From assembly GCA_016223135.1 (NCBI GenBank), contig JACRPQ010000004.1, positions 930,001-994,000 on the forward strand: a DNA stretch of 64,000 bases, in the 5' to 3' direction. The notes beneath the pieces were generated by a model, which did not search any database, was not told the origin of the DNA, and worked only from the letters and a program-made list of their open reading frames with translations. This document shows, piece by piece, positions 1-64,000 of this stretch (position 1 is the first letter of the stretch; each line of letters begins with the position of its first letter). Source of the DNA: Chloroflexota bacterium (lineage in GTDB: Bacteria > Chloroflexota > Anaerolineae > Anaerolineales > Villigracilaceae). A program made the translations under genes and the position numbers.

Positions 1-170
1 CCGCGTTCTGGCGCTACGGCGACGTCCGTTTGATGACGGGGCAGGTGTTCGCCATTATTGTTTTCGCGGTTGCCGCGGCGGAGGTGGCGGTGGGGTTGGC
101 GCTGGTGATTTCGGTCTATCGCAACCGCCATACCGTTGTGGCGGATGAAATTGACATGTTGAAGTGGTAG
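1..170 (+). CDS. nuoK: NADH-quinone oxidoreductase subunit K, C-terminal part
   Basis: The window opens inside this gene; the reading frame starts at base 3 and ends at the TAG at 168-170. The visible 55 residues include AAAEVAVGLAL and end in DEIDMLKW, which are hallmarks of the last transmembrane helix and tail of NuoK. NuoK is a small three-helix subunit of the complex I membrane arm; the Glu in the AAAEVAVG segment is one of its conserved buried carboxylates. The gene lies 8 nt upstream of nuoL in the usual K-L-M order. Only the 3' half is present, so its start and the rest of the operon cannot be described. Confidence 0.93.
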   Translation, partial: AFWRYGDVRLMTGQVFAIIVFAVAAAEVAVGLALVISVYRNRHTVVADEIDMLKW

Positions 171-178
171 GGATACAT

Positions 179-2335
179 ATGACGACTGAAACATTGATTT
201 GGTTAATTCCCCTCCCGCCCCTGCTGGCTTTCTTCTTGATTGTGCTGTTCACGAACAAGAGCAAGGCGCTCAGCCACACGATTGGGGTCGGCGCGGCGGC
301 GCTCTCGTTTATCGGGAGCATGGTGGTCTTTGTCCGCGCGCTGGGAGTGGAGCATTTGGGCGAGTCTCCCTTTGAATCTGCCGTCAACTGGCTGCCGACG
401 GGCGATACCTGGTTCCGCATCGGTGTGCTGATTGACCCGCTTGGCGCGGCGGTGTTGTTCTTCGTTGCCATCACCATCTTGATGATTTTCCTGTACAGCG
501 TTGGCTATCACAATTACGGACAGCCCGCCGGCGACCATGACGTGAAGGGTCTGCCGCCTCATGGCGCGACCATCACCGACGAGCACGGACACAAGCACGT
601 CGTCCCCTCGGTCGAGCCGATGTACTCGCGCTTCTTTGCCTTCCTCGGCTTGTTCGCCTTTGGGATGTACACGCTGGTGGTTTCCGACAATCTGCTCACG
701 CTCTTCGTCGGCTGGGAAATCATGGGCTTGTGCTCTTACCTGCTGATCGGTTTCTGGTATGGCAAGCCTTCCGCGCGGGATGCGGCGGTCAAAGCCTTCA
801 TGACCACCCGCATCGGCGACGTGTTCATGCTGTTGGGCATCGCCTTCCTCTACTCGGCGACCGGCACACTGACCTTCCGTGAAATCTTCACCGAAGAGAC
901 TCTGCACGCGCTCGCTTCGACCCCCGCCTGGTTCGGCATGACCACCTCCGGCTTCATCGCCCTCCTGCTCTTCATCGGCACGGTGGGCAAATCGGCGCAG
1001 TGGCCCCTCCACGTTTGGCTGCCCGACGCGATGGAAGGTCCCACCCCGGTCAGCGCCATGATCCATGCGGCGACGATGGTCTCTGCGGGTGTGTATGCGG
1101 TCATCCGCATGTTCCCGCTGCTCACGGCGGATTACACCGGTCACGGCTTGACAGTCACCATGTCCATCGTGGCGTTCATCGGCGCATTCACGGCGCTCTT
1201 TGCCGCGACCATCGCGGTGGCGCAGAACGACATCAAGCGCGTCCTCGCCTACTCGACCATCTCACAGCTTGGCTACATGATTGCCGCGCTCGGCATCGGC
1301 GCGTATGTGGCGGCGGCGTTCCACCTCATCACGCATGCCTTCTTCAAAGCGCTGCTCTTCCTCGGCTCCGGTTCGGTCATTCACGGCATGGAGCATGGCG
1401 TCTTGCACACGGGCAACCATCACGTGGACCCGCAGGACATGTACAACATGGGTGGTCTGCGCAAGAAGATGCCCATCACCTTCTGGACATTCCTGATCGG
1501 CGGCTTCGCCCTCGCCGGCTTCCCGCTCGTCACGGCGGGCTTCTGGTCGAAGGATGAAATTCTCGCCGACGCTTTCGGTCACGGGCACCTTGCGGTCTTC
1601 GTCACGCTGGCAATCGCCGCCTTCCTGACTGCCTTCTATACCATGCGCCAAATTACCTTGACCTTCCTCGGCGAACCGCGCACGGAAGAAGCGAAACACG
1701 CCCAGGAGACTCCCTGGACGATGACCACTCCGCTCATTGTCCTGGCGTTCTTCGCTGTGACCTATGGCTGGGTCGGCATCCCCGAACATTTCCCCCTCCT
1801 CGGCGGACTCGTCCCGAACTGGTTCCACGAGTTTGTCGGCTCCACATTGGCGGAACACCCCGAAGCGATTGAGTTCAATCCGATCCCATTGTTGACATCC
1901 ATCGGCGTTGCAGGCGGGGGCTTGATTCTCGGCTGGCTGTATTACCGCAATGTCAAATCCGTCAGCGAGGACAAATTCCAAATCCCGCTGCTCAAGAACA
2001 AGTATTACTTCGACGAAGCGTACAACTTCCTGTTTGTCAAACCTGCCTACTGGTTCGCCGAGAACATCGTTTACAAGTTCCTCGATAAAGGCGTGATTGA
2101 CGGCATCCTGCATGCGTTTGGTCCCTTCACTCAGGGTACGGGTTCGGCGCTTCGCAACTACATTGACCTGCCCGTCATCAACCGCGCCATCGGCGACGGC
2201 TCGGCGGAAATCACCTACTGGTTTGGCGGCAAACTGCGCGCCATCCAGACCGGACGCGTCCAGCAATATCTTATGCTTGCTTTGGTGACGTTTATCGTCA
2301 TCGGCGCGGCGCTGTATTTCTTCGTGCTGGCTTAA
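179..2335 (+). CDS. nuoL: NADH-quinone oxidoreductase subunit L
   Basis: This is the distal antiporter-like proton-pumping subunit of complex I (718 aa from ATG 179). The ATG at 164 lies inside nuoK; 179 has AGGGA upstream and gives the usual short N-terminus. Visible functional sites are the TM5 Glu (E180 in LFVGWEIMG), the TM7 Lys (K271 in VGKSAQWPLHVWLPD), the HAATMV segment and the C-terminal channel Lys (K458 in GFWSKDE). The protein is longer than E. coli NuoL (about 613 aa). Part of the excess is a His-rich insertion at about residues 112-148 (contains DEHGHKH), so that E180 sits 36 residues later than the E. coli Glu. The C-terminal region with the lateral helix is present. Confidence 0.96.
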   Translation: MTTETLIWLIPLPPLLAFFLIVLFTNKSKALSHTIGVGAAALSFIGSMVVFVRALGVEHLGESPFESAVNWLPTGDTWFRIGVLIDPLGAAVLFFVAITILMIFLYSVGYHNYGQPAGDHDVKGLPPHGATITDEHGHKHVVPSVEPMYSRFFAFLGLFAFGMYTLVVSDNLLTLFVGWEIMGLCSYLLIGFWYGKPSARDAAVKAFMTTRIGDVFMLLGIAFLYSATGTLTFREIFTEETLHALASTPAWFGMTTSGFIALLLFIGTVGKSAQWPLHVWLPDAMEGPTPVSAMIHAATMVSAGVYAVIRMFPLLTADYTGHGLTVTMSIVAFIGAFTALFAATIAVAQNDIKRVLAYSTISQLGYMIAALGIGAYVAAAFHLITHAFFKALLFLGSGSVIHGMEHGVLHTGNHHVDPQDMYNMGGLRKKMPITFWTFLIGGFALAGFPLVTAGFWSKDEILADAFGHGHLAVFVTLAIAAFLTAFYTMRQITLTFLGEPRTEEAKHAQETPWTMTTPLIVLAFFAVTYGWVGIPEHFPLLGGLVPNWFHEFVGSTLAEHPEAIEFNPIPLLTSIGVAGGGLILGWLYYRNVKSVSEDKFQIPLLKNKYYFDEAYNFLFVKPAYWFAENIVYKFLDKGVIDGILHAFGPFTQGTGSALRNYIDLPVINRAIGDGSAEITYWFGGKLRAIQTGRVQQYLMLALVTFIVIGAALYFFVLA

Positions 2336-2342
2336 GGAGTAC

Positions 2343-3884
2343 ATGATGAATTTCATCGCTACTCATCTTCTTTCAACAATTCTGTTCTTTCCCGCCGTAG
2401 CGGCGCTGGTGATGCTCTTCCTGCCGAAGGATGAAACGAAACTTCACAAGTGGTTTGCGCTGGGCGCGAGCCTCGTTCCATTCGTGCTGTCGCTGGTGTT
2501 GTGGTTCAATTTTGACCCGGCACAGCCCGGCTACCAGTTCGAAGAGATGTACACCTGGTACGCGGCAATCGGCTCCTCCCTGCACCTCGGCGTGGACGGG
2601 CTTTCCCTCTCGATGGTCCTGCTGACCACGCTCCTCACCCCGATTGCCATCCTCGCCTCATTCAGCATCAACGACCGCACCAAGGCGTACATGATCCTGT
2701 TCCTCTTCCTGGAAACGGGCATGCTTGGTGTGTTCATGGCGCTCGACCTGTTGATCTTCTTCGTCTTCTGGGAGGTGGGGCTGGTTCCGATGTACTTCCT
2801 CATCAACCAGTGGGGAAGCGCCAACCGCAATTATGCCTCGATGAAGTTCATGATCTACACCATGGGCGGTTCGCTCGGGCTTTTGCTGGCTGTTCAGTTG
2901 CTGGGCGTGCTCTTCAAGACCTATGACCTGCAGGTGATCACGGAACAATGGGCTACATATACAGCCCCCATTGGCGGTATTCCAGCCAGCACGTTCAAGG
3001 CGGTTGCCTTCTGGGCGTTCGTGATTGCATTCGCGGTCAAGGTTCCACTTTGGCCCTTCCACACGTGGCTGCCCGATGCGCACACCGAAGCGCCCACCGC
3101 CGGCTCGATGATTTTGGCGGGCGTCCTGCTCAAACTGGGCGCGTACGGTTTCCTGCGCCTGGTCCTGCCGCTGTATCCTGAAGAAGCGAAGTATTTCGCA
3201 GGAGCGCTGGCGTTTCTTGCTGTTGCCGCGATTGTCTTCGGCGCATTTGGCTCCTACGCCCAAACGGACTTCAAGAGGCTGGTGGCGTATTCCTCGGTCA
3301 ACCACATGGGATTTGTGGTGCTGGGGATTGCCGCCGCCGCCTACGCTGCCGGCACAGCCGATGCGCACATTGCTTTGAACGGCGCCATCCTGCAGATGTT
3401 CAATCACGGCTTGTCGGCGGCGGGCATGTTCTTCCTGGTCGGCGTCATTTACGAACGGACTCATACGCGCAACCTCGAAGAACTCGGCGGGTTGTTTCCG
3501 CTGGTGCCGGTCTATGGCGGCATTCTGATCTTTACCAGCATGGCGTCGCTGGGCTTGCCCGGGCTCAACGGTTTCATTTCCGAGTTCCTGGTGGTGCGGG
3601 GCGCATTCGGTGTTGGAGTCAATTCCGTGCCGGTGATGGCAATCTACACCGCTGTGGCGATGTTGGGTCTGCTCTTCACAGGCGCATACATTTTGAAGGG
3701 AATCAAGAAAGTATTGCATGGTCCCATGAACGAACATTGGGCGCATGGCGAACACAAGTTGACCGAGATCAACGCGCGCGAGGTCATCGTCATGGTCCCG
3801 CTTATGGTGTTGATCCTGTGGATCGGTCTGTATCCCGCATGGATATTAGACGTGATCAACAAAGCCGTGGTCGTGCTTTTCTAA
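2343..3884 (+). CDS. nuoM: NADH-quinone oxidoreductase subunit M, canonical copy
   Basis: This is an antiporter-like proton-pumping subunit of complex I (513 aa). All four key charged residues of the family are present: E144 (VFWEVGLVPM), K233 (VKVPLWPFHTWLPDA), K264 (GVLLKLGAYG) and E414 (GFISEFLV), in nearly the same numbering as E. coli. Two ATGs are adjacent, at 2343 and 2346. The GGAG at 2336-2339 is better spaced from 2346, so the true protein may lack the first Met. The gene follows nuoL by 7 nt. A second NuoM-type gene follows, so this chromosome encodes two M subunits in a row. Confidence 0.96.
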   Translation: MMNFIATHLLSTILFFPAVAALVMLFLPKDETKLHKWFALGASLVPFVLSLVLWFNFDPAQPGYQFEEMYTWYAAIGSSLHLGVDGLSLSMVLLTTLLTPIAILASFSINDRTKAYMILFLFLETGMLGVFMALDLLIFFVFWEVGLVPMYFLINQWGSANRNYASMKFMIYTMGGSLGLLLAVQLLGVLFKTYDLQVITEQWATYTAPIGGIPASTFKAVAFWAFVIAFAVKVPLWPFHTWLPDAHTEAPTAGSMILAGVLLKLGAYGFLRLVLPLYPEEAKYFAGALAFLAVAAIVFGAFGSYAQTDFKRLVAYSSVNHMGFVVLGIAAAAYAAGTADAHIALNGAILQMFNHGLSAAGMFFLVGVIYERTHTRNLEELGGLFPLVPVYGGILIFTSMASLGLPGLNGFISEFLVVRGAFGVGVNSVPVMAIYTAVAMLGLLFTGAYILKGIKKVLHGPMNEHWAHGEHKLTEINAREVIVMVPLMVLILWIGLYPAWILDVINKAVVVLF

Positions 3885-3894
3885 GAGGTGGCTG

Positions 3895-5406
3895 ATGAAT
3901 TTTCCTGTTCTAAGCGTTATCACGTTCATACCGATGGTCGCGGCATTGATCATCCTCATGATGCCGTCTCATCGGAGAAACGAAACCCGCGCCGTTGCGC
4001 TCGCTTCGGCAACGTTTGCCCTGCTGCTCTCGCTCTGGGTGTATTTTTCCTATGATCAGACGGTGGGCGGGTATCAATTCGTCGAGAAATACAACTGGCT
4101 CCCCGCTCTGGGCATCAGCCTGTACTTTGGCGTGGATGGCATGAGCGCCCCGCTCGTCCTGCTGACGGGTGTGGTCATGTTCACGGGCGTGCTTATCTCG
4201 TGGGGTGATGAAGACCCGCATGTGAAAGCTGGCATTCAAGACCGCCCGCGTGAGTTCTTCGCCTTTCTGTTCCTGCTGGCGGGCGGCGTGTTCGGCGTGT
4301 TTGTCTCGCTCGACCTCTTCATGCTGTTCTTCTTCTACGAAATCGCGGTCTTCCCCATGTACCTGCTCATTGCCATCTGGGGCTGGGTGGTGACCCGCGA
4401 ATACGCCGCCATGAAACTGACCCTCTACCTGTTCGTCGGTTCGGTGGTGTCGCTGGTTGGCGTGCTCGTCATGTACTGGACTCAATACAAAAACACCGGC
4501 GTCCTGTCCTTCGACATGCTCGTCATGGAAAACGCCGGGTTCTCGCAGGCGCTGCAAATCGCCTGGTTCCTGCCGGTCTTCCTCGGCTTTGCGGTGCTGG
4601 GCGGCATCTGGCCCTTCCACAACTGGTCGCCGGATGGTCACGTTGCCGCGCCAACCGCCGTTTCCATGTTCCATGCAGGCGTGTTGATGAAACTTGGCGC
4701 GTTCGCCGCGTTGCGCGTGGGCATCATGCTCCTGCCCGAAGGCGCCAAATACTGGTCCTGGCTTATTATGACCTTTGCAGGCGTCGCAGTGGTCTATGGC
4801 GCCTACATTGCCTTCGTGCAGACCGACATGAAATACATGATTGGTTTCTCGTCCGTCTCGCACATGGGACTGGTCATGCTCGGTCTTTCAACTCTCAACC
4901 GTGAAGGGCTGACCGGCGCAGGCGTGCAGATGTTCTCGCACGGCGTGATGACGGCTCTCTTCTTTGCCGTCACCGGCATGATCTACGACCGGGCGCACAC
5001 CCGCATGATCCCTGAACTGGGCGGCATGATGAAGATCATGCCCTTCGCCGGCATCGGCTTTATCATTGGCGGCTTGGTTTCGATGGGCATGCCGGGCTTT
5101 TCAGGCTTCATAGCGGAGTTTCCCATCTTCATGGGTGTCTGGCAGAAGCAATGGCTGGTGGCGGTCATCGCCAGCATTTCCATCGTCATCACCGCGGCGT
5201 ACATCATGATCAATATTCGCAAGGTCTTCTTCGCCGACCTCCCCGAAAAATTGCACGGACACGTCGGCGATATCACCGTGCTGGACAAAGTCGCCATTGT
5301 TACCCTCTGCATCTTGATGGTGGGACTTGGCTTGTTCCCAAGCCTGATGGTCCCCATGGTGCAGACCGGCGTTGAAAATATCATCCGCCTGTTGGGAGGC
5401 GCATAA
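3895..5406 (+). CDS. nuoM: NADH-quinone oxidoreductase subunit M, second divergent copy
   Basis: This is a second NuoM-type antiporter-like subunit (503 aa), 10 nt after the first, with GAGGTGG upstream of its ATG. It keeps the TM5 Glu (E149 in FFYEIAVFPM), the TM8 Lys (K266 in GVLMKLGAF) and GFIAEF near the end. However, the TM7 region reads FAVLGGIWPFHNWSPDGH, so the proton-channel Lys found in the first copy (FAVKVPLWPFHTWLPD) is Leu235 here. Complex I forms with two M subunits (2M type) are known and Chloroflexota are known to carry two nuoM genes. Its stop overlaps the nuoN start by 1 nt (TAATG). Confidence 0.94.
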   Translation: MNFPVLSVITFIPMVAALIILMMPSHRRNETRAVALASATFALLLSLWVYFSYDQTVGGYQFVEKYNWLPALGISLYFGVDGMSAPLVLLTGVVMFTGVLISWGDEDPHVKAGIQDRPREFFAFLFLLAGGVFGVFVSLDLFMLFFFYEIAVFPMYLLIAIWGWVVTREYAAMKLTLYLFVGSVVSLVGVLVMYWTQYKNTGVLSFDMLVMENAGFSQALQIAWFLPVFLGFAVLGGIWPFHNWSPDGHVAAPTAVSMFHAGVLMKLGAFAALRVGIMLLPEGAKYWSWLIMTFAGVAVVYGAYIAFVQTDMKYMIGFSSVSHMGLVMLGLSTLNREGLTGAGVQMFSHGVMTALFFAVTGMIYDRAHTRMIPELGGMMKIMPFAGIGFIIGGLVSMGMPGFSGFIAEFPIFMGVWQKQWLVAVIASISIVITAAYIMINIRKVFFADLPEKLHGHVGDITVLDKVAIVTLCILMVGLGLFPSLMVPMVQTGVENIIRLLGGA

Positions 5407-6854
5407 TGTTCACTTCGACAACTTTCCTGTCCATCCTCCCTGAGGTGCTTATCCTCGTACTTGCCGTTCTGATCTTTATTGTCGAACCGTTCTGGAAGGC
5501 GGAACAGCGGCGCAATGCAGGCTGGCTCACAGCGGGCGGTTTGCTTGCCGCCATGGTTATCAGCCTGCTCTTCGGTCAACCGGGCGAACCGACCACCACC
5601 TTCGGCGGCATGATCCGCTTCGACTGGCTGGGCTTCTTCTTCAAACTGCTCTTCATGTTTGCGGGAGCGGCGACCGCTCTGCTTTTCATGGACAACGAGA
5701 AGATCGGTCAACGCGGGGAGGCGTATCTCCTGCTCCTCGCCTCGCTTCTCGGCATGGACCTGATGGCTGTCTCCGCCGACCTGGTCATGCTCTACCTGGC
5801 AATCGAGACCACCTCCATACCGCTCTATGTCCTCTCGGGCTTCATGCTGGCAGACAAAAAGTCCACCGAAGCGGGCTTCAAATACCTGCTCTTCGGCGCG
5901 CTGACGTCGGCGTTCATGCTTTACGGTTTTAGCCTGGTCTTCGGCTTTGCCGGCACGACCAACATCTACCGGCTGGTCGAAATGTTCACAGCGGGCAGTC
6001 TTTCTGTGGGCGCTGCCTTTGGTGTGCTGGCGTTGATTTTGGTGGGACTGGGCTTCAAAGTCTCGATTGTTCCGTTCCACTTCTGGGCGCCGGATGTGTA
6101 CGAAGGCGCACCGACGCCGGTCTCCGGGTTCCTGTCCACGGCTTCGAAGGCGGCGGGTTTTGCCGTCTTGGTGCGCCTGTTCTTCGTTGCCTTCCCTGAG
6201 TTCGCCGCCTCGTGGACGCTGACTCTTGCCATCCTGTCTGCCATTACGATGACGGTGGGAAATTTGCTCACCCTTCAGCAAACGAACATCAAACGTCTGC
6301 TGGCTTACTCGTCGGTTGCCCATGCCGGCTATGCCATGATCGGCGTGGTTGCTCTCTCGCAGTTGGGCGCGACAAGCGTCATCTTCTACCTTGCGGCGTA
6401 CATTTTGACGAACCTGCTCGCCTTTGGTGTCGTCATGGCGTTCAGCCGGGTGACCGGGGTGGATGAAATCATGGATTTCTCCGGCTTGAGTCGCCGCAAC
6501 CCCTGGCTGGCGCTGATGATGCTGGCTGCCTTCCTCTCGCTGGCGGGAATGCCGCCGTTTGGCGGGTTCGTGGCGAAAGTGTTCGTCTTTGCGGCGGGTG
6601 TGCAGGCGGGCTACGTTTGGCTGGTCTTTGTGGGCATCGTCAACTCGATCATTGGCGTGTACTACTACCTGAACGTGATGAAGTTCGTGTACCTGTACCG
6701 AATGCCGAACGAGGATGAAGAAAACCATCCCGTGCCGTTGACTCGTCCCTATGCCATTACGTTGGCTGTGCTGGCGTTGGGTGTGATCTTGATTGGTACT
6801 GTTTTTGCCCCGTGGTTCGGCTGGTCCGATGCCGCGGCGTTGACGCTCTTCTAG
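5406..6854 (+). CDS. nuoN: NADH-quinone oxidoreductase subunit N
   Basis: This is the third antiporter-like subunit type of complex I (482 aa, close to the 485 aa of E. coli). Conserved channel residues are E134 (YLAIETTSIPLYVL), K218 (GLGFKVSIVPFHFWAPD), K248 (STASKAAGFA) and the late Lys in GGFVAKVFVF. The start ATG overlaps the previous stop by 1 nt, so translation is probably coupled. It is the last gene of the nuo operon in this window; the next gene has its own consensus promoter. No clear hairpin terminator is visible in the roughly 100 nt after the stop. Confidence 0.96.
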   Translation: MFTSTTFLSILPEVLILVLAVLIFIVEPFWKAEQRRNAGWLTAGGLLAAMVISLLFGQPGEPTTTFGGMIRFDWLGFFFKLLFMFAGAATALLFMDNEKIGQRGEAYLLLLASLLGMDLMAVSADLVMLYLAIETTSIPLYVLSGFMLADKKSTEAGFKYLLFGALTSAFMLYGFSLVFGFAGTTNIYRLVEMFTAGSLSVGAAFGVLALILVGLGFKVSIVPFHFWAPDVYEGAPTPVSGFLSTASKAAGFAVLVRLFFVAFPEFAASWTLTLAILSAITMTVGNLLTLQQTNIKRLLAYSSVAHAGYAMIGVVALSQLGATSVIFYLAAYILTNLLAFGVVMAFSRVTGVDEIMDFSGLSRRNPWLALMMLAAFLSLAGMPPFGGFVAKVFVFAAGVQAGYVWLVFVGIVNSIIGVYYYLNVMKFVYLYRMPNEDEENHPVPLTRPYAITLAVLALGVILIGTVFAPWFGWSDAAALTLF

Positions 6855-6913
6855 AAACACAGAGGCAGGCTGAATGTCCGAAAAGAGGCGATGAAAGTCG
6901 TCCAGATTATCGT

Positions 6914-6943
6914 TTGACACGTCTTCAGCCTCTCGTTTATAAT
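6914..6943 (+). promoter_or_regulatory. Consensus sigma70-type promoter of the atp operon
   Basis: A perfect TTGACA (6914-6919) and a perfect TATAAT (6938-6943) are separated by 18 nt. The expected transcription start, about 7 nt after the -10 box, is around 6950, while the ATG of the next gene is at 6952. The transcript should therefore have essentially no 5' leader. This is the best promoter match in the window. Confidence 0.85.
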
Positions 6944-6951
6944 CGTGCAAC

Positions 6952-7221
6952 ATGACACAATCTGAACAAAAAGGCAGAAGCATCCTGACAAATGTCCTGA
7001 TTGTCATAATCGGGCAGGTGGGTTGTCTGACACTGGTCGTCATCCTGGTTTCGGTGCTTCTCGGTTTATGGCTTGATGGCGTGTTTGGAACAAAGCCGGT
7101 GATTACGCTGGCTTTGTTGTTTGCGGGAATTCCCGTGTCGGTGCTTGTGATGCTCGGTGTAGCGCGCAAGACACTGGCGCGGTTGAAAGAGAACGTCGAA
7201 AAAGAATCTCAGACTTCGTAA
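6952..7221 (+). CDS. AtpZ/AtpI-like small membrane protein of the ATP synthase operon
   Basis: This 89-aa protein has two predicted membrane helices (about 13-38 and 46-66) and a charged C-terminal tail. Its size, topology and position directly before atpB fit the AtpZ/AtpI family, small proteins proposed to help assemble the c-ring or transport Mg2+/Ca2+. The family assignment rests on architecture and position, not on a strong motif. No Shine-Dalgarno sequence precedes the ATG. The promoter at 6914-6943 places the transcript start within about 2 nt of the start codon, so leaderless translation is likely. The stop is followed at once by the strong AGGAGG of atpB. Confidence 0.75.
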   Translation: MTQSEQKGRSILTNVLIVIIGQVGCLTLVVILVSVLLGLWLDGVFGTKPVITLALLFAGIPVSVLVMLGVARKTLARLKENVEKESQTS

Positions 7222-7232
7222 GGAGGCGGACT

Positions 7233-8213
7233 TTGGAACAAGTTAAACACAGACCATGGCGCAGATGGGTGCTGCTTGGGTTGTTGATTGTGGGGTACAT
7301 TTTGGGCGGTCGGTTCGTGCCCGTTCAGCCTGAGATCACCGTTGCGCCGGAAAAACTCATCGAGGAGCCGCTGTTCACTCTGCCGGTCATCGGCGACTTT
7401 TACCTGGTGAACACAATGCCCACGTTGATTCTGACGGTCATTTTGCTGATGATTTTTGCGTATGCCGTCAATCGTTCGCTAAAGAAAAGCGCGCAGACCG
7501 ATTTGGTGCCGCGCGGCATTGGCAACGCCACCGAAGCCATTTTGGAGGTCATCTACAATATGACCGAGGGGGCGGCAGGCAAGTGGGTGAGGACGGTCTT
7601 CCCCTGGTTTGCAACCATCATGATTTATGTGTTGTTTGCTAATCTGTTGAAGTTGCTGCCGGGTTTTGAATCCATCGGTGTTTTGCACCATGTTGCGCCC
7701 GGTCATGAAGGACATGCAAAGGAACTGCTGGCTGGCAACTGGTATCTCTTTACCGCCGAGGAGGGTGAATACATCCTTGCGCCGTTCTTCCGCGGCATCT
7801 CGGTGGACTTGAACTTCACCTTCGCGCTGGCGCTGATTGCGGTGGTCGCCGTTCAGGTGGTCGGTTTCCGCGCGCAGGGCATTGGCTACCTGAGCAAGTT
7901 CTTCAACACTCGCCGCATGTTCAATGTCCCGTTCTTTGGCGCGATGGACTTTTTGGTTGGCTTGCTTGAGTTGATCTCTGAGATCTCAAAGATACTCTCA
8001 TTTGCCTTCCGTCTTTTTGGCAACATGTTCGCAGGTATCGTGCTGGTTGCGATCGTTGCGGGCTTGTTGGGCAAGTTCTCCATTTTGCCTGCGATGGTGA
8101 TGATGTTCGAATTGTTCGTGGGCATTATTCAGGCGTTCGTGTTCGGTATGTTGACGATGGTCTTTATGGCGCAAGCCACGCAGGGTCACGGTGAGGAACA
8201 CGCCGAACACTAG
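7233..8213 (+). CDS. atpB: ATP synthase Fo subunit a
   Basis: This is the proton half-channel subunit of ATP synthase (326 aa). It contains the conserved segment LSFAFRLFGNMFAG, with R260 the essential Arg facing the c-ring carboxylate. The start is TTG at 7233, chosen because AGGAGG lies at 7221-7226 with 6-nt spacing; the next ATG would remove the first membrane segment. The N-terminus has a signal-anchor-like helix (about 13-27) and the C-terminus is His/Glu-rich. It is the second gene of a short operon that holds only membrane-sector genes. Confidence 0.95.
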   Translation: MEQVKHRPWRRWVLLGLLIVGYILGGRFVPVQPEITVAPEKLIEEPLFTLPVIGDFYLVNTMPTLILTVILLMIFAYAVNRSLKKSAQTDLVPRGIGNATEAILEVIYNMTEGAAGKWVRTVFPWFATIMIYVLFANLLKLLPGFESIGVLHHVAPGHEGHAKELLAGNWYLFTAEEGEYILAPFFRGISVDLNFTFALALIAVVAVQVVGFRAQGIGYLSKFFNTRRMFNVPFFGAMDFLVGLLELISEISKILSFAFRLFGNMFAGIVLVAIVAGLLGKFSILPAMVMMFELFVGIIQAFVFGMLTMVFMAQATQGHGEEHAEH

Positions 8214-8293
8214 TTGTCAATCTTGGGCAGGATGTCACAGCCCGTTGTGAAAACATTCTAAAAATAACTAGGAAAAAACTAAGGAGGCTTTAC

Positions 8294-8533
8294 ATGGAAG
8301 GAAATATTTTGGATGCGATGCGCTATGTGGGCGCAGGTTTGGCGATGATTGGCGCGGCGGGAGCAGGTGTCGGTATTGGTCTCAGCGTTCAAGGCGCGCT
8401 CACGGGCATGGCTCGCAACCCCGACACATACGGAAATTTGCTGACCAACATGATTTTGGGCATTGCGTTTTCCGAAGCCATCGCCATTTATTGTCTCGTT
8501 ATCGCGTTCCTCATGCTCTTTCAAGTTGTGTAA
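8294..8533 (+). CDS. atpE: ATP synthase Fo subunit c
   Basis: This 79-aa hairpin protein forms the rotor ring. The first helix carries the glycine-rich stretch GAAGAGVGIG, the polar loop is ARNPDT, and the second helix carries the ion-binding carboxylate E61 (GIAFSEAIAIY). The Na+-type signature (Gln in helix 1, Ser or Thr after the Glu) is absent: the corresponding residues are Ile28 and Ala62. This argues for H+ as the coupling ion. TAAGGAGG lies upstream of the ATG with good spacing. The 80-nt gap before it is A/T-rich with no obvious promoter. Confidence 0.96.
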   Translation: MEGNILDAMRYVGAGLAMIGAAGAGVGIGLSVQGALTGMARNPDTYGNLLTNMILGIAFSEAIAIYCLVIAFLMLFQVV

Positions 8534-8549
8534 GGAATAGGAGCAATAG

Positions 8550-9269
8550 ATGGAAGCACTTGGTATTAATCTCGGTCTGCTCATAGTTCAGATCATTGCG
8601 TTCATCATCGTCTTTTTGACGTTGAATGCCTGGGTCTACAAGCCCATGCTGGACATGATGGAAACCCGTAAGCAGAAGATTGCGCAGGGTTTGGAAGACG
8701 CCCGCGTCGCTGCGGAAGCCCGCGCCAACGCCGAAAAAGAAGCGGCGAAAATCATTGCCGATGCCCAGGCGGAAGCCAGCAAGGTCATTCGTGAAGCCAC
8801 GGAGCGTGCCGCAGCCGCCGGCAAGGAAGTGAAAGCTGCCGCCGAAGCCGAAGCCGCCAAGGCGCGCGAAGCCGCCCTGGCTGAGATCGAACTCGAACGC
8901 GCCCGCATTCTGGGCGATTTACGCGGTCAGATTGCCTCGCTGGCGATTGCCGCCGCCAATAAACTGGTCGGCGAAGCGCTCGATGAAAAGAAACAGCGTG
9001 CGCTGCTCGATGAGTTCTTCTCCGGCGTCAAAGCCGGCAAGGTGGTTGTGGTCGAGGGCGAGTTCCAGGGCGAAACCGCTGAAGTCACCAGCGCCCTGCC
9101 GCTGACCGGCGAAGAGCAGGAAGCCGTCAAGAAAAGCTTCAAAGCCAAGGAAGTTACCTTCAAGGTCAACCCTGCCATCTTGGGCGGCTTGGTCGTCAAA
9201 ATCGGCGATAAAGTTCTCGATGGTTCGGTGGCTGGCAAACTCGAAGGCTTACGACATTCCTTGAAGTAA
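8550..9269 (+). CDS. atpF: ATP synthase subunit b fused to the C-terminal domain of delta
   Basis: This is the peripheral stalk protein (239 aa; b subunits are usually about 160-170 aa). Residues 5-27 form the membrane anchor and 35-140 a long Ala/Glu/Lys-rich helix typical of b. From about residue 160 the sequence becomes a delta (OSCP) C-terminal domain: AEVTSALPLTGEEQ, then NPAILGGLVVKIGDKVLDGS and GKLEGLRHSLK. The N-terminal helical domain of delta, which binds the alpha subunits, is missing. A different b-delta fusion is known in mycobacteria, where delta is complete. A terminator follows directly and no atpA, G, D or C gene is in the window, so F1 must be encoded elsewhere. Confidence 0.9.
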   Translation: MEALGINLGLLIVQIIAFIIVFLTLNAWVYKPMLDMMETRKQKIAQGLEDARVAAEARANAEKEAAKIIADAQAEASKVIREATERAAAAGKEVKAAAEAEAAKAREAALAEIELERARILGDLRGQIASLAIAAANKLVGEALDEKKQRALLDEFFSGVKAGKVVVVEGEFQGETAEVTSALPLTGEEQEAVKKSFKAKEVTFKVNPAILGGLVVKIGDKVLDGSVAGKLEGLRHSLK

Positions 9270-9300
9270 ATCAACAGATTGTAACGATTACGTCGTTTCA

Positions 9301-9336
9301 AGAGGGCTTTGGTTGAATGACCAAAGCCCTCTGTTT
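9301..9336 (+). terminator. Rho-independent terminator of the Fo operon
   Basis: A perfect 12-bp stem, AGAGGGCTTTGG (9301-9312) with CCAAAGCCCTCT (9321-9332), has an 8-nt loop and is followed by G and TTTTT. It closes the atp operon after the b-delta gene. Confidence 0.93.
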
Positions 9337-9370
9337 TTATGGCTTTCTCAAAGTCTGGATGCGAGCCTTC

Positions 9371-9456
9371 TTTGTACACGGGTTTCGCAGAATGAACGGA
9401 TTTCTTTCCGTTTTTCACGGAGAACCCTGTATCATCCGTGCGATCCGTGTACAAAG
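9371..9456. repeat. Palindromic intergenic repeat with GTACACGG ends
   Basis: The ends TTTGTACACGG (9371-9381) and CCGTGTACAAA (9445-9455) are perfect inverted repeats around about 63 nt. A related element lies at 34220-34290 and a more diverged one with TACCGTACAA ends at 48577-48714. It has no ORF and looks like a small non-autonomous palindromic repeat. Confidence 0.7.
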
Positions 9457-9503
9457 ATTGATTCCGTCGAGCGATAATGAGGATAATGAGAAATAAATAG
9501 CCC

Positions 9504-9531
9504 TTGACGGATTTCCATTTCTGCCTATAAT
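9504..9531 (+). promoter_or_regulatory. Promoter of the ilv/leu leader
   Basis: TTGACG (9504-9509) and a perfect TATAAT (9526-9531) are 16 nt apart. The expected start is near 9538, 17 nt before the leader ORF. It is the only good promoter between the atp terminator and ilvD. Confidence 0.8.
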
Positions 9532-9554
9532 CGGGCGAAATATCTAGAACCAAA

Positions 9555-9656
9555 ATGAATTCGATCTTCAGCCTCTCCCTTATTGTCGTCCTTCTTGCGG
9601 TCCTTATTATTAAGGACCTGTTTGTGGTTGGGACGGCAACGGTGAGAGTGAGATAA
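9555..9656 (+). CDS. Branched-chain amino acid leader peptide (attenuator)
   Basis: This 33-codon ORF lies between the ilv promoter and a terminator hairpin. Seventeen of 33 residues are Ile, Leu or Val, including the run LIVVLLAVLII at codons 9-19 (10 of 11 branched-chain). Ribosome-mediated attenuators of ilv operons, such as that of E. coli ilvGMEDA, use leader peptides of this size and composition. A small hairpin (9599-9606 with 9611-9618) overlaps the Ile/Leu/Val codons. GGACGGC (9631-9637) can pair with GCCGCTCC (9685-9692, one bulged C), which would disrupt the terminator. No strong Shine-Dalgarno is visible. The function is inferred from layout and composition, and the peptide could alternatively be a small membrane protein. 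Confidence 0.8.
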   Translation: MNSIFSLSLIVVLLAVLIIKDLFVVGTATVRVR

Positions 9657-9683
9657 ACTCGCACACCAAATCTGGAAACATAG

Positions 9684-9715
9684 AGCCGCTCCGACCACAT
9701 CGGAGCGGCTTTTTT
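9684..9715 (+). terminator. Attenuator terminator upstream of ilvD
   Basis: A perfect 11-bp stem, AGCCGCTCCGA (9684-9694) with TCGGAGCGGCT (9700-9710), has the loop CCACA and is followed by TTTTT. It lies 28 nt after the leader ORF stop and about 60 nt before ilvD, where transcription would be aborted when branched-chain aminoacyl-tRNAs are plentiful. Confidence 0.9.
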
Positions 9716-9731
9716 GTTACCCCACCCCCGA

Positions 9732-9760
9732 CCCCTCCCATGATGAAGTCATGGGAGGGG
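9732..9760 (+). other. Perfect hairpin just upstream of the ilvD ribosome binding site
   Basis: CCCCTCCCATGA (9732-9743) and TCATGGGAGGGG (9749-9760) form a 12-bp stem with a 5-nt loop and no T tract. It ends 6 nt before the AAGGAG of ilvD. It may be an RNA stability or processing element, or a dispersed repeat; a role in attenuation is possible but not shown by the sequence. Confidence 0.6.
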
Positions 9761-9777
9761 AGTAACAAAGGAGCCGT

Positions 9778-11445
9778 ATGCGATCCGACACCGTCAAAAG
9801 AGGATACGATAAAGCGCCGCACCGCGCCTTGCTGCGCGCCACCGGGCTGAAAGAGGAGGACTTCGGCAAGCCCTTCGTGGCGGTTGTCAATTCGTACGTG
9901 GACGTTGTGCCGGGGCATGTCCATTTGCAGGAGTTCGGCAGGATTGTGAAAGAGGCTGTGCGGGCGGCGGGGGCTGTGCCGTTCGAGTTCAACACCATCG
10001 GCGTGGATGACGGGATTGCGATGGGTCATGCAGGCATGAAATATTCCCTGCCCTCGCGCGAGTTGATCGCCGACTGCGTGGAAACGATGATCGAGGCTCA
10101 CCGCTTCGACGCGATGATCTGCATTCCCAACTGCGACAAAATTGTGCCGGGCATGCTGCTGGCAGCCATGCGGGTCAACATTCCCACGATTTTTATCTCC
10201 GGCGGTCCCATGCCTGCCGGCAAAACGCCCGACGGCGAGACGGTTGACCTGATTTCGGTCTTTGAAGGGGTGGGGGCGTTTTCAGCCGGGAAAATTGACG
10301 AGGCGCGTCTGACCACGCTGGAACGGTTCGCCTGCCCCTCGTGCGGTTCCTGCTCCGGTCTGTTCACCGCCAATTCGATGAACTGCCTGATGGAAGTCCT
10401 GGGTATTGCCCTGCCGTTCAACGGTTCGGCGCTGGCGAAGACCGCGGAGCGCGAAGCCCTGGCGCGCAAAGCCGCCGCGCAGGTGATGACGCTGCTCGAG
10501 CGCGACATCAAGCCGCGCGACATCGTGACCGCCGAAGCGATTGACGATGCCTTCGCGCTGGATATGGCGATGGGCGGCTCGACCAACACTGTTCTGCACA
10601 CGCTGGCGCTGGCGCACGAGGCGGGGGTGGATTATCCACTGGAACGCATCAACGCGGTGGCGGATCAAGTACCGCACCTGACCAAGGTCAGCCCTTCGGG
10701 CAAGTGGCACATGGAAGATGTTCACCGCGCGGGGGGAATTCCAGCCATCTTGAACGAAATCCAGCGCGGGACGGGGATGCTGCACTTTGATCGAATCACC
10801 GTCTCCGGCACAACGCTGGGTGAGTCGATTCGCGGCTGTGAAATCAAGGATGAAGAAGTGATTCACCGCTGTGAGAACGCTCATTCCAAACGCGGCGGTC
10901 TGGCGATTTTGTTTGGCAACCTCGCTCCCAATGGGGCGGTGGTCAAGGTGGGAGGGGTGACGCCGGAGATGATGAAGTTCAGCGGACCGGCGCGCATTTA
11001 CGAGAGTCAGGACGACGCGATGCGGGGCATTCTGGCGCGCGAGGTGCAGCCCGGCGATGTGGTGGTGGTGCGCTATGAAGGTCCCAAAGGCGGACCTGGA
11101 ATGCAGGAAATGCTCTCGCCGACTTCCGCCATCATGGGGCAGGGACTGGGCGACAAGGTGGCACTCATCACCGATGGACGCTTCAGCGGCGGCACGCGCG
11201 GAGCCTGCATTGGACATGTCTCACCGGAGGCGGCGGCGGGAGGTCCGATTGCCGCGCTGCAGGCTGGGGATGTGATCGAGATTGATTTGGTCGGACGCCG
11301 CCTCGAGGTCCGCTTGAGCGAAGCGGAGATTCAGAGTCGGTTAGCCGCGCTGCCTCCCTTCCAGCCCAGAGTCCAAAGCAAATGGCTCAGGCGTTACTCG
11401 CAGTTTGTGACCAGCGCGGATACGGGAGCGGTGTTGAACGTGTAG
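9778..11445 (+). CDS. ilvD: Dihydroxy-acid dehydratase
   Basis: It dehydrates 2,3-dihydroxy-isovalerate and 2,3-dihydroxy-3-methylvalerate to the 2-keto acids, the third common step of Val and Ile synthesis. The protein has 555 aa. Metal and cluster motifs are visible: [11 protein letters not shown] (C119), [19 protein letters not shown] and [10 protein letters not shown]. In the first motif the sequence is [14 protein letters not shown], as in the E. coli enzyme with its oxygen-sensitive [4Fe-4S] cluster, not the PCN motif of the [2Fe-2S] type; the cluster type is therefore an inference. AAAGGAG precedes the ATG. It is the first structural gene behind the attenuator. Confidence 0.96.
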
Positions 11446-11514
11446 CGTAGTATGCGTTCTCTAACGCTTGGCGACGTTAGAGAACGTCGCTTACGCATAG
11501 TGTTACTTACGCAT
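11444..11514. repeat. Paired-hairpin repeat (CTCT/AGAG loops)
   Basis: Two short hairpins follow each other: GCGTT-CTCT-AACGC (11454-11467) and GACGTT-AGAG-AACGTC (11473-11488). Their tetraloops are complementary. Related pairs occur at 41192-41245 and 50268-50318, and a single hairpin at 28674-28689. The element fills most of the ilvD-ilvB gap and ends just before the ilvB ribosome binding site. Confidence 0.75.
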
Positions 11515-11526
11515 AAAGGAGAGAGA

Positions 11527-13218
11527 ATGAAGAAAACAGGCGCAGAAATTTTATGGGAATGTCTGATGCGTGAAGGGGTGGAGGTGGTGTTTGGTTACCC
11601 CGGCGGAGCCAACATGCCGATTTACGACGCCATGCTCAATTATCCCGTTCATCATGTGCTGGTGAGGCACGAGCAGGGCGCGGCACACATGGCAGACGGC
11701 TACGCCCGCGCTTCGGGCAAGGTCGGTGTGGCAATGGCTACCTCCGGACCCGGCGCAACCAACCTGGTGACGGGCATTGCTACGGCGATGATGGACTCCT
11801 CGCCGGTGGTCTTCATCACGGGGCAGGTGGCTGCGCATCTGATTGGCGGCGACGCCTTTCAGGAAACGGACGTGACCGGCATTACCTTGCCCATCACCAA
11901 GCACAACTATCTTGTGACGCGCGCCGATGAGATTGCCGAGGTGGTGCGCGAGGCGTTTTACATCGCCCGCAGCGGACGTCCCGGACCGGTGCTGATTGAT
12001 ATTTGCAAGAACGCGCAAATCGAAAAGACCGAGTTCGTGTACCCCGAAGAAGTGCGCTTGCCCGGCTACAAGCCGCCTCTGCGCGCTCCCAAAGCCGATT
12101 TGGAGAAAGCCGTCCATCTGATTGAGCGGGCAAAGCGTCCGGTGATTTTGCTGGGGCATGGTGCGATTATCTCCGGCGCGGAGGAGGTCATTCAGCATTT
12201 CGCCGTCAAGACGCAAACCCCGGTCGCCATGACCCTGCTTGGCTTGGGCGCTTTCCCCGCCTCGCATCCGCTTTCGCTGGGGATGATGGGCATGCACGGC
12301 GAGGCGCACTGCAACCTGGCAATCCAAAACGCCGACCTGCTGTTGGCTTTTGGAATGCGCTTCGATGACCGCGTGACCGGCACGCTCAAAACCTATGCGC
12401 CGAACGCCAGGAAGATTCATGTGGAGATTGACCCTTCCGAAGTTCACAAGAACGTGCGGGTGGATGTGCCGCTGGTGGGCGATCTAAAAACCATCGTCAG
12501 CGACCTGATTCCGATGGTGGATGAATACGAGCATGAGGAATGGCTTCAGCAGATTGCCGAATGGAAATCGGATGGCGACGCGCGCTCGATTATGACTTGG
12601 TCTCACGACGGCAAACTCTATGTGGCGCATCTGATTCATGACCTGTGGGAGGCAACCGCAGGAGGCGCGATTGTCACCACCGATGTAGGGCAGCATCAGA
12701 TGTGGGCGGCGCAATACTATTTCATGGACAAGCCCAAACGCTGGATTACCTCCGGCGGTTCAGGGACGATGGGCTTTGGTCTGCCCTCGGCGATTGGGGC
12801 GTGGTTCGCGCGCAAAGACGAGGAAATCTGGGCGGTGGTGGGCGACGGCGGTTTTCAAATGACCGCGGCAGAACTGACGACCGCCGTGCAGGAAGGCGCG
12901 AACGTCAAGGTTGCCGTCATGAACAATAACTTTTTGGGCATGGTGCGCCAATGGCAGGAATTCTTCTTCGAGAAGCGTTATTCGGCGGTCAACATGCTGA
13001 CCCCCGATTTCGTCAAACTGGCTGAGGCGCACGGTGTCCCTGCCCGCCGCGTGACCAAACCCGAAGAGGTGAAAGAAGCCATCGCATGGGCGCGCCAAAT
13101 TCAGGGACCGGCGCTGTTGGAGTTCATGGTGGAACGCGAGGATGCGGTCTATCCGATGGTGCCGGCTGGCGCTTCTTTGCATGAAATGCTGCGCCGACCG
13201 GTGAAGGAGGCAAGGTGA
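11527..13218 (+). CDS. ilvB: Acetolactate synthase large subunit
   Basis: This ThDP enzyme condenses two pyruvates to acetolactate, or pyruvate and 2-ketobutyrate to acetohydroxybutyrate (563 aa). The catalytic Glu is E49 in VRHEQGAAHMADGYARA. The ThDP motif runs from VGDGGFQM (439-442) to MNNNFLGM (466-468). The frame is open upstream to 11452, but ATG 11527 has AAAGGAGAGAGA and gives the usual N-terminus MKKTGAEI; the upstream part is repeat sequence. The regulatory subunit follows 52 nt later. Confidence 0.96.
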   Translation: MKKTGAEILWECLMREGVEVVFGYPGGANMPIYDAMLNYPVHHVLVRHEQGAAHMADGYARASGKVGVAMATSGPGATNLVTGIATAMMDSSPVVFITGQVAAHLIGGDAFQETDVTGITLPITKHNYLVTRADEIAEVVREAFYIARSGRPGPVLIDICKNAQIEKTEFVYPEEVRLPGYKPPLRAPKADLEKAVHLIERAKRPVILLGHGAIISGAEEVIQHFAVKTQTPVAMTLLGLGAFPASHPLSLGMMGMHGEAHCNLAIQNADLLLAFGMRFDDRVTGTLKTYAPNARKIHVEIDPSEVHKNVRVDVPLVGDLKTIVSDLIPMVDEYEHEEWLQQIAEWKSDGDARSIMTWSHDGKLYVAHLIHDLWEATAGGAIVTTDVGQHQMWAAQYYFMDKPKRWITSGGSGTMGFGLPSAIGAWFARKDEEIWAVVGDGGFQMTAAELTTAVQEGANVKVAVMNNNFLGMVRQWQEFFFEKRYSAVNMLTPDFVKLAEAHGVPARRVTKPEEVKEAIAWARQIQGPALLEFMVEREDAVYPMVPAGASLHEMLRRPVKEAR

Positions 13219-13270
13219 GAAATTTTTTAGAGCAAGGGCGAAAGAGGAAATTGGAAAGGAGTGCATGATT

Positions 13271-13831
13271 ATGCAATACACCTTCGTTACTCTTGTGGAA
13301 AACAAACCCGGCGTGCTGAACCGGGTGGCGTCGTTGTTCCGCCGCCGCAATTTCAATATCGAATCGCTGGCGGTTGGACGGACGGAGCGCCCCGATATTT
13401 CGCGCATGACCATTGTGATGGAGTGCGAGGATGAGACGGTGGCGCACAAAATCGAAGCCAATCTCTACAAACTGGTCAATGTGATTGACGTGCAGGATGT
13501 TACGCATCAACCGGCTGTGACCCGCGACCTGGCGCTCATCAAGGTCAAGGCGGGTCCCGAACAGCGGGCGCAGGTCAACAACCTGGCGCAAATCTTCCGC
13601 GCCCGCATTGTGGACGTGGCGGCTGATTCGGTCATTGTCGAAGCGACCGGCACGGAAGAGAAAATCGAGGGGATGATTGAGTTGCTGCGTCCGATGGGCA
13701 TTCTGGAGATGGTGCGCACGGGTCAAATCGCCATGACGCGCGGCGCTTACGAAGGCACACGCCGCGCTCCCGGCGCAAACGGCAACGGCTGGCACGGCGA
13801 CGAGGACGAAAATGCTCTGGCGGAGTATTAG
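13271..13831 (+). CDS. ilvN: Acetolactate synthase small (regulatory) subunit
   Basis: This is the regulatory partner of IlvB. The N-terminal ACT domain (about 1-75; VENKPGVLNRVASLFRRRNF) binds valine in the family, and the C-terminal domain (about 80-160) activates the large subunit. The ATG at 13265 is only 3 nt from AAAGGAG, whereas 13271 has 9-nt spacing and gives the usual start MQYTFVTLVENKPG, so 13271 is preferred. The length of 186 aa is typical of longer bacterial forms. The last 20 or so residues are Gly/Asn/Glu-rich and less conserved. Confidence 0.94.
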   Translation: MQYTFVTLVENKPGVLNRVASLFRRRNFNIESLAVGRTERPDISRMTIVMECEDETVAHKIEANLYKLVNVIDVQDVTHQPAVTRDLALIKVKAGPEQRAQVNNLAQIFRARIVDVAADSVIVEATGTEEKIEGMIELLRPMGILEMVRTGQIAMTRGAYEGTRRAPGANGNGWHGDEDENALAEY

Positions 13832-13860
13832 TAATTGGTAAGTGGTAAATGGCAATAAGG
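13828..13860. repeat. Heptamer tandem repeat (GTAATTG type)
   Basis: Four 7-nt units, variants of GTAATTG, fill the gap between ilvN and ilvC. They are the complement of the TACCAAT heptamers found at 16905-16934 and 19035-19075. The ilvC ribosome binding site follows immediately. Confidence 0.7.
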
Positions 13861-13870
13861 AGAATAGAAC

Positions 13871-14959
13871 ATGGCAAAAATCAATTTCGGCGGCGTGGAA
13901 GAAGAAGTTGTGACTCGCGAGGAGTTCCCATTGGAGCGCGCCCGCGAGGTTCTCAAGAACGAAGTGGTGGCTGTGCTGGGCTATGGCGTGCAGGGACCGG
14001 CGCAGGCGATGAACATGCGCGATAACGGCATCAACGTCATCGTCGGTCAGCGCCCCGGCACGAAGAATTGGGACAAGGCGGTGGCAGACGGCTGGGTGCC
14101 GGGCGAGACGCTCTTCCCGTTGGAAGAAGCGGCGGAACGCGGCACGATCGTCCAGTATCTGCTTTCGGACGCGGGTCAGCGCAGTCAGTGGTCCAAAATC
14201 GTCGAATGCCTGAACGAGGGCGATATGCTCTACTTCTCGCATGGCTTCTCCGTGACCTACAAAGACGATACCGGCGTTGTCCCTCCGCCGAATGTGGACG
14301 TGGCGCTGGTGGCGCCCAAAGGTTCCGGCATGAGCGTGCGCCGCAACTTCCTGGCGGGGAGCGGAATCAACGCCAGTTTCGCCGTTCATCAGGATTACAC
14401 CGGACGCGCCTGGGAACGGACGGTCGCTCTCGGCATTGCCATCGGCGCGGGCTATCTGTTTCCGACCACTTTCAAAAACGAAGTCTACAGCGACCTGACC
14501 GGCGAGCGCGGCGTCTTGATGGGCGCGCTGGCGGGCGTGATGGAAGCGCAATACAACGAACTGCGCAAGCACGGTCACAGCCCCAGCGAAGCCTTCAACG
14601 AGACGGTGGAAGAACTGACCCAATCGCTCATCCGGCTGGTGGGCGAAAACGGCATGGACTGGATGTACGCCAACTGCTCCACCACCGCCCAGCGCGGCGC
14701 GCTCGATTGGAAGAACCGCTTCCGCGATGCGGTTGCGCCGCTCTTCGAACAGCTTTACGAAAGCGTCGCCAACGGCACGGAAGCCCGCATCACGCTGGAG
14801 GCGAACTCCCGTCCCGATTACCGCGAACAGCTCGAAAAAGAACTGGCTGAAATGCGCAATTCCGAGATGTGGCAGGCGGGCGCGGCAGTGCGGGCGTTGA
14901 GACCGGAGAATTGGGGGAGAGAGGTAGACAAGTACACAGGTACACAGGTACACAGGTAA
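13871..14959 (+). CDS. ilvC: Ketol-acid reductoisomerase, Bacteroidetes/fungal-like type
   Basis: It isomerises and reduces acetolactate or acetohydroxybutyrate with NAD(P)H and Mg2+ (362 aa). The Rossmann motif is GYGVQG at 37-42, and metal-binding acidic residues lie in [11 protein letters not shown] and [13 protein letters not shown]. Segments such as [37 protein letters not shown] and [16 protein letters not shown] resemble yeast Ilv5 and Bacteroidetes enzymes rather than the common 330-aa bacterial form, by recollection only. The last ten or so residues ([10 protein letters not shown]) are encoded by the octamer repeat array that begins near 14926; even the stop codon lies in it. AAGGAG precedes the ATG. 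Confidence 0.93.
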
Positions 14960-15012
14960 ACATTTACGTGTGTACGTGTCTACATGTGTACGATGTATAC
15001 GTGTGTGCTACA
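14926..15012. repeat. Octamer tandem repeat array (NNGTANAC), overlapping the ilvC 3' end
   Basis: Units such as AGGTAGAC, AAGTACAC and AGGTACAC repeat every 8 nt and then switch to the complementary form (GTGTACGT, GTCTACAT), making a long imperfect palindrome. The array supplies the last codons and stop of ilvC and ends just before the leuA ribosome binding site. Confidence 0.8.
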
Positions 15013-15027
15013 CAAAAGGAGAGTTCC

Positions 15028-16665
15028 ATGAGAAGTAATTACGTCAAAATCTTCGATACCACCCTGCGCGACGGCGAGCAATCGCCTGGCGCGACGATGA
15101 CCTCCGCTGAAAAACTGGAAGTGGCTCGCGCCCTGGCGCGTCTGGGTGTGGATATTATCGAGGCAGGTTTTCCCGCCGCCTCGCCCGACGACCTGGAAGC
15201 CGTCCGCAGGATTGCAGTTGAGGTGGGCAACCCAGCCGTCGGTGAGTCGGATGCGAGAGTCCCCGTCATTGCGGGGCTGGCGCGGGCGAACAAGTCCGAC
15301 ATAGACAAGGCATGGGCAGCGGTCAAAGAGGCGCAGAAGCCGCGCATTCACACGTTCCTGGCGACCTCCGAAATCCACATGAAGCACAAACTCAAGATGA
15401 CGCGCGAGGAAGTGGTGCAGCGCGTGCGCGAGATGGTGGCGTATGCCCGCTCGCTGTGCGCGGATGTGGAATTCAGCCCCGAAGACGCCGGGCGCTCCGA
15501 CCCGCAGTTCCTGTATGTGGTGTTGGGCGATGCAATCAAAGCCGGCGCGACCACTCTGAATATTCCCGACACGGTGGGCTACACCATGCCCGATGAGTTC
15601 GGCGCGCTCATCAAAGGCATCATCGAAAATACGCCCGGCATGCACGAAGGCATTACGGTCAGCGTCCACACGCACGACGACCTGGGGCTGGCGACCGCCA
15701 ATGCGCTGGCGGGCATCCGCGCCGGGGCGCGGCAGGCGGAAGTGACCATCAACGGCATCGGCGAACGCGCCGGCAACTGCTCGCTGGAAGAGGTCGTGAT
15801 GGCGCTCAAGACCCGTCATCCCATCTTTGGCTTGGAAACGGGCATAGATACCACCCAACTGGCGCGCCTCAGCAAACTGGTTAGCAATTACACCGGCATT
15901 CCCGTTCAGCCCAATAAAGCCATTGTCGGCGCGAATGCCTTCGCGCACGAGGCGGGCATTCATCAGGATGGAATGCTCAAACACAATCTGACCTACGAAA
16001 TCATGCGCCCGGAAGATGTCGGTGTGAATCAGTCCAAACTGGTGCTTGGAAAACATTCGGGACGTCACGCCCTGCGCATGCGCCTGATTGAGATGGGACA
16101 CTCCCTCGATGAAGCCGAACTCGACAAAGCCTTTGCCCGCTTCAAGGAATTGGCAGACCGCAAGAAGGTCATTACCGAAGCCGATTTGGAGGCGCTGATT
16201 GCCGACGAATTCTACCGTCCGCGCGATATTTACGCGCTCGACGGTCTGCAAGTGGCTTGCGGCACGATGGGCATGCCCACCGCCACCGTGCGCCTGCGCG
16301 GACCGGACGGCAAAATTCACACCCAGGCTGCCATCGGCACCGGTCCAGTGGACGCTGCCTACAAGGCAATTGACCATATCGTCAAGGCGCCAAACACCTT
16401 GCTGGAATTCAACATTCACGCCATTACCGAAGGGATTGACGCGCTGGGCGAAGTCACCGTGCGGGTTCAGCCCAAAGACGGTTTGACTCGATTCGACGCC
16501 CAATCGGAAATGCCCTATGAACGCGTGTTTGGCGGTCATGGCGCCGATACCGACATCATCGTTGCCAGCGTCAAAGCCTATCTGGCTGCCCTCAACAAAC
16601 TCCTCACCGCCCAAACCGAAGCCGCCGAGACCCGCCAGCATGATTACGGCGTGATGTTGGGGTGA
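15028..16665 (+). CDS. leuA: 2-isopropylmalate synthase
   Basis: It condenses acetyl-CoA and 2-ketoisovalerate in the first committed step of leucine synthesis (545 aa). The TIM-barrel catalytic domain begins with [16 protein letters not shown], and the metal-binding HxH is in [17 protein letters not shown]. The C-terminal allosteric leucine-binding domain (about 400-545) is present ([28 protein letters not shown]). The frame is open upstream into the repeat and ilvC, but ATG 15028 has AAAAGGAGAG upstream and gives [16 protein letters not shown]. Feedback control by Leu is expected from the intact regulatory domain. Confidence 0.96.
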
Positions 16666-16666
16666 T

Positions 16667-16740
16667 GAAAAGGATGAATTATGAAGGATGAAAGAAGAAA
16701 GATGAAAGATGAGCGATGAAAAGGTCTCGAGGAGAAAAAA
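16667..16740. repeat. Heptamer-like GATGAAA repeats
   Basis: The gap after leuA holds repeated variants of GATGAAA or GATGAAAG with roughly 7-8 nt spacing. It ends at the GAGGAGA ribosome binding site of the next small ORF. Confidence 0.55.
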
Positions 16741-16741
16741 C

Positions 16742-16900
16742 ATGAACACACAAAATGAACATTTAGACGCCGTCCAATCGCATTGCTTCGACCCGTTCCC
16801 CGAACCACAGACCATTCCCTCCGGCTGGGATGTCAGCGCTTTCAATGCCGCGACGCCCTCCTCCGAAGCGGAACCGTCAGGCGAATCAGAATCCTACTGA
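16742..16900 (+). CDS. Small hypothetical protein between leuA and leuC
   Basis: This 52-aa ORF starts at ATG 16742 with GAGGAG upstream. The central segment [19 protein letters not shown] is unusual and not low-complexity, which suggests a real folded or binding motif; the tail is Ser/Glu-rich. There is no signal peptide or membrane segment. I do not recognise a family. Its position inside the leucine operon and its ribosome binding site support expression; a role in LeuCD assembly or regulation would be speculation. The leuC frame also runs through this region upstream of its start, in a different phase. Confidence 0.6.
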
Positions 16901-16904
16901 CATC

Positions 16905-16934
16905 AACCAATCACCAATTACCAATTACCAATCC
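16905..16934. repeat. TACCAAT heptamer repeat upstream of leuC
   Basis: Three to four heptamers (CACCAAT, TACCAAT, TACCAAT) directly precede the leuC ATG and occupy the place where a ribosome binding site would be expected. Confidence 0.75.
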
Positions 16935-16935
16935 C

Positions 16936-18336
16936 ATGCCCAAGACTCTCTTTGAAAAACTCTGGGACTCCCACGTTGTAACCCAACAAGCGGACTCTCC
17001 CGCCATCCTGTACATTGACCTGCACCTCGTACATGAAGTCACCTCGCCGCAAGCCTTCACAGGTCTGCGGCAGCGCGGCTTGAAAGTCCGCCGCCCGGAT
17101 AAAACTGTCGCCACGATGGACCACTCGATTCCCACCACGCCGGTCGGAGGTCCGATGACCGACGCGCTGGCTGCCGCGCAAATCAAACAGTTGGAAATCA
17201 ACGCCGCCGAATTTGGCATTCCCCTCTACGGAATGGACAGTCCCCAGCGCGGCATCGTTCACGTCATCGGACCTGAACTCGGACTCACCCAGCCCGGCAT
17301 GACCATCGTCTGCGGCGACAGCCACACCGCTACGCACGGCGCGTTCGGCGCGCTGGCGTTTGGCATCGGCACCAGCGAAGTCGAACACGTCCTCGCCACC
17401 CAGTGCCTGCTCCAGCGCAAGCCCAAGACCTATGAAGTGCGCGTGGACGGCGCGCTCCCGCGCGGCGTGACCGCCAAGGACATTATCCTCGCGCTGATTG
17501 CCAAAATCGGCGTGGGCGGCGGGACGGGGCATGTCTTCGAGTACACCGGCTCCGCCATCCGCGCCCTGACGATGGAACAGCGCATGACCATCTGCAACAT
17601 GTCCATTGAGGGCGGCGCGCGCGCCGGCATGATCGCGCCTGACGACACAACCTTTGAGTATCTCTACGGGCGCAAATTTGCCCCTCAAGGCGCGGACTGG
17701 GACAAAGCCGTCGCCCGCTGGCGGCTGCTGCCAAGCGACCAAGGCGCGTCCTACGATAAGAGCGTCACGCTCGACGCTTCAACGCTCGAACCGATGATTA
17801 CCTACGGCACCAACCCCGGCATGGGCATGAAAATCACCGACCGCGTGCCGGACCCGTCAGCGCTCGGCGACCCCAACCAGAAACTCGCCCTCCAAAAAGC
17901 CCTCGCTTATATGGGACTTCAGCCCGGGCAATCTCTGCTCGGTCACAAGGTGGATGTCGTTTTCATCGGCTCCTGCACCAACTCGCGCATCTCGGACCTG
18001 CGCCTCGCCGCCTCGCTGCTCAAAGGACGCAAGGTTGCGCCGCATACCCGCGTGCTGGTCGTCCCCGGCTCGCAGGAAGTCAAACGGCAGGCTGAAGCCG
18101 AAGGACTGGACAAAATCTTCAAGGAAGCGGGCGCCGAATGGCGCGAAGCGGGCTGCTCCATGTGCATCGCCATGAACGGCGACCAGTTACAGCCCGGTCA
18201 ATATGCCGTCAGCGCCAGCAACCGCAACTTTGAGGGACGGCAGGGCAAAGGCGGACGTACCTTCCTCGCCAGCCCGCTCACCGCCGCCGCTTCCGCCGTT
18301 CACGGAATGATTACAGACCCAAGAGGAATGTATTAG
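16936..18336 (+). CDS. leuC: 3-isopropylmalate dehydratase large subunit
   Basis: This aconitase-family [4Fe-4S] enzyme isomerises 2- to 3-isopropylmalate together with LeuD (466 aa, typical). Cluster ligands are in FIGSCTNSR and [12 protein letters not shown]; substrate motifs include [21 protein letters not shown] and MDHSIPT. The frame is open much further upstream, but [15 protein letters not shown] at 16936 is the normal N-terminus. The ATG has no Shine-Dalgarno; TACCAAT repeats stand immediately upstream, so initiation is probably weak or coupled. Confidence 0.96.
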
Positions 18337-18416
18337 GTAAACAGGTACACAGGTACACACGTATACAGGTAAAACTGCTCACTGATTACTGATTACTGAT
18401 CACTGATCACTGGAAC
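18337..18416. repeat. Octamer plus ACTGATT heptamer arrays between leuC and leuD
   Basis: 18337-18374 holds octamers of the NNGTANAC type (AGGTAAAC, AGGTACAC, ACGTATAC), and 18378-18414 holds five heptamers of ACTGATT/ACTGATC. Together they fill the whole leuC-leuD gap, leaving no ribosome binding site before leuD. Confidence 0.8.
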
Positions 18417-18421
18417 CCCCC

Positions 18422-19036
18422 ATGCCTCACTTCACCACCCTCACCTCCCGCTTCGTGCCGCTGCCCATCAACGACATTGACACCGACCAGATCATCCCGG
18501 CGCAGTTCCTCAAAGTGACCGACAAAAACGGTCTCGCCGAGGCGCTCTTCTTCAACTGGCGCTACCTGCCCGATGGCTCACCCAATCCCGATTTTGTGCT
18601 GAACAAGCCCGAATCCGCTGGAGCGCAAATTTTGCTGGCAGGCGATAACTTCGGCTGCGGGTCGAGCCGCGAACATGCGCCCTGGGCGCTCACCGCCTAC
18701 GGATTTCGTGTCGTCATCTCCACATCCTTCGCCGACATCTTCCGCAGCAACGCCCTCAAAAACGGACTTCTCCCCATCATCGTAGACGCAGCCGTTCACA
18801 AGATGCTTTTCGAACTGGCGGAAGAAACGCCTCACGCCGCGTTGACGGTTGATCTTGCTTCCCAAACCCTTTTCTACCCTGATCGTCGAGCAAAGTCGAG
18901 ACGCGACGGCTTGGTCACTTTCCCCATTGACCCCTTCAACAAAACCTGCCTGCTCAACGGCGTGGACGAGTTGGGGTACATCATGGGATTTGAAAAAGAA
19001 ATTACGGCGTTTGAAGCAAAAGGCGGTAATTGGTAA
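18422..19036 (+). CDS. leuD: 3-isopropylmalate dehydratase small subunit
   Basis: This is the swivel-domain partner of LeuC (204 aa; E. coli 201). Conserved segments are [28 protein letters not shown] and [14 protein letters not shown]. Near residues 153-165 there is an insertion, [13 protein letters not shown], encoded by a short palindromic sequence (about 18884-18912, containing GTCGAGCAAAGTCGAGAC) that resembles intergenic repeat material; E. coli has only a few residues here. No Shine-Dalgarno precedes the ATG, as for leuC. Confidence 0.95.
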
Positions 19037-19075
19037 TTACCATTTACCAATTACCAGTTACCAATTACTTCACTC
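19035..19075. repeat. ATTACCA heptamer repeat between leuD and cimA
   Basis: About five heptamers (ATTACCA, TTTACCA, ATTACCA, GTTACCA, ATTACTT) run from the last codons of leuD into the gap before cimA. It is the same family as at 16905-16934. Confidence 0.75.
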
Positions 19076-19090
19076 TCCACATCACATACC

Positions 19091-20653
19091 ATGACCCTCC
19101 CTCTCATCCAAATCTACGACACCACCCTGCGCGACGGCACACAATCCGAAGGCTTCAGCCTTTCCGCCAGCGACAAGATTCGCGTGGCGCAAAAACTCGA
19201 CGCGCTCGGCGTGGCATTCATCGAAGGCGGCTGGCCCGGCTCCAATCCCAAAGATGTCGAGTTCTTCGTCCGCGCCCGCGATATGGACTGGAAACACGCG
19301 CAGATCGCCGCCTTCGGCTCCACCTGTCGCGTCAAAGGCGGTCCCGAAGACGACGCCAACATCAAAGCCCTGCTCGATTCGCGCGCGCCGGTCTGCACCA
19401 TCTTTGGCAAAAGTTGGACGCTGCACGTCAAAGAAGTCTTGCTCACCACGTTGGAAGACAACCTGCGCATCATCGAGCAGTCGGTGGCTTACCTGCGCTC
19501 CCAAAACCGCCGCGTCATCTATGACGCCGAACACTTCTTCGACGGCTACAAAGCGGACCCTGCCTACGCCCTCGAAACCTTGCAGGCAGCCATCCGCGGC
19601 GGCGCCGAGACGGTCGTTCTGTGCGATACGAATGGCGGGACCTTGCCCTGGGAAATCGAACGCATCATCCATGACGTGAGGCGGGCTGCGCCAACCCCAT
19701 TCGGAATCCACACCCATAACGATTCCGAATGCGCCGTCGTCAATTCCCTGATTGCCGTGCGCGAAGGCGCAACGCAGGTGCAAGGCACAATCAACGGCGT
19801 GGGCGAACGCTGCGGCAACGCCAACCTTATTTCCATCATCGCCGACTTGGAACTCAAGATGGGATACAAGTGCCTGCCCGAAGGCAGCCTCGCCAAACTG
19901 ACCGAACTCTCGCACTTCGTGGATGAAGTCGCCAACGTCACGCCGGACGACCATCAGCCGTATGTGGGCAAGAGCGCCTTTGCCCACAAGGGCGGAGTCC
20001 ACGTGGCGGCAATGCGCCGCTCGGCGCAGAGTTATCAGCACGTCCCGCCTGAAGCGGTGGGCAACAAGATGCGGGTGGTGGTCTCCGACCTTTCAGGACG
20101 CGGCAATCTGCTCAGCAAAGCCGAGGAACATGGCGTGGAGGTCGAAGGCGAAGAAGTCGTGCCAGTCTTGAACGAAATCAAAGAACTCGAAGCGCGCGGC
20201 TTTTCGTTTGAAGCCGCCGAAGCCTCGGTGGCGATGATGCTCAAACGGCAGGAAATGCACTACCAGCCGCCCTTCGAGTTGATTGACTTTTTGGTGAACG
20301 TGGAGCACCGCTCCGGGCGCGGCATTTTTGCCGAAGCGGCGGTCAAAGTGCGGGTCAAGGGCGAAGTGCTGCACACTGCCGCCGAGGGGAATGGTCCCGT
20401 TCATGCGCTTGACCTTGCCTTGCGCAAAGCCCTGCTCCCGCATTATCCGGCGCTGAAGAACTTCCAACTGGCGGATTACAAAGTCCGCATTCTGGATGGC
20501 AGCAACGGCACGGCGGCGCTCACTCGTGTTCTGATTGACACCCAAAACGGCGTCAAACGTTGGAGCACCGTCGGCGCCAGCGCCAACATCATCGAAGCCT
20601 CCTGGCAGGCATTGGTGGATGCAATCGAGTATGGGCTGCTGATGGCGGGTTGA
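19091..20653 (+). CDS. cimA: (R)-citramalate synthase
   Basis: It condenses acetyl-CoA and pyruvate to citramalate, giving 2-ketobutyrate for isoleucine without threonine dehydratase (520 aa). It belongs to the LeuA-like family but has the citramalate-type signature YDTTLRDGTQSEGFSLS, the metal-binding HTHNDSECAV, and VGKSAFAHKGGVHVAAM. The C-terminal regulatory domain is present (about 370-520). LeuCD and LeuB can carry citramalate onward, which explains its position between leuD and leuB. The start ATG has no good Shine-Dalgarno and follows a heptamer array. A second leucine-specific LeuA is also in the cluster. Confidence 0.92.
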   Translation: MTLPLIQIYDTTLRDGTQSEGFSLSASDKIRVAQKLDALGVAFIEGGWPGSNPKDVEFFVRARDMDWKHAQIAAFGSTCRVKGGPEDDANIKALLDSRAPVCTIFGKSWTLHVKEVLLTTLEDNLRIIEQSVAYLRSQNRRVIYDAEHFFDGYKADPAYALETLQAAIRGGAETVVLCDTNGGTLPWEIERIIHDVRRAAPTPFGIHTHNDSECAVVNSLIAVREGATQVQGTINGVGERCGNANLISIIADLELKMGYKCLPEGSLAKLTELSHFVDEVANVTPDDHQPYVGKSAFAHKGGVHVAAMRRSAQSYQHVPPEAVGNKMRVVVSDLSGRGNLLSKAEEHGVEVEGEEVVPVLNEIKELEARGFSFEAAEASVAMMLKRQEMHYQPPFELIDFLVNVEHRSGRGIFAEAAVKVRVKGEVLHTAAEGNGPVHALDLALRKALLPHYPALKNFQLADYKVRILDGSNGTAALTRVLIDTQNGVKRWSTVGASANIIEASWQALVDAIEYGLLMAG

Positions 20654-20655
20654 TG

Positions 20656-20722
20656 GTATGCAAGTACACACGTACACAGGTAGACAGGTAAACAGGTAGT
20701 CAAGAAATCGAAAATCGAAAAT
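20656..20722. repeat. Octamer array followed by GAAAATC heptamers
   Basis: 20656-20700 has octamers of the NNGTANAC type (AAGTACAC, ACGTACAC, AGGTAGAC, AGGTAAAC); 20702-20722 has three GAAAATC-type heptamers that abut the leuB start. Confidence 0.8.
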
Positions 20723-20723
20723 C

Positions 20724-21785
20724 ATGAAATATAAAATCACCCTCCTCCCCGGCGACGGAATCGGTCCCGAAGTGATTGCCGAGGCTGTGCGCGCGCTCGA
20801 AGCGGTCGCCGGCAAATTTGGTCACACCTTCGCTTTCACCGAGCGTCTGATGGGCGGCTGCTCGATTGACAAATTTGGCTCTTCGCTCACCGACGAAACC
20901 CTGGCAGATTGCCAAGCCGCCGACGCGGTACTGCTCGGCGCGGTCGGCGGACCCAAATGGGACGACCCCAACGCTAAAGACCGCCCCGAACGCGGACTGC
21001 TTGCGCTTCGTAAAGGGCTGGGCGTCTTTGCCAACCTGCGCCCGGTCAAAGTTCACCCGGCGCTGATCGATTCCTCGCCGCTCAAGCCCGAAAAACTGGC
21101 AGGCGTGGATATCCTCGTCGTCCGCGAATTGACCGGCGGCTTGTACTTTGGCTTGCCCAAAGGGCGTGAGATGAAAGACGGACGCGAGCGCGCCGTGGAC
21201 ACCCTCGAATATTACGACTATGAAATCCGCCGCGCCCTGAACTTGGCGTTCAAACTGGCTGCCGAACGCAAAAAGAAAGTGGCCTCGGTGGACAAAGCCA
21301 ACGTCCTCGAATCCTCCCGTTTGTGGCGGCAGATTGCCGTGCAGGTCGGAAAGGAGCATCCCGACATTACGCTGGAACATGTCCTGGTGGATACTGCCGC
21401 CATGCGGTTGATTACCGCCCCTGCCCACATGGATGTGATCGTTACCGAAAACATGTTTGGCGACATCCTGACCGACGAAGCCTCCGTGCTGGCTGGCTCG
21501 ATGGGCATGCTGCCCTCCGCCAGTTTGGGCGAAAGCGGACCCGGCTTGTACGAGCCGATTCACGGCTCCGCGCCCGATATTGCCGGCAAAGGGATTGCCA
21601 ACCCGCTGGGGGCAATCCTCTCCGCCGCCCTGTTGCTGCGCTATTCGCTTCATCTTGAAACCGAAGCCGCCGCCCTCGAAAAAGCAGCGGACGAAGCCAT
21701 TGCCGCCGGCGCGCGCACTGCCGATTTGGGCGGCACACTCACCACCCGCCAGATGGCGGATGAAATCATCAGACGTTTATCATGA
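20724..21785 (+). CDS. leuB: 3-isopropylmalate dehydrogenase
   Basis: It oxidises and decarboxylates 3-isopropylmalate with NAD+ (353 aa). Conserved segments are [22 protein letters not shown], the Lys/Asp site [33 protein letters not shown] and [18 protein letters not shown]. The ATG is directly preceded by repeat sequence and lacks a Shine-Dalgarno. The end of the gene contains AAAGGAG for ilvE just past the stop, so the two are tightly linked. It may also serve the citramalate route to isoleucine. Confidence 0.96.
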
Positions 21786-21799
21786 AAGGAGAACTTACA

Positions 21800-22768
21800 A
21801 TGGCAATGGAATCCCAATTCATCTGGTTGAACGGCGAACTCGTTCCTTTTGAACGAGCGACCATTCACATCCTCACGCCCGCCCTGCACTACGGCGCGGC
21901 GGTGTTCGAGGGCATCCGCTCCTACAACACGGACAAAGGCGCGGCGGTCTTCCGTCTGACCGATCACGCCGAACGCCTGCTCAATTCCGCGCGGCTGTTC
22001 GGCTTCCGCGACCTGCCCTGGACGACGGAGGACGTGGTCAAAGCGGTCAAACAAACCGTGAGAGCCAACGGCTTTGCCGATTGCTACATCCGCCCGCTTC
22101 TCTATCTGGACGGCGGAGGCTGGAACCTGAACGTGGACGGCGGCAAGCCCTCTCTCGCCATCGCGGTTTGGGAATGGAAAAACTACCTCGGCGAAGAAGC
22201 GCTGGAAAAGGGCGTTCGCGCCAACATCTCCTCATTCACGCGCCATCACCCCAACGTGATGATGACCAAGGCAAAAGTCGCCGGCAATTACGCCAACAGT
22301 TTCCTGGCAAAAACCGAGTCGGTGCGTCTGGGCTTCGACGAAGCCATCATGCTCGACCCCGAAGGCTATGTGGCGGAATGCACGGGCGAGAATCTCTTCG
22401 TGGTGAAACGCGGCAAACTCATCACTCCCCACACCGCGCCTGTCTTGGAGGGCATCACACGGCACGTCATTCACACGATTGCCAAGGACATGGGATACCG
22501 CCTGGTGGAACAGCCCATCTCGCGCGATCAACTCTACGCGGCGGATGAAGTCTTCGTATGCGGCACGGCGGCGGAGGTCATCGGCTTGCGCGAGATTGAT
22601 TTCCGCGTCATTGGCGATGGCAGGATGGGACCCATCACCCGCCAGATTCAAAAGGCGTACCACGACACCATCCGCGGCAGGCTGCCGCAATACGAAGCGT
22701 GGTGCGAATATGTGGAGGAGCATCAGCCTTTGGACCTCCCGGCAGACTCGCCGGCTTTGAGCGTATAG
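21800..22768 (+). CDS. ilvE: Branched-chain amino acid aminotransferase
   Basis: This fold-type IV PLP enzyme performs the last step of Val, Leu and Ile synthesis (322 aa from ATG 21800). The Schiff-base Lys is K159 in KAKVAGNYANS; other family segments are HYGAAVFEGIR and VAECTGENLFVVK. An upstream ATG at 21782 overlaps the leuB stop, but AAAGGAG at 21785-21791 points to 21800 with 8-nt spacing. It is the last gene of the ilv/leu cluster. Confidence 0.95.
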   Translation: MAMESQFIWLNGELVPFERATIHILTPALHYGAAVFEGIRSYNTDKGAAVFRLTDHAERLLNSARLFGFRDLPWTTEDVVKAVKQTVRANGFADCYIRPLLYLDGGGWNLNVDGGKPSLAIAVWEWKNYLGEEALEKGVRANISSFTRHHPNVMMTKAKVAGNYANSFLAKTESVRLGFDEAIMLDPEGYVAECTGENLFVVKRGKLITPHTAPVLEGITRHVIHTIAKDMGYRLVEQPISRDQLYAADEVFVCGTAAEVIGLREIDFRVIGDGRMGPITRQIQKAYHDTIRGRLPQYEAWCEYVEEHQPLDLPADSPALSV

Positions 22769-23035
22769 CGCCGCCTCCTTCCGAAAATTTTGCGCGACAA
22801 TACTTCACATAAGCGCGTATTTGGCGTTCTCTCACGCCGAATACGCGCTGCGCGTCCCCTTCTCTGCTTCGCTTCAGAGACTATCATCATGGGGAGAGTA
22901 CACTCCAGGCGCAGACTGCGTTCCCGACCGCGTGGGCAGGGTTGGGAAACATCCGCTATAATCCCGTAACGCCGAGCGCGGTGAAGCAATTCCCTCGTTT
23001 GTTTGGCGTAGTTTTCACGGAGCGATACTATCCCA
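22769..23035. other. Gap after the ilv/leu cluster with a long hairpin and a -10 box
   Basis: A 15-bp imperfect hairpin, AGCGCGTATTTGGCG (22812-22826) with CGCCGAATACGCGCT (22835-22849), lacks a T tract and could weakly terminate or protect the operon mRNA. A TATAAT at 22957-22962, with only a poor -35 match, may serve murE. No coding sequence is seen. Confidence 0.5.
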
Positions 23036-24613
23036 ATGGTCAAAACCCTGCCTCAACTCTTCATTGACTTTCCGTTTCATCATCCTTCGCAGATTCCCGC
23101 GGTTCCTATCACGGGCATCGCCATAGACAGCCGTGCAGTGCAGGCGGGTCAACTCTTTGTCGCCATGACCGGCGGCACAACCGACGGTCACAACTACATC
23201 CAGAAAGCGATTGAAAACGGCGCCGCGGCTGTTGTGGGGGAAAAGGATTTGAGCGGACTCTCCGTCCCTTACATTCGACTCGAAAACACGCGTCGCGCCC
23301 TGACCTGGCTGGCGGCTGCCTTCCACGATTGGCCCGCGCGGCGTCTGACAGTGATCGGCGTCACCGGCACCGACGGCAAGACCACTACGACCAACCTGAT
23401 TTACCAAATCCTGCTTGCCGCCGGCATTCAAGCAGGGATGATTTCCACGGTCAATGCTGTCATTGGCGGCGAAGTGCTGGATACCGGTTTCCACGTCACC
23501 ACACCCGATGCTCATGATGTCCAACGGTATCTGGCGAAAATGGTCGAGGCAGGCTTGACCCACGTGGTGTTGGAGACCACCTCGCACGGCTGGTCACAGC
23601 ACCGTGTGGACGCTTGCGAGTTCGACGTGGGCGTGATTACCAACATTACATGGGAACACATGAACGAGCACGGCACCTACGAAAACTACCGCGCCGCCAA
23701 AGCGCGCCTGTTCGAGAGTTTGGGAAGAACCCTGCCGAAGCCGCAGGGCAATCCGCGCCTGGCTGTCATCAATCGCGATGACCAGTCCTTTGCCTTTCTG
23801 AACGATTTTGTCAAAACCCGAAAATTGAATTATGGCTTGCAAGAGGGCGCGGATGTCCGCGCCGAAGACATCCGATATTCTCCTTCGGGAATTGACTTCA
23901 CTGCCATTTCCAAAGATTTTCGCGTGAATGTGACCAGTCCGCTGGTCGGCGCATACAATGTCTCCAATTGCCTTGCCGCGTTGACGGCGGCGGTCTATGG
24001 ATTGGGCATCGAACCGCAAGTGGCGGCGCGCGGCATTGCCTCATTGACGGGAATCCCCGGGCGCATGGAGCGCATTGACCTTGGTCAGCCCTTCACTGCC
24101 ATCGTGGATTTTGCCCATACGCCCAACGCCCTCAAGGTGACGCTGGAAACCGCCCGTCAGATGACAAAAGGGCGCGTCATTTGCGTTTTTGGTTCGGCGG
24201 GACTGCGCGATAAGGAAAAACGCCGCATGATGGCGGAGACCTCTGCCGAATTGGCGGATTTGACGGTGCTGACCGCCGAAGACCCGCGCACGGAGTCGCT
24301 GGAGGGAATCCTCGAGGAAATGGCAGCCGGTGCGAGGTCCAAGGGAGGACGCGAAGGCGAAACGTTTTGGCGCGTCGCGGACCGGGGCGAAGCCATCCGT
24401 TTTGCGGTCAAGTTGGCGCGTCCCGGTGACATCGTCCTCGCCTGCGGGAAGGGTCACGAGCAATCCATGTGTTTCGGTCAGACCGAGTATCCCTGGGATG
24501 ACCGTACAGCAATGCGCGCCGCGTTGAGCGAATTGCTCGGTGTGGACGGTCCAACGATGCCTTATCTTCCCTCCCAAGATAAATCTGAAAGCGAATGGTT
24601 GGGAGTGAGGTAA
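23036..24613 (+). CDS. murE: MurE-like UDP-MurNAc-dipeptide amino acid ligase
   Basis: Mur ligases add an amino acid to the peptidoglycan precursor peptide in the cytoplasm; MurE adds the third residue. The protein (525 aa) has the N-terminal UDP-binding domain (DSRAVQAGQLFVAM), the ATP loop GVTGTDGKTTT (108-118) and the C-terminal domain with EDPRTES, the counterpart of the DNPR motif that selects meso-DAP in E. coli. Some positions are unusual: TNITWEHMNEHGTYENY replaces the common TNLxxDHLDYHGxxExY. The gene stands alone rather than in a mur/fts cluster. MurE is the best call, but a related Mur-type ligase for another substrate is possible. Confidence 0.82.
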   Translation: MVKTLPQLFIDFPFHHPSQIPAVPITGIAIDSRAVQAGQLFVAMTGGTTDGHNYIQKAIENGAAAVVGEKDLSGLSVPYIRLENTRRALTWLAAAFHDWPARRLTVIGVTGTDGKTTTTNLIYQILLAAGIQAGMISTVNAVIGGEVLDTGFHVTTPDAHDVQRYLAKMVEAGLTHVVLETTSHGWSQHRVDACEFDVGVITNITWEHMNEHGTYENYRAAKARLFESLGRTLPKPQGNPRLAVINRDDQSFAFLNDFVKTRKLNYGLQEGADVRAEDIRYSPSGIDFTAISKDFRVNVTSPLVGAYNVSNCLAALTAAVYGLGIEPQVAARGIASLTGIPGRMERIDLGQPFTAIVDFAHTPNALKVTLETARQMTKGRVICVFGSAGLRDKEKRRMMAETSAELADLTVLTAEDPRTESLEGILEEMAAGARSKGGREGETFWRVADRGEAIRFAVKLARPGDIVLACGKGHEQSMCFGQTEYPWDDRTAMRAALSELLGVDGPTMPYLPSQDKSESEWLGVR

Positions 24614-24669
24614 ACAAGTACACACGTAGACACGTACACACGTAGACACGTAGACATGTAAACACGTAA
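24614..24669. repeat. Octamer tandem repeat array (ACGTAGAC type)
   Basis: Seven 8-nt units (AAGTACAC, ACGTAGAC, ACGTACAC, ACGTAGAC, ACGTAGAC, ATGTAAAC, ACGTAAAT) run without interruption from the murE stop to the next start codon. This is the most regular octamer array in the window. Confidence 0.88.
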
Positions 24670-25293
24670 ATGGAGGCAGTGTTGATTGTCACTCCCATTA
24701 CTCTCATTGGAAGACATGTCCGCCTTGAGCCGATGACCGAGGCGCATATCCCCGCCCTGGCGGAGATTGGCGTAGGGCAATCGTTTTGGGATTTTATGTT
24801 GTATGGCAAGATGGACTCCGAAGCCGATATGGCGAACTGGGTGCGCGATATTCTCTCCCGCGCCGAAAGAGGAACCGACCTGCCTTTCGTTGCCGTTCAT
24901 CTCGCTTCGGGAAGGGTGGCAGGGGCTACCCGTTACTTGAACATCACCCCCGAACATCGCGGTTTGGAGATCGGCGGGACGTGGTACGGTTTGGAGTTCC
25001 AGCGGACGGTGGTGAATACCGAGTGCAAGTATTTGCTCCTGAAGCACGCTTTCGAGACGCTTGGCTGCATCCGCGTGCAGTTGAAGACGGATTTGCGCAA
25101 CGAGCGTTCCCAGCGCGCCATCGAACGGATTGGCGCGGTGAAGGAAGGGGTGTTTCGCAACCACATGATTTTGCCCGATGGGCGCATTCGCCATTCGGTG
25201 TTCTATTCGATTATCGATTCGGAATGGGAAGGGGTGAAGAAGAGGTTGGAGGGGATGTTGGGCAATGCTCCTACACCGCCAATTTCGGGCTGA
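24670..25293 (+). CDS. GNAT family N-acetyltransferase (RimJ/RimL-like)
   Basis: This is a soluble acetyl-CoA-dependent N-acetyltransferase (up to 207 aa). Typical parts are the N-terminal ITLIGRHVRLEPMTEAHIP, a mid-region GLEIGGTWYG strand with QRTVVNTECKYLLLKHAF, and RVQLKTDLRNERSQRAIERIG, the RimJ/L-like acceptor signature. The substrate is unknown. The start is uncertain: ATG 24670 emerges directly from the octamer array, while GGAGG at 24672-24676 would suit the TTG at 24682. Confidence 0.88.
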   Translation: MEAVLIVTPITLIGRHVRLEPMTEAHIPALAEIGVGQSFWDFMLYGKMDSEADMANWVRDILSRAERGTDLPFVAVHLASGRVAGATRYLNITPEHRGLEIGGTWYGLEFQRTVVNTECKYLLLKHAFETLGCIRVQLKTDLRNERSQRAIERIGAVKEGVFRNHMILPDGRIRHSVFYSIIDSEWEGVKKRLEGMLGNAPTPPISG

Positions 25294-25326
25294 TGAGATT
25301 GCCGCTCATTGGGCAGTGTAACAAAA

Positions 25327-25355
25327 TTGACAATTGATGTCATCTCCTGTACACT
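25327..25355 (+). promoter_or_regulatory. Promoter giving a leaderless transcript
   Basis: A perfect TTGACA (25327-25332) and TACACT (25350-25355) are 17 nt apart. The expected start, 7 nt after the -10 box, coincides with the ATG at 25362, and no Shine-Dalgarno is present. Confidence 0.82.
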
Positions 25356-25361
25356 CTTTAC

Positions 25362-27830
25362 ATGGACATAGACCTCGACCTTTATCGTCACGAAGTGCGC
25401 GTCTCGACCAATCCGCTGGTGAGGCTTTCGGCGATTGATGTCTCGCCGGATCATCCCCAGCGGACGTTTGTTTTCATCCATGGCTTTGGCGGCAAGGCGG
25501 AGCAGTGGCAGTACCAGATGCAGAAGTTCGCGGTAGAGAACCGCGTCATTGCCCTCGACTTGCGCGGACACGGCCTCTCCGATAAACCGGGACGCGGTTA
25601 CGACATGGTCCAGGTGGTCGAAGATTTGGACACAGCGCTGACGCTGTTGAAGGTCAAGGGAAAAATTGTGCTGGTGGGACATTCCTTCGGCGGCGCGATT
25701 GTCACGGAATATGCCCTCAAACATCCTGACCGCATCGAGCGGTTGATTCTGATTGCGACGGCAGGCGAGTTCAAGCTCAATCCGCTCTTTCGGTTGGGGT
25801 TGAGTCTACCGGTCTGGTTGTTGAGGTTGATCAGTCCGTTCACACGTTCCTGGCTGCATGCGCCGCCGCATGCGCTCAAGAAGTTTTACCGCGAGAATAT
25901 GTCGCGCTGGCGGGGCTGGGAACGGTTTGCCCAACTCGAAGCGCCCACGTTGGTCATTCGCGGTCACCGCGACCTGGTGTTCGAGCGCCCGCTGTTCGAG
26001 AAGGTGAGAGAATCCATTCCCGGGGCGGAAGAGGCGGATATTGGCGTCTCCGGTCACATGGTCATGTTGGAGCGGCGGGAAGCGGTGAATCGCGCCATCG
26101 AACGATTCCTCTCCGGCGAAGGTCAACGCTCGTGGCGGGAATCGGTCAGCGATTCCCAAAAGAAGAAAGGCGGGCGTGACGCCCTGCGGCGGGCGCGCCC
26201 TTGGCTGGAATATTACGAACCGGGCGTACCATACACAGTGGGCGTGCCGAATATCCCTCTGCATCATCTGCTGCGTTCGGCGGTGCGGCGTTTTTCCTCC
26301 CGCCCGGCGATTTATTTCGAGGGGAGCCGCATTTCGTATCGCCGCTTGAACCGTGAAGCGAACCGCTTTGCCAATGCACTGCTCGCGCTGGGGGTGGGGA
26401 AGGGGGCGCGGGTGGTGTTGCTGCTTCCGAACGTGCCGCAAATGGTGATTGGTTTCTTTGGAACAATGAAAGCCGGGGCGGTTGCCGTCTTTGTCCCGCC
26501 GGTCATCGAGCCGGAGGAAATCGTGCGGCAGGTGCGGGATGCCGAACCAAGCGTGCTGGTGACTCTCTCAATGTGGGCGGGACTGGCAAAGCAAATTCAG
26601 GAAACCTGCGGCATTCCACATGTCGTCCTGACCGACCCGGCGGAGTACCTTTCCCTGCCCAAGTATTTGATTTCACATTGGCGCAACCGCGCCTATGGGC
26701 TGCGTAACGCCGTCCGCTGGGGCGATTTCTTGGGCGGCAACAGCACCAAATCGCCGACGGTGGAAGTGACGCCGGACGATCTGGCTGTGATCCAATACAC
26801 CGGCGGAACGACCGCCCAATCGAAGGGTGTGATGCTTTCTCACCGCAACCTGGTGGCGAACGCCCTGCAAACCCGGCACTGGCTGCCGGGCGCAATGGAA
26901 GGACGCGAACGTTTTCTGTGTGTAGTGCCCATCTTCCATAGTTACGGGCTGACGACCGCCATGAACGTCCCGGTTTCGCTGGGCGCGGCGATGATACTCA
27001 AAACGCAGTTCCAAACCCTCGACGTGTTGAAAACCATCAAAAAATACAAGCCGACCATCTTCCCCGGCTCGCCCAATATGTTCGTTGCCATCAACAACTT
27101 CCGCGGCGTTCGCAAGTATGGCATTCAATCCATCAAAGCCTGCATCAGCGGCTCTGCGCCTCTGCCTGTGGAAGTGCAGGAAGCGTTCGAAAAATTGACG
27201 CGCGGCAAACTCGTCGAAGGTTACGGTCTGACCGAAGCCTCCCCCGTTACGCACGCCAACCCGCTCAACGGCAACCGCAAAGTTGGCACCATCGGTATTC
27301 CACTGCCCTCCACCGAAAGCCGCATCGTGGACCTGACGAACCGCCGCAAGGATGTCAAGCCGGGGCAGATCGGTGAACTGGCAGTGCGCGGTCCGCAAGT
27401 GATGATGGGCTATTGGCGCAACCCTCAGGCGACCGAAGAAGTCCTCACCGAAGACGGCTGGCTGTTCACCGGCGACATCGCCCAAGCGGACGAAGATGGT
27501 TACGTGCGCATCATCGCCCGCAAGGCGGATATGTGGTACCCCGCCAAAGTCAAAAAGCCTGCCTTCCCGCGCGACGTGGAGGAAGTCATCTACGAAATTC
27601 CCCAGGTAAAAGAAGTGGCGGTCACCGCAGTTGCGGGGCATCCCTTTGCTTTCGTCATCGCCGGCAAAGACGCCCCCTCGCCCAGCGCTGTCATTGCTTA
27701 TTGCAAACGCCGCCTGCCGGCTTATCTTGTGCCGCGCTTTGTCTTTTTCCTCGATGACTTCCCGCGCACCTTCATCGGCAAAGTCTTGAGAAGAGAGTTA
27801 GTCAGAAGATATGAAAAGTACAACAGATGA
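25362..27830 (+). CDS. Alpha/beta hydrolase fused to AMP-forming acyl-CoA synthetase
   Basis: This protein (822 aa) has two enzymes in one chain. Residues 1-250 are an alpha/beta hydrolase with the likely triad S108 (VGHSFGG), D204 (IRGHRDLVF) and H232 (SGHMVML). Residues about 300-822 are an AMP-dependent acyl-CoA synthetase/ligase: the ATP-binding loop is YTGGTTAQSKGVMLSH, then EGYGLTEASP, GWLFTGDIA, and the terminal catalytic Lys in IGKVLRRELV. The hinge segment reads ARKADMWYPAKVKKP in place of the usual GRxxD..xxxG form. A plausible role is release of an acyl chain from an ester and its activation, but substrates are unknown. No signal peptide. Confidence 0.9.
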   Translation: MDIDLDLYRHEVRVSTNPLVRLSAIDVSPDHPQRTFVFIHGFGGKAEQWQYQMQKFAVENRVIALDLRGHGLSDKPGRGYDMVQVVEDLDTALTLLKVKGKIVLVGHSFGGAIVTEYALKHPDRIERLILIATAGEFKLNPLFRLGLSLPVWLLRLISPFTRSWLHAPPHALKKFYRENMSRWRGWERFAQLEAPTLVIRGHRDLVFERPLFEKVRESIPGAEEADIGVSGHMVMLERREAVNRAIERFLSGEGQRSWRESVSDSQKKKGGRDALRRARPWLEYYEPGVPYTVGVPNIPLHHLLRSAVRRFSSRPAIYFEGSRISYRRLNREANRFANALLALGVGKGARVVLLLPNVPQMVIGFFGTMKAGAVAVFVPPVIEPEEIVRQVRDAEPSVLVTLSMWAGLAKQIQETCGIPHVVLTDPAEYLSLPKYLISHWRNRAYGLRNAVRWGDFLGGNSTKSPTVEVTPDDLAVIQYTGGTTAQSKGVMLSHRNLVANALQTRHWLPGAMEGRERFLCVVPIFHSYGLTTAMNVPVSLGAAMILKTQFQTLDVLKTIKKYKPTIFPGSPNMFVAINNFRGVRKYGIQSIKACISGSAPLPVEVQEAFEKLTRGKLVEGYGLTEASPVTHANPLNGNRKVGTIGIPLPSTESRIVDLTNRRKDVKPGQIGELAVRGPQVMMGYWRNPQATEEVLTEDGWLFTGDIAQADEDGYVRIIARKADMWYPAKVKKPAFPRDVEEVIYEIPQVKEVAVTAVAGHPFAFVIAGKDAPSPSAVIAYCKRRLPAYLVPRFVFFLDDFPRTFIGKVLRRELVRRYEKYNR

Positions 27831-28647
27831 AATCGTCATTCCTACAACCGCAAATTTCATTCAACAAGGCAGCGGCGCGCCCGTCGTCCTGATTCATGGC
27901 ATCGCCGCCTCGCTGCACGACTGGGATGAACTCATTCCCGAACTCACCAAAAACGGTTACGCTTCCTATGCTCTCGACTTGCTCGGTCACGGCGGCAGCC
28001 CCAAGCCTCCCTCGCGCGCTTACCACATCGAATGGCTGCTCGAACACTTTGTGCACTGGATTACTTCCCTGCGCCTGACCGAACCTGCCATCCTCATCGG
28101 ACATTCCCTGGGCGGCTACCTTGCGCTGGAATACGCGCGCCGCTTCTCTGCCTGGACCCGTGGACTGGTCCTCGTCAGTCCCTTTTACTCACGACTGCAG
28201 CTTCCCCCGCTCCTTCGCCGCTCCTATAGTAGCCGCAACCTGCGGGGCGTCATCGCCGAACATACTCCTCAATGGATGTTCCGTGTCATCATAGACATCA
28301 CCAGCCGCGCCATGGGACACAGCGCCGGCGCCCTGCACTCCCTGCCGGAACACATCCGCGCCCAAACCGCGCTCGATTACACCCGCACTGCTCCCGGTGT
28401 TTACAACATTCCCAGTGTCATCACCGACCTCACCAACTACCTGCCATCCATTTCACTCCCTGCCCTTGTCGTGTGGGGCGATCATGACCAAACCTTGGCG
28501 CCCTCCTCGTTTCCCAAACTGGTCAACGCCATGCCGCGCGCGCAGGGAATCAGTCTCCGCGCCGGTCACGTGCCGCATCAATCGAACGCGGATGAATTCA
28601 ACGCCATTGTCCTGAACTTCCTGCGCCGGCTCGACCAGGCAGCGTAG
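27811..28647 (+). CDS. Alpha/beta hydrolase
   Basis: This is a soluble alpha/beta hydrolase (278 aa). The oxyanion HG motif is VLIHGIAAS, the nucleophile S99 lies in IGHSLGG, the acid is likely D226 (VWGDHDQTL) and the base H253 (RAGHVPHQ). It overlaps the preceding fusion gene by 20 nt, so the two are translated from one mRNA and probably act in the same pathway. The substrate is unknown; the family includes esterases, lipases and C-C hydrolases. Confidence 0.9.
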   Translation: MKSTTDEIVIPTTANFIQQGSGAPVVLIHGIAASLHDWDELIPELTKNGYASYALDLLGHGGSPKPPSRAYHIEWLLEHFVHWITSLRLTEPAILIGHSLGGYLALEYARRFSAWTRGLVLVSPFYSRLQLPPLLRRSYSSRNLRGVIAEHTPQWMFRVIIDITSRAMGHSAGALHSLPEHIRAQTALDYTRTAPGVYNIPSVITDLTNYLPSISLPALVVWGDHDQTLAPSSFPKLVNAMPRAQGISLRAGHVPHQSNADEFNAIVLNFLRRLDQAA

Positions 28648-28752
28648 CAAGTCGCCACAACCGGCGCGCAGGGGACGTTCTCTAATGTCACTACAAGGGC
28701 GTTGCGGCAAAAACGGCTGGAATATTTTAAGATAAATCCCCCTTGCGTCCTC

Positions 28753-28781
28753 TTGAGGCAAGCGCGGCTCCGTGCTACAAT
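28753..28781 (+). promoter_or_regulatory. Promoter upstream of nrdR
   Basis: TTGAGG (28753-28758) and TACAAT (28776-28781) are 17 nt apart, about 97 nt before the nrdR start. I looked for NrdR boxes (ACACTATATAGTGT-like) nearby and saw none. Confidence 0.6.
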
Positions 28782-28877
28782 GCCTTCTGTAAATAGCCAA
28801 ATGTACGGGGATGCAGTGCGCTAACGCCCACAGATGGCGGACACAAATGTTCTAAAAATGGAGTGACACTTTTCCCA

Positions 28878-29327
28878 ATGCGGTGCCCCTACTGTCAGCA
28901 TCACGACTCTAAAGTGCTCGATACGTCTCACGATAGTCACGGTGGAATACGCCGTCGTCGTGAGTGTTTTAACTGCGGCCAGCGCTTCAGCACCTACGAG
29001 CGACCGATTCTGGCGACGCCGCTCATCATCAAACAAGACGGCTCGCGCGAAGAATTCGACCGCGAAAAACTGGCGCGAGGTATTCGCATTTCCTGCGCCA
29101 AACGCCCCGTTTCCGCTGCGGATATTGAGCGCATGATTGGGCAGGTCGAAGCGCAATTGCAGAAGATGGGCAAGGCGGAGGTCTCCTCTCGTGTGGTAGG
29201 AGACCTGGTCATGCAGGTGTTGAAAGAGACCGACCAGGTGGCATACATCCGCTATGCCATCGTGTACCTGGGGTTGGACGACCTCCACTCCGTGCGCGAC
29301 GAAATCAACCGATTGCTCGAAGGCTAA
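28878..29327 (+). CDS. nrdR: Transcriptional repressor NrdR
   Basis: NrdR represses ribonucleotide reductase genes when (d)ATP is bound (149 aa). The N-terminal zinc ribbon has CPYCQ and CFNCGQRF with the linker RRRREC; the ATP-cone domain follows (about 49-139; IKQDGSREEFDREKL). The frame opens at a GTG 15 nt upstream, but ATG 28878 gives the standard start MRCPYCQ. It is followed 86 nt later by the reductase it presumably regulates. Confidence 0.95.
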   Translation: MRCPYCQHHDSKVLDTSHDSHGGIRRRRECFNCGQRFSTYERPILATPLIIKQDGSREEFDREKLARGIRISCAKRPVSAADIERMIGQVEAQLQKMGKAEVSSRVVGDLVMQVLKETDQVAYIRYAIVYLGLDDLHSVRDEINRLLEG

Positions 29328-29333
29328 TTTACC

Positions 29334-29375
29334 GGCAGCGACTCTTCCTCCCGGGGCGGAGAGGAAGTCGCTGCC
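29334..29375 (+). other. Hairpin between nrdR and nrdJ
   Basis: GGCAGCGACTCTTCCTC (29334-29350) pairs with GAGGAAGTCGCTGCC (29361-29375) apart from a 2-nt bulge. Only a weak T stretch follows, so it could be a partial terminator or an mRNA-stability element tuning nrdR against nrdJ. Confidence 0.6.
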
Positions 29376-29413
29376 GCTATTTGTCTCAAAAAACGTTTAT
29401 AGGAGAGTGAATC

Positions 29414-32014
29414 ATGGCAAACAAAACCGTTACCGCAGCCAAGCAATCCAAACATGGCTTGCTTCCCACGCCTCCCTTGCCGGCGGGGCTTCCCAAAGCG
29501 CACCTGACCGATAACGCCCGTCAGGTGTTGATGCGGCGTTACGTCCGCCGCGGCGAGGATGGCAAACCCGTCGAAACCGTCGAGGAAATGTTCTGGCGCG
29601 TTGCCTGGCACGTTGCCAAAGTGGAGGCGCAATGGGGGGCGGATGTTCAGGCGCGTGCCATCGAGTACTATCACCTGCTCTCCAGCAAGAAATTCTTCCC
29701 CAACTCTCCCACCTTTACCGGCGCCGGCACGCCGCTCGGTCAACTGGCTGCCTGCTTTGTCCTGCCCATCAGCGATGACATGGGGCGCGACTCGGCTGGC
29801 ATCTTCCAAACGCTGCGCGACGCGGCGCTCATTCAGCAAACAGGCGGCGGCAACGGTTTTTCCTTCTCGCGCCTGCGCCCCAAGGGTGCCATGGTGCACA
29901 CCTCCGCCGGTCAGGCAACGGGACCGGTCGGCTTCCTGCGTGTCTATGACCACGCCTTCGGCGAGATTGCGCAAGGCGGAACAAGGCGCGGCGCCAACAT
30001 GGCTGTCCTGCGCGTGGACCACCCGGACGTGGAAGAATTCATCACCTGCAAGACCGACGAAAACTCCATCACCAACTTCAACATCTCCGTCGGCATCACC
30101 GATGCCTTCATGCGCGCCGTCAAGGAAGACAAAGAATGGGAACTGCGCTTCCCCGACCCGAAGGACGCCAAAGCCAAAGGCTTCAACGGCACACTCGAAC
30201 AGGCGGAAGCCGCCGGAGTCAAAATCAACACCTACGGCAAAGTGCGCGCCCGTGATTTGTTCGACAAAATCGTCAAACAGGCGCATCACAACGGCGAACC
30301 GGGCGTGCTTTTCCTCGACGCCGCCAACCGCTCCAATCCCGTCCCGCACCTGTACCCGCTGGAGTCGACCAATCCATGCGGCGAACAATGGCTCGGACCT
30401 TACGAAAACTGCTGTCTCGGCTCGGTCAACCTCAACGAACACTGCGGACCCGACGGCACGGTGGATTGGGAACTGCTGCGCCAGAGCGTGGTCACCGCCA
30501 CCCGCTTCCTCGATGACGTGGTCGAAGCCAACGCCTACGTCCCGGCTGTGCCGCAATTGCGCGAATCCGCCATGCGCGCCCGCCGCATCGGACTGGGCAT
30601 CATGGGCTTGGCAGACCTGATGTACCACGTTGGCGTGCGCTACGGCTCACCCGAAGGGCAGGAGTTCGGTTCACAGGTGATGGAATTTGTCCGCTACCAC
30701 GCCATGCTTACCAGCATCGAACTCGCCAAAGAGCGCGGCGCGTTCCCCGCCATCAAAGGCTCCATCTACGACATGGACAACATGACCTGGACTCCGCCTC
30801 AGCCGCTGATTCCCTATCAGCATAACTGGGGCAGGCCCCAGGTCCAGTGGGAGGCGGTGGTGGAGGGCATCAAAAAGCACGGCATCCGCAACGCCGCGCA
30901 GACCACCGTCGCGCCGACCGGCACCATCGCCACCGTCGCCGGCTGTGAAGGCTACGGCTGTGAACCCGTCTTCGCCCTCGCCTACATCCGCCACGTCAAC
31001 GATAACGGCAAAGACCTGATGCTCACCTACGCCAGTCCGCGCTTCGACGAGGCGCTCAAAAAACTTGGTCTTGGCGAAGAGAAGCGCCAGGAAATCGTCG
31101 AACAGGTGATGCGCGAAGGCACCTGCCAGCACATCCACGACCTGCCTCCGCACATCCGCAACACCTTCGTCGTCTCCAGCGACGTGACCGCCGAAGAACA
31201 CGTCCGCATGCAAGCCGCCTTGCAGGCATTCGTGGATAACTCGCTCTCGAAGACCATCAACTTCCCCGAAGGCGCCACGGTCGAAGACGTTGCCACCGCT
31301 TACCTGCTCGCGTGGGAACTCGGCTGCAAAGGGATTACCGTGTACGTGACCGGCTCGCGCGACAAAGTAGTGCTGGAGACGAAAGCCACCGCAGAAAAGA
31401 AAGACGGCGGCGCTGCGCTTCCGACTCCGCCGCAGCCTGCTTCTGCTCCCAAGCCTGAGCTCGCCCCGACCTTCTTCCACGACCCCAAGAAGCCGCGTCC
31501 CCGCGCACTGCCCGGCAAGACCTACAGCGTGGAAACCCCCGTCGGGAAAGCCTTCGTGACCATCAACGAAAACGGCGGCGCGCAGCCCTTCGAGGCGTTC
31601 ATCAACACCGCCAAGGCAGGCTCCGAGACTGCCGCCGTCTCCGAGGCAATCGGGCGGCTCATCTCCTACATCCTGCGCATGACCTCGCCCATCAAGCCCA
31701 CCGACCGCCTGCGCGAAGTGGTGCGCCAATTGAGCGGAATCGGCGGCGGGCGCTCGCTGGGGCTGGGTCCCAACCGTGTGCGTTCCCTGCCCGACGGCAT
31801 CGGTCAGGTGTTGGATATGTACCTGCGCGAGAAGGCTGGCGCCCTGCCGGTGCTGGAGCAAAAGACTGACGGCAACGGAGGTCATACCATCGAAGAAGAA
31901 GCCATGTCGCAAAAAATGCGCATCGGCGACCTCTGTCCCGAATGCGGCGAAGCCGCCGTGGTCAACGAAGAAGGCTGTCGTAAATGCTACGCTTGCGGTT
32001 TTAGCGAGTGCTAG
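29414..32014 (+). CDS. nrdJ: Adenosylcobalamin-dependent (class II) ribonucleotide reductase
   Basis: It reduces ribonucleotides to deoxyribonucleotides independently of oxygen, using AdoCbl as radical generator (866 aa). Visible parts: N-terminal [13 protein letters not shown], the substrate region [32 protein letters not shown], the active-site loop NPCGEQ (C322, E324) and [17 protein letters not shown]. The C-terminus carries [15 protein letters not shown] and CYACG, a zinc-ribbon-like or redox-active Cys tail found in this B12-dependent group. GGAG precedes the ATG. A cobalamin supply is therefore required. Confidence 0.95.
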
Positions 32015-32027
32015 AGATAAAAAACGT

Positions 32028-32062
32028 GAGACTTCCGAAGTCCTGAAGACTTCGGAAGTCTC
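32028..32062. repeat. GAGACTTCCGAAGTC palindromic repeat
   Basis: A perfect 15-bp stem, GAGACTTCCGAAGTC (32028-32042) with GACTTCGGAAGTCTC (32048-32062), has a 5-nt loop and no T tract. A truncated relative, AAGACTTCGGACGTCTCAC, lies at about 32865-32883. The two flank the nucleotidyltransferase/HEPN gene pair. Confidence 0.75.
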
Positions 32063-32113
32063 AATGTGGTTGTCGTCTTTTTGGGACATTTTGCAAATGG
32101 TAAAATGGGAGTC

Positions 32114-32488
32114 ATGAAAACGACAAAGTTTTCCATAAAAAGCGATGTTCAGCCGGTGGGTTTTCCTCCCGTCAAAAAAACACTGCCTAAGGCTGTAAAG
32201 CGGATTGTGGATGAACTCAAGCCCGAAAAGATCATTTTATTTGGGTCGTATGCGTATGGGAATCCCACACCGGATAGCGATGTGGATCTGCTCGTTATTA
32301 TGAAAACCAGAGCCAAAGAAATTGACAGATATGTGGCTGTTTCCAACATCCTCTATCCTCGTCAATTTCCGGTGGATATTCTCGTAAAAACGCCCCAAGA
32401 GATCAAAGCAGAAGCCGGCAAAAAGGGTAACTTCTTCATGCGCGAAATTTTGAAAAAGGGGAAGGTGCTCTATGACCGGAACGGATGA
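32114..32488 (+). CDS. Minimal nucleotidyltransferase (MNT) protein
   Basis: This 124-aa protein has the nucleotidyltransferase signature GS-X10-DxD: G44-S45 (LFGSYAYGN) and D56-V-D58. In MNT/HEPN modules such proteins act as antitoxins, often by adding AMP to the partner. The frame is open further upstream, but ATG 32114 has GGGAG 4 nt before it. It overlaps the HEPN gene by 17 nt. Base composition is visibly more A/T-rich than in neighbouring genes, a hint of acquisition. Confidence 0.9.
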   Translation: MKTTKFSIKSDVQPVGFPPVKKTLPKAVKRIVDELKPEKIILFGSYAYGNPTPDSDVDLLVIMKTRAKEIDRYVAVSNILYPRQFPVDILVKTPQEIKAEAGKKGNFFMREILKKGKVLYDRNG

Positions 32489-32864
32489 GGTATTGAAGTG
32501 GGTGGAATATGCCGAGGAAGATTTTATCCTGGCAAAAAGCGCTTTGCGGCGGAACAAACCGCTTCCAATTGGTTCCTGTTTCCATAGCCAGCAATGCGCT
32601 GAGAAATACTTCAAAGCAATCCTTGTCTCGCAAAACATTGAATTTCCCAAAACACACGACTTGTTGATTCTCAATACACTTTGCACTGCTGCAGGGATTC
32701 TTACGGGCTTTACGAAAGAAGACTTGGGCAGGTTATCCGGATATGCGGTACACACACGCTATCCGGGAAATCAGCCAACTCCCGATGAAGCAAAAGAAGC
32801 GCTTGAAATTGCAACGACCGTTCGCCGCTTTGCCCGCGCTTTTTTAGGCTTGAAGAAAAAATAA
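32472..32864 (+). CDS. HEPN domain protein
   Basis: This 130-aa helical protein matches the HEPN group with SCFHSQQCAEKYFKAIL, FPKTHDLLIL and HTRYPGNQPTPDEA. It overlaps the MNT gene and forms a two-gene module with it. The Rx4-6H ribonuclease motif of HepT-type toxins is not evident, so toxic RNase activity cannot be claimed from sequence; this subgroup may instead bind nucleotides or its partner. A/T-rich relative to neighbours. Confidence 0.88.
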   Translation: MTGTDEVLKWVEYAEEDFILAKSALRRNKPLPIGSCFHSQQCAEKYFKAILVSQNIEFPKTHDLLILNTLCTAAGILTGFTKEDLGRLSGYAVHTRYPGNQPTPDEAKEALEIATTVRRFARAFLGLKKK

Positions 32865-32891
32865 GACTTCGGACGTCTCACAAGAGTTCAC

Positions 32892-33152
32892 ATGGCAAAA
32901 CTTATCCCCGCTGCCGAGCGTATCCAGCGCGCCCGCAAACTAATTCAACAAGCCCGCGACCTGCCCGTCCCGACGGATGGGCTCGGCAAATCCGACTTCT
33001 CCTACATCGCCAGCGTCAAGGATTTGCTGCGGCAGGCGCGCGATTTGGTCAAATTCATCCCGCAGACCGCCGGGGTCTCTGCTGAGATGAAAGAGGAAGT
33101 CAAAAAAATCTACGAAGAAATTGAACAGGCAACCCGCGAGATTTTGTACTGA
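32892..33152 (+). CDS. Small helical hypothetical protein
   Basis: This 86-aa protein is predicted to be entirely helical, with heptad-like patterns (IQRARKLIQQARDL, VKDLLRQARDLVKF, EEVKKIYEEIEQATREIL). It has no Cys and no membrane segment. The composition and GC-rich codon use match the host genes, so it is probably genuine. I do not recognise a family. It stands between the MNT/HEPN module and a surface protein; no clear Shine-Dalgarno is seen. Confidence 0.65.
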   Translation: MAKLIPAAERIQRARKLIQQARDLPVPTDGLGKSDFSYIASVKDLLRQARDLVKFIPQTAGVSAEMKEEVKKIYEEIEQATREILY

Positions 33153-33170
33153 CCCCCTCTCGCCGAATGT

Positions 33171-33176
33171 TATAAT
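33171..33176 (+). promoter_or_regulatory. -10 box close to the start of the LysM gene
   Basis: A perfect TATAAT ends 8 nt before the ATG at 33185, so the transcript would start at or within a few nt of the start codon. The -35 is weak (TTGTAC at 33144-33149 is too far, 21 nt). Confidence 0.5.
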
Positions 33177-33184
33177 CTCCGCCG

Positions 33185-34036
33185 ATGAAAAACTGGAACA
33201 CACTCCTCATCGGCTTTTTTCTTTTTACCCTTGTGCTGGTTGGCATGACACTGCCTTCCCTCCGCGTGGATGCCGCACCGAATCAGCAGGGCTTCGTCAC
33301 CGCCACGCCCGGTCCCGACGGACGCATCCTATACACGGTTGTCGAAGGCGACAACTGTTTCACTGTCGCCGCCAAGCACGCCATCACCGTTGACCAACTG
33401 CGTCAATTCAACACCCGCCTGGACGAAAACTGCACCATCATTCCCGGTCAACAACTCATCGTCGGTCTTGCCGCACCGGTGACTGCTCCTACCGCCCCTG
33501 CCACCGCCACCCCCACGCCGGCTGCCGCCGCTCCCACTCCCTTCGACGGCACCACTGAAGTTTGCGTCCTGCTGTTCAACGACATCAACGGCGACGCCCT
33601 GCGCCAGAGCGACGAACTCGGCATTGACGGCGGCGCGGTCAGCCTCACCAACATCAACGGCTCTTACTCCCAGACCCAAACCACCACCTCCGCCATAGAC
33701 CCCGACCTGCTCGAACCCGTCCGTTCATGCTTCACCAAGGTGCCGCCCGGCAGGTACAACATCAGCATGGCGGTTCCCGATGGCTACAATCCCACCATGT
33801 CCCTTACTTATACCCTCGAGGTCAAAGCCGGCGACCGCGCCTCTGTGGATTTTGGCGCCCAAGCCAAAACGGTCACCTTGCAAGACCCAGCCGTCGAGCA
33901 AAACAGCGGGCGTTCTCCTGTCTTGGGAATTGTTGGTTTGTTCCTTTTGCTGGGCGGGCTGGGACTGGGTTACTTTGCCTACCGCTCCAACCAGCCGCAA
34001 AGCAAACTCAAAGGCAGCCCGCTCATGAAGCGATAG
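33185..34036 (+). CDS. LysM-domain surface protein with C-terminal membrane anchor
   Basis: This 283-aa protein has a signal peptide (about 1-31, ending RVDAA), one LysM domain (about 48-95; YTVVEGDNCFTVAAKH to IIPGQQLIVG), a Thr/Pro/Ala-rich linker, a beta-rich module (about 118-230) that starts VCVLLFNDINGDALRQ and resembles SdrD-type B repeats with their Ca-binding NDINGD, and a terminal hydrophobic helix (VLGIVGLFLLLGGLGLGYF) with a basic tail. LysM binds peptidoglycan or other GlcNAc polymers, so it likely links membrane and cell wall. A terminator follows. Confidence 0.82.
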   Translation: MKNWNTLLIGFFLFTLVLVGMTLPSLRVDAAPNQQGFVTATPGPDGRILYTVVEGDNCFTVAAKHAITVDQLRQFNTRLDENCTIIPGQQLIVGLAAPVTAPTAPATATPTPAAAAPTPFDGTTEVCVLLFNDINGDALRQSDELGIDGGAVSLTNINGSYSQTQTTTSAIDPDLLEPVRSCFTKVPPGRYNISMAVPDGYNPTMSLTYTLEVKAGDRASVDFGAQAKTVTLQDPAVEQNSGRSPVLGIVGLFLLLGGLGLGYFAYRSNQPQSKLKGSPLMKR

Positions 34037-34044
34037 ACAACACG

Positions 34045-34070
34045 AGACCGCCCGGGAGGCGGTCTTTTCT
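34045..34070 (+). terminator. Rho-independent terminator after the LysM gene
   Basis: AGACCGCC (34045-34052) pairs with GGCGGTCT (34058-34065); the loop is CGGGA and the tail TTTTCTTT. Confidence 0.88.
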
Positions 34071-34096
34071 TTACTTACACTTACCTGACGCGGTAG

Positions 34097-34178
34097 CGCG
34101 AGATTTATCTCGCGTTTTCGGGCGACATAAATGTCGCCCTACGAAGGAACTGCGTAAGGTGAGTTACTCACCTTACGC
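34097..34178. repeat. Triple-hairpin intergenic repeat
   Basis: Three perfect hairpins follow each other: CGCGAGAT/ATCTCGCG (34097-34114), GGGCGACAT/ATGTCGCCC (34120-34139) and GCGTAAGGTGAG/CTCACCTTACGC (34152-34178). A copy in opposite orientation lies at 53524-53613, where the first hairpin's loop has gained 25 nt of another repeat. Confidence 0.85.
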
Positions 34179-34219
34179 ACCGTCCTGAAGGTTGCGTTCT
34201 CTGGGAGTTACCGTGATTC

Positions 34220-34290
34220 TGTACACGGATGATACGGATTTCATGGATTCGCACGGAAAAAAGCGAAAAAATCCGTGTAATCCGTGTACA
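34220..34290. repeat. Palindromic repeat with TGTACACGGAT ends
   Basis: TGTACACGGAT (34220-34230) and ATCCGTGTACA (34280-34290) are perfect inverted ends of a 71-nt element related to 9371-9456. No ORF. Confidence 0.8.
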
Positions 34291-34304
34291 AAAGGTTTTT
34301 ATCC

Positions 34305-34652
34305 TTACCCCATCGGGTGGCGCATTCGCTGTCCCCCAATCAAATGTAAGTGCAGATGAAACACGGTCTGTCCGCCGTCTGCGCCGGTGTTGACGATGAG
34401 GCGGTAGCCGTTGTGATGGATCCCCTCCTCGCGGGCAAGTTTTCCTGCTACCGTGAAGAGATGTCCCATTAGCGGTTCATCCTCGGGAGCGAGGGCGTTG
34501 ACAGACTCGATGTGCTTGTTTGGCACGATCAGGATATGGGTCGGTGCGACCGGGTGGATGTCTCGAAAGGCGGTCACTTGTTCGTCGTGATAGACGACAT
34601 CGGCATGGGCTTCGCGGGCGATAATCTTGCAGAAGATGCAGTGATCGGTCAT
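34305..34652 (-). CDS. HIT family protein
   Basis: HIT proteins hydrolyse nucleoside phosphoramidates or dinucleotides. The protein has 115 aa. The triad motif is FHLHLHLIGG near the C-terminus; the N-terminus has the zinc pair CIFCKI, and ILIVPNKHIE is typical. The frame extends upstream to 34733, but MTDHCIFCKI at 34652 is the usual start. It is on the minus strand, divergent from rseP, with about 160 nt between them. Confidence 0.93.
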   Translation of the reverse strand: MTDHCIFCKIIAREAHADVVYHDEQVTAFRDIHPVAPTHILIVPNKHIESVNALAPEDEPLMGHLFTVAGKLAREEGIHHNGYRLIVNTGADGGQTVFHLHLHLIGGQRMRHPMG

Positions 34653-34816
34653 GGCGGCTTTGATCCTCAAAAAGCGGGCATAAAGGTGGATGAAACAGGC
34701 TTTCAGCACAAGTGAGGCGCATTTTACCTTCATTTCCTGCAGAGTGTTAGAAATATCTTACCTTCCCGCGTTGTCCTCTCAAAAGGCGATATAATGCCTC
34801 GTGAAGGAAAAAAAGA

Positions 34817-36223
34817 ATGAACGAAACAGCGTTAACCTGGATTATTTTCATCCTCGCCTTTGGCGGGATGGTGGTTGTGCATGAATTGGGACACTTTATT
34901 GCCGCACGTCTTGTCAAAGTGGAAGTGGAGGAATTTGGCATTGGCTTCCCTACCCCAGGCGCAGTGACCTTTTGGGTCTCGCCCGGTTTCCTCTTTTTGC
35001 ACAGCGGCAGGCGGGTGGAGATTCCCCGCAACTTCCGTATGCCCGTTTGGTGGAGCGAGTTGGTGAATCACGAAGCCAAACTCACAGTTCGGGAGGAAGA
35101 CGGCAAATTCATCCTGCAAGCCATTGAAGCGGTCATCGTCGAAGAACAGCCTTCTACTTCCCAAACGGAATCCCCCGCCAGGCGGCTGGTCAAAGCCGGC
35201 AAAGCGGATGGCGGCATGGAACTGACCGAGGTCATTGCCGAAGTCCACCCCGGCACCCGCTTCACCCTTAACTGGCTGCCCATCGGCGGCTTTGTCCGCC
35301 CGAAAGGCGAAAACGACCCGGAGGTTCCGGGCGGTCTTGCCGCTGCTTCTCCTTGGAAGCGGTTATTTGTGTTGAGCGCGGGTCCCTTCATGAACCTGCT
35401 CACGGCTGTATTGGTCATTGGTCTCATCATCCAGCAGGTGGGCGGCATCATTGCCTCGCCCCCGCCCGATTCCACTGCGCCTCAACAACTCCTCATCACA
35501 GAGGTGGTTGCCGGCAGTCCCGCCGAACAAGGCGGCATTCAAGTGGGCGACATTCTGCTCACCGCCAACGGCGAGCCGCTGACTGCCGCTGACCGCCTCA
35601 GTGCAATCATTCAAGCCAATGCCGATGTTCCCGTCCGTTTTCAGGTTTTGCGAGGCGGCGAGACCCTCGAACTCACCGTCACGCCGCGCATGGACGAACA
35701 GGCGGGCAAACCCAGAATCGGCATCGGCTACTGCCCCGGTTGTGAATTCAAACCGATTACCTCGCTCGCTGAAACCATCGGTTTAAGTCTGCAAGTGACA
35801 GGCGCGCAAATCCATGCGCTCGTTACGCTTCCCATCCGCCTCGTGCGCGGCAGCGTTGACCCTGCACAGGGGCGCCTCATCGGTTTGAAGGGCATTTTCG
35901 ACATCATGTCGCAAAGCGTCTCCAACGACGTGGAAGCCGCCCAGGCACAGCCTCCCGCCGCTTCCTCGGCGCCCAACCCCAACGCGCCCGTGCAGACGCT
36001 TTCCATCATCGCCCTGCTGTCCATCAGCCTCGGCATCTTCAACCTTTTTCCCTTCCCTGCCCTCGATGGCGGACGCATCCTCTTCGTCCTTCCCGAATTG
36101 ATTTTCCGCCGCCGCGTTCCTCACAAACTCGAAAACCTCGTACACGCCGTTGGCATGGCGCTCCTCCTCATCCTGATGATCTACATCAACGTGCGCGATT
36201 TCATTGACCCTGTTATTCCGTAA
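34817..36223 (+). CDS. rseP: RIP metalloprotease (RseP/SpoIVFB-type site-2 protease)
   Basis: This intramembrane zinc protease cleaves membrane-bound regulators such as anti-sigma factors (468 aa). The zinc site is HELGH (H22, E23, H26) in the first helix plus D417 in ALDGGRIL. A PDZ domain spans about 230-305 (SPAEQGGIQVGDILL). Between the HELGH helix and NWLPIGGFVRPKGE there is an insertion of about 80-100 residues (roughly 50-150, partly Ser/Glu-rich) that E. coli RseP lacks. A TATAAT lies at 34790-34795 and GAAGGA precedes the ATG. The next gene starts directly after the stop. Confidence 0.93.
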   Translation: MNETALTWIIFILAFGGMVVVHELGHFIAARLVKVEVEEFGIGFPTPGAVTFWVSPGFLFLHSGRRVEIPRNFRMPVWWSELVNHEAKLTVREEDGKFILQAIEAVIVEEQPSTSQTESPARRLVKAGKADGGMELTEVIAEVHPGTRFTLNWLPIGGFVRPKGENDPEVPGGLAAASPWKRLFVLSAGPFMNLLTAVLVIGLIIQQVGGIIASPPPDSTAPQQLLITEVVAGSPAEQGGIQVGDILLTANGEPLTAADRLSAIIQANADVPVRFQVLRGGETLELTVTPRMDEQAGKPRIGIGYCPGCEFKPITSLAETIGLSLQVTGAQIHALVTLPIRLVRGSVDPAQGRLIGLKGIFDIMSQSVSNDVEAAQAQPPAASSAPNPNAPVQTLSIIALLSISLGIFNLFPFPALDGGRILFVLPELIFRRRVPHKLENLVHAVGMALLLILMIYINVRDFIDPVIP

Positions 36224-37231
36224 ATGAACACGAAGAAAACCTCCTTCCAAACCGTCCTTGACTCTCTGCTCGACACGGGTAAAGACTTCCCGCGCCGCTA
36301 CCTGCAATATTTCTCCGACATTGGGCCTCTCGAACTCAAGACCCTGCTGGATGTCTGGTCCCGCGTCAAACCGGACCGAAAGCTGTCCCTGCTCAAAGGA
36401 TTAAAGGCATCGGCTGACAACGATACCCTCGTCAACTACGACGACTTCGCCCGTGCCATCCTGCACGACCCGGATGCCTCCGTCCGCGTGCAAGCCATCC
36501 GCCTGCTCGACGAATGCGAAGACACCCACCTTATTCCTGCCTTCATCGAACTGTTGAAGAACGACCCGAATGCCGGCGTGCGGGCGCAGGCGGCGGCGGC
36601 GCTGGGCTTGTTTGTGGACCTCGGCGAACTGGAGGAGATTGCAGAAGAAGCCTACGGGGAGGTCCATGCCGCTTTGCTGGAATCAGCCCAAGGGGCGGAT
36701 GAAGCGAAAGTCCGCCGCAATGCCTTGGAGGCGCTGGGCTGGTCGTCGAATCCCAATGTTGTTGCGTTGATCGAATCCGCCTTTGAAGGCAGTATTGACT
36801 GGAAGGTCAGCGCGCTGACCGCCATGGGGCGCTCCGCCGACGACCGCTGGGAAGACCGTGTACTGCGCTCCCTGCTCGATGATAATGTGAAAATTCGCAA
36901 AGCCGCCGTGCAGAGTGCGGGCATGTTGGCGTTGAAGTCGGCGCGCCTGCCGCTCCTGCGCATGTTGGAAAGCGAGGAAGATGGCGATGTGATGACCGCC
37001 GTCATTTGGTCGCTTTCGCAGATCGGCGGCGAGGACGTGCAGACTTATCTCGAAACCCTGCTCGATCAGGCGGAGGACGAAGACCTGATTGAGTTTCTCG
37101 AAGACGCCCTCGACAACCTTGCCTTCACTGAAGACCTCGAACGCTTTGACTTGCTGGCTTTCAACCCCGATGATTTGGAAGCCCTCGATGACATTGACGA
37201 GGACGACGAGGAAGATGAAGGAGAGAAGTAA
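36224..37231 (+). CDS. HEAT-repeat protein
   Basis: This 335-aa soluble protein consists of HEAT/armadillo-like repeats: DPDASVRVQAIRLLDEC, DPNAGVRAQAAAALG, DEAKVRRNALEALGW and DNVKIRKAAVQSAGML mark successive units, followed by a strongly acidic tail (last 20 residues mostly Asp/Glu). Such proteins act as scaffolds or, in some cases, phycobilin-lyase-like factors. Its ATG directly follows the rseP stop, so it is probably translationally coupled and may act with the protease. The partner is unknown. Confidence 0.85.
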   Translation: MNTKKTSFQTVLDSLLDTGKDFPRRYLQYFSDIGPLELKTLLDVWSRVKPDRKLSLLKGLKASADNDTLVNYDDFARAILHDPDASVRVQAIRLLDECEDTHLIPAFIELLKNDPNAGVRAQAAAALGLFVDLGELEEIAEEAYGEVHAALLESAQGADEAKVRRNALEALGWSSNPNVVALIESAFEGSIDWKVSALTAMGRSADDRWEDRVLRSLLDDNVKIRKAAVQSAGMLALKSARLPLLRMLESEEDGDVMTAVIWSLSQIGGEDVQTYLETLLDQAEDEDLIEFLEDALDNLAFTEDLERFDLLAFNPDDLEALDDIDEDDEEDEGEK

Positions 37232-37239
37232 GTCGAACA

Positions 37240-37320
37240 GGATGTACAGGATAAGCAGGATATTTTCCCTTAACGAAGGATTATCCTGAATATCCTGTCT
37301 ATCCTGTTTGACAGGACAGG
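37240..37320. repeat. Inverted repeat with AGGATA motifs
   Basis: The left part has AGGATGTACAGGATAAGCAG and the right part TATCCTGTCTATCCTGT in inverted relation, around GAAGGATTATCCTGAATATC. This is intergenic palindromic sequence with no ORF. Confidence 0.6.
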
Positions 37321-37329
37321 CAGTTGCGA

Positions 37330-37367
37330 AATCACGGAGAAGTTTATAATCTCCGTGATTTTCTTTT
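37330..37367 (+). terminator. Rho-independent terminator after the HEAT-repeat gene
   Basis: AATCACGGAGA (37330-37340) pairs with TCTCCGTGATT (37350-37360), followed by TTCTTTT. The loop contains TATAAT (37345-37350), so a promoter for the next gene could overlap the terminator, but no -35 fits. Confidence 0.85.
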
Positions 37368-37379
37368 GGCGGTTAACCA

Positions 37380-38297
37380 ATGACTCTTTCTGTTCTCCTC
37401 AACACGTTTGCCAACAACATTCTTCCGATTCTTCTGCTCGGCGGGGCGGGCTTTACGCTGGGTAAACTCCTGCATGTGGACGCGCGCAGTCTGGGGCGGG
37501 TGGTCTTCTACGTCTTCAGCCCGGTGCTGATCTTCGACCTGCTGGTCAAGAACCAACTCAAGTGGAGCGAAGCAGCGTCGGTCATCGGTTTTACGGTCAC
37601 GATTGTGCTGCTCATGGGATTGCTGGCGTTCCTTTTCGGCAGCTTCCTCAAACTGGAGCGTCCCGCCCTGATTGCCATTGTCATCACGAGCATGTTCGCC
37701 AACACCGGCAACTACGGGCTTCCGCTGGTGGCGTTTGCCTTCGGCGAGAATGCGCTTTCCTATGCAGGCGTGTACTTCATCACCACCACCTTCATGTTCT
37801 ATACGCTGGGGGTCGTCATTGCCTCGCTCGGTCACATGAACCTCAAGGACGCCGTGTTGGGACTGCTCAAACTGCCCACGCTTTACGCTGTGCTTCTTGC
37901 CGTCTTGGTTGTTGAGTTTGGAATCGCAATCCCTGCGCCTCTCCGCCGCGCCGTGGACCTTGCCGCCGGCGGGACGATTCCGCTCATGCTCGTCCTGCTG
38001 GGTGTGCAAATGAAAGATGTGGTCCTGAACGGCAACCGCCGCGCCCTATCCATCAGTGTGGGCTTGCGCCTGTTTGCCGCCCCGCTCATCGGGCTGGGGC
38101 TGGCGGCGTTGTATGGCATTCAGGGCTTTGCCCGTCAGGGAGCCGTGACGCAGGCTTCGATGCCGAGCATGGTCAGCGCGACGGTGCTGGCGGCGGAATA
38201 CCATCTCGACTCCAAACTCATTGCGGCGGCGGTGTTCGTCAGCACACTGCTCAGCCCGTTGACGCTCACACTGCTGTTGGTGTTTCTGGGTAGTTGA
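37380..38297 (+). CDS. AEC family transporter (auxin efflux carrier-like)
   Basis: This is an integral membrane protein (305 aa) with about 10 helices in two groups of five around a central charged loop. Conserved features are ILLLGGAGFTLGKLL in helix 1, TSMFANTGNYGLPL in the first half and QASMPSMVSATVLAAEY in the second. Bacterial members export or import organic acids or amino acids; the substrate here is unknown. The next gene starts 1 nt after the stop. Confidence 0.88.
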   Translation: MTLSVLLNTFANNILPILLLGGAGFTLGKLLHVDARSLGRVVFYVFSPVLIFDLLVKNQLKWSEAASVIGFTVTIVLLMGLLAFLFGSFLKLERPALIAIVITSMFANTGNYGLPLVAFAFGENALSYAGVYFITTTFMFYTLGVVIASLGHMNLKDAVLGLLKLPTLYAVLLAVLVVEFGIAIPAPLRRAVDLAAGGTIPLMLVLLGVQMKDVVLNGNRRALSISVGLRLFAAPLIGLGLAALYGIQGFARQGAVTQASMPSMVSATVLAAEYHLDSKLIAAAVFVSTLLSPLTLTLLLVFLGS

Positions 38298-38298
38298 C

Positions 38299-39495
38299 AT
38301 GCGAGTCGTCAATTCGTTTTTGGCGTTCCTGCTTGTCCTGTTATTGTGGGGTGTAAAGCCGGCGCGCGCCCAAACAGGCGTTGACATGGAACTCGCCGCC
38401 TCCATCCAATTTGGGGAGGCAATCACCTTCACGGCGAGGCTCAAATCGCCGCTTGCCTTTCAAAACGCCTCTCTCTTCATCCATGATTCTGCGCGGGACG
38501 TTACCTATTCCCAGCCTGTGACCTTCGACGCGAACGGCGTCTCGGAATTTCGCTTCGACGTGAGGCAGAGCGCCCTGCGTCCGTTCACCACCCTGCTCTG
38601 GCGCTACGAACTGACCCTCGCCGGCGGGAGCGTCGTCCAAAGTCCGACGGGTTCGATCCGTTATGACGACACCCGCTTCGCCTGGCAGACCTTGGAATCG
38701 GGGGCGCTTCGCCTCCACTGGTACAACGGCGACGAGGCGTTCGGTCTTGCCGCGTTGAATGCCGCGCAGGCGGGGCTTCAAAAGGTCAGCAGTTTCTTCC
38801 CTCCCGACCTCTCCCAGCCCATTGACATTTACCTCTACGCCAGCGAAAGCGACCTGCACGGCGCGCTGCCCGGCGCGGAGGCTTGGGCGGCGGGTCATGC
38901 CGATTCGGGGGCGGGCGTGATCACGGTCACGGTGGAGACGGGCGCGAATCAAGGCATCCTTATGGAGCAACGCATCCCTCACGAGCTCATGCACGTCCTG
39001 CTTGCCCGTCAAGTCGGCGCCGGCTACCGGAACATCCCGGCTTGGTTGAGGGAAGGCATGGCGGCGCTGGCGGAACTCTATCCGAATCCCGATTACGACG
39101 GAGTCCTGGCAGACGCCGCCGCGCGCGATGCCTTGATTCCCATACGGGACTTGTGCGCCTCTTTCTCCCCTCAAGTTGACTCAGCGTTTCTAGCCTATGC
39201 CCAATCCCGATCCTTTACCCACTATCTGCGCGACATCTATGGCGTGGACGGCTTGCTGACTCTCGCCCGCGTTTATGCCAACGGTGTGACCTGCGAGCGC
39301 GGCCCCGAGCGCGCCTTTGGCGTGACGTTTGTAAAACTCGAACGGGACTGGCGGATGGAGGTTTTGGGGCAGGAAAGCCTTTCAGCCACGCTGGAAGCGT
39401 TTATGCCGTATCTGGTATTGTTATGCGTCGTGGTGGTTTTCCCGTTGATTGGCATTCTCAATTCCCTGCGGAAGAAAGGAGCTGCTCATGGATGA
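38299..39495 (+). CDS. Membrane-anchored zinc metallopeptidase (peptidase MA-like)
   Basis: This protein (398 aa) has a signal peptide (about 1-24, ending PARAQ) and a C-terminal helix (about 365-390), with the catalytic domain outside. The gluzincin site is H228-E229-L-M-H232 with the second Glu E252 in WLREGMAALAE, as in peptidase MA-like proteins. An N-terminal beta-rich domain (about 30-130) precedes it. Substrates are unknown. The gene overlaps the acylphosphatase start by 8 nt. Confidence 0.85.
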   Translation: MRVVNSFLAFLLVLLLWGVKPARAQTGVDMELAASIQFGEAITFTARLKSPLAFQNASLFIHDSARDVTYSQPVTFDANGVSEFRFDVRQSALRPFTTLLWRYELTLAGGSVVQSPTGSIRYDDTRFAWQTLESGALRLHWYNGDEAFGLAALNAAQAGLQKVSSFFPPDLSQPIDIYLYASESDLHGALPGAEAWAAGHADSGAGVITVTVETGANQGILMEQRIPHELMHVLLARQVGAGYRNIPAWLREGMAALAELYPNPDYDGVLADAAARDALIPIRDLCASFSPQVDSAFLAYAQSRSFTHYLRDIYGVDGLLTLARVYANGVTCERGPERAFGVTFVKLERDWRMEVLGQESLSATLEAFMPYLVLLCVVVVFPLIGILNSLRKKGAAHG

Positions 39496-39784
39496 TCAAC
39501 CTGAATTGATTCGTGCGCACGTGTGGGTGAAGGGACGCGTGCAGGGCGTGGGCTTTCGCGCGCACGTGGAATTTTACGCGCGGCAAATCGGCGTCACGGG
39601 CTGGGTGAGGAATGTGGACTATGACACGGTCGAGGCGGTGGCGGAAGGGGAACGCGCCAAGGTCGAACGCTTCATCGAGATCATGAAAGAAGGTCCGCGC
39701 ATGGCGCGGGTGGACGAGTCAAGAGTGGAATGGGAAAACCCGACAGGCGAGTTTCGGGAATTTGGGGTGAGGAGGAGTTTGTAG
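39488..39784 (+). CDS. acyP: Acylphosphatase
   Basis: It hydrolyses acyl phosphates (98 aa). The catalytic Arg is R24 in GRVQGVGFRAHVEFYA and the Asn is N42 in TGWVRNVDYDTVEA. The frame is open upstream to 39449, but GAAAGGAG precedes ATG 39488. Start overlaps the preceding gene. Convergent with radC, 2 nt apart. Confidence 0.95.
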   Translation: MDDQPELIRAHVWVKGRVQGVGFRAHVEFYARQIGVTGWVRNVDYDTVEAVAEGERAKVERFIEIMKEGPRMARVDESRVEWENPTGEFREFGVRRSL

Positions 39785-39786
39785 CG

Positions 39787-40494
39787 TTACGCAAACCCCA
39801 AACCTCGCTCCTTCAACGATACCCAGCGTCCCTGTCCGATGACCAGGTGATCCAGAACTTCCACATCGAGCAACTTGCCTGCCTGTACGATGGCGCGTGT
39901 CACAGCCACGTCATCGGGGCTGGGGGTCGGGTCGCCGCTCGGATGGTTGTGGATGACGATGATTGCCGAGGCGTTCTTGCGAACCGCCTCTTTGAAGATT
40001 TCTCCCACGCGTACTTGCGAGGAATTGACCGAGCCTTTATACACCTCCACAGTTTCCAGAACGCGATTTCTTCTATCGAGCAATATCACGCGCAGATGCT
40101 CCTGCTCCAGCGCGGACATTTCGTATGAAACCAGCACGGCGGCGTCGGCGGGGGAGTTGATGGCGGGACGTTCTTCGGGCGCTTCCAACGTCAGGCGTCG
40201 TCCCAGTTCGATGGCGGCTTTGATTTGGGCGGCTTTGGCGTCGCCAAGTCCGTGCTGTTTTTTGAGTTCGGCAAAGGGCACGCGGTGCAGTCCAATCAAC
40301 CCGCCGAATGTGTTGAGCAGGCGCTGTCCTACGGCGACAGCATTCTCGCCTTTCACGCCAACGCGGAGCAGGATGGCGATTAATTCGGCATTGCTCAAGG
40401 CTTGGGGACCGAGGCTTGCCAGCCTTTCGCGCGGACGATCCGCTTCGTGCAGGTCGGTGATGCGATAGATGGGTTTGGGTGCAGGGTTGGGCAT
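39787..40494 (-). CDS. radC: RadC family JAMM-domain protein
   Basis: This 235-aa protein is of typical RadC length. An N-terminal helix-hairpin-helix region (about 20-100; [30 protein letters not shown]) precedes the MPN/JAMM domain (about 110-230) with the metal-binding [14 protein letters not shown]. The historic DNA-repair label is not well supported in other bacteria; the exact function is unknown. It lies on the minus strand and converges on acyP. Confidence 0.95.
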
Positions 40495-40543
40495 GAGGCT
40501 ATCCTTGGCAGGGGAATGTCCCCATTTTACATCCGAACGTTGC

Positions 40544-40572
40544 TTGACATCCCCTACTCCCTCAAGTAGAAT
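40544..40572 (+). promoter_or_regulatory. Promoter of the tRNA-Ala pair
   Basis: TTGACA (40544-40549) and TAGAAT (40567-40572) are 17 nt apart, 18 nt before the first tRNA. No further promoter or T-tailed terminator is visible before the T-box leader, so this promoter may also drive leuS. Confidence 0.85.
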
Positions 40573-40590
40573 ACGCCTCGCTTTGTGAAC

Positions 40591-40663
40591 GGGCCTGTAG
40601 CGCAGTTGGGAGCGCGCCTCAATCGCACTGAGGAGGTCAGGGGTTCGAATCCCCTCAGGTCCA
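40591..40663 (+). tRNA. tRNA-Ala (anticodon CGC)
   Basis: This 73-nt cloverleaf has acceptor GGGCCTG/CAGGTCC with the G3-U70 pair that identifies alanine tRNAs. The anticodon stem is CCTCA/TGAGG with loop ATCGCAC, giving CGC, which reads GCG. The T loop is TTCGAAT. The 3' CCA is not encoded. Confidence 0.95.
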
Positions 40664-40671
40664 CCTGTTCA

Positions 40672-40742
40672 GTAATCAGTGTTCAGTCATCAGTAATCCG
40701 CCACTGAACTGCACAGGGAACTGATCACTGAAAACTGAAGAC
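40672..40742. repeat. TCAGTNA-type heptamer repeats between the tRNA genes
   Basis: Variants of CAGTAAT, CAGTGTT and CAGTCAT are followed by the complementary ACTGA forms, making a loose palindrome in the spacer of the two tRNA genes. The family is the same as at 18378-18414 and inside leuS at 42419-42446. Confidence 0.65.
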
Positions 40743-40751
40743 CGTCCACCC

Positions 40752-40824
40752 GGGCCCATAGCGCAGTTGGGAGCGCGTCTCAATGGCATTGAGAAGGTCG
40801 GGGGTTCGAATCCCCCTGGGTCCA
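40752..40824 (+). tRNA. tRNA-Ala (anticodon GGC)
   Basis: This 73-nt cloverleaf has acceptor GGGCCCA/TGGGTCC, again with G3-U70. The anticodon stem is TCTCA/TGAGA with loop ATGGCAT, giving GGC, which reads GCC and GCT. The T loop is TTCGAAT. No encoded CCA. Confidence 0.95.
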
Positions 40825-40855
40825 CTAATGTAAAGCAAGTCTCAGACTTGCTCAA

Positions 40856-41153
40856 CAAAAGTCACGGCAGGAGTAGTAAGTCATCCCGTCAGCGAGAAGG
40901 GAGAGCGAGGTGAAAGCCCTTCAGCGGCATCGAACGGGAATGCCAATCAACAAGACCGAACTCGCCTGACCACCCCCAAGGGAGACTGCGCTGGTGAATC
41001 GCAGTAGTCAGCGCCGGGCATGCCCGTTATAGCAAAGAAAGTGACGTTTGCAGGTTTGAACGTTGAGACGTTTGAACGTTCCAACTTGAAAACGTAATTC
41101 GGGTGGTACCGCGGAGAGAACTCTTCGTCCCTGCTGTGGATGAAGGGTTTTTT
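40856..41153 (+). promoter_or_regulatory. T-box leader of leuS
   Basis: The T-box core GGGTGGTACCGCG lies at 41101-41113 and contains the bulge that pairs with the tRNA acceptor end. It is followed by a terminator, CTTCGTCC (41123-41130) with GGATGAAG (41138-41145) and GGTTTTTTG. The probable specifier is CTC (40961-40963, in GACCGAACTCGCC), a leucine codon that fits the downstream gene. Uncharged tRNA-Leu should stabilise the antiterminator and allow leuS transcription. The linker at about 41045-41095 consists of octamers of the type GTTTGAAC. The 5' boundary is approximate. Confidence 0.92.
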
Positions 41154-41191
41154 GTTTTGTGGTAACTATCATTACAGCGCAAGGCAGTCAA

Positions 41192-41245
41192 ACGTTAGAG
41201 AACGTCCGCCTACGCTCGCAGCGTAAGAGACGCTCTCTAGCGTCG
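41192..41245. repeat. Paired-hairpin repeat (AGAG/CTCT loops) before leuS
   Basis: ACGTT-AGAG-AACGT (41192-41205) and GACGCT-CTCT-AGCGTC (41229-41244) are two short hairpins with complementary loops, in the same order as at 50268-50318. They lie between the T-box terminator and leuS and would be part of the leuS mRNA. Confidence 0.8.
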
Positions 41246-41308
41246 GATGACCGACAACCTGGCATCCACACCCTGAAACCCAAAACCTGAAACATGGAAG
41301 AGGTCAAA

Positions 41309-44197
41309 ATGGCGACAACCAAGAAAAAGAATACGAAGAAAAAAACTGTGGTGAAAAAAGCCGTCAAAACGACAAAAGCGAAGGCGGTCAAACCGTCTCC
41401 TAAAGTCAAAAAGACGACCGCCAAAACGACTGCGGCGAAGAAGACCGTTTCGAAAGCCAAAGCGGTCAAGCCTTCTGTGAAGACAGCCGCGAAGAAGCCT
41501 GCTGTCAGGAAAACCGCGCCGAAAGCCCAGGCGGTCAAATCCTCGGCGAAGGCGGCTGTCAGGAAGCCCGCCGCCCGGAAAACCGCGCCGAAGGCGAAGG
41601 CGGTCAAAGCCATCGTCCCAGTGACCGAGCAGCCCAAGGCGGTTGTGCCGGTGGAGAAAAAGCCGGCTGCCATTCAGGCGGTGGCGAAGACCCAGCCCGC
41701 CGAGAGCAAACCCAAACGTGACATCTCCTTCAACCCGCAGGAAATGGAACCGCGCTGGCAGGCAAAATGGGAAGCCGACAAGTTGTACCGCGCCGTAATT
41801 GACCCATCCCGCCCCAAACATTACGCGCTGACCATGTTGCCCTATCCCAGCGGCGACCTGCACATCGGTCACTGGTACGCCATGACCCCCTCCGACGCGC
41901 GCGCCCGCTTCAAGCGTATGCAGGGCTACAACGTCCTGTTCCCGATGGGCTTCGACGCGTTTGGTCTGCCCGCGGAAAACGCCGCCATCAAAGACGGCAT
42001 TCATCCCATGAAGCGCACCTATCAAAACATCGAACGGATGCGCAAGCAGTTGAAAAGCATGGGCGCCATGTTCGATTGGGAGCGCGAAGCCGTTTCCTGC
42101 GACCCTCGCTACTATCGCTGGACGGAGTGGTTCTTCATCCAGTTATACAAACACGGACTGGCATACCGCAAGATGTCGGCAGTGGATTTTTGTCCCAACT
42201 GCAATACCACGCTGGCGCGCGAACAAGTCATCGGTGAAAACCGCGTGTGCGAACGCTGCGGCACTCCCGTCATCAAAAAGGATTTGGAGCAGTGGTTCTT
42301 CAAAACCACCAAATACGCCGACGAACTGCTGAACTTCGACGAACTGGACTGGCCCGAGCGCGTAAAAGTGCTGCAAACAAATTGGATTGGACGCAGCGAA
42401 GGCGCGGAAGTGCAGTTTACAGTGATCAGTGATCAGTTGTCAGTCGAAGAGTCGAAAGTAACTGTATTCACCACGAGACCCGACACGCTGTGGGGCGCGA
42501 CCTTCATGGTCTTTGCGCCGGAGCATCCGCTGGTGGATAAAATCACCACGCCCGAACAGCGCGAGGCGGTGGAAGCATACAAGGCGCAAGCCGCGCGTCA
42601 ATCGGACATCGAACGCGAAGCCGCCGACAAGGAAAAGACAGGCGTCTTCACGGGCGGCTATGCCATCAACCCGGTCAACGGCGCGCGCATTCCTATTTGG
42701 ATTGCGGACTACGTGCTGATGAGTTACGGCACGGGCGCCATCATGGCGGTCCCTGCGCATGACGAGCGCGACTTCGCGTTTGCCAAAAAGTATGATCTGC
42801 CCATCGTCGAGGTAATCAGACCTGAAGGTCAGGAAGAAGCGGGCGAGTTAAAAGCCGCGTATACCGGCCCCGGCGTGATGGTCAATTCGGGTCCGTTCAA
42901 CGGGACGAAGGTCAACACCGAAAAGGGACGCAAGAATCCCGGCATCAGCGCGGTGATTGACTGGCTGGAACAGCAAGGCATCGGCAAAGAGGCGGTCAAC
43001 TACCGCTACCGCGACTGGCTAATCTCGCGTCAGCGTTATTGGGGCGCGCCCATCCCGATGATTTACTGTGAGAAAGACGGTTGGAATCCTGTCCCCGAAG
43101 ATCAACTGCCCGTGCTGCTGCCCGAAGACGTGGAATGGAAACCGACGGGCGAATCGCCGCTGAAATTGCATCCAACGTGGAAGAACACAACCTGTCCTGT
43201 GTGCGGCGGTCCCGCCGAGCGCGAGACCGACACGATGGATACTTTCATGTGTTCGTCGTGGTATCACCTGGCGTACCTCTCGCCTTACAATGACAAGGCG
43301 CCCTTCGACGAAGCCGAATACAACTACTGGATGCCCGTGGACACGTACACAGGCGGCATCGAACACGCCACCATGCACCTGCTCTACACGCGCTTCTTCC
43401 ACAAGGCACTGCGCGACATGGGCATCACTGAAGGCAACGAGCCGATGATTCAACTGCGCAATCAGGGCATGGTGCTGGCGGAGGATCACAGCAAAATGTC
43501 CAAGAGCCGCGGCAACGTCGTCGCGCCCGATTTGCTGGTGAACAAATACGGCGCCGATACCGTGCGCGCCTACCTGATGTTCTTTGCTCGTTGGGAGATG
43601 GGCGCTCCCTGGGATTCGCAGGGCATCGAAGGGACCGCGCGCTGGATGCGCCGCGTCTGGACCTTGTTCACGGATCCGACTCCGCCGCAAACGGACCCTG
43701 CCTACGATGGGCGTCACTTACGCCGACGCGTTCACCAGACGCTGAAGAGCGTCACGCACGACTTCGAGAACTTCGAGTTTAATACCATCATCTCCTCGCT
43801 GATGGAATTGCTCAACGAGATGTACAAGGCGCGCGAAGCGGGCGCGGTGGGAAGCCCCGCCTGGGAGGAAGCGACCGAAATCTACTTGAAGATGCTGGCG
43901 CCCGTCGCGCCGCACATCGCCGAGGAACTGTGGACCAATCAACTGGGCAAGCCGTACTCGATCCATCAGCAGCTGTGGCCCCAGGTGGACGAGGAAGCCG
44001 CGAAGGAAGATGTCATCGAACTGCCGGTGCAGGTCAACGGTAAAGTGCGTGACCGCATCACGGTCCCGGCGGACGCGGGCGAGGAAGAAATTAAAGCCGC
44101 CGCGCTGGCTTCGGCAGTGGTTCAGAAGTATTTGGAGGGCAAGACGCCCAAGAAAATCATCGTGGCGAATAAGCGGCTGGTCAGCGTGGTGGTGTGA
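41309..44197 (+). CDS. leuS: Leucyl-tRNA synthetase with Lys/Ala-rich N-terminal tail
   Basis: It charges tRNA-Leu (962 aa; usual bacterial length is about 820-880). Residues about 135-962 are a standard LeuRS: HIGH-type motif PYPSGDLHIGHW, KMSKS motif DHSKMSKSRGN, editing-domain segment VTVFTTRPDTLWG. Residues 1 to about 130 are an extra tail of Lys, Ala, Thr, Pro and Val with repeats such as KKPAVRKTAPKAQAVK, resembling histone H1 or bacterial HU-tail sequence. The editing domain contains TVISDQLSV encoded by heptamer repeat DNA (42419-42446). ATG 41309 is preferred over 41294 because AGAGG lies about 6 nt upstream. Confidence 0.95.
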   Translation: MATTKKKNTKKKTVVKKAVKTTKAKAVKPSPKVKKTTAKTTAAKKTVSKAKAVKPSVKTAAKKPAVRKTAPKAQAVKSSAKAAVRKPAARKTAPKAKAVKAIVPVTEQPKAVVPVEKKPAAIQAVAKTQPAESKPKRDISFNPQEMEPRWQAKWEADKLYRAVIDPSRPKHYALTMLPYPSGDLHIGHWYAMTPSDARARFKRMQGYNVLFPMGFDAFGLPAENAAIKDGIHPMKRTYQNIERMRKQLKSMGAMFDWEREAVSCDPRYYRWTEWFFIQLYKHGLAYRKMSAVDFCPNCNTTLAREQVIGENRVCERCGTPVIKKDLEQWFFKTTKYADELLNFDELDWPERVKVLQTNWIGRSEGAEVQFTVISDQLSVEESKVTVFTTRPDTLWGATFMVFAPEHPLVDKITTPEQREAVEAYKAQAARQSDIEREAADKEKTGVFTGGYAINPVNGARIPIWIADYVLMSYGTGAIMAVPAHDERDFAFAKKYDLPIVEVIRPEGQEEAGELKAAYTGPGVMVNSGPFNGTKVNTEKGRKNPGISAVIDWLEQQGIGKEAVNYRYRDWLISRQRYWGAPIPMIYCEKDGWNPVPEDQLPVLLPEDVEWKPTGESPLKLHPTWKNTTCPVCGGPAERETDTMDTFMCSSWYHLAYLSPYNDKAPFDEAEYNYWMPVDTYTGGIEHATMHLLYTRFFHKALRDMGITEGNEPMIQLRNQGMVLAEDHSKMSKSRGNVVAPDLLVNKYGADTVRAYLMFFARWEMGAPWDSQGIEGTARWMRRVWTLFTDPTPPQTDPAYDGRHLRRRVHQTLKSVTHDFENFEFNTIISSLMELLNEMYKAREAGAVGSPAWEEATEIYLKMLAPVAPHIAEELWTNQLGKPYSIHQQLWPQVDEEAAKEDVIELPVQVNGKVRDRITVPADAGEEEIKAAALASAVVQKYLEGKTPKKIIVANKRLVSVVV

Positions 44198-44215
44198 CCG
44201 TCGTTTGCAAAAACA

Positions 44216-44253
44216 AACATCCCTGCGAGCGCATGTTCGCAGGGATGTTTTAT
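44216..44253. terminator. Bidirectional terminator between leuS and the convergent gene
   Basis: AACATCCCTGCGA (44216-44228) pairs with TCGCAGGGATGTT (44237-44249); T-rich sequence follows on the plus strand and A-rich sequence precedes it, which becomes a T tract on the minus strand. Confidence 0.9.
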
Positions 44254-44304
44254 TATGCGGCGAGTTTTGTATAACTGACGTTCCCAAGCGCCGTCAATCC
44301 GGTT

Positions 44305-45114
44305 TTATCGCGGCAGTGTGACTGTCAGAAGCCAGCCGTCAGCCATTTCCTGCGGGTCAGCCATTTGCCCGCCGTGCAGTTTGACCAGCGAGGTGATGAT
44401 GAAGTCCAGCATGGCGCTGTCCATTTCGAATTTATCGGCGGATTTTTTGCCGAAACTTTGAGCGCGGATTTTTAATTCAGCGTTGGTGTCGCTCGCTGAA
44501 AGCGAAACCGTTCCCTCGGTCACGCGCAGAGAGGCGAAAGTAAGCAGATGGGAAATAATTTGCCGCATTTGCGCCCTATCCACGTTGAAGCGTGGATTGG
44601 TGAGGTTTGTTTCGAGCATCAGCGGTTTGGCTGGATTTTGGGTCTTCCAGCGGTTGGCTGCCTCGACGAGGATTTCAGCGAGGTCGGTTTCTTCGCGCGT
44701 CACTTGAGTTTGTCCGTTGTTCAGGCGCGCAATCTCCACCAGGTAACCAATCAGCGCCAGCATGCGTTGACCGGCGGTGAAGACGGTGGTGAGGTCGTTG
44801 TGCTGGGTTTCGTTGATGGGACCGTCAATGCCCTTTAGCACCACCTTGCTGAAACCAAGGATGGAATTGAGCGGGGTTTTGATGTCGTGCGATGCCCAGG
44901 AGAGGAAGTTGTCGAGGTCGAAATGCTCCGCATGCCCGCGGGTCCAAACCAGCGACTCGATGCTCTTGGGGTCGCCAGCCAATTCTGCCGCCTGCTTTTC
45001 ATTCAATTTGTGGAGTTGGTACAGGCGAATCGCCAATTCCCTTTTGGCTTCCTGCGGGGTAATCTTTGCCGCCTCGAGTAATTCGGTTGGGATTTCGAGA
45101 ATGGTCTTTTCCAT
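44305..45114 (-). CDS. UPF0175-like domain fused to a degenerate histidine kinase
   Basis: This is a 269-aa protein. Residues 1-60 match the UPF0175 pattern (EIPTELLEAAKITPQEAKRE and KLNEKQAAELAGDP), a small helical, possibly DNA-binding fold. Residues about 65-130 are a HisKA dimerisation domain with H76 in SHDIKTPLNSILGFSKV. The remaining part aligns with a HATPase domain but lacks the ATP-binding residues: the N box reads IISHLLTFASL instead of NLLxNA, and no DxGxG box is present. It likely does not bind ATP. No transmembrane part. The frame extends upstream, but MMEKTILEIP is the natural start (45117 or 45114). Confidence 0.82.
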   Translation of the reverse strand: MEKTILEIPTELLEAAKITPQEAKRELAIRLYQLHKLNEKQAAELAGDPKSIESLVWTRGHAEHFDLDNFLSWASHDIKTPLNSILGFSKVVLKGIDGPINETQHNDLTTVFTAGQRMLALIGYLVEIARLNNGQTQVTREETDLAEILVEAANRWKTQNPAKPLMLETNLTNPRFNVDRAQMRQIISHLLTFASLRVTEGTVSLSASDTNAELKIRAQSFGKKSADKFEMDSAMLDFIITSLVKLHGGQMADPQEMADGWLLTVTLPR

Positions 45115-45117
45115 CAT

Positions 45118-45372
45118 GCCTAGCCTGTTCTTCTGGATAATATGTAGAGTATAACTCCACTGCAACTGCAACAAAAAACATTTTACCGCCGAGCCGCAGA
45201 GTACGCGGAGATATATGACTGTACTGAAAAAAACTTTTCCTTCCACGAAGGACACAAAGGTCGCAAAGCATTCTAATTGCCTTGCGCCGAATTTTTTCCT
45301 TTTGAAATTTCTTTGTACGGTTCGTGTTCTTTGTAGATGGTCGTCTTTTTTCGCAAACAGCGAAGGGGGTAA
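45118..45372. other. Intergenic region with inverted degenerate repeat
   Basis: It holds A/T-rich sequence with CCACGAAGGACACAAAGG and the facing GGTTCGTGTTCTTTGTAG, inverted relatives of each other, and an ACCGCCGAGCCGCAGAG segment. No convincing ORF. The promoter of the minus-strand kinase-like gene should be near 45130-45160. Confidence 0.45.
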
Positions 45373-46392
45373 CTACGGTCCTCCCATGTCCACCGTCCAG
45401 TAACCGCCGTATGAACTGAATTTGTTATAGACATAGCCGACGCCGATTTCGGTCACACGCGAATTAAGCACGGCGTCCCAGTGCGCCTGGTCGCTGCGCC
45501 ATTGATTCATGGCATCCTGCGGCAAGCCGATGGCGAGGATTTCGAGGTAATAGGGATTGGTGTAACCGGCGTTGAGCAAGCGGTCGCCGATCCATGAACC
45601 ATCCGAGCCGCTGTGGCGGAGGAAGTCGTTGCACGCCATATCCAGGCTGTGACCCTGTGCGGCGGCGGTCAACTGCGGGTTGACGGTCAGGGCGGGGCGT
45701 CCCACCTCGGCGCGCGCCTGGTTGATGAGTTCGATCAACTGCTGGACGTATCCCTCGTTGATGGTGTAGGTACAGTTGCCGACCTGCGAGACGATGGGCG
45801 TTCCTGAAATGTTCGCGGCGCCTCCGGTCCCGACCACCACTTGCACCCAAAAAACGGACTCGGCGCCCATTGGCACTGTTTTCCCCTCCGCATTCAACAG
45901 CCTGAAGTTGCCGCGATAAATCTTGTCGGCGGAGGGGGCGGTCAGTTGCACAGAGACATCCACCGTGGCTTTGGCGGGAGTTTCCGGCACAGGAACGGAG
46001 TCGGGCGCGCCCATGCGGTCGCCGTCCACAAAAGCGACGGTGTATCCGCTCCAAGTGCAGGTGCCGGTGTTTTGCAGTTTCCAAGTCTTGGTGAAGGTTT
46101 CGCCGGCGTTGACGCGCGTATTATCGGGATAGGTGACGTCCTCGACGAGGATGGCGCTGTCGCGGCAGGAGGCGGGAGATGAGGCGGAAGCGGCTGTCCC
46201 TGTGGAGGCGGCTTCGGGCGTGAAGGTAGGGGGAATCCGCGTCGGGATGGTTAAGGCTGGTTTGGTCGGCGGCAGAGTCGAGGTCACGAAGAGAGGCGGG
46301 GCGGGCGTCCGCGTGGGGAGGGGCTCTGTGGAGACTTTCACACAGGCGGTCAAAGTCAGGAGGAGCAGCAGGAAAATCCAGTTCTTTTTCAT
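45373..46392 (-). CDS. CAP-domain lipoprotein with NBR1-type Ig-like domain
   Basis: This 339-aa protein has a lipoprotein signal (LLTLTAC, Cys17), a Pro/Thr-rich linker, an Ig-like domain of the NBR1 central type (about 80-185; NAGETFTKTWKLQNTGTCTW, RGNFRLLNAEGK) and a C-terminal CAP/SCP domain (about 210-339; LIELINQARAEVGRPALTVN, HSLDMACNDFLRHSG). CAP proteins are secreted and bind small lipids or act at cell surfaces; the function here is unknown. The next minus-strand gene upstream is a paralogue with the same layout, so the pair arose by tandem duplication. Confidence 0.9.
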   Translation of the reverse strand: MKKNWIFLLLLLTLTACVKVSTEPLPTRTPAPPLFVTSTLPPTKPALTIPTRIPPTFTPEAASTGTAASASSPASCRDSAILVEDVTYPDNTRVNAGETFTKTWKLQNTGTCTWSGYTVAFVDGDRMGAPDSVPVPETPAKATVDVSVQLTAPSADKIYRGNFRLLNAEGKTVPMGAESVFWVQVVVGTGGAANISGTPIVSQVGNCTYTINEGYVQQLIELINQARAEVGRPALTVNPQLTAAAQGHSLDMACNDFLRHSGSDGSWIGDRLLNAGYTNPYYLEILAIGLPQDAMNQWRSDQAHWDAVLNSRVTEIGVGYVYNKFSSYGGYWTVDMGGP

Positions 46393-46446
46393 GAAGCGTT
46401 TCGTATTCCAGTAAGTTCGACGAGAGCGCGTCTCTTCGCCGTAATT

Positions 46447-47541
46447 TTATGGTTTGGCAAGTACGAGGACGTAATACCCGTAGCCGTTGTAGAAGGCATA
46501 GCCGACGCCGATTTCGGTGTAGGTGGTGCTGAGCAGGTTTTGGTTGTGGCGCGGGTCGGTGGTATCAGTCTTCCACCAGTTGACCACGCCGGGACCGTCC
46601 AGCGGCGGGTTGCTGCCATAGACGTTTTCGCTGACCGATGAGGCAACATAGCCGGTATCTGCCACGCGGGTTGTGGGGGTGGAGCCGTCGGTGCCGGTGT
46701 GGGTGTAGAAGTTGTTGCAAGCCATATCGTTGGCATGACGCTGCGCAGCGCGGACGAGCAGGGTGTTTACGGTGTAGGCGGGCAGGTTGTTTTGGGCGCG
46801 GTAGGCGTTGATGGCGGCGATGGCATCGGTCAGTTTGAAGACATCGGTGGTGAAAGAGCAGGAGGCGGTGCCTGCGCCGGAACCGGCTGGCGGCGTGACG
46901 CCCGCTGCGGCGGTGGGAGAAGCGCCGGCAGTGGGGGAGGGACCGGCGGTGGCGGTCGCGGCGCTGGTGGCGGCGGCAGTGTTTTCCACTTTGATGATGA
47001 GCCACAAACGGGAGTCTTCGTCAACCGATATGATCAGTCCTTGCGGGTTTTTGATGACAAAGTTGCCGCGATAGGTGCCGGGGCTGCTGGGGGCGGTCAG
47101 TTGCACGGAAATGTCGAGGGTCTGACCGGGATAGGTGATGCCCAGTGGAACCGCATCCGGCGCGCCCATGCGGTTCTCGGAGTAGTAGGTGAGGACGTAG
47201 TCGCTTGCCCAAACGCAGGTGCCGGTGTTGCTGATGCGCCAGGTCTTGGTGAAGGTCTCGCCGGCGTTGATGACGGTGTTATCGGGAATGGTGACATCCG
47301 CGACAAAGGACGCTTTGTTGGTGCAGTTGGGGTCGTTGGTGGGGCGGGCGGCGGGCGTGTCGGTGACGGGCGTTGCGGGAGTCGCCGTGATTTCGGGGAG
47401 CGGTGTGGAAGGCGCCTGAGTTGGGGCAGGAGGCGGCGTGTTGGTGGGAGGGGGCGTGGCGGTAGCGGCGGGAGTCTCTCCGCGGCAGGCGGAAAGGATG
47501 AGGGCAATCAGCAGGATGAAAACCGGCAATTTTTTTGACAT
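46447..47541 (-). CDS. CAP-domain lipoprotein with NBR1-type Ig-like domain, paralogue
   Basis: This 364-aa protein repeats the architecture of its neighbour: lipoprotein signal (LILSAC, Cys19), Pro/Thr-rich linker, NBR1-type Ig-like domain (about 70-185; NAGETFTKTWRISNTGTCVW), a low-complexity Ala/Thr/Pro stretch, then CAP (about 230-364; AAINAYRAQNNLPAYTVN, HANDMACNNFYTHTG). The frame runs further upstream, but ATG 47541 has AAGGAGG 6 nt before it and begins a signal peptide. It is transcribed divergently from rsmI. Confidence 0.9.
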   Translation of the reverse strand: MSKKLPVFILLIALILSACRGETPAATATPPPTNTPPPAPTQAPSTPLPEITATPATPVTDTPAARPTNDPNCTNKASFVADVTIPDNTVINAGETFTKTWRISNTGTCVWASDYVLTYYSENRMGAPDAVPLGITYPGQTLDISVQLTAPSSPGTYRGNFVIKNPQGLIISVDEDSRLWLIIKVENTAAATSAATATAGPSPTAGASPTAAAGVTPPAGSGAGTASCSFTTDVFKLTDAIAAINAYRAQNNLPAYTVNTLLVRAAQRHANDMACNNFYTHTGTDGSTPTTRVADTGYVASSVSENVYGSNPPLDGPGVVNWWKTDTTDPRHNQNLLSTTYTEIGVGYAFYNGYGYYVLVLAKP

Positions 47542-47674
47542 TGGAACCTCCTTGTGTCCACAGACGATTTGCGTGTAGTCAAAATGTGTCTGCATGGACA
47601 CAACACTGATAACGAGACGATGCGGGCAAATGTTCCTCGTCATTATAGCATTCGATGAATGATACAATCGCGGC

Positions 47675-48499
47675 ATGGGTACTCTCTACCTCGTCGCCAC
47701 TCCCATCGGCAACCTCGAAGATATGTCGCCGCGCGCGGTGCGCATTCTCAAAGAAGCGGTTCTCATTGCGGCGGAGGATACGCGCCACACCGGTAAACTG
47801 CTCAAACATTTTGGCATCGAGACGCCCCTCACCAGTTACTTCGAACATAACAAACTCGCCAAGTTGGATTTCATCCTCGAAAAACTCTCCACAGGGGATG
47901 TGGCGCTCGTCTCGGATGCGGGGACGCCGGCGATCAACGACCCCGGCTACGAACTTGTCCGCGCTGCGCTCGCTTCGGGCTTCGACGTCAAGCCTGTGCC
48001 CGGTCCCTCAGCCCCTCTCGCCGCCCTGACCGTTTCCGGGCTTCCCACCGACTCGTTCCTCTATCTCGGCTACCTGCCGCACAAGACCAGCGAGCGTCAC
48101 AAGGTTCTTGAGCAAGTTGAAAACTTGTCCTACACGCTCATCTTTCTCGAATCGCCTTACCGCATTGTCGAATCGCTGGAAAACCTGCTCTCCGTGCTGG
48201 GCGACCGCCGCATCTGTGTGGCGCGTGAGATGACCAAGATGTTCGAGGAATACTGGCGCGGGACCATCAGCGGGGCGGTGGCGTATTTCAAGTCGCAGCC
48301 GGCGAGAGGGGAATTTACGCTGGTGGTGGAAGGGAAGAAGAAAAATGAAAGTGAAAAGTGGACAGAGGAAGAACTGCTTGCCGCCATCAAAGAGAAATTG
48401 ATGAGCGAAAAATCCGCAAAAGAAATTTCGGCTGAACTGGCAGAGCAAAGCGGCTGGAACAAGAAGGAAATTTACGCGATCATCAATAAAATGAGATAG
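47675..48499 (+). CDS. rsmI: 16S rRNA (cytidine1402-2'-O)-methyltransferase
   Basis: It methylates C1402 in the 16S rRNA decoding centre (274 aa). Family segments are LYLVATPIGNLEDMSPRAV, AAEDTRHTGKLL, SDAGTPAINDPGYEL, PGPSAPLAALTVSGL and FLESPYRIVESL. A TACAAT box at 47663-47668 ends 6 nt before the ATG and there is no Shine-Dalgarno, so the transcript may be leaderless, although no good -35 is seen. The C-terminal 45 residues are Lys/Glu-rich. Confidence 0.95.
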   Translation: MGTLYLVATPIGNLEDMSPRAVRILKEAVLIAAEDTRHTGKLLKHFGIETPLTSYFEHNKLAKLDFILEKLSTGDVALVSDAGTPAINDPGYELVRAALASGFDVKPVPGPSAPLAALTVSGLPTDSFLYLGYLPHKTSERHKVLEQVENLSYTLIFLESPYRIVESLENLLSVLGDRRICVAREMTKMFEEYWRGTISGAVAYFKSQPARGEFTLVVEGKKKNESEKWTEEELLAAIKEKLMSEKSAKEISAELAEQSGWNKKEIYAIINKMR

Positions 48500-48576
48500 T
48501 TCCTTCAGGGGCGATGTGTCGCACTACGCAGAACGTCCCGAAGATTCCTTGAATTCAGCCTTGATTGCGACTTCTC

Positions 48577-48714
48577 TACCGTACAATCTTTAGACCAAGA
48601 TCGTTTTCAGCGCGGATGCCGCGAATTTTGCGGATTATGCCGATGTTTTTTAAAATCCGCGTAATCCGACACATCAGCGTAATTCGCGTTTGATGTTTTG
48701 GGATTTGTACGGTA
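48577..48714. repeat. MITE-like palindromic repeat with TACCGTACAA ends
   Basis: TACCGTACAATC (48577-48588) and GATTTGTACGGTA (48702-48714) are inverted ends, with one base missing on the left, around internal AATCCGCG/CGCGGAT palindromic sequence. It is a likely diverged relative of 9371-9456 and 34220-34290. The rest of the 48500-48786 gap has no ORF. Confidence 0.65.
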
Positions 48715-48786
48715 CCAAAGTTTTGACCAAAACCTTCGGCACGGGTGCGTAACATCCGTTAATGGGACTCGTCGTTGGGAGTGTAT

Positions 48787-49866
48787 GTGAAAGAAACTTT
48801 ACGCAAGCGCGCACATGAATGTGGGATTGCGCCCGGTATTTTGCCAACGGGCAAGTGGAATGCCATTACAGATGTCCAGGGCGTGCGGGTGGGGCAGGTT
48901 ACGCTCATCGAGGGAGAGGATGTTCGCACCGGCGTCACCGTCATTCTTCCGCATGGCGGGAATATGTTTCAGGAGAAAGTGCCGGCGGGCATTGCGGTGG
49001 GAAATGGGTTTGGGAAACTGATGGGCTTCACGCAGGTGCAGGAACTGGGCGAAATCGAGACGCCCATTGTGCTGACGAATACGCTGGCTGTCCCTGCGGC
49101 GGCGGAGGCGTTGATCGAGTGGACACTGAAGCAACAAGGCAACGAGGAAGTGCGGAGCGTGAACCCGATTGTGGGGGAGACGAATGACGGCTGGCTGAAC
49201 GATATTCGCAGGCAGGCGGTGAAAAAGGCGTCAGTGTTGGCGGCGATTGAATTGGCTGAATCAGGTCCGGTCGAGGAGGGATGCGTCGGCGCGGGGACGG
49301 GAACGGTCTGCTTTGGGTGGAAGGGCGGCATCGGCACGAGTTCACGCGTCCTGCCGAAATCCCTGGGCGGGTACACGGTGGGGACGCTGGTGCAGTCCAA
49401 TTTTGGCGGCGTCCTGCAAATGGACGGGATTCCTGTGGGGAAAGAGTTGGGTCAATATTATCTGAAGGATGAGTTGGATCGCTTTGCCGACGGCTCGGTC
49501 ATGATTGTGCTTGCGATGGATGCGCCGCTTTCAGACCGAAACCTGCGGCGGCTGGCAAAGCGCGGGCTCGCCGGGCTGGCGCGGACGGGCGCATCCATGA
49601 GCAACGGTTCAGGGGATTATGTGATTGCGTTTTCGTCGGCTGAAGAGGTGCGACGGACGCCGGAGCGGCGAAGCAAGGTATGGACATACCCCGAAGTGCC
49701 GAATGAGCAGATGTCGCCTTTGTTTCAAGCCGCCATTGAAGCAACCGAGGAGGCAATTTACAATTCGTTGTGCATGGCTGAAACGATGACGGGGTTTCGC
49801 GGGAGGACCGTCCACGCCCTGCCGCTGGATGATTTGGAGCGGTTGATACGCAGATATAAACTATAA
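48787..49866 (+). CDS. P1 (S58/DmpA) family aminopeptidase
   Basis: DmpA-type enzymes are N-terminal-nucleophile-like peptidases that cut themselves before a Ser and release D- or beta-amino acids from peptides. The protein has about 359 aa. The predicted self-cleavage site is G274-S275 in SNGSGDYVIAF; other family segments are ITDVQGVRVGQVTLIEG, GAGTGTVCFGWKGGIGTSSR and NFGGVLQMDG. The frame begins at TTG 48775; GGGAG at 48777-48781 fits GTG 48787 best. No signal peptide, so probably cytoplasmic. Confidence 0.9.
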   Translation: MKETLRKRAHECGIAPGILPTGKWNAITDVQGVRVGQVTLIEGEDVRTGVTVILPHGGNMFQEKVPAGIAVGNGFGKLMGFTQVQELGEIETPIVLTNTLAVPAAAEALIEWTLKQQGNEEVRSVNPIVGETNDGWLNDIRRQAVKKASVLAAIELAESGPVEEGCVGAGTGTVCFGWKGGIGTSSRVLPKSLGGYTVGTLVQSNFGGVLQMDGIPVGKELGQYYLKDELDRFADGSVMIVLAMDAPLSDRNLRRLAKRGLAGLARTGASMSNGSGDYVIAFSSAEEVRRTPERRSKVWTYPEVPNEQMSPLFQAAIEATEEAIYNSLCMAETMTGFRGRTVHALPLDDLERLIRRYKL

Positions 49867-49916
49867 TGGGGTGACTTGATGAGGCTGTGCCTTGTCAGAT
49901 CATCCCTGGAGGAAAA

Positions 49917-50234
49917 ATGTCAAAACAAGATAAGTTCGGTTTCATCTTCAGCAATGAAGACGGTGTGATGCGGGCTGCCGCGGTTGCCAATGTCACATCC
50001 TGGTTGGTTCTTTTGGTGTTCGTAGCGACCTTTGTTACGAATTTCTGGCCCCTGTTCGATGGGACGGTTCCGTTTTCGGAGTTGTTCAACCAGCCCACAT
50101 CCCTCGTCAATGTGTTCTATATCTTGATCATGGGCGTTGTGTATTTCAGCATTTTACAGGGTGTCTCTCGTTTGCTGCATCTGGGTCTTGATATCTACTA
50201 TTCACTGTATCCCGACGAAGAGGAAGCGAAATAA
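49917..50234 (+). CDS. Small membrane protein, unknown function
   Basis: This 105-aa protein has two predicted membrane helices (about 28-52 and 70-92) and charged ends (MSKQDKFGF, DEEEAK). GGAGG at 49908-49912 precedes ATG 49917; the frame extends 10 codons further upstream. I do not recognise a family. It follows the peptidase gene by about 50 nt. Confidence 0.75.
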   Translation: MSKQDKFGFIFSNEDGVMRAAAVANVTSWLVLLVFVATFVTNFWPLFDGTVPFSELFNQPTSLVNVFYILIMGVVYFSILQGVSRLLHLGLDIYYSLYPDEEEAK

Positions 50235-50246
50235 CAAATAAGGAAC

Positions 50247-50350
50247 GTGAATTCGGGATAAGCGGTGGACGTTAGAGAACGTCCACTGCGCCTTGCGTAA
50301 AAGACGCTCTCTAGCGTCGAGCAAGCGGGCTGTTTCCCTTATCCCAAACT
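50247..50350. repeat. Nested palindromic repeat
   Basis: Outer arms TTCGGGATAAG (50252-50262) and CTTATCCCAAA (50338-50347) enclose a paired-hairpin element, GACGTT-AGAG-AACGTC (50268-50283) and GACGCT-CTCT-AGCGTC (50303-50318). The outer arms recur at 52158-52244 around a different core. Confidence 0.8.
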
Positions 50351-50368
50351 GACGTTAAGGAGTGAGCC

Positions 50369-51865
50369 ATGGCGGAAGAAAAGCATACCCAGAGCAAAAC
50401 CGAAGAAAAGAAAGAGGAAAAGAAGGAAGAAAAACCAACCCCCAAAGATAATCTCGTCGTCACCAAACATTCGGTGCGGATTGGCGGGAAGACCATCAAA
50501 TACACGGTTACAGCGGGGACGATGGTTTTGAAAGAGGAAACAGCCGACCGCGAGAAGGAAGCGGAAGGCGAGAAGCCGCGCGCGCAGATTTTCTTCGTCG
50601 CCTATACCAAGGACGATGTCCGCGACCCGGCGAAGCGTCCGCTGACGTTCTCGTTCAACGGCGGACCGGGCTCCTCGTCCGTGTGGCTGCACATGGGCGT
50701 GCTGGGTCCGCGGCGGGTGCTGCTGAAAGGCGACGGCGAACTGCCGAAACCGCCTTTCAAGATGGTGGACAACGACTTTTCAATCCTCGATGAGACCGAC
50801 CTGGTGTTCATTGACCCGATGAGCACCGGCTACAGCCGCCCGGTGGAAGGGCAAAAGCCAAAGGAATGGCACGGCTTCAAGAAGGACATTGAGTCGGTTG
50901 GCGATTTTATCCGCCTCTATACCACACGCTACAACCGCTGGCTCTCGCCGAAGTTCCTCATCGGCGAATCCTACGGCACCACGCGCTCGGCGGGGCTTTC
51001 GGGCTATTTGCAGGAACGTCACGGCATGTACCTGAACGGCATCATGCTGGTTTCGGTGGTGCTCGATTTCACCACGATTGATTTCAACGTCAACAACGAC
51101 CTGCCCTATATCCTTTTCCTGCCGGGCTACACCGCCACCGCCTGGTATCACAACGTGCTTCAACCCAAACGGACGTTGAAGGAGTGGCTCAAAGAGGCGG
51201 AGGAGTTCGCGCTCGGCGATTATGCCAAAGCGCTGCTCAAGGGCGACGCGCTCACCAAAGAGGAACGCGCCGACATCGTGAAGCGATTGTCGCATTACAC
51301 CGGCATCTCGGAGCAGTTCATCGAACGTTCCAATTTGCGGATCAACGACCAGCACTATTTCAAGGAACTGCTGCGCGAACGCGGGCTGACCGTCGGACGC
51401 CTCGACAGCCGCCTCCTTGGGCGGGACCGTTTGGGCGTGACCGAACAACCCGAATATGACCCCCTGCTGACGAACATCATGGGTCCGTACACCGCCGCGT
51501 TTTACGATTACGTCCGCCGCGAGTTGAAGTTCGAGTCGGATTTGCCGTATGAGATTTTGAGCCGCTTCGTGCATCCCTGGTCATACAAGGAGTTCGAGAA
51601 CGCCTACGTCAACGTGGGCGAGACGCTGCGCGCCGCAATGACCTATAACCCCTATCTCAAGGTCTTTGCCGCCAACGGCTACTACGACCTCGGCACGCCC
51701 TACTTTGCCACCGAATACACGTTCAACCACCTCGGTCTGGATGAACAGACGCGCAAGAACGTCTCGATGGAATATTACGAGGCGGGGCATATGATGTACA
51801 TCCACATGCCTTCGCTGAAGAAGATGAAGAAGGATTTGACGAAGTTTCTCAAGAACGCAATGTAA
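50369..51865 (+). CDS. S10 family serine carboxypeptidase-like protein
   Basis: This alpha/beta-hydrolase-fold peptidase has 498 aa. The catalytic Ser is S201 (IGESYGTTRSAG), the Asp probably D440 (NGYYDLGTPY) and the His H474 (EAGHMMY). The oxyanion segment is SFNGGPGSSSVWLH. The N-terminus is very Lys/Glu-rich (residues 1-25) with no signal peptide, unlike the secreted eukaryotic enzymes, so a cytoplasmic location or an unusual export route is implied. GGAG precedes the ATG. Confidence 0.92.
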   Translation: MAEEKHTQSKTEEKKEEKKEEKPTPKDNLVVTKHSVRIGGKTIKYTVTAGTMVLKEETADREKEAEGEKPRAQIFFVAYTKDDVRDPAKRPLTFSFNGGPGSSSVWLHMGVLGPRRVLLKGDGELPKPPFKMVDNDFSILDETDLVFIDPMSTGYSRPVEGQKPKEWHGFKKDIESVGDFIRLYTTRYNRWLSPKFLIGESYGTTRSAGLSGYLQERHGMYLNGIMLVSVVLDFTTIDFNVNNDLPYILFLPGYTATAWYHNVLQPKRTLKEWLKEAEEFALGDYAKALLKGDALTKEERADIVKRLSHYTGISEQFIERSNLRINDQHYFKELLRERGLTVGRLDSRLLGRDRLGVTEQPEYDPLLTNIMGPYTAAFYDYVRRELKFESDLPYEILSRFVHPWSYKEFENAYVNVGETLRAAMTYNPYLKVFAANGYYDLGTPYFATEYTFNHLGLDEQTRKNVSMEYYEAGHMMYIHMPSLKKMKKDLTKFLKNAM

Positions 51866-51871
51866 AAATCT

Positions 51872-51956
51872 CTCCGTCATTGCGAGAAGCCCGAAAGGCA
51901 GCGAAGCAATCCTCCCTCGATGTGGAGATTGCTTCGCTCCACTCGCAATGACGGAG
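51872..51956. repeat. CGTCATTGCGAG-type palindromic repeat
   Basis: CTCCGTCATTGCGAG (51872-51886) and CTCGCAATGACGGAG (51942-51956) are outer arms; GCGAAGCAATC (51901-51911) and GATTGCTTCGC (51927-51937) are inner arms. Repeats of this sequence type are widespread in unrelated bacterial genomes. It may also terminate the S10 gene. Confidence 0.88.
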
Positions 51957-51964
51957 GTTTTGTT

Positions 51965-52048
51965 TTAAGGCTCCCAGATAATGGTCGCCATCTGGACGAG
52001 TAACATTCCCCCCAGCAAAACCATGCTCAACAGTTTTTGCTTGAACAT
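51965..52048 (-). CDS. Putative 27-aa membrane peptide
   Basis: On the minus strand, ATG 52048 is preceded by GGAGGAGG with 7-nt spacing, the strongest ribosome binding site in the window. The ORF encodes a hydrophobic peptide (MFKQKLLSMVLLGGMLLVQM at the start, ending IIWEP) that would span a membrane once. It lies in an otherwise gene-free 568-nt gap; the palindrome at 51872-51956 could terminate it. A weak promoter-like TTAACG/ATAAAT lies upstream. No family is recognised. Confidence 0.5.
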   Translation of the reverse strand: MFKQKLLSMVLLGGMLLVQMATIIWEP

Positions 52049-52122
52049 GGAAGACCTCCTCCGGGGCGTGAGCGTCCCGGCAATTTATCATTGCGAGAGG
52101 ATTCGTTAATTCTTGTTTTAAG

Positions 52123-52289
52123 CACGGATGAAAGGGATAAAAGTGATTTAACGTCAGTTCGGGATAAGCGTCCCGAAGGCTGATTCTGCTCTCGAACCCG
52201 CTGCGTCAAAAGCCTTCGGGATGATTCAAAAGCCTTATCCCGAATTCAGGTGATTTATTTTCTTATCCCTTTCATCGCTTGTATCCGTG
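52123..52289. repeat. Large nested palindrome
   Basis: Outer arms CACGGATG-AAAGGGATAA (52123-52140) and TTATCCCTTT..ATCCGTG (52263-52289) enclose TTCGGGATAAG (52158-52168) and CTTATCCCGAA (52234-52244), which in turn enclose a shorter GTCCCGAAGG/CCTTCGGGA pair. At least three palindromes are stacked inside each other. Confidence 0.8.
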
Positions 52290-52432
52290 GTTGATTTGAA
52301 TTGCCGAACGCTCTCATTGCATAAAGCAGGTTTGCCGGCATTAAAAACCCCGCCTCGCTGCATGACAATTTCGATGCAAAATTTCGGGGAAATCTGTTGT
52401 AGAATTGCCACAAATTCTTTTTGGGAGCCTGC

Positions 52433-53497
52433 ATGAATCTCGACGATCTCGCCCTCTTCAAACAACTCGACACCCTCAACATGCTGGGGGAAATTGACAA
52501 CCTGCCCGACCAACTTGGCTTGGCATATCAATTGGGTCTCACACATCCGCTTCCAGAGTGGAAAGACATCCGCCAGGTGATCATCGCCGGCATGGGCGGC
52601 TCTGCCATCGGCGCCGACCTGCTCGCCGCGTACAGCGCTTCGCTCGCCCCGCTGCCTGTCTTCGTCCACCGCGACTATGGACTCCCCCTCTTTGCGCGCG
52701 GCGCAGAGACGCTGGTCATTTGCTCCTCGCACTCCGGCAACACCGAAGAGACGCTGGATGCCTTCGAAGCCGCGCGCAAAGCCGGCTGCCGGATCATCGC
52801 CGTCTGTACGGGCGGCGAACTGGCAAAACGCGCCAAAGCGGCGAACATTCCCGTCTGGACGTTCGACCATACCGGTCAGCCGCGCGCGGCGGTTGGGTTT
52901 TCGTTCGGTCTGCTTTTGGCGATGTTCCAGCGCCTGGGGTTCCTCCCCGACCAAGCCTCAGCCGTGAATGAGGCGCTCGATGCGATGAAACAGATTCAAC
53001 AACACCTGCGGGCGGATGTCCCTGCTGCAAACAACCCCGCCAAACGTTACGCCGGTCAACTGGTGGGGAGGTGGGTGACCATCGTCGGTTCAGGTCCGCT
53101 CAGCGTGGTTGCCCGCCGCTGGAAGGGACAGTTGAACGAGGTCGCCAAAGCCGCCGCCAACTTTGAATTCATCCCTGAGGCAAACCATAACACGCTGGCT
53201 GGCACGCTCAACCCGCAGGAGGTTCTCAATGCCCGTACCATCACGCTCTTCCTTCAGTCCGCCTCCGACCATCCGCGCAACCGCCTGCGCCTGGAACTGA
53301 CTCGCAAAGCCTACATGCTCGAAGGCTTGAATACCGACTTCATCGAGGCGCGCGGCAGCCATCCGCTTGCCCACATGTGGACGCTGATTCTGTTCGGCGA
53401 TTACATGGCGTATTATCTGGCAATGGCGTACGGCGTGGACCCGACCCCCATTCAGGCGCTGGTAGAGTTCAAGAAGGCGATGGCGGAAGCGAAGTAG
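52433..53497 (+). CDS. Bifunctional phosphoglucose/phosphomannose isomerase
   Basis: It interconverts fructose-6-phosphate with glucose-6-phosphate and mannose-6-phosphate (354 aa). Two SIS domains are present: the first with AGMGGSAIGADLL and CSSHSGNTEETLDAFE (phosphate loop), the second with GSGPLSVVARRWKGQL and the catalytic EANHNTLAGT. This is the PGI/PMI form known from archaea and several bacterial phyla. GGGAG precedes ATG 52433; the frame opens 4 codons earlier at a TTG. It may feed mannose-type precursors to the glycan region that follows. Confidence 0.93.
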   Translation: MNLDDLALFKQLDTLNMLGEIDNLPDQLGLAYQLGLTHPLPEWKDIRQVIIAGMGGSAIGADLLAAYSASLAPLPVFVHRDYGLPLFARGAETLVICSSHSGNTEETLDAFEAARKAGCRIIAVCTGGELAKRAKAANIPVWTFDHTGQPRAAVGFSFGLLLAMFQRLGFLPDQASAVNEALDAMKQIQQHLRADVPAANNPAKRYAGQLVGRWVTIVGSGPLSVVARRWKGQLNEVAKAAANFEFIPEANHNTLAGTLNPQEVLNARTITLFLQSASDHPRNRLRLELTRKAYMLEGLNTDFIEARGSHPLAHMWTLILFGDYMAYYLAMAYGVDPTPIQALVEFKKAMAEAK

Positions 53498-53523
53498 CGC
53501 GGCATTTTGCAGATTAACAATTT

Positions 53524-53812
53524 AACTCACCTTACGCAGTTCCTTCGTAGGGCGGGTTATGTCGCCCGAAAACGCGAGATACCCTTCGACAGGCTCAGGG
53601 CAAGAATCTCGCGCTGCCGCGTAAGATGAGAATTTAACCTGACAATCCCCTGCTCTTGGCGCCGCACGGGGATTAACCCCCGTGCTATTCCCCCCAAGTC
53701 CGCTCAAGCGGACTAGTCCCGCCTTGGCGGGGCTTTGTACGAATAGCACGGACGCCTGCCCTGAGCCGCCGGGCTGAGTTTATCGAAGCCCTGTCGAAGG
53801 GTTCACGTCCGT
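53524..53812. repeat. Gene-free stretch of nested palindromic repeats
   Basis: 53524-53613 is an inverted copy of the triple-hairpin repeat at 34097-34178. In it, the CGCGAGAT/ATCTCGCG hairpin (53573-53580, 53606-53613) carries a 25-nt insert with CCCTTCGACAGGCTCAGGGC in its loop. About 53755-53812 holds more of that sequence family (GCCCTGTCGAAGGG and a facing CCCTGAGCC). Between them lies C/G-rich palindromic sequence; no ORF is supported from 53498 to 53857. Confidence 0.8.
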
Positions 53813-53857
53813 GCGGGCATGGCAGATACCGCACTTCCGCCAGGGTTCTTTGAGACG

Positions 53858-54454
53858 TTAACTTTCCAGCGTGATGTACTTTTTGCGCGGCTTGATGCCC
53901 CCGAAGCCCTCGAACGCTTCCTTGATTGCTTTTATATCCGCTTCGATGTCATCGGTGGGATAAAAGGGCTGCGGGTGAATGCGGACGATTTTATGCCTGC
54001 CGTCCACCGCCGCCATGACGATGGGAATCCCCGCTCCTTTGGCAATGTGATAGAAGCCGCGCTTCCAATCCGCCACATAACCGCGCGTTCCTTCCGGCGT
54101 GATGACCAAAATAAAGCGCTCTGTTTCGTGGATGGCTTTCACCATTTGCTCCACCAGCCCAGTCGGTTTTTTGCGGTCCACCGGGTAGCCGCCGCAGTAA
54201 CGAAAGAACCAACCCAGCGGCGAGCGGAACAACTCCGCTTTGCCCATAAAGCGGACATCCGCCCGCAGGGTGAACGCCACGCCGAGGAACAGCACAAAAT
54301 CCCAGTTGGAGGTATGCGGCGCGCCAATCAGAATGAACTTTGGCAAATCGGGGAGTTTCCCGTCCACACGCCAGCCCGCCAGCCGCATCAGCAGGCGCGC
54401 CAGCAGATGAAGCAGAAAACTGAGAATGGGGGTGTTGAAGATGGTGGTTTTCAT
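53858..54454 (-). CDS. Lysophospholipid acyltransferase family protein (PlsC-like)
   Basis: This 198-aa protein has the acyltransferase HX4D motif (H47-TSNW-D52 in APHTSNWDF) and the second motif P120-EGTR. Residues about 8-28 are hydrophobic and would anchor it to the membrane. The family acylates lysophosphatidate or related lipids; this short form resembles those that act on glycolipids or polyisoprenoid-linked sugars, but the acceptor is unknown. Divergent from the sulfotransferase gene, 31 nt apart, so the two promoters overlap. Confidence 0.88.
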   Translation of the reverse strand: MKTTIFNTPILSFLLHLLARLLMRLAGWRVDGKLPDLPKFILIGAPHTSNWDFVLFLGVAFTLRADVRFMGKAELFRSPLGWFFRYCGGYPVDRKKPTGLVEQMVKAIHETERFILVITPEGTRGYVADWKRGFYHIAKGAGIPIVMAAVDGRHKIVRIHPQPFYPTDDIEADIKAIKEAFEGFGGIKPRKKYITLES

Positions 54455-54485
54455 AATGAGAAAGTATGGTTAAATACTTGCCTGT

Positions 54486-55334
54486 ATGAACTTGAAATCG
54501 TTGCTCCGCTCCACAGTGTATCATAGTGAAAAGATTTTGCAGCGCCTGCGTTTCCCTTCCCAGCCCGCCGATCTGCCCGTTCTGTTGGGCATTTCTTTTC
54601 CCAAAAGCGGCACGCACCTGCTCGACCAAATCCTGCTTGGCTTTTCCAACGTTGCGCCGTATGCGCGGCGTTTGCATTCCTTCTATGCCGAATACGAAGG
54701 CGAGACGGGACGCAAGCGCGCGCCTGAACAAGCATTAACCTGGCTCGATTCCCTCCGCCCGCGCGACATCGCCTCCGCGCATCTCTTTGCCCGCCCCGCA
54801 GCCGTGGAGCGCGTCTGCTCGCCCCGCTTCATCCCCTACTTCATCTTCCGCGACCCGCGCGATGTGGTCGTCTCGCACGTCTTCTACGTCACCGACATCG
54901 AGCCGCGCCACGCCCATCACGCCTATTACAAGTCCCTGCCCGATTTCGACGCGCGGCTCAAGGTCAGCATTCTGGGACGACCCGACGCCGACATCGAGTT
55001 TCCGAACATTGCCGAACGCTTCGCTCCCTATTTGGACTGGCTGGATCAGCCCGAAGTGTTGACCATTCACTTCGAAGATTTGATTCAGGACCGGGTCCGG
55101 GCATTGAACCGCATCCTCGATCACTTCCTCGCCCGCTTCCCGCTTCCGACTCCCCGCAGCCTGATTCTCGAGTCCCTCGAATCTTCCATCAACCCATCCA
55201 AATCTCCCACCTTCCGCTCCGGTCGAACCGGCGAGTGGACGAAACACTTCACGGCAGAGCATAAAAAGATTTTCAAGGACGCTGCCGGGGATTTGTTGAT
55301 ACGTTTGGGATACGAAAAGGATAACAACTGGTGA
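54486..55334 (+). CDS. Sulfotransferase domain protein
   Basis: It probably transfers sulfate from PAPS to a surface sugar or lipid (282 aa). The 5'-phosphosulfate loop is FPKSGTHLLDQIL (P39-K40), the 3'-phosphate site FRDPRDVVVSHVF (R122, S130), and the C-terminal loop RSGRTGEWTKHFTAEH matches the RKGxxGDWKxxF motif. No signal peptide. It opens a run of co-directional, closely spaced or overlapping glycan genes, the next starting 1 nt after its stop. Confidence 0.92.
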   Translation: MNLKSLLRSTVYHSEKILQRLRFPSQPADLPVLLGISFPKSGTHLLDQILLGFSNVAPYARRLHSFYAEYEGETGRKRAPEQALTWLDSLRPRDIASAHLFARPAAVERVCSPRFIPYFIFRDPRDVVVSHVFYVTDIEPRHAHHAYYKSLPDFDARLKVSILGRPDADIEFPNIAERFAPYLDWLDQPEVLTIHFEDLIQDRVRALNRILDHFLARFPLPTPRSLILESLESSINPSKSPTFRSGRTGEWTKHFTAEHKKIFKDAAGDLLIRLGYEKDNNW

Positions 55335-55335
55335 A

Positions 55336-57372
55336 ATGAAACGACTGACACAAAGCCGCTGGTTTGAAATTCTCCTGCTCGCGCTCATCTCCGCGTTGAC
55401 CTATCTGCCGCGCATCGGTGAGTTGGGATATTACCGCGACGATTGGTACTTCCTCTACGACGCGCTGGTGAGCGGACCAAGGGCACTGATTGAAATTGCT
55501 CTGCACACCCGTCCCATCCGCGGACCGCTGTATGCATTGTATTTTTCTTTGTTTGGTTTCAGTCCGTTTCCCTACCACCTCGTCATGTACCTCACCCGGC
55601 TGTTGGGCGGCATTGGCGCGTGGTGGCTGTTCAATTTGATGTGGGAAAAGAGGCGAACCGCCAACTTCTTCATGGCGGTCTTGTTTACGCTCTTCCCCGG
55701 CTTTTTGTGGTGGGTGGCGGGGTTTGAGTTCCAGCCGTATGTGTTGAGCGTGGGATTGCAAGCCTTTTCCATTGCGTTTACGCTCAAGGCGGTTTCATCG
55801 GCTGCCCTGCTGAAACGTCTCGGCTGGACGGTCGCCGCCCTGCTTTCGGGTTGGGCGTATCTGGCGCTGGTGGAATATGCCATCGGCATGGAAGCCTTGC
55901 GTTTGATAAGCGTTTATCTATACGTGCGGCGGGAAAACCCCGCAGAGCCTCTTGCCGCATCTGCGGAACGGCTGTTGAAAAAATATGCGCCGCATTTGCT
56001 CATTCCCGGCGTATTTTTGTTTTGGTATCAGTTTCTCTTCGATAACTGGCGCAAGGCGCAGGATGCCGGGACACAGTTGAGCGTCCTGTTTTCCTCGCCG
56101 CTGACGGCGCTGTGGCGTCTGGTGGAACTGGCGCGCAGTTGGCTGAATGCGGCGCTCTTTGCCTGGGTGGTGCCTTTTTATCAAAACTTCTACAACAACC
56201 GCCTGAAGGATATTGCCATCGGGTTGTCGTTTACCGCGCTCATTCTGGTTGTGGTTGTGTGGGCGCTGCGGTATTTGAAAAAAGCAGAAGCAACGGAGGA
56301 CGAGTCGAACACCCGCCCCTGGCGAAACGAATTGCTGTGGGTCGGTTTTCTCGGAACGCTGGGCGGCGTTTTGCCGGTGGTGCTTGCCAACCGCGTGGTG
56401 ACCTTTGAGCGCATCTCGCAATACGCGCTTCCCGCCTCGCTGGCGGGCGTCATCTTTTTGAGCGGTCTGCTCCATTCGGTCTTTCCCAAGCCGCTGCGTT
56501 ATACCCTGCTGGCGGGGTTGATTGGGCTGGCGGCGCTTTCGCATCACGGACTTGCCGCGCAGGCAGTTCAGGAGGAGCGGCTCATTGCCGGGTTTTGGCG
56601 GCAGGTCGTTTGGCGCGCGCCCGGCATCAGGTCTGGGACGACGCTGGTAGCGTATTATCCCGGCATTAATTATGCAGAGGGAAATGATGTGGTGTGGGGT
56701 CCTGCCAATTTCATCTATTACCCGCATTGGCAGGGACACATGCCGGTGGACGTTCCTCTGCCTGCCTCGCGGCTCGAACAGGACAGCATCCTGCAAATCA
56801 TCAACGGCAATAAGTCCTTCGAGCAGACCGACCTGGTGATTAAATTCGTCCACACCGAGACCAACTACAAGAATCAACTTATCATGACCCAGCCCTCCCC
56901 CAACGCCTGCGTGCATGTGCTGGACCCGCGCTGGCCCGATCTTTCCGTCAACGATCCGCCGTTTATTCATGCGGCATATCGCAACTCGAAGATCGAGAAC
57001 ATTCTCAGCGAGGCGGAGGCTCCCGCCGTGCCGTCTTATGGGTTTGGTCCCGAACTTTCGCGTGAGTGGTGTTATTACTATCAACAGGCAGACTTGGCGC
57101 GTCAGCAGGGCGATTGGGCTGAAATTGCACAGTTGGGGGAGGAAGTGAAGCAGCGCAATCTCACGCCGAACGATCCCATCGAGTGGATGCCCTTCCTTCA
57201 GGCATACGCGTTTCTCGGCGACCAAAAGCAGGTGAAGGGAATTTCCACCCGCCTCAATGAAGAGCCTTTTTACCGGCAGCTTGCCTGTCGGAATCTCAGC
57301 GCCATGCCGGACTATGGCTATTCTCTCTCGCCTGAAATGCAATATTACGTAGATGAGTTGTTTTGCCAATGA
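55336..57372 (+). CDS. Polytopic membrane protein, GT-C glycosyltransferase-like
   Basis: This 678-aa protein has about 10-12 membrane helices in residues 1-420 and a soluble C-terminal part (about 420-678). The first outside loop has YYRDDWYFLYDAL, an acidic pair placed like the DD/DE motif of GT-C polyprenyl-phosphate-sugar transferases. Exact family unclear; PMT/ArnT-like is the best guess. Its stop overlaps the next ATG by 4 nt (ATGA). Confidence 0.75.
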   Translation: MKRLTQSRWFEILLLALISALTYLPRIGELGYYRDDWYFLYDALVSGPRALIEIALHTRPIRGPLYALYFSLFGFSPFPYHLVMYLTRLLGGIGAWWLFNLMWEKRRTANFFMAVLFTLFPGFLWWVAGFEFQPYVLSVGLQAFSIAFTLKAVSSAALLKRLGWTVAALLSGWAYLALVEYAIGMEALRLISVYLYVRRENPAEPLAASAERLLKKYAPHLLIPGVFLFWYQFLFDNWRKAQDAGTQLSVLFSSPLTALWRLVELARSWLNAALFAWVVPFYQNFYNNRLKDIAIGLSFTALILVVVVWALRYLKKAEATEDESNTRPWRNELLWVGFLGTLGGVLPVVLANRVVTFERISQYALPASLAGVIFLSGLLHSVFPKPLRYTLLAGLIGLAALSHHGLAAQAVQEERLIAGFWRQVVWRAPGIRSGTTLVAYYPGINYAEGNDVVWGPANFIYYPHWQGHMPVDVPLPASRLEQDSILQIINGNKSFEQTDLVIKFVHTETNYKNQLIMTQPSPNACVHVLDPRWPDLSVNDPPFIHAAYRNSKIENILSEAEAPAVPSYGFGPELSREWCYYYQQADLARQQGDWAEIAQLGEEVKQRNLTPNDPIEWMPFLQAYAFLGDQKQVKGISTRLNEEPFYRQLACRNLSAMPDYGYSLSPEMQYYVDELFCQ

Positions 57373-58301
57373 ACTGTTCCATTGTCATTCGCGCTTATAA
57401 CGAAGAAAAACACATCGGACGTTTGCTGGAGGGGATTCGACAGCAGACGGTGCAGGACGTGGAAATCATCCTCGTCGATTCCGGCTCGACCGATGGAACG
57501 GTCTCGGTTGCCGAAGCCTTTGGCGCGCGCGTTGTGCGGATACCGTCAGCGGAGTTTACGTTTGGGCGGTCGCTCAATTTCGGGGTCCAGGCAGCGACGC
57601 GTGAATTCGTCGTCATTGCCAGCGCGCATGTCTATCCCGTTTATCCCGACTGGCTGGAGAGTCTGCTGCGTCCGTTTGAAGATGAACAAGTGGCGTTGAC
57701 CTACGGCAAGCAGCGCGGACCTGCCGCCGCCAAATTTTCGGAACAGCAGATTTATCACCAGTGGTATCCCAATGCCAGCAACTTTGATCAACCCACTACG
57801 TTTTGCAACAATGCCAATGCCGCCATCCGCCGCAGTTTATGGGAGCGGCATCCCTACGATGAAACGCTGACCGGGCTGGAGGATGTGGAATGGGCAAAGT
57901 GGGCAAAGGAACAGGGCTATAAGATTGCCTATGTTGCCGAAGCCGAGATTATCCACGTTCACAATGAGACGCCGCGCGGCGTGTATAACCGTTACCGCCG
58001 CGAAGCGATGGCGCTGCGCAGGATTTACCCCGAAGCGCATTTCAACTTCTACGATTTCATCCGCCTCACGTTGACCAACATCTTCAGCGACCTGTGGCAT
58101 GCCGCGCGTGAGCGGGTGTTGTTGAAACATTTGATTTCGATATTGTGGTTTCGCTTCATGCAATTTCACGGCACGCGCATGGGACACCGCGAGACCAGCC
58201 TGGTCACGCCGCAGCTGCGCGAGACGTTCTATTATCCGCGCGAGCGCAGGAAGGGCGAGGAGAAAAAACGCGGCGTGGAGCCAATTCGGTATAATCACTA
58301 A
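57369..58301 (+). CDS. Family 2 glycosyltransferase
   Basis: This 310-aa protein has a GT-A fold: SIVIRAYNEEKHIGRLLEGI, VDSGSTDGT, and the acceptor-side segment GLEDVEWAKWAKEQGYKI. The usual DxD metal motif reads ASAHVYP. The C-terminal third has FFxR-type aromatic segments but no clear membrane helix. The frame begins two codons earlier at a TTG; ATG 57369 overlaps the previous stop. Sugar donor and acceptor unknown. Confidence 0.9.
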   Translation: MNCSIVIRAYNEEKHIGRLLEGIRQQTVQDVEIILVDSGSTDGTVSVAEAFGARVVRIPSAEFTFGRSLNFGVQAATREFVVIASAHVYPVYPDWLESLLRPFEDEQVALTYGKQRGPAAAKFSEQQIYHQWYPNASNFDQPTTFCNNANAAIRRSLWERHPYDETLTGLEDVEWAKWAKEQGYKIAYVAEAEIIHVHNETPRGVYNRYRREAMALRRIYPEAHFNFYDFIRLTLTNIFSDLWHAARERVLLKHLISILWFRFMQFHGTRMGHRETSLVTPQLRETFYYPRERRKGEEKKRGVEPIRYNH

Positions 58302-58304
58302 CCT

Positions 58305-58979
58305 ATGACCAAACTCACCGCTCTCGTTCCCATGCGGCATCACAGCCAGCGCGTGCCGGGCAAAAACTACCGTCCCCTGGCAGGCAAACCGCTCTACCAG
58401 CACATCATCGAAACGCTGCTCGCCGTGCCGGAGATTGATCGAATCGTCGTGGATACCGATTCCGACCCTGTGCTGAACGGACTGCGCGAATGCTTTCCGC
58501 AGGTGCAAACCATTGTTCGCCCACAGCATCTGCGCGCCGACGACATCCCCATGAATGAAATCCTCATTCACGACACAGCGCAATTCCCCGCCGAGTTCTA
58601 TTTGCAAACGCACAGCACCAACCCGCTGCTCAAAGCCGAGACCATTTCGCGCGCCATCCAGTTACTAATCGCCAATTATCCCCAACACGATTCCCTTTTC
58701 TCCGTCACCCGTTGGCAAACCCGCTTTTACGATCAAGACGGCAACGCCATCAACCACAACCCGCGTGAACTCATTCAAACCCAAGACCTGCCGCCGCTCT
58801 ACGAGGAAAATTCCTGCATTTACATTTTCACCCGCGCAAACCTGTTGAAACACCGCCACCGCATCGGCGACCGTCCGTTGATGTTCGAAATCCCGCGCCT
58901 CGAAGCCGTGGATATTGACGAAGAATCCGATTTTCAACTGGCGGACATCCTCATGCGCATGAGACTGGAAACCAAATAA
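58305..58979 (+). CDS. Acylneuraminate cytidylyltransferase-like protein
   Basis: This NeuA/KdsB-type nucleotidyltransferase activates a sugar acid as a CMP conjugate (224 aa). The CTP loop is PMRHHSQRVPGKNYRPLAG, and later segments FYLQTHSTNPLL and EAVDIDEESDFQLADILM carry family acidic residues. It overlaps the next gene by 1 nt. With the adjacent dehydrogenases and the GT42-like gene it suggests synthesis of a nonulosonic (sialic-acid-like) sugar, although no NeuB-type synthase is in the window. Confidence 0.88.
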   Translation: MTKLTALVPMRHHSQRVPGKNYRPLAGKPLYQHIIETLLAVPEIDRIVVDTDSDPVLNGLRECFPQVQTIVRPQHLRADDIPMNEILIHDTAQFPAEFYLQTHSTNPLLKAETISRAIQLLIANYPQHDSLFSVTRWQTRFYDQDGNAINHNPRELIQTQDLPPLYEENSCIYIFTRANLLKHRHRIGDRPLMFEIPRLEAVDIDEESDFQLADILMRMRLETK

Positions 58980-59935
58980 TGCCCACTGTTCTTTTCACCG
59001 CTCCCTACATGATCCCCTTTGTGGATCGCTTCAAGCCCGTCTTCGACAAATACGGCATCGAACTCATCATTCCGCCCGTCCAAGAACGGATGGAAGAAGA
59101 CGACTTGCTGAAATACGCCGGTCAATTCGATGGCGCCATCTGTGGAGACGACCGCTACACGGCGCGCGTCATCGAGGCTTGTTCTCCGCGTCTCAAGGTC
59201 ATCTCCAAGTGGGGAACAGGCGTCGATTCGATAGACGCCGAAGCCTGCTCCCGGCATTCGATCAAAATTGGACGCACCCCCAACGCTTTCACCACCCCTG
59301 TCGCCGACACCGTTCTCGGCTACATGCTCGCCTTCGTCCGCCGCCAGCCGTGGATGGATAAGGCGATGAAAAGCGGCAAATGGGAAAAGATTCCGGGCAA
59401 GACTCTCAGCGAATGCACGCTGGGCGTGGTCGGCGTGGGCAACATCGGCAAAGCCGTCACGCGCCGCGCCCGCGCCTTCGGCATGAAAGTGCTCGGAACG
59501 GACATCGTGGAGATTGACCACGTCTTCATCACCGAAACCGGCATCGAGATGACCTCTCTCCACTCCCTGCTTGCCAATTCCGATTTCGTCTCCCTCAACT
59601 GCGACTTGAACCCCACCTCCTACCACCTCATGAACGCGGAGACCTTCGCCCTGATGAAACCCGGCGCAGTGTTGATCAACACCGCCCGCGGTCCGGTCGT
59701 CGAGGAGAAAGCGCTGATTGCGGCGCTGCAGGTTGGAGGTCTGGGAGGAGCCGCGCTGGATGTCTTCGAGGTGGAGCCGCTCCCGTTGGATAGTCCGCTG
59801 TTGAAGATGGATAATGTCCTGCTCGCTCCGCACAATGCCAACTCCAGCCCTGCCGCCTGGGAGCGGGTGCATTGGAATACCATCAAAAATCTGGTGGAGG
59901 GTTTGGGGATGAAATTCAAGGGAGAGGAACGATGA
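58979..59935 (+). CDS. D-isomer-specific 2-hydroxyacid dehydrogenase
   Basis: This NAD-dependent dehydrogenase of the phosphoglycerate dehydrogenase family has 318 aa. The Rossmann loop GVVGVGNIGKAV is at about residues 147-158; the catalytic Arg is in NTARGPVVEE, the Glu in DVFEVEPLP and the His in LLAPHNANSSP. There is no C-terminal ACT domain, so it is the short form. The start overlaps the CMP-sugar synthetase stop (TAATG) and its own stop overlaps the next gene, so it belongs to the glycan operon; the substrate may be a sugar-acid precursor. Confidence 0.9.
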   Translation: MPTVLFTAPYMIPFVDRFKPVFDKYGIELIIPPVQERMEEDDLLKYAGQFDGAICGDDRYTARVIEACSPRLKVISKWGTGVDSIDAEACSRHSIKIGRTPNAFTTPVADTVLGYMLAFVRRQPWMDKAMKSGKWEKIPGKTLSECTLGVVGVGNIGKAVTRRARAFGMKVLGTDIVEIDHVFITETGIEMTSLHSLLANSDFVSLNCDLNPTSYHLMNAETFALMKPGAVLINTARGPVVEEKALIAALQVGGLGGAALDVFEVEPLPLDSPLLKMDNVLLAPHNANSSPAAWERVHWNTIKNLVEGLGMKFKGEER

Positions 59936-60687
59936 CAGCAAAGACGGTTCTTATCACCGGCGCGGCGGGCGGGATTGGACGCGCCACGGTCGCGTTGTTT
60001 GCTCAAAAAGGCTGGCGCGTCATCGGCGTGGACCGCGCCGACTTTGACGACGGTTTCCCGCCGGATGGGTTGTTCATCCGTGCGGATATTTCGCGCGGCG
60101 ATGCGATGGAAGCCATCTTCGAGAAGGTGAACAAGTTTACCGGCGCGCTGGATGCGCTGGTCAACAACGCCGCGCTGCAAATTGCCAAGCCGTTGATCGA
60201 GACCACCGTTGAGGAATGGGATGCGGTCATGGCGTCCAATTTGCGCTCGGTGTTTTTGGGAGTCAAATTGGCGCATCCGCTTCTCAAGCGGAATGGCGGC
60301 GCGATTGTGAACGTCTCCTCGGTTCACGCCATTCAGACCTCCGCCAACATCGCCGCGTACGCCGCATCGAAAGGCGGGCTGCTCGCCCTGACGCGCGCCA
60401 TGGCAATCGAGTTTGCGCCCGATAACATCCGCGTCAACGCCATATTGCCCGGTGCAGTGGATACGCCCATGCTGCGCGCCGGGCTGAATCGCGGACATGT
60501 AGGCGGAGGCGACGTGCAGGAGCGGCTCGAAAACCTTGCCCGCAAAACCGTCAGCGGCAAGGTGGGCAAGCCCGAAGAGATCGCTCATGCGATTTACTTC
60601 CTGGCGGATAATGAGCAATCGTCGTTCATGACCGGTCAGGCGTTGGTGGTGGATGGCGGCGCGACCGCGAGATTGAGCACAGAATAA
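59932..60687 (+). CDS. SDR family oxidoreductase
   Basis: This short-chain dehydrogenase/reductase has 251 aa. The cofactor loop is LITGAAGGIGRATV, the structural NNA is in ALVNNAALQ, the catalytic Ser in NVSSVHAIQ and YxxxK in AYAASKGGLLAL. GGGAGAGG precedes ATG 59932, which overlaps the previous stop by 4 nt. Probably modifies the sugar made by the neighbouring genes. Confidence 0.93.
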   Translation: MTAKTVLITGAAGGIGRATVALFAQKGWRVIGVDRADFDDGFPPDGLFIRADISRGDAMEAIFEKVNKFTGALDALVNNAALQIAKPLIETTVEEWDAVMASNLRSVFLGVKLAHPLLKRNGGAIVNVSSVHAIQTSANIAAYAASKGGLLALTRAMAIEFAPDNIRVNAILPGAVDTPMLRAGLNRGHVGGGDVQERLENLARKTVSGKVGKPEEIAHAIYFLADNEQSSFMTGQALVVDGGATARLSTE

Positions 60688-60690
60688 CCC

Positions 60691-61497
60691 ATGAAACAAA
60701 TCATCACATCCATTTTGCCCGCCCCTGTCTTGCAGGCGGCAAAAAACACCTACGACGCCCTTCTCCGCCTGCCGCAAGCGCCGGATGCCTACCTGCATCC
60801 CTGGCGGCGCAAGAGCCGCGCCCGCCTGCTCGAATATCACAACCGCCATCGCGGCGAACGCTGTTTCATCATCGGCAACGGTCCCAGCCTCAAGCAGACC
60901 GACTTGACCAAACTCAAAAACGAGTTCACCTTCGGGATGAACCGCATCTACCTGCTCTTCCCCGAACTTGGCTTCACGACGACGTACTTCGTCTCCATCA
61001 ACGACCTGGTCATCGAGCAGTGCGCCGATGAGATTGCCGCCCTGCCCATTCCCAAATTCATTGCCTGGCATTCCAACCGTCACTTCCAGCGCATGCCCGA
61101 AGACATGATTTTTCTCTACACCACCTACACCGGACCGAAGTTCGCTTACGACATGACCCGCCGCATCTGGGAGGGCGCCACCGTCACCAACGTTGCCTTA
61201 CAGCTGGCGTTTTACATGGGATTTCAACAAGTCATCCTCATCGGCGTGGATCACAACTTCACCTCGAAAGGCGAAGCCAACAAGACTGTTGTCTCGAACG
61301 GCGATGACCCCAATCACTTCGACCCGCGTTACTTCGGCAAAGGTTTTCGCTGGCAGCTGCCCGACTTGGAAACCTCCGAAATGGCGTATCGCATGGCGCG
61401 GCAGGCGTATGAGCGCGCGGGGCGTCAGGTATTGGATGCCACCATCGGCGGCAAATTGACCGTCTTTCCCAAGGTGCCTTATGAAAGCCTCTTCTAA
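60691..61497 (+). CDS. DUF115/GT42-like protein, candidate sialyltransferase
   Basis: This 268-aa protein has IIGNGPSLKQTDLTKLKNEF (about 60-79) and FGMNRIYLLF (N84), which line up from memory with the N-terminal nucleotide-sugar site of GT42 sialyltransferases such as Campylobacter CstII. A later DDPNHFDPRYFGK (H209) stands where CstII has its catalytic His segment. The related PF01973 (DUF115/MptE-like) family shares GNGPSL and is the conservative call. Context next to a CMP-sugar synthetase supports a transferase role. It ends 17 nt inside the next gene. Confidence 0.75.
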   Translation: MKQIITSILPAPVLQAAKNTYDALLRLPQAPDAYLHPWRRKSRARLLEYHNRHRGERCFIIGNGPSLKQTDLTKLKNEFTFGMNRIYLLFPELGFTTTYFVSINDLVIEQCADEIAALPIPKFIAWHSNRHFQRMPEDMIFLYTTYTGPKFAYDMTRRIWEGATVTNVALQLAFYMGFQQVILIGVDHNFTSKGEANKTVVSNGDDPNHFDPRYFGKGFRWQLPDLETSEMAYRMARQAYERAGRQVLDATIGGKLTVFPKVPYESLF

Positions 61498-62998
61498 CCG
61501 CTTTGCTTGGCTGCTTGCGCTGACTTTGCTTGTTTTTGGGTTGGGGCTGCGCCTGTACGACCTGACCGACCAGCCTCTCGATTTTCACCCCACGCGTCAG
61601 TTGCGAGGGGCAATCATCGCGCGCGGCATCTATTATCAAATGATTTCCCCGTCAGAGACAGAGGCTTCACGCGCCGTCGCTTTTTGGCGTTCCTTTGAAG
61701 AATTCGAGCCGCCCATTCTGGAAACCTTGGTGGCGGGCGTCTATTTTCTGACGGGAGGCGAGCATGTCTGGATTGCCCGTATTTTTTCATCGGTTTTCTG
61801 GATCATGGGCGGAATCGCGCTATATCTCCTTGCCCGCCGCAGTGTGGACTCTGGCGGCGCTTTGGTGGGATTGGCATATTATCTGATTCTGCCTTTCGCC
61901 GTCTATGCCAGCCGCTCTTTTCAACCCGACCCCGCCATGACCATGTGGATTGTGCTGACCGCCGGCGCGCTCTATCGTTGGGCGGAACTGACCTCTCAAC
62001 CGGCGTCCCTTTCCGCCGCAGCCCAACAATGGAAATGGGCTGTGCTGGCGGGCATTTTGGGAAGTCTGGCAATTCTGACCAAAGTGGTGGCGGCGTTTAT
62101 TGTGGCAGGCGCGGCGGCGGCGCTGACGATTCATGCCCTCGGAGTGAAGCGCGTTTGGCGGAATGCCCAAGTGTGGTTGATGGCGGTCATCATGATTGCG
62201 CCGACAGCCCTTTACTATGTGACGCGTCAGGAGCGGGCTTCGGAATACGTCTCGTCGTGGACGCTTTCTCTCTCCTATCTGCTCTTGGAGCCATCCTTTT
62301 ACGTGCGCTGGTTGAGTTTTTTGCAGTCCCTGATGGGGTTCACTGCCTTGGCGCTGGCTTTGACTGGCGTGTTGATTGCCCCTACCTTGCTTCGTGTCCT
62401 CCTGCTGGGATTGTGGGGCGGTTATGTGGCGTATGGACTATTCCTGCCCTACCAAATGTACACCCATAGTTATTATCACATCCAGCTCGTGCCGATTATC
62501 AGCCTTTCGCTGGTTCCTGTGGCGCATTTGATTGTGGAACGGCTCGCACAGCAGCCCAAATTCTGGCGGGTGGCATTTGCCGGCGTTGCCCTGGCGGCGA
62601 TCGCCTTCCCTGCCTGGACCGTGCGCAGCGAACTGATCAGCAGGGATTTCCGCGACGAACCCGCCTACTGGCAGACGATTGCCGCGAATTTGCCCGCCGA
62701 TGGAAAAATCATCGCGCTGACCAAGGATTATGGGTATCGCTTCATGTATTATGGCTGGCGACAAGTGACCGTATGGCCCATCAGCGGCGAGCGTAAACTT
62801 GCCGCACTGCGCGGCACCGAAAAGGAATTTGAAACCTTTTTTGCCAAACGCATCGAGGGCAAAAGTTACTTCCTGATTGCTCCTCCCCGATTGTTGGACG
62901 ACCAGCCCGACTTGAAACAAGCCTTACAGCAGAGATACCCGCTCATCGCACAAAACGGCGACTTTCTGCTTTTCGACCTGACTCATCCCTCCCCATAA
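61481..62998 (+). CDS. GT39-like (PMT/ArnT-type) membrane glycosyltransferase
   Basis: This polytopic protein has 505 aa, with about 10-12 helices over residues 8-390 and a soluble end. The first outside loop has DFHPTRQLRGAIIARG, placed like the catalytic acidic loop of PMT/ArnT proteins, which transfer a sugar from a polyprenyl phosphate to lipids or proteins. It overlaps the DUF115 gene by 17 nt. Confidence 0.83.
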   Translation: MKASSNRFAWLLALTLLVFGLGLRLYDLTDQPLDFHPTRQLRGAIIARGIYYQMISPSETEASRAVAFWRSFEEFEPPILETLVAGVYFLTGGEHVWIARIFSSVFWIMGGIALYLLARRSVDSGGALVGLAYYLILPFAVYASRSFQPDPAMTMWIVLTAGALYRWAELTSQPASLSAAAQQWKWAVLAGILGSLAILTKVVAAFIVAGAAAALTIHALGVKRVWRNAQVWLMAVIMIAPTALYYVTRQERASEYVSSWTLSLSYLLLEPSFYVRWLSFLQSLMGFTALALALTGVLIAPTLLRVLLLGLWGGYVAYGLFLPYQMYTHSYYHIQLVPIISLSLVPVAHLIVERLAQQPKFWRVAFAGVALAAIAFPAWTVRSELISRDFRDEPAYWQTIAANLPADGKIIALTKDYGYRFMYYGWRQVTVWPISGERKLAALRGTEKEFETFFAKRIEGKSYFLIAPPRLLDDQPDLKQALQQRYPLIAQNGDFLLFDLTHPSP

Positions 62999-63012
62999 TT
63001 TCGCCGTCCCAA

Positions 63013-63972
63013 ATGACTCTCGTCTCCATCGTCACCCCCTCCTACAATCAGGCGCGCTACCTCGAGCAGACCATGCGCTCCGTCCTCGAGCAGGATTATC
63101 CGCGCATCGAGTACCTCGTCATTGACGGCGCATCCACCGACGGCTCGCTGGACATCATCCAAAAATATGCCGACCGCCTGGCGTATTGGGTCTCGGAAAA
63201 GGACAGCGGACAAGCCGACGCCATCAACAAAGGACTGGCGCGCGCAAAGGGCGAAATTGTGGCATGGCTCAACTCCGACGATTTCTACCTGCCCGGCGCA
63301 GTGACGGCGGCGGTGAAGGCATTCGAGACGCATCCAGAAGCGGGCTTAATCTATGGCGATACCGTCGCAGTGGATGAAACAGGCGAAGCCATCCACTTTC
63401 CCCGCTATGCCCAATGGACGCTCGAAGACCTGCTTACCTTTCACATCCTTGGTCAGCCGGCTGTCTTCATGCGCCGCGAGGTTTTGCTCAAGGCTGGCTT
63501 TCTCGACCCATCCTTCCACTTCCTGCTCGATCATCACCTGTGGATTCGCATGGCATCTCTTGCGCCGATGGTTTATGTCCCCGAACGCTGGGCGGCGGGA
63601 CGCTTCCACGAAACCGCCAAGAACGTGGCGCAAGCGGCAAAGTTTGGAGAGGAAGCCTTTCGCATTGTAGAGTGGGCAGAGAGCGATCGGCGTGTATCAG
63701 GCGCGTGGATGCGGGTCTGCCGTCAGTCCCGCGCTGCCGCGTACCGCATCAATGCTCGCTACCTGCTTGATGCCGGTCTAGCCCGCCAGTCGTTCCAATC
63801 GTATTTGCGGAGTCTCTTCATACATCCGCCCACTGCCCTGCTGGAATGGAAACGCATCCTGTTTGCGTTTGTGAGCCTGTTCGGGCTGGGCGCCCTGCGC
63901 CAACACTACAACCGCTGGCGCAAGGCGCGGGCGCAAAAACGCGCGCGCTCAGAACCCAAGGGGAACGGGTAA
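63013..63972 (+). CDS. Family 2 glycosyltransferase
   Basis: This 319-aa protein has a GT-A fold: SIVTPSYNQARYLEQTMRSV, VIDGASTDGS, KDSGQADAINKGL and the metal site D89-D90 (LNSDDFYLPGA). ILGQPAVFMRREVL and FLLDHHLWIRMA are typical of this subgroup. The C-terminus has a hydrophobic stretch (about 285-300) and a basic tail. A start 12 nt upstream-spaced from the previous gene indicates the same operon. Confidence 0.93.
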   Translation: MTLVSIVTPSYNQARYLEQTMRSVLEQDYPRIEYLVIDGASTDGSLDIIQKYADRLAYWVSEKDSGQADAINKGLARAKGEIVAWLNSDDFYLPGAVTAAVKAFETHPEAGLIYGDTVAVDETGEAIHFPRYAQWTLEDLLTFHILGQPAVFMRREVLLKAGFLDPSFHFLLDHHLWIRMASLAPMVYVPERWAAGRFHETAKNVAQAAKFGEEAFRIVEWAESDRRVSGAWMRVCRQSRAAAYRINARYLLDAGLARQSFQSYLRSLFIHPPTALLEWKRILFAFVSLFGLGALRQHYNRWRKARAQKRARSEPKGNG

Positions 63973-63983
63973 AATCTTCAGTC

Positions 63984-64000
63984 ATGGATTCCAAATCGTT
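63984..64000 (+). CDS. Start of a further gene, truncated by the window
   Basis: ATG 63984 opens a frame (MDSKS) that runs to the window edge. TAAAAT at 63970-63975 ends 8 nt before it, similar to other leaderless-type starts here, but no -35 is seen. Too short to identify. Confidence 0.4.

Follow-up and report, generated by a model that had tools for sequence, protein, structure and literature searches.

Attenuation of operons for the branched-chain amino acids is familiar from the E. coli ilvGMEDA and ilvBN attenuators, which share their logic and their amino acids with the locus described here and differ from it in the first gene and in spacing. In Listeria monocytogenes the leader of ilvD-ilv-leu, Rli60, has been tested by mutation; like the present leader it places a peptide rich in branched-chain codons before the ilvD of a whole ilv-leu operon and offers terminator and antiterminator as alternatives, but its peptide has 13 codons, CodY acts above it and the organism belongs to the Firmicutes, and the two are likened by layout, not by sequence homology (PMC5864092). 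The Staphylococcus aureus ilvD attenuator also combines a terminator before ilvD with an Ile/Leu-rich peptide (its own, of 26 aa), although its antiterminator pairs with the U tail of the terminator and leaves the stem intact, whereas here the left arm and the loop are taken (PMC5794164). Terminator, antiterminator, anti-antiterminator and branched-chain codons are likewise all present at Corynebacterium glutamicum ilvBNC, where transcription starts one base from the leader start with no room for a Shine-Dalgarno sequence, none being recognisable here either; that system differs in its 15-aa peptide, its position before ilvB and its actinobacterial host (PMC11857589, PMC10272879). The amino acid leaders of Rfam (Leu_leader RF00512, Phe_leader RF01859 and others) are elements of the same type, but none reaches gathering level on the ilvD leader, the best, Phe_leader, scoring 16.4 bits where 55 are required. 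Leader-peptide systems had been known only from Proteobacteria and Actinobacteria until Firmicutes were added (Naville and Gautheret 2010, PMC2965389), and in the accessible part of Sun et al. (2013, PMC3766115) a gamma-proteobacterial origin is proposed for the Rfam attenuator motifs and Chloroflexi are named for T-boxes, not for leader-peptide cases. We found no leader-peptide attenuator from Chloroflexota in the openly accessible literature searched, which agrees with the initial annotation of this locus, to whose author no described case was known. The mechanism is already known from E. coli, Corynebacterium and Listeria; the phylum, the breadth within it and the sibling leaders appear to be new.

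The window, a stretch of 64,000 nucleotides (G000:C3:930001-994000), comes from a 3.8-Mb host genome whose closest named relatives are Anaerolineales MAGs. Behind an ATP synthase gene pair follow a promoter, a leader ORF, a terminator and, at 9778, ilvD, all features given here lying on the forward strand. The ilvD gene (dihydroxy-acid dehydratase, 9778-11445; NCBIfam TIGR00110, E 6e-248) is the first of a 13-kb cluster (9778-22768) in the order ilvD-ilvB-ilvN-ilvC-leuA-leuC-leuD-cimA-leuB, closed by an ilvE-like class-IV aminotransferase gene (ilvB to aminotransferase, 11452-22768), which together cover the synthesis of Ile by way of citramalate and that of Val and Leu. The ilv/leu cluster of the initial annotation was thus recovered with its complete gene set. 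A Shine-Dalgarno sequence for ilvD, AAAGGAG (9767-9773), can be read from the sequence and lies outside the terminator.

The promoter that had been placed ahead of the leader is a sigma-70-type TTGACG-16-TATAAT (9504-9531), which matches the consensus at 11 of 12 positions and is kept in the alignment; a match of at least 9/12 is found just upstream of the leader start in 55 of 65 units, and transcription of the host leader would be expected to start near 9538. The leader ORF (9555-9656, MNSIFSLSLIVVLLAVLIIKDLFVVGTATVRVR) has 33 codons, 17 of them for Ile, Leu or Val, and an ORF rich in codons for the regulated amino acids therefore stands before the biosynthetic operon. Its run LIVVLLAVLII, present as originally described, occupies codons 9-19 (9579-9611), the control codons, the composition of which is kept in relatives while the sequence varies. 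No clear Shine-Dalgarno sequence precedes the ORF, and an SD-like motif was seen in only 8 of the 65 units.

Between the ORF and ilvD lies an intrinsic terminator (9682-9715), the perfect terminator already recognized, with a stem of 13 pairs (9682-9694/9700-9712), the loop CCACA (9695-9699) and a T-run (9710-9715). Its left arm from 9685 onwards, together with the whole loop (9685-9699), is also the right arm of an antiterminator whose left arm (9623-9637) lies inside the leader ORF; 9623-9632 pair with 9690-9699 and 9634-9637 with 9685-9688, separated by the mismatch A9633/C9689. Because the antiterminator uses the terminator left arm and loop, the two structures share a strand and are mutually exclusive. 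In the window sequence the antiterminator duplex has an energy of -24.4 kcal/mol, compared with a mean of -14.7 in shuffles, none of 100 of which equalled it. The initial annotation had paired GGACGGC (9631-9637) with the terminator left arm as seven pairs with a bulged base; the position and the pairing hold, but the real helix is longer, with 14 pairs, one A-C mismatch and no bulge. A further hairpin, absent from that annotation, lies within the leader ORF at 9599-9618 (GGTCCTTATTATTAAGGACC = GGTCCTTA-TTAT-TAAGGACC) and spans the end of the Ile/Leu/Val run. The leader RNA as a whole folds with z = -6.4 relative to dinucleotide shuffles. In the minimum-energy fold predicted for the transcript while it does not yet include the terminator, 9583-9592 pairs with 9630-9640 and is proposed as the upstream arm of a protector, or anti-antiterminator; scored per sequence, the antiterminator arm pairs with upstream bases modestly better than the shuffle mean in 56 of 63 units. 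A protector stem in fixed register covaries no better than shuffles and scores equally when slid by +3, and it is kept as a predicted fold only.

We compared Anaerolineales-type ilvD loci with at least 300 nt upstream, drawn from relatives and named genomes, and an equivalent Ile/Leu/Val leader ORF, a terminator and an antiterminator were present in all 73, the antiterminator ranking 10 or better among 100 shuffles in 67 of them; some loci represent one assembly reached twice, which leaves 66 non-redundant units. Given that the units were selected for Ile/Leu/Val content, this content in the relatives is not independent evidence; what is independent are the constant presence of the unit, the contrast with other bacteria, and covariation. 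The last was computed on a sequence-based alignment (A2) of 64 units. In the antiterminator 13 of 14 aligned pairs show double changes (55 cells versus 26 +/- 4 in shuffles), with a covariation of 0.193 as against at most 0.069 in slid controls, and the terminator has double changes in 11 of 11 pairs (81 cells versus 14), the in-ORF hairpin in 7 of 8 (56 versus 25). All three lie beyond both shuffles and slid controls; the shuffles do not remove shared ancestry, which the slid controls retain, and the two agree. Covarying arms include GGTTAGGATGGC/GCCGCCCTAACC, CGTTTGAGGCGGC/GCCGCCTCAAACG and GCGCGAGGGCGGT/GCCGCTCTCGTGC, and the in-ORF hairpin occurs as GGTCCTT/AAGGACC, GGTTCTC/GAGAACC or CTCCTT/AAGGAG. 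The patterns proposed at the outset as tests, covariation of both alternative stems and a peptide that keeps its composition while its sequence drifts, were hence both found. In two genomes of the genus (L123, G009:C18; G003:C235:9400-9546) the kept leader precedes an ilvD of only 43-44% identity, the gene having been replaced or changed behind it.

The drift of the peptides also bears on what the ORF is for. A hydrophobic product of ~33 residues resembles a single transmembrane helix, as would suit a functional small membrane protein, with a terminator that only adjusts expression of the operon and does not respond to translation. The leader peptides, however, share little identity beyond composition (MITNLSTLILITIISVLIIKDKFVVGMALVRIN in L010, MTTIFLIALLIILLLIIEKDDYAWAASTV in L019, MFSLIAVLALLILVLLVLTLEASAAGARAVWVYEVRP in L026), the residues after the run change with the RNA pairing (K-D where the arm is AAGGACC, E-N where it is GAGAACC), and the ORF itself contains the antiterminator arm, which covaries with the terminator. 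We therefore regard a membrane protein as very unlikely.

For a leader-peptide attenuator the position of the ribosome is decisive, and we modeled it with a footprint of ~30 nt and the stalled codon in the A site. A ribosome at any of codons 10-19 leaves all 14 antiterminator pairs free; the number falls to 11 at codon 20 and to 6 at codon 22, and from codon 24 onwards no pair is free, which in this footprint model would place the switch where the Ile/Leu/Val run ends (codon 19). The model bears out the earlier proposal that a ribosome stalled on the run leaves the arm available, and onward translation masks it. The companion proposal has the arm covered by a ribosome that finishes at 9656; this is borderline, as the footprint at the stop codon (~9638-9667) reaches only the edge of 9623-9637. 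In most units the stop codon lies 19-22 nt past the arm, roughly as far as a ribosome at termination extends upstream. Since a ribosome at the stop codon barely reaches the arm, re-pairing of the arm with upstream sequence is probably required as well for transcription to terminate in fed cells. The finished terminator (-37.7 kcal/mol) is slightly more stable than the antiterminator (-34.3 kcal/mol) even with a stalled ribosome; hence the switch must be kinetic, decided by the order of synthesis.

The same geometry helps to judge a riboswitch-like leader, in which a protein or metabolite would pick between terminator and antiterminator and the ORF would be incidental. Mutually exclusive stems would suit any ligand, but the Ile/Leu/Val-rich ORF is always present and at a near-fixed distance from the antiterminator, neither a conserved aptamer-like core nor an Rfam match was found, and homologous or similar units elsewhere carry codons that match their genes (Arg, Tyr, Met). 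Its probability we put lower still than that of the membrane protein.

We consider it very likely that the leader is a ribosome-mediated transcription attenuator that controls the ilv/leu cluster. The sequences show its parts, their mutual exclusion, covariation and geometry; from these we infer where transcription starts, that the leader ORF is translated, that ribosomes stall on it and that the system responds to starvation. In the proposed sequence of events, RNA polymerase would start near 9538 with a ribosome translating the leader ORF behind it. When charged Ile-, Leu- or Val-tRNA is scarce, the ribosome would stall at codons 9-19, melting the in-ORF hairpin and leaving 9623-9637 free to pair with 9685-9699 once these are made, so that the terminator would be blocked and the cluster transcribed. 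With the tRNAs charged, the ribosome would move over 9623-9637, or depart and let the arm re-pair upstream; with the arm masked, 9682-9694 would pair with 9700-9712 and transcription would end at the T-run. An untranslated leader should likewise be steered towards termination by the protector fold. The classical attenuator logic put forward in the initial annotation was right in substance, nearly every testable element of it having been found.

A covariance model of the unit (R1) has one strong match in the host genome (130.9 bits). Within the family it matches 112 of 152 genomes and 19 of 26 genera at E<=0.01, a count that includes a few false positives, and across the phylum 52 of 400 genomes at E<=1e-5, several of them in other classes. 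Most of the distant matches inspected lie upstream of ilvB, ilvD or a gene resembling acetolactate synthase and include an Ile/Leu/Val ORF and an antiterminator. Of the weak family matches (~28-36 bits), most proved to be ordinary terminators after unrelated genes. Such gene-end terminators, and the commonness of terminators after short transcripts, would fit an unregulated element at ilvD, either a constitutive leader or the terminator of a small RNA; the conservation of antiterminator and stall geometry over many genera argues against this, and it is less probable again than a riboswitch-like leader. Among 29 genomes with a more distant ilvD, R1 at E<=0.01 detects the attenuator unit in 3 of 9 Chloroflexota and in none of the 20 non-Chloroflexota. 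Of 22 ilvD loci outside Chloroflexota, only that of a Holophagales MAG (L101) passes as preceded by an ilv-type unit, with an Ile/Leu/Val ORF, a terminator and an 11-pair antiterminator that R1 does not detect, and it may be independent of the Chloroflexota units. Tandem Ile/Leu/Val units stand before the ilv operon at five loci (L010, L019, L074, L075 and L079), and head-to-tail tandems occur in eight family genomes (G020, G026, G075, G087, G103, G115, G117 and G118).

Inspection of weak R1 matches brought further leaders to light, and leaders for other amino acids were sought ahead of chosen genes. In the host genome an Arg-rich ORF (MFSLFALPRSRRPKPASLREGRAFLVWMTER) and a terminator lie upstream of argG (L168, G000:C15:34560-34713), and an Arg-rich leader precedes argG in most of 22 loci and is conserved across Anaerolineae families (L169-L189; also L112:1486-1750). 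In most near relatives, pairing of the leader with the terminator arm and the immediately preceding bases is stronger than in shuffles, which makes the argG leader a candidate arginine attenuator. Met-rich ORFs (e.g. MQNRPAYPMVTITMLMPMCMEQWMRVWMAR) with a conserved GGCTGTCC terminator occur before metG in the host genome and most relatives (L244, L250 at G000:C1 upstream of 170966 in the host genome, and L249-L276); the antiterminator is short and better than shuffles in few sequences, and the metG leader is a weaker candidate than that of argG, suggested by an ORF rich in Met, a terminator and the unchanging distance between them. In three genomes (L159, L243 and L246/L218) leaders rich in Tyr (YYFYY, YVLIYASLLYYSYMMIY), whose terminator and antiterminator are arranged as in the ilv unit, precede Liv-type ABC substrate-binding proteins, which hints at aromatic amino acids as the cargo of these transporters; the identity of leader codons can in this way predict the role of a neighboring gene. 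Short Ile/Leu/Val leaders also stand before a ThDP-enzyme-like gene that is not an ordinary IlvB (L233-L235; SGNAVLI..GVNGGGVVHVAKH..), whose function could be inferable from its leader, and one genome (G070) has a second Ile/Leu/Val leader, before ilvE.

The trpE of the host genome has no Trp leader and instead carries a T-box (L195:987-1430; RF00230, E 1.4e-12, below the gathering score), so that T-boxes and leader peptides are in use side by side in a single genome. That a tRNA-sensing T-box operates at ilvD too, as the one at trpE and the T-boxes known in Chloroflexi (PMC3766115) might suggest, has a negligible probability, since the ORF and the two stems take up the 180-nt leader and no T-box covariance model matches 9500-9790 at E<=10, though trpE matches. 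Together with the leader-peptide attenuator at ilvD, these leaders raise the possibility, for which we judge the chances to be even, that leader-peptide attenuators for several amino acids occur as a set throughout the Chloroflexota, for Ile/Leu/Val (ilvD, ilvB, ilvE), Arg (argG), Met (metG) and Tyr (Liv-type transporter), with many leader ORFs lacking a Shine-Dalgarno sequence and some branched-chain operons carrying two attenuators in series. If so, leader-peptide control would be an old and general way of regulating genes beyond the Proteobacteria, Actinobacteria and Firmicutes. A case that covaries and extends across a whole order, in a phylum that also has T-boxes, allows direct tests of how the two systems arose and were replaced, and it offers a regulatory read-out of amino acid supply for uncultured bacteria known almost only from their genomes.

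Two smaller features concern the stretch between the attenuator and ilvD. In the window a perfect 12-bp inverted repeat (CCCCTCCCATGA-TGAAG-TCATGGGAGGGG, 9732-9760) lies between the terminator and ilvD; no T follows it, it is not kept in near relatives, and its flank has no other close copy within the window. At three other loci (L020, L021 and L023) an additional ORF of ~40-60 codons (MNEEFTPQADLSYDGVPGEPVVTPEAEAAQWVSDAMFDAYNG in L020) is found between the attenuator and ilvD.
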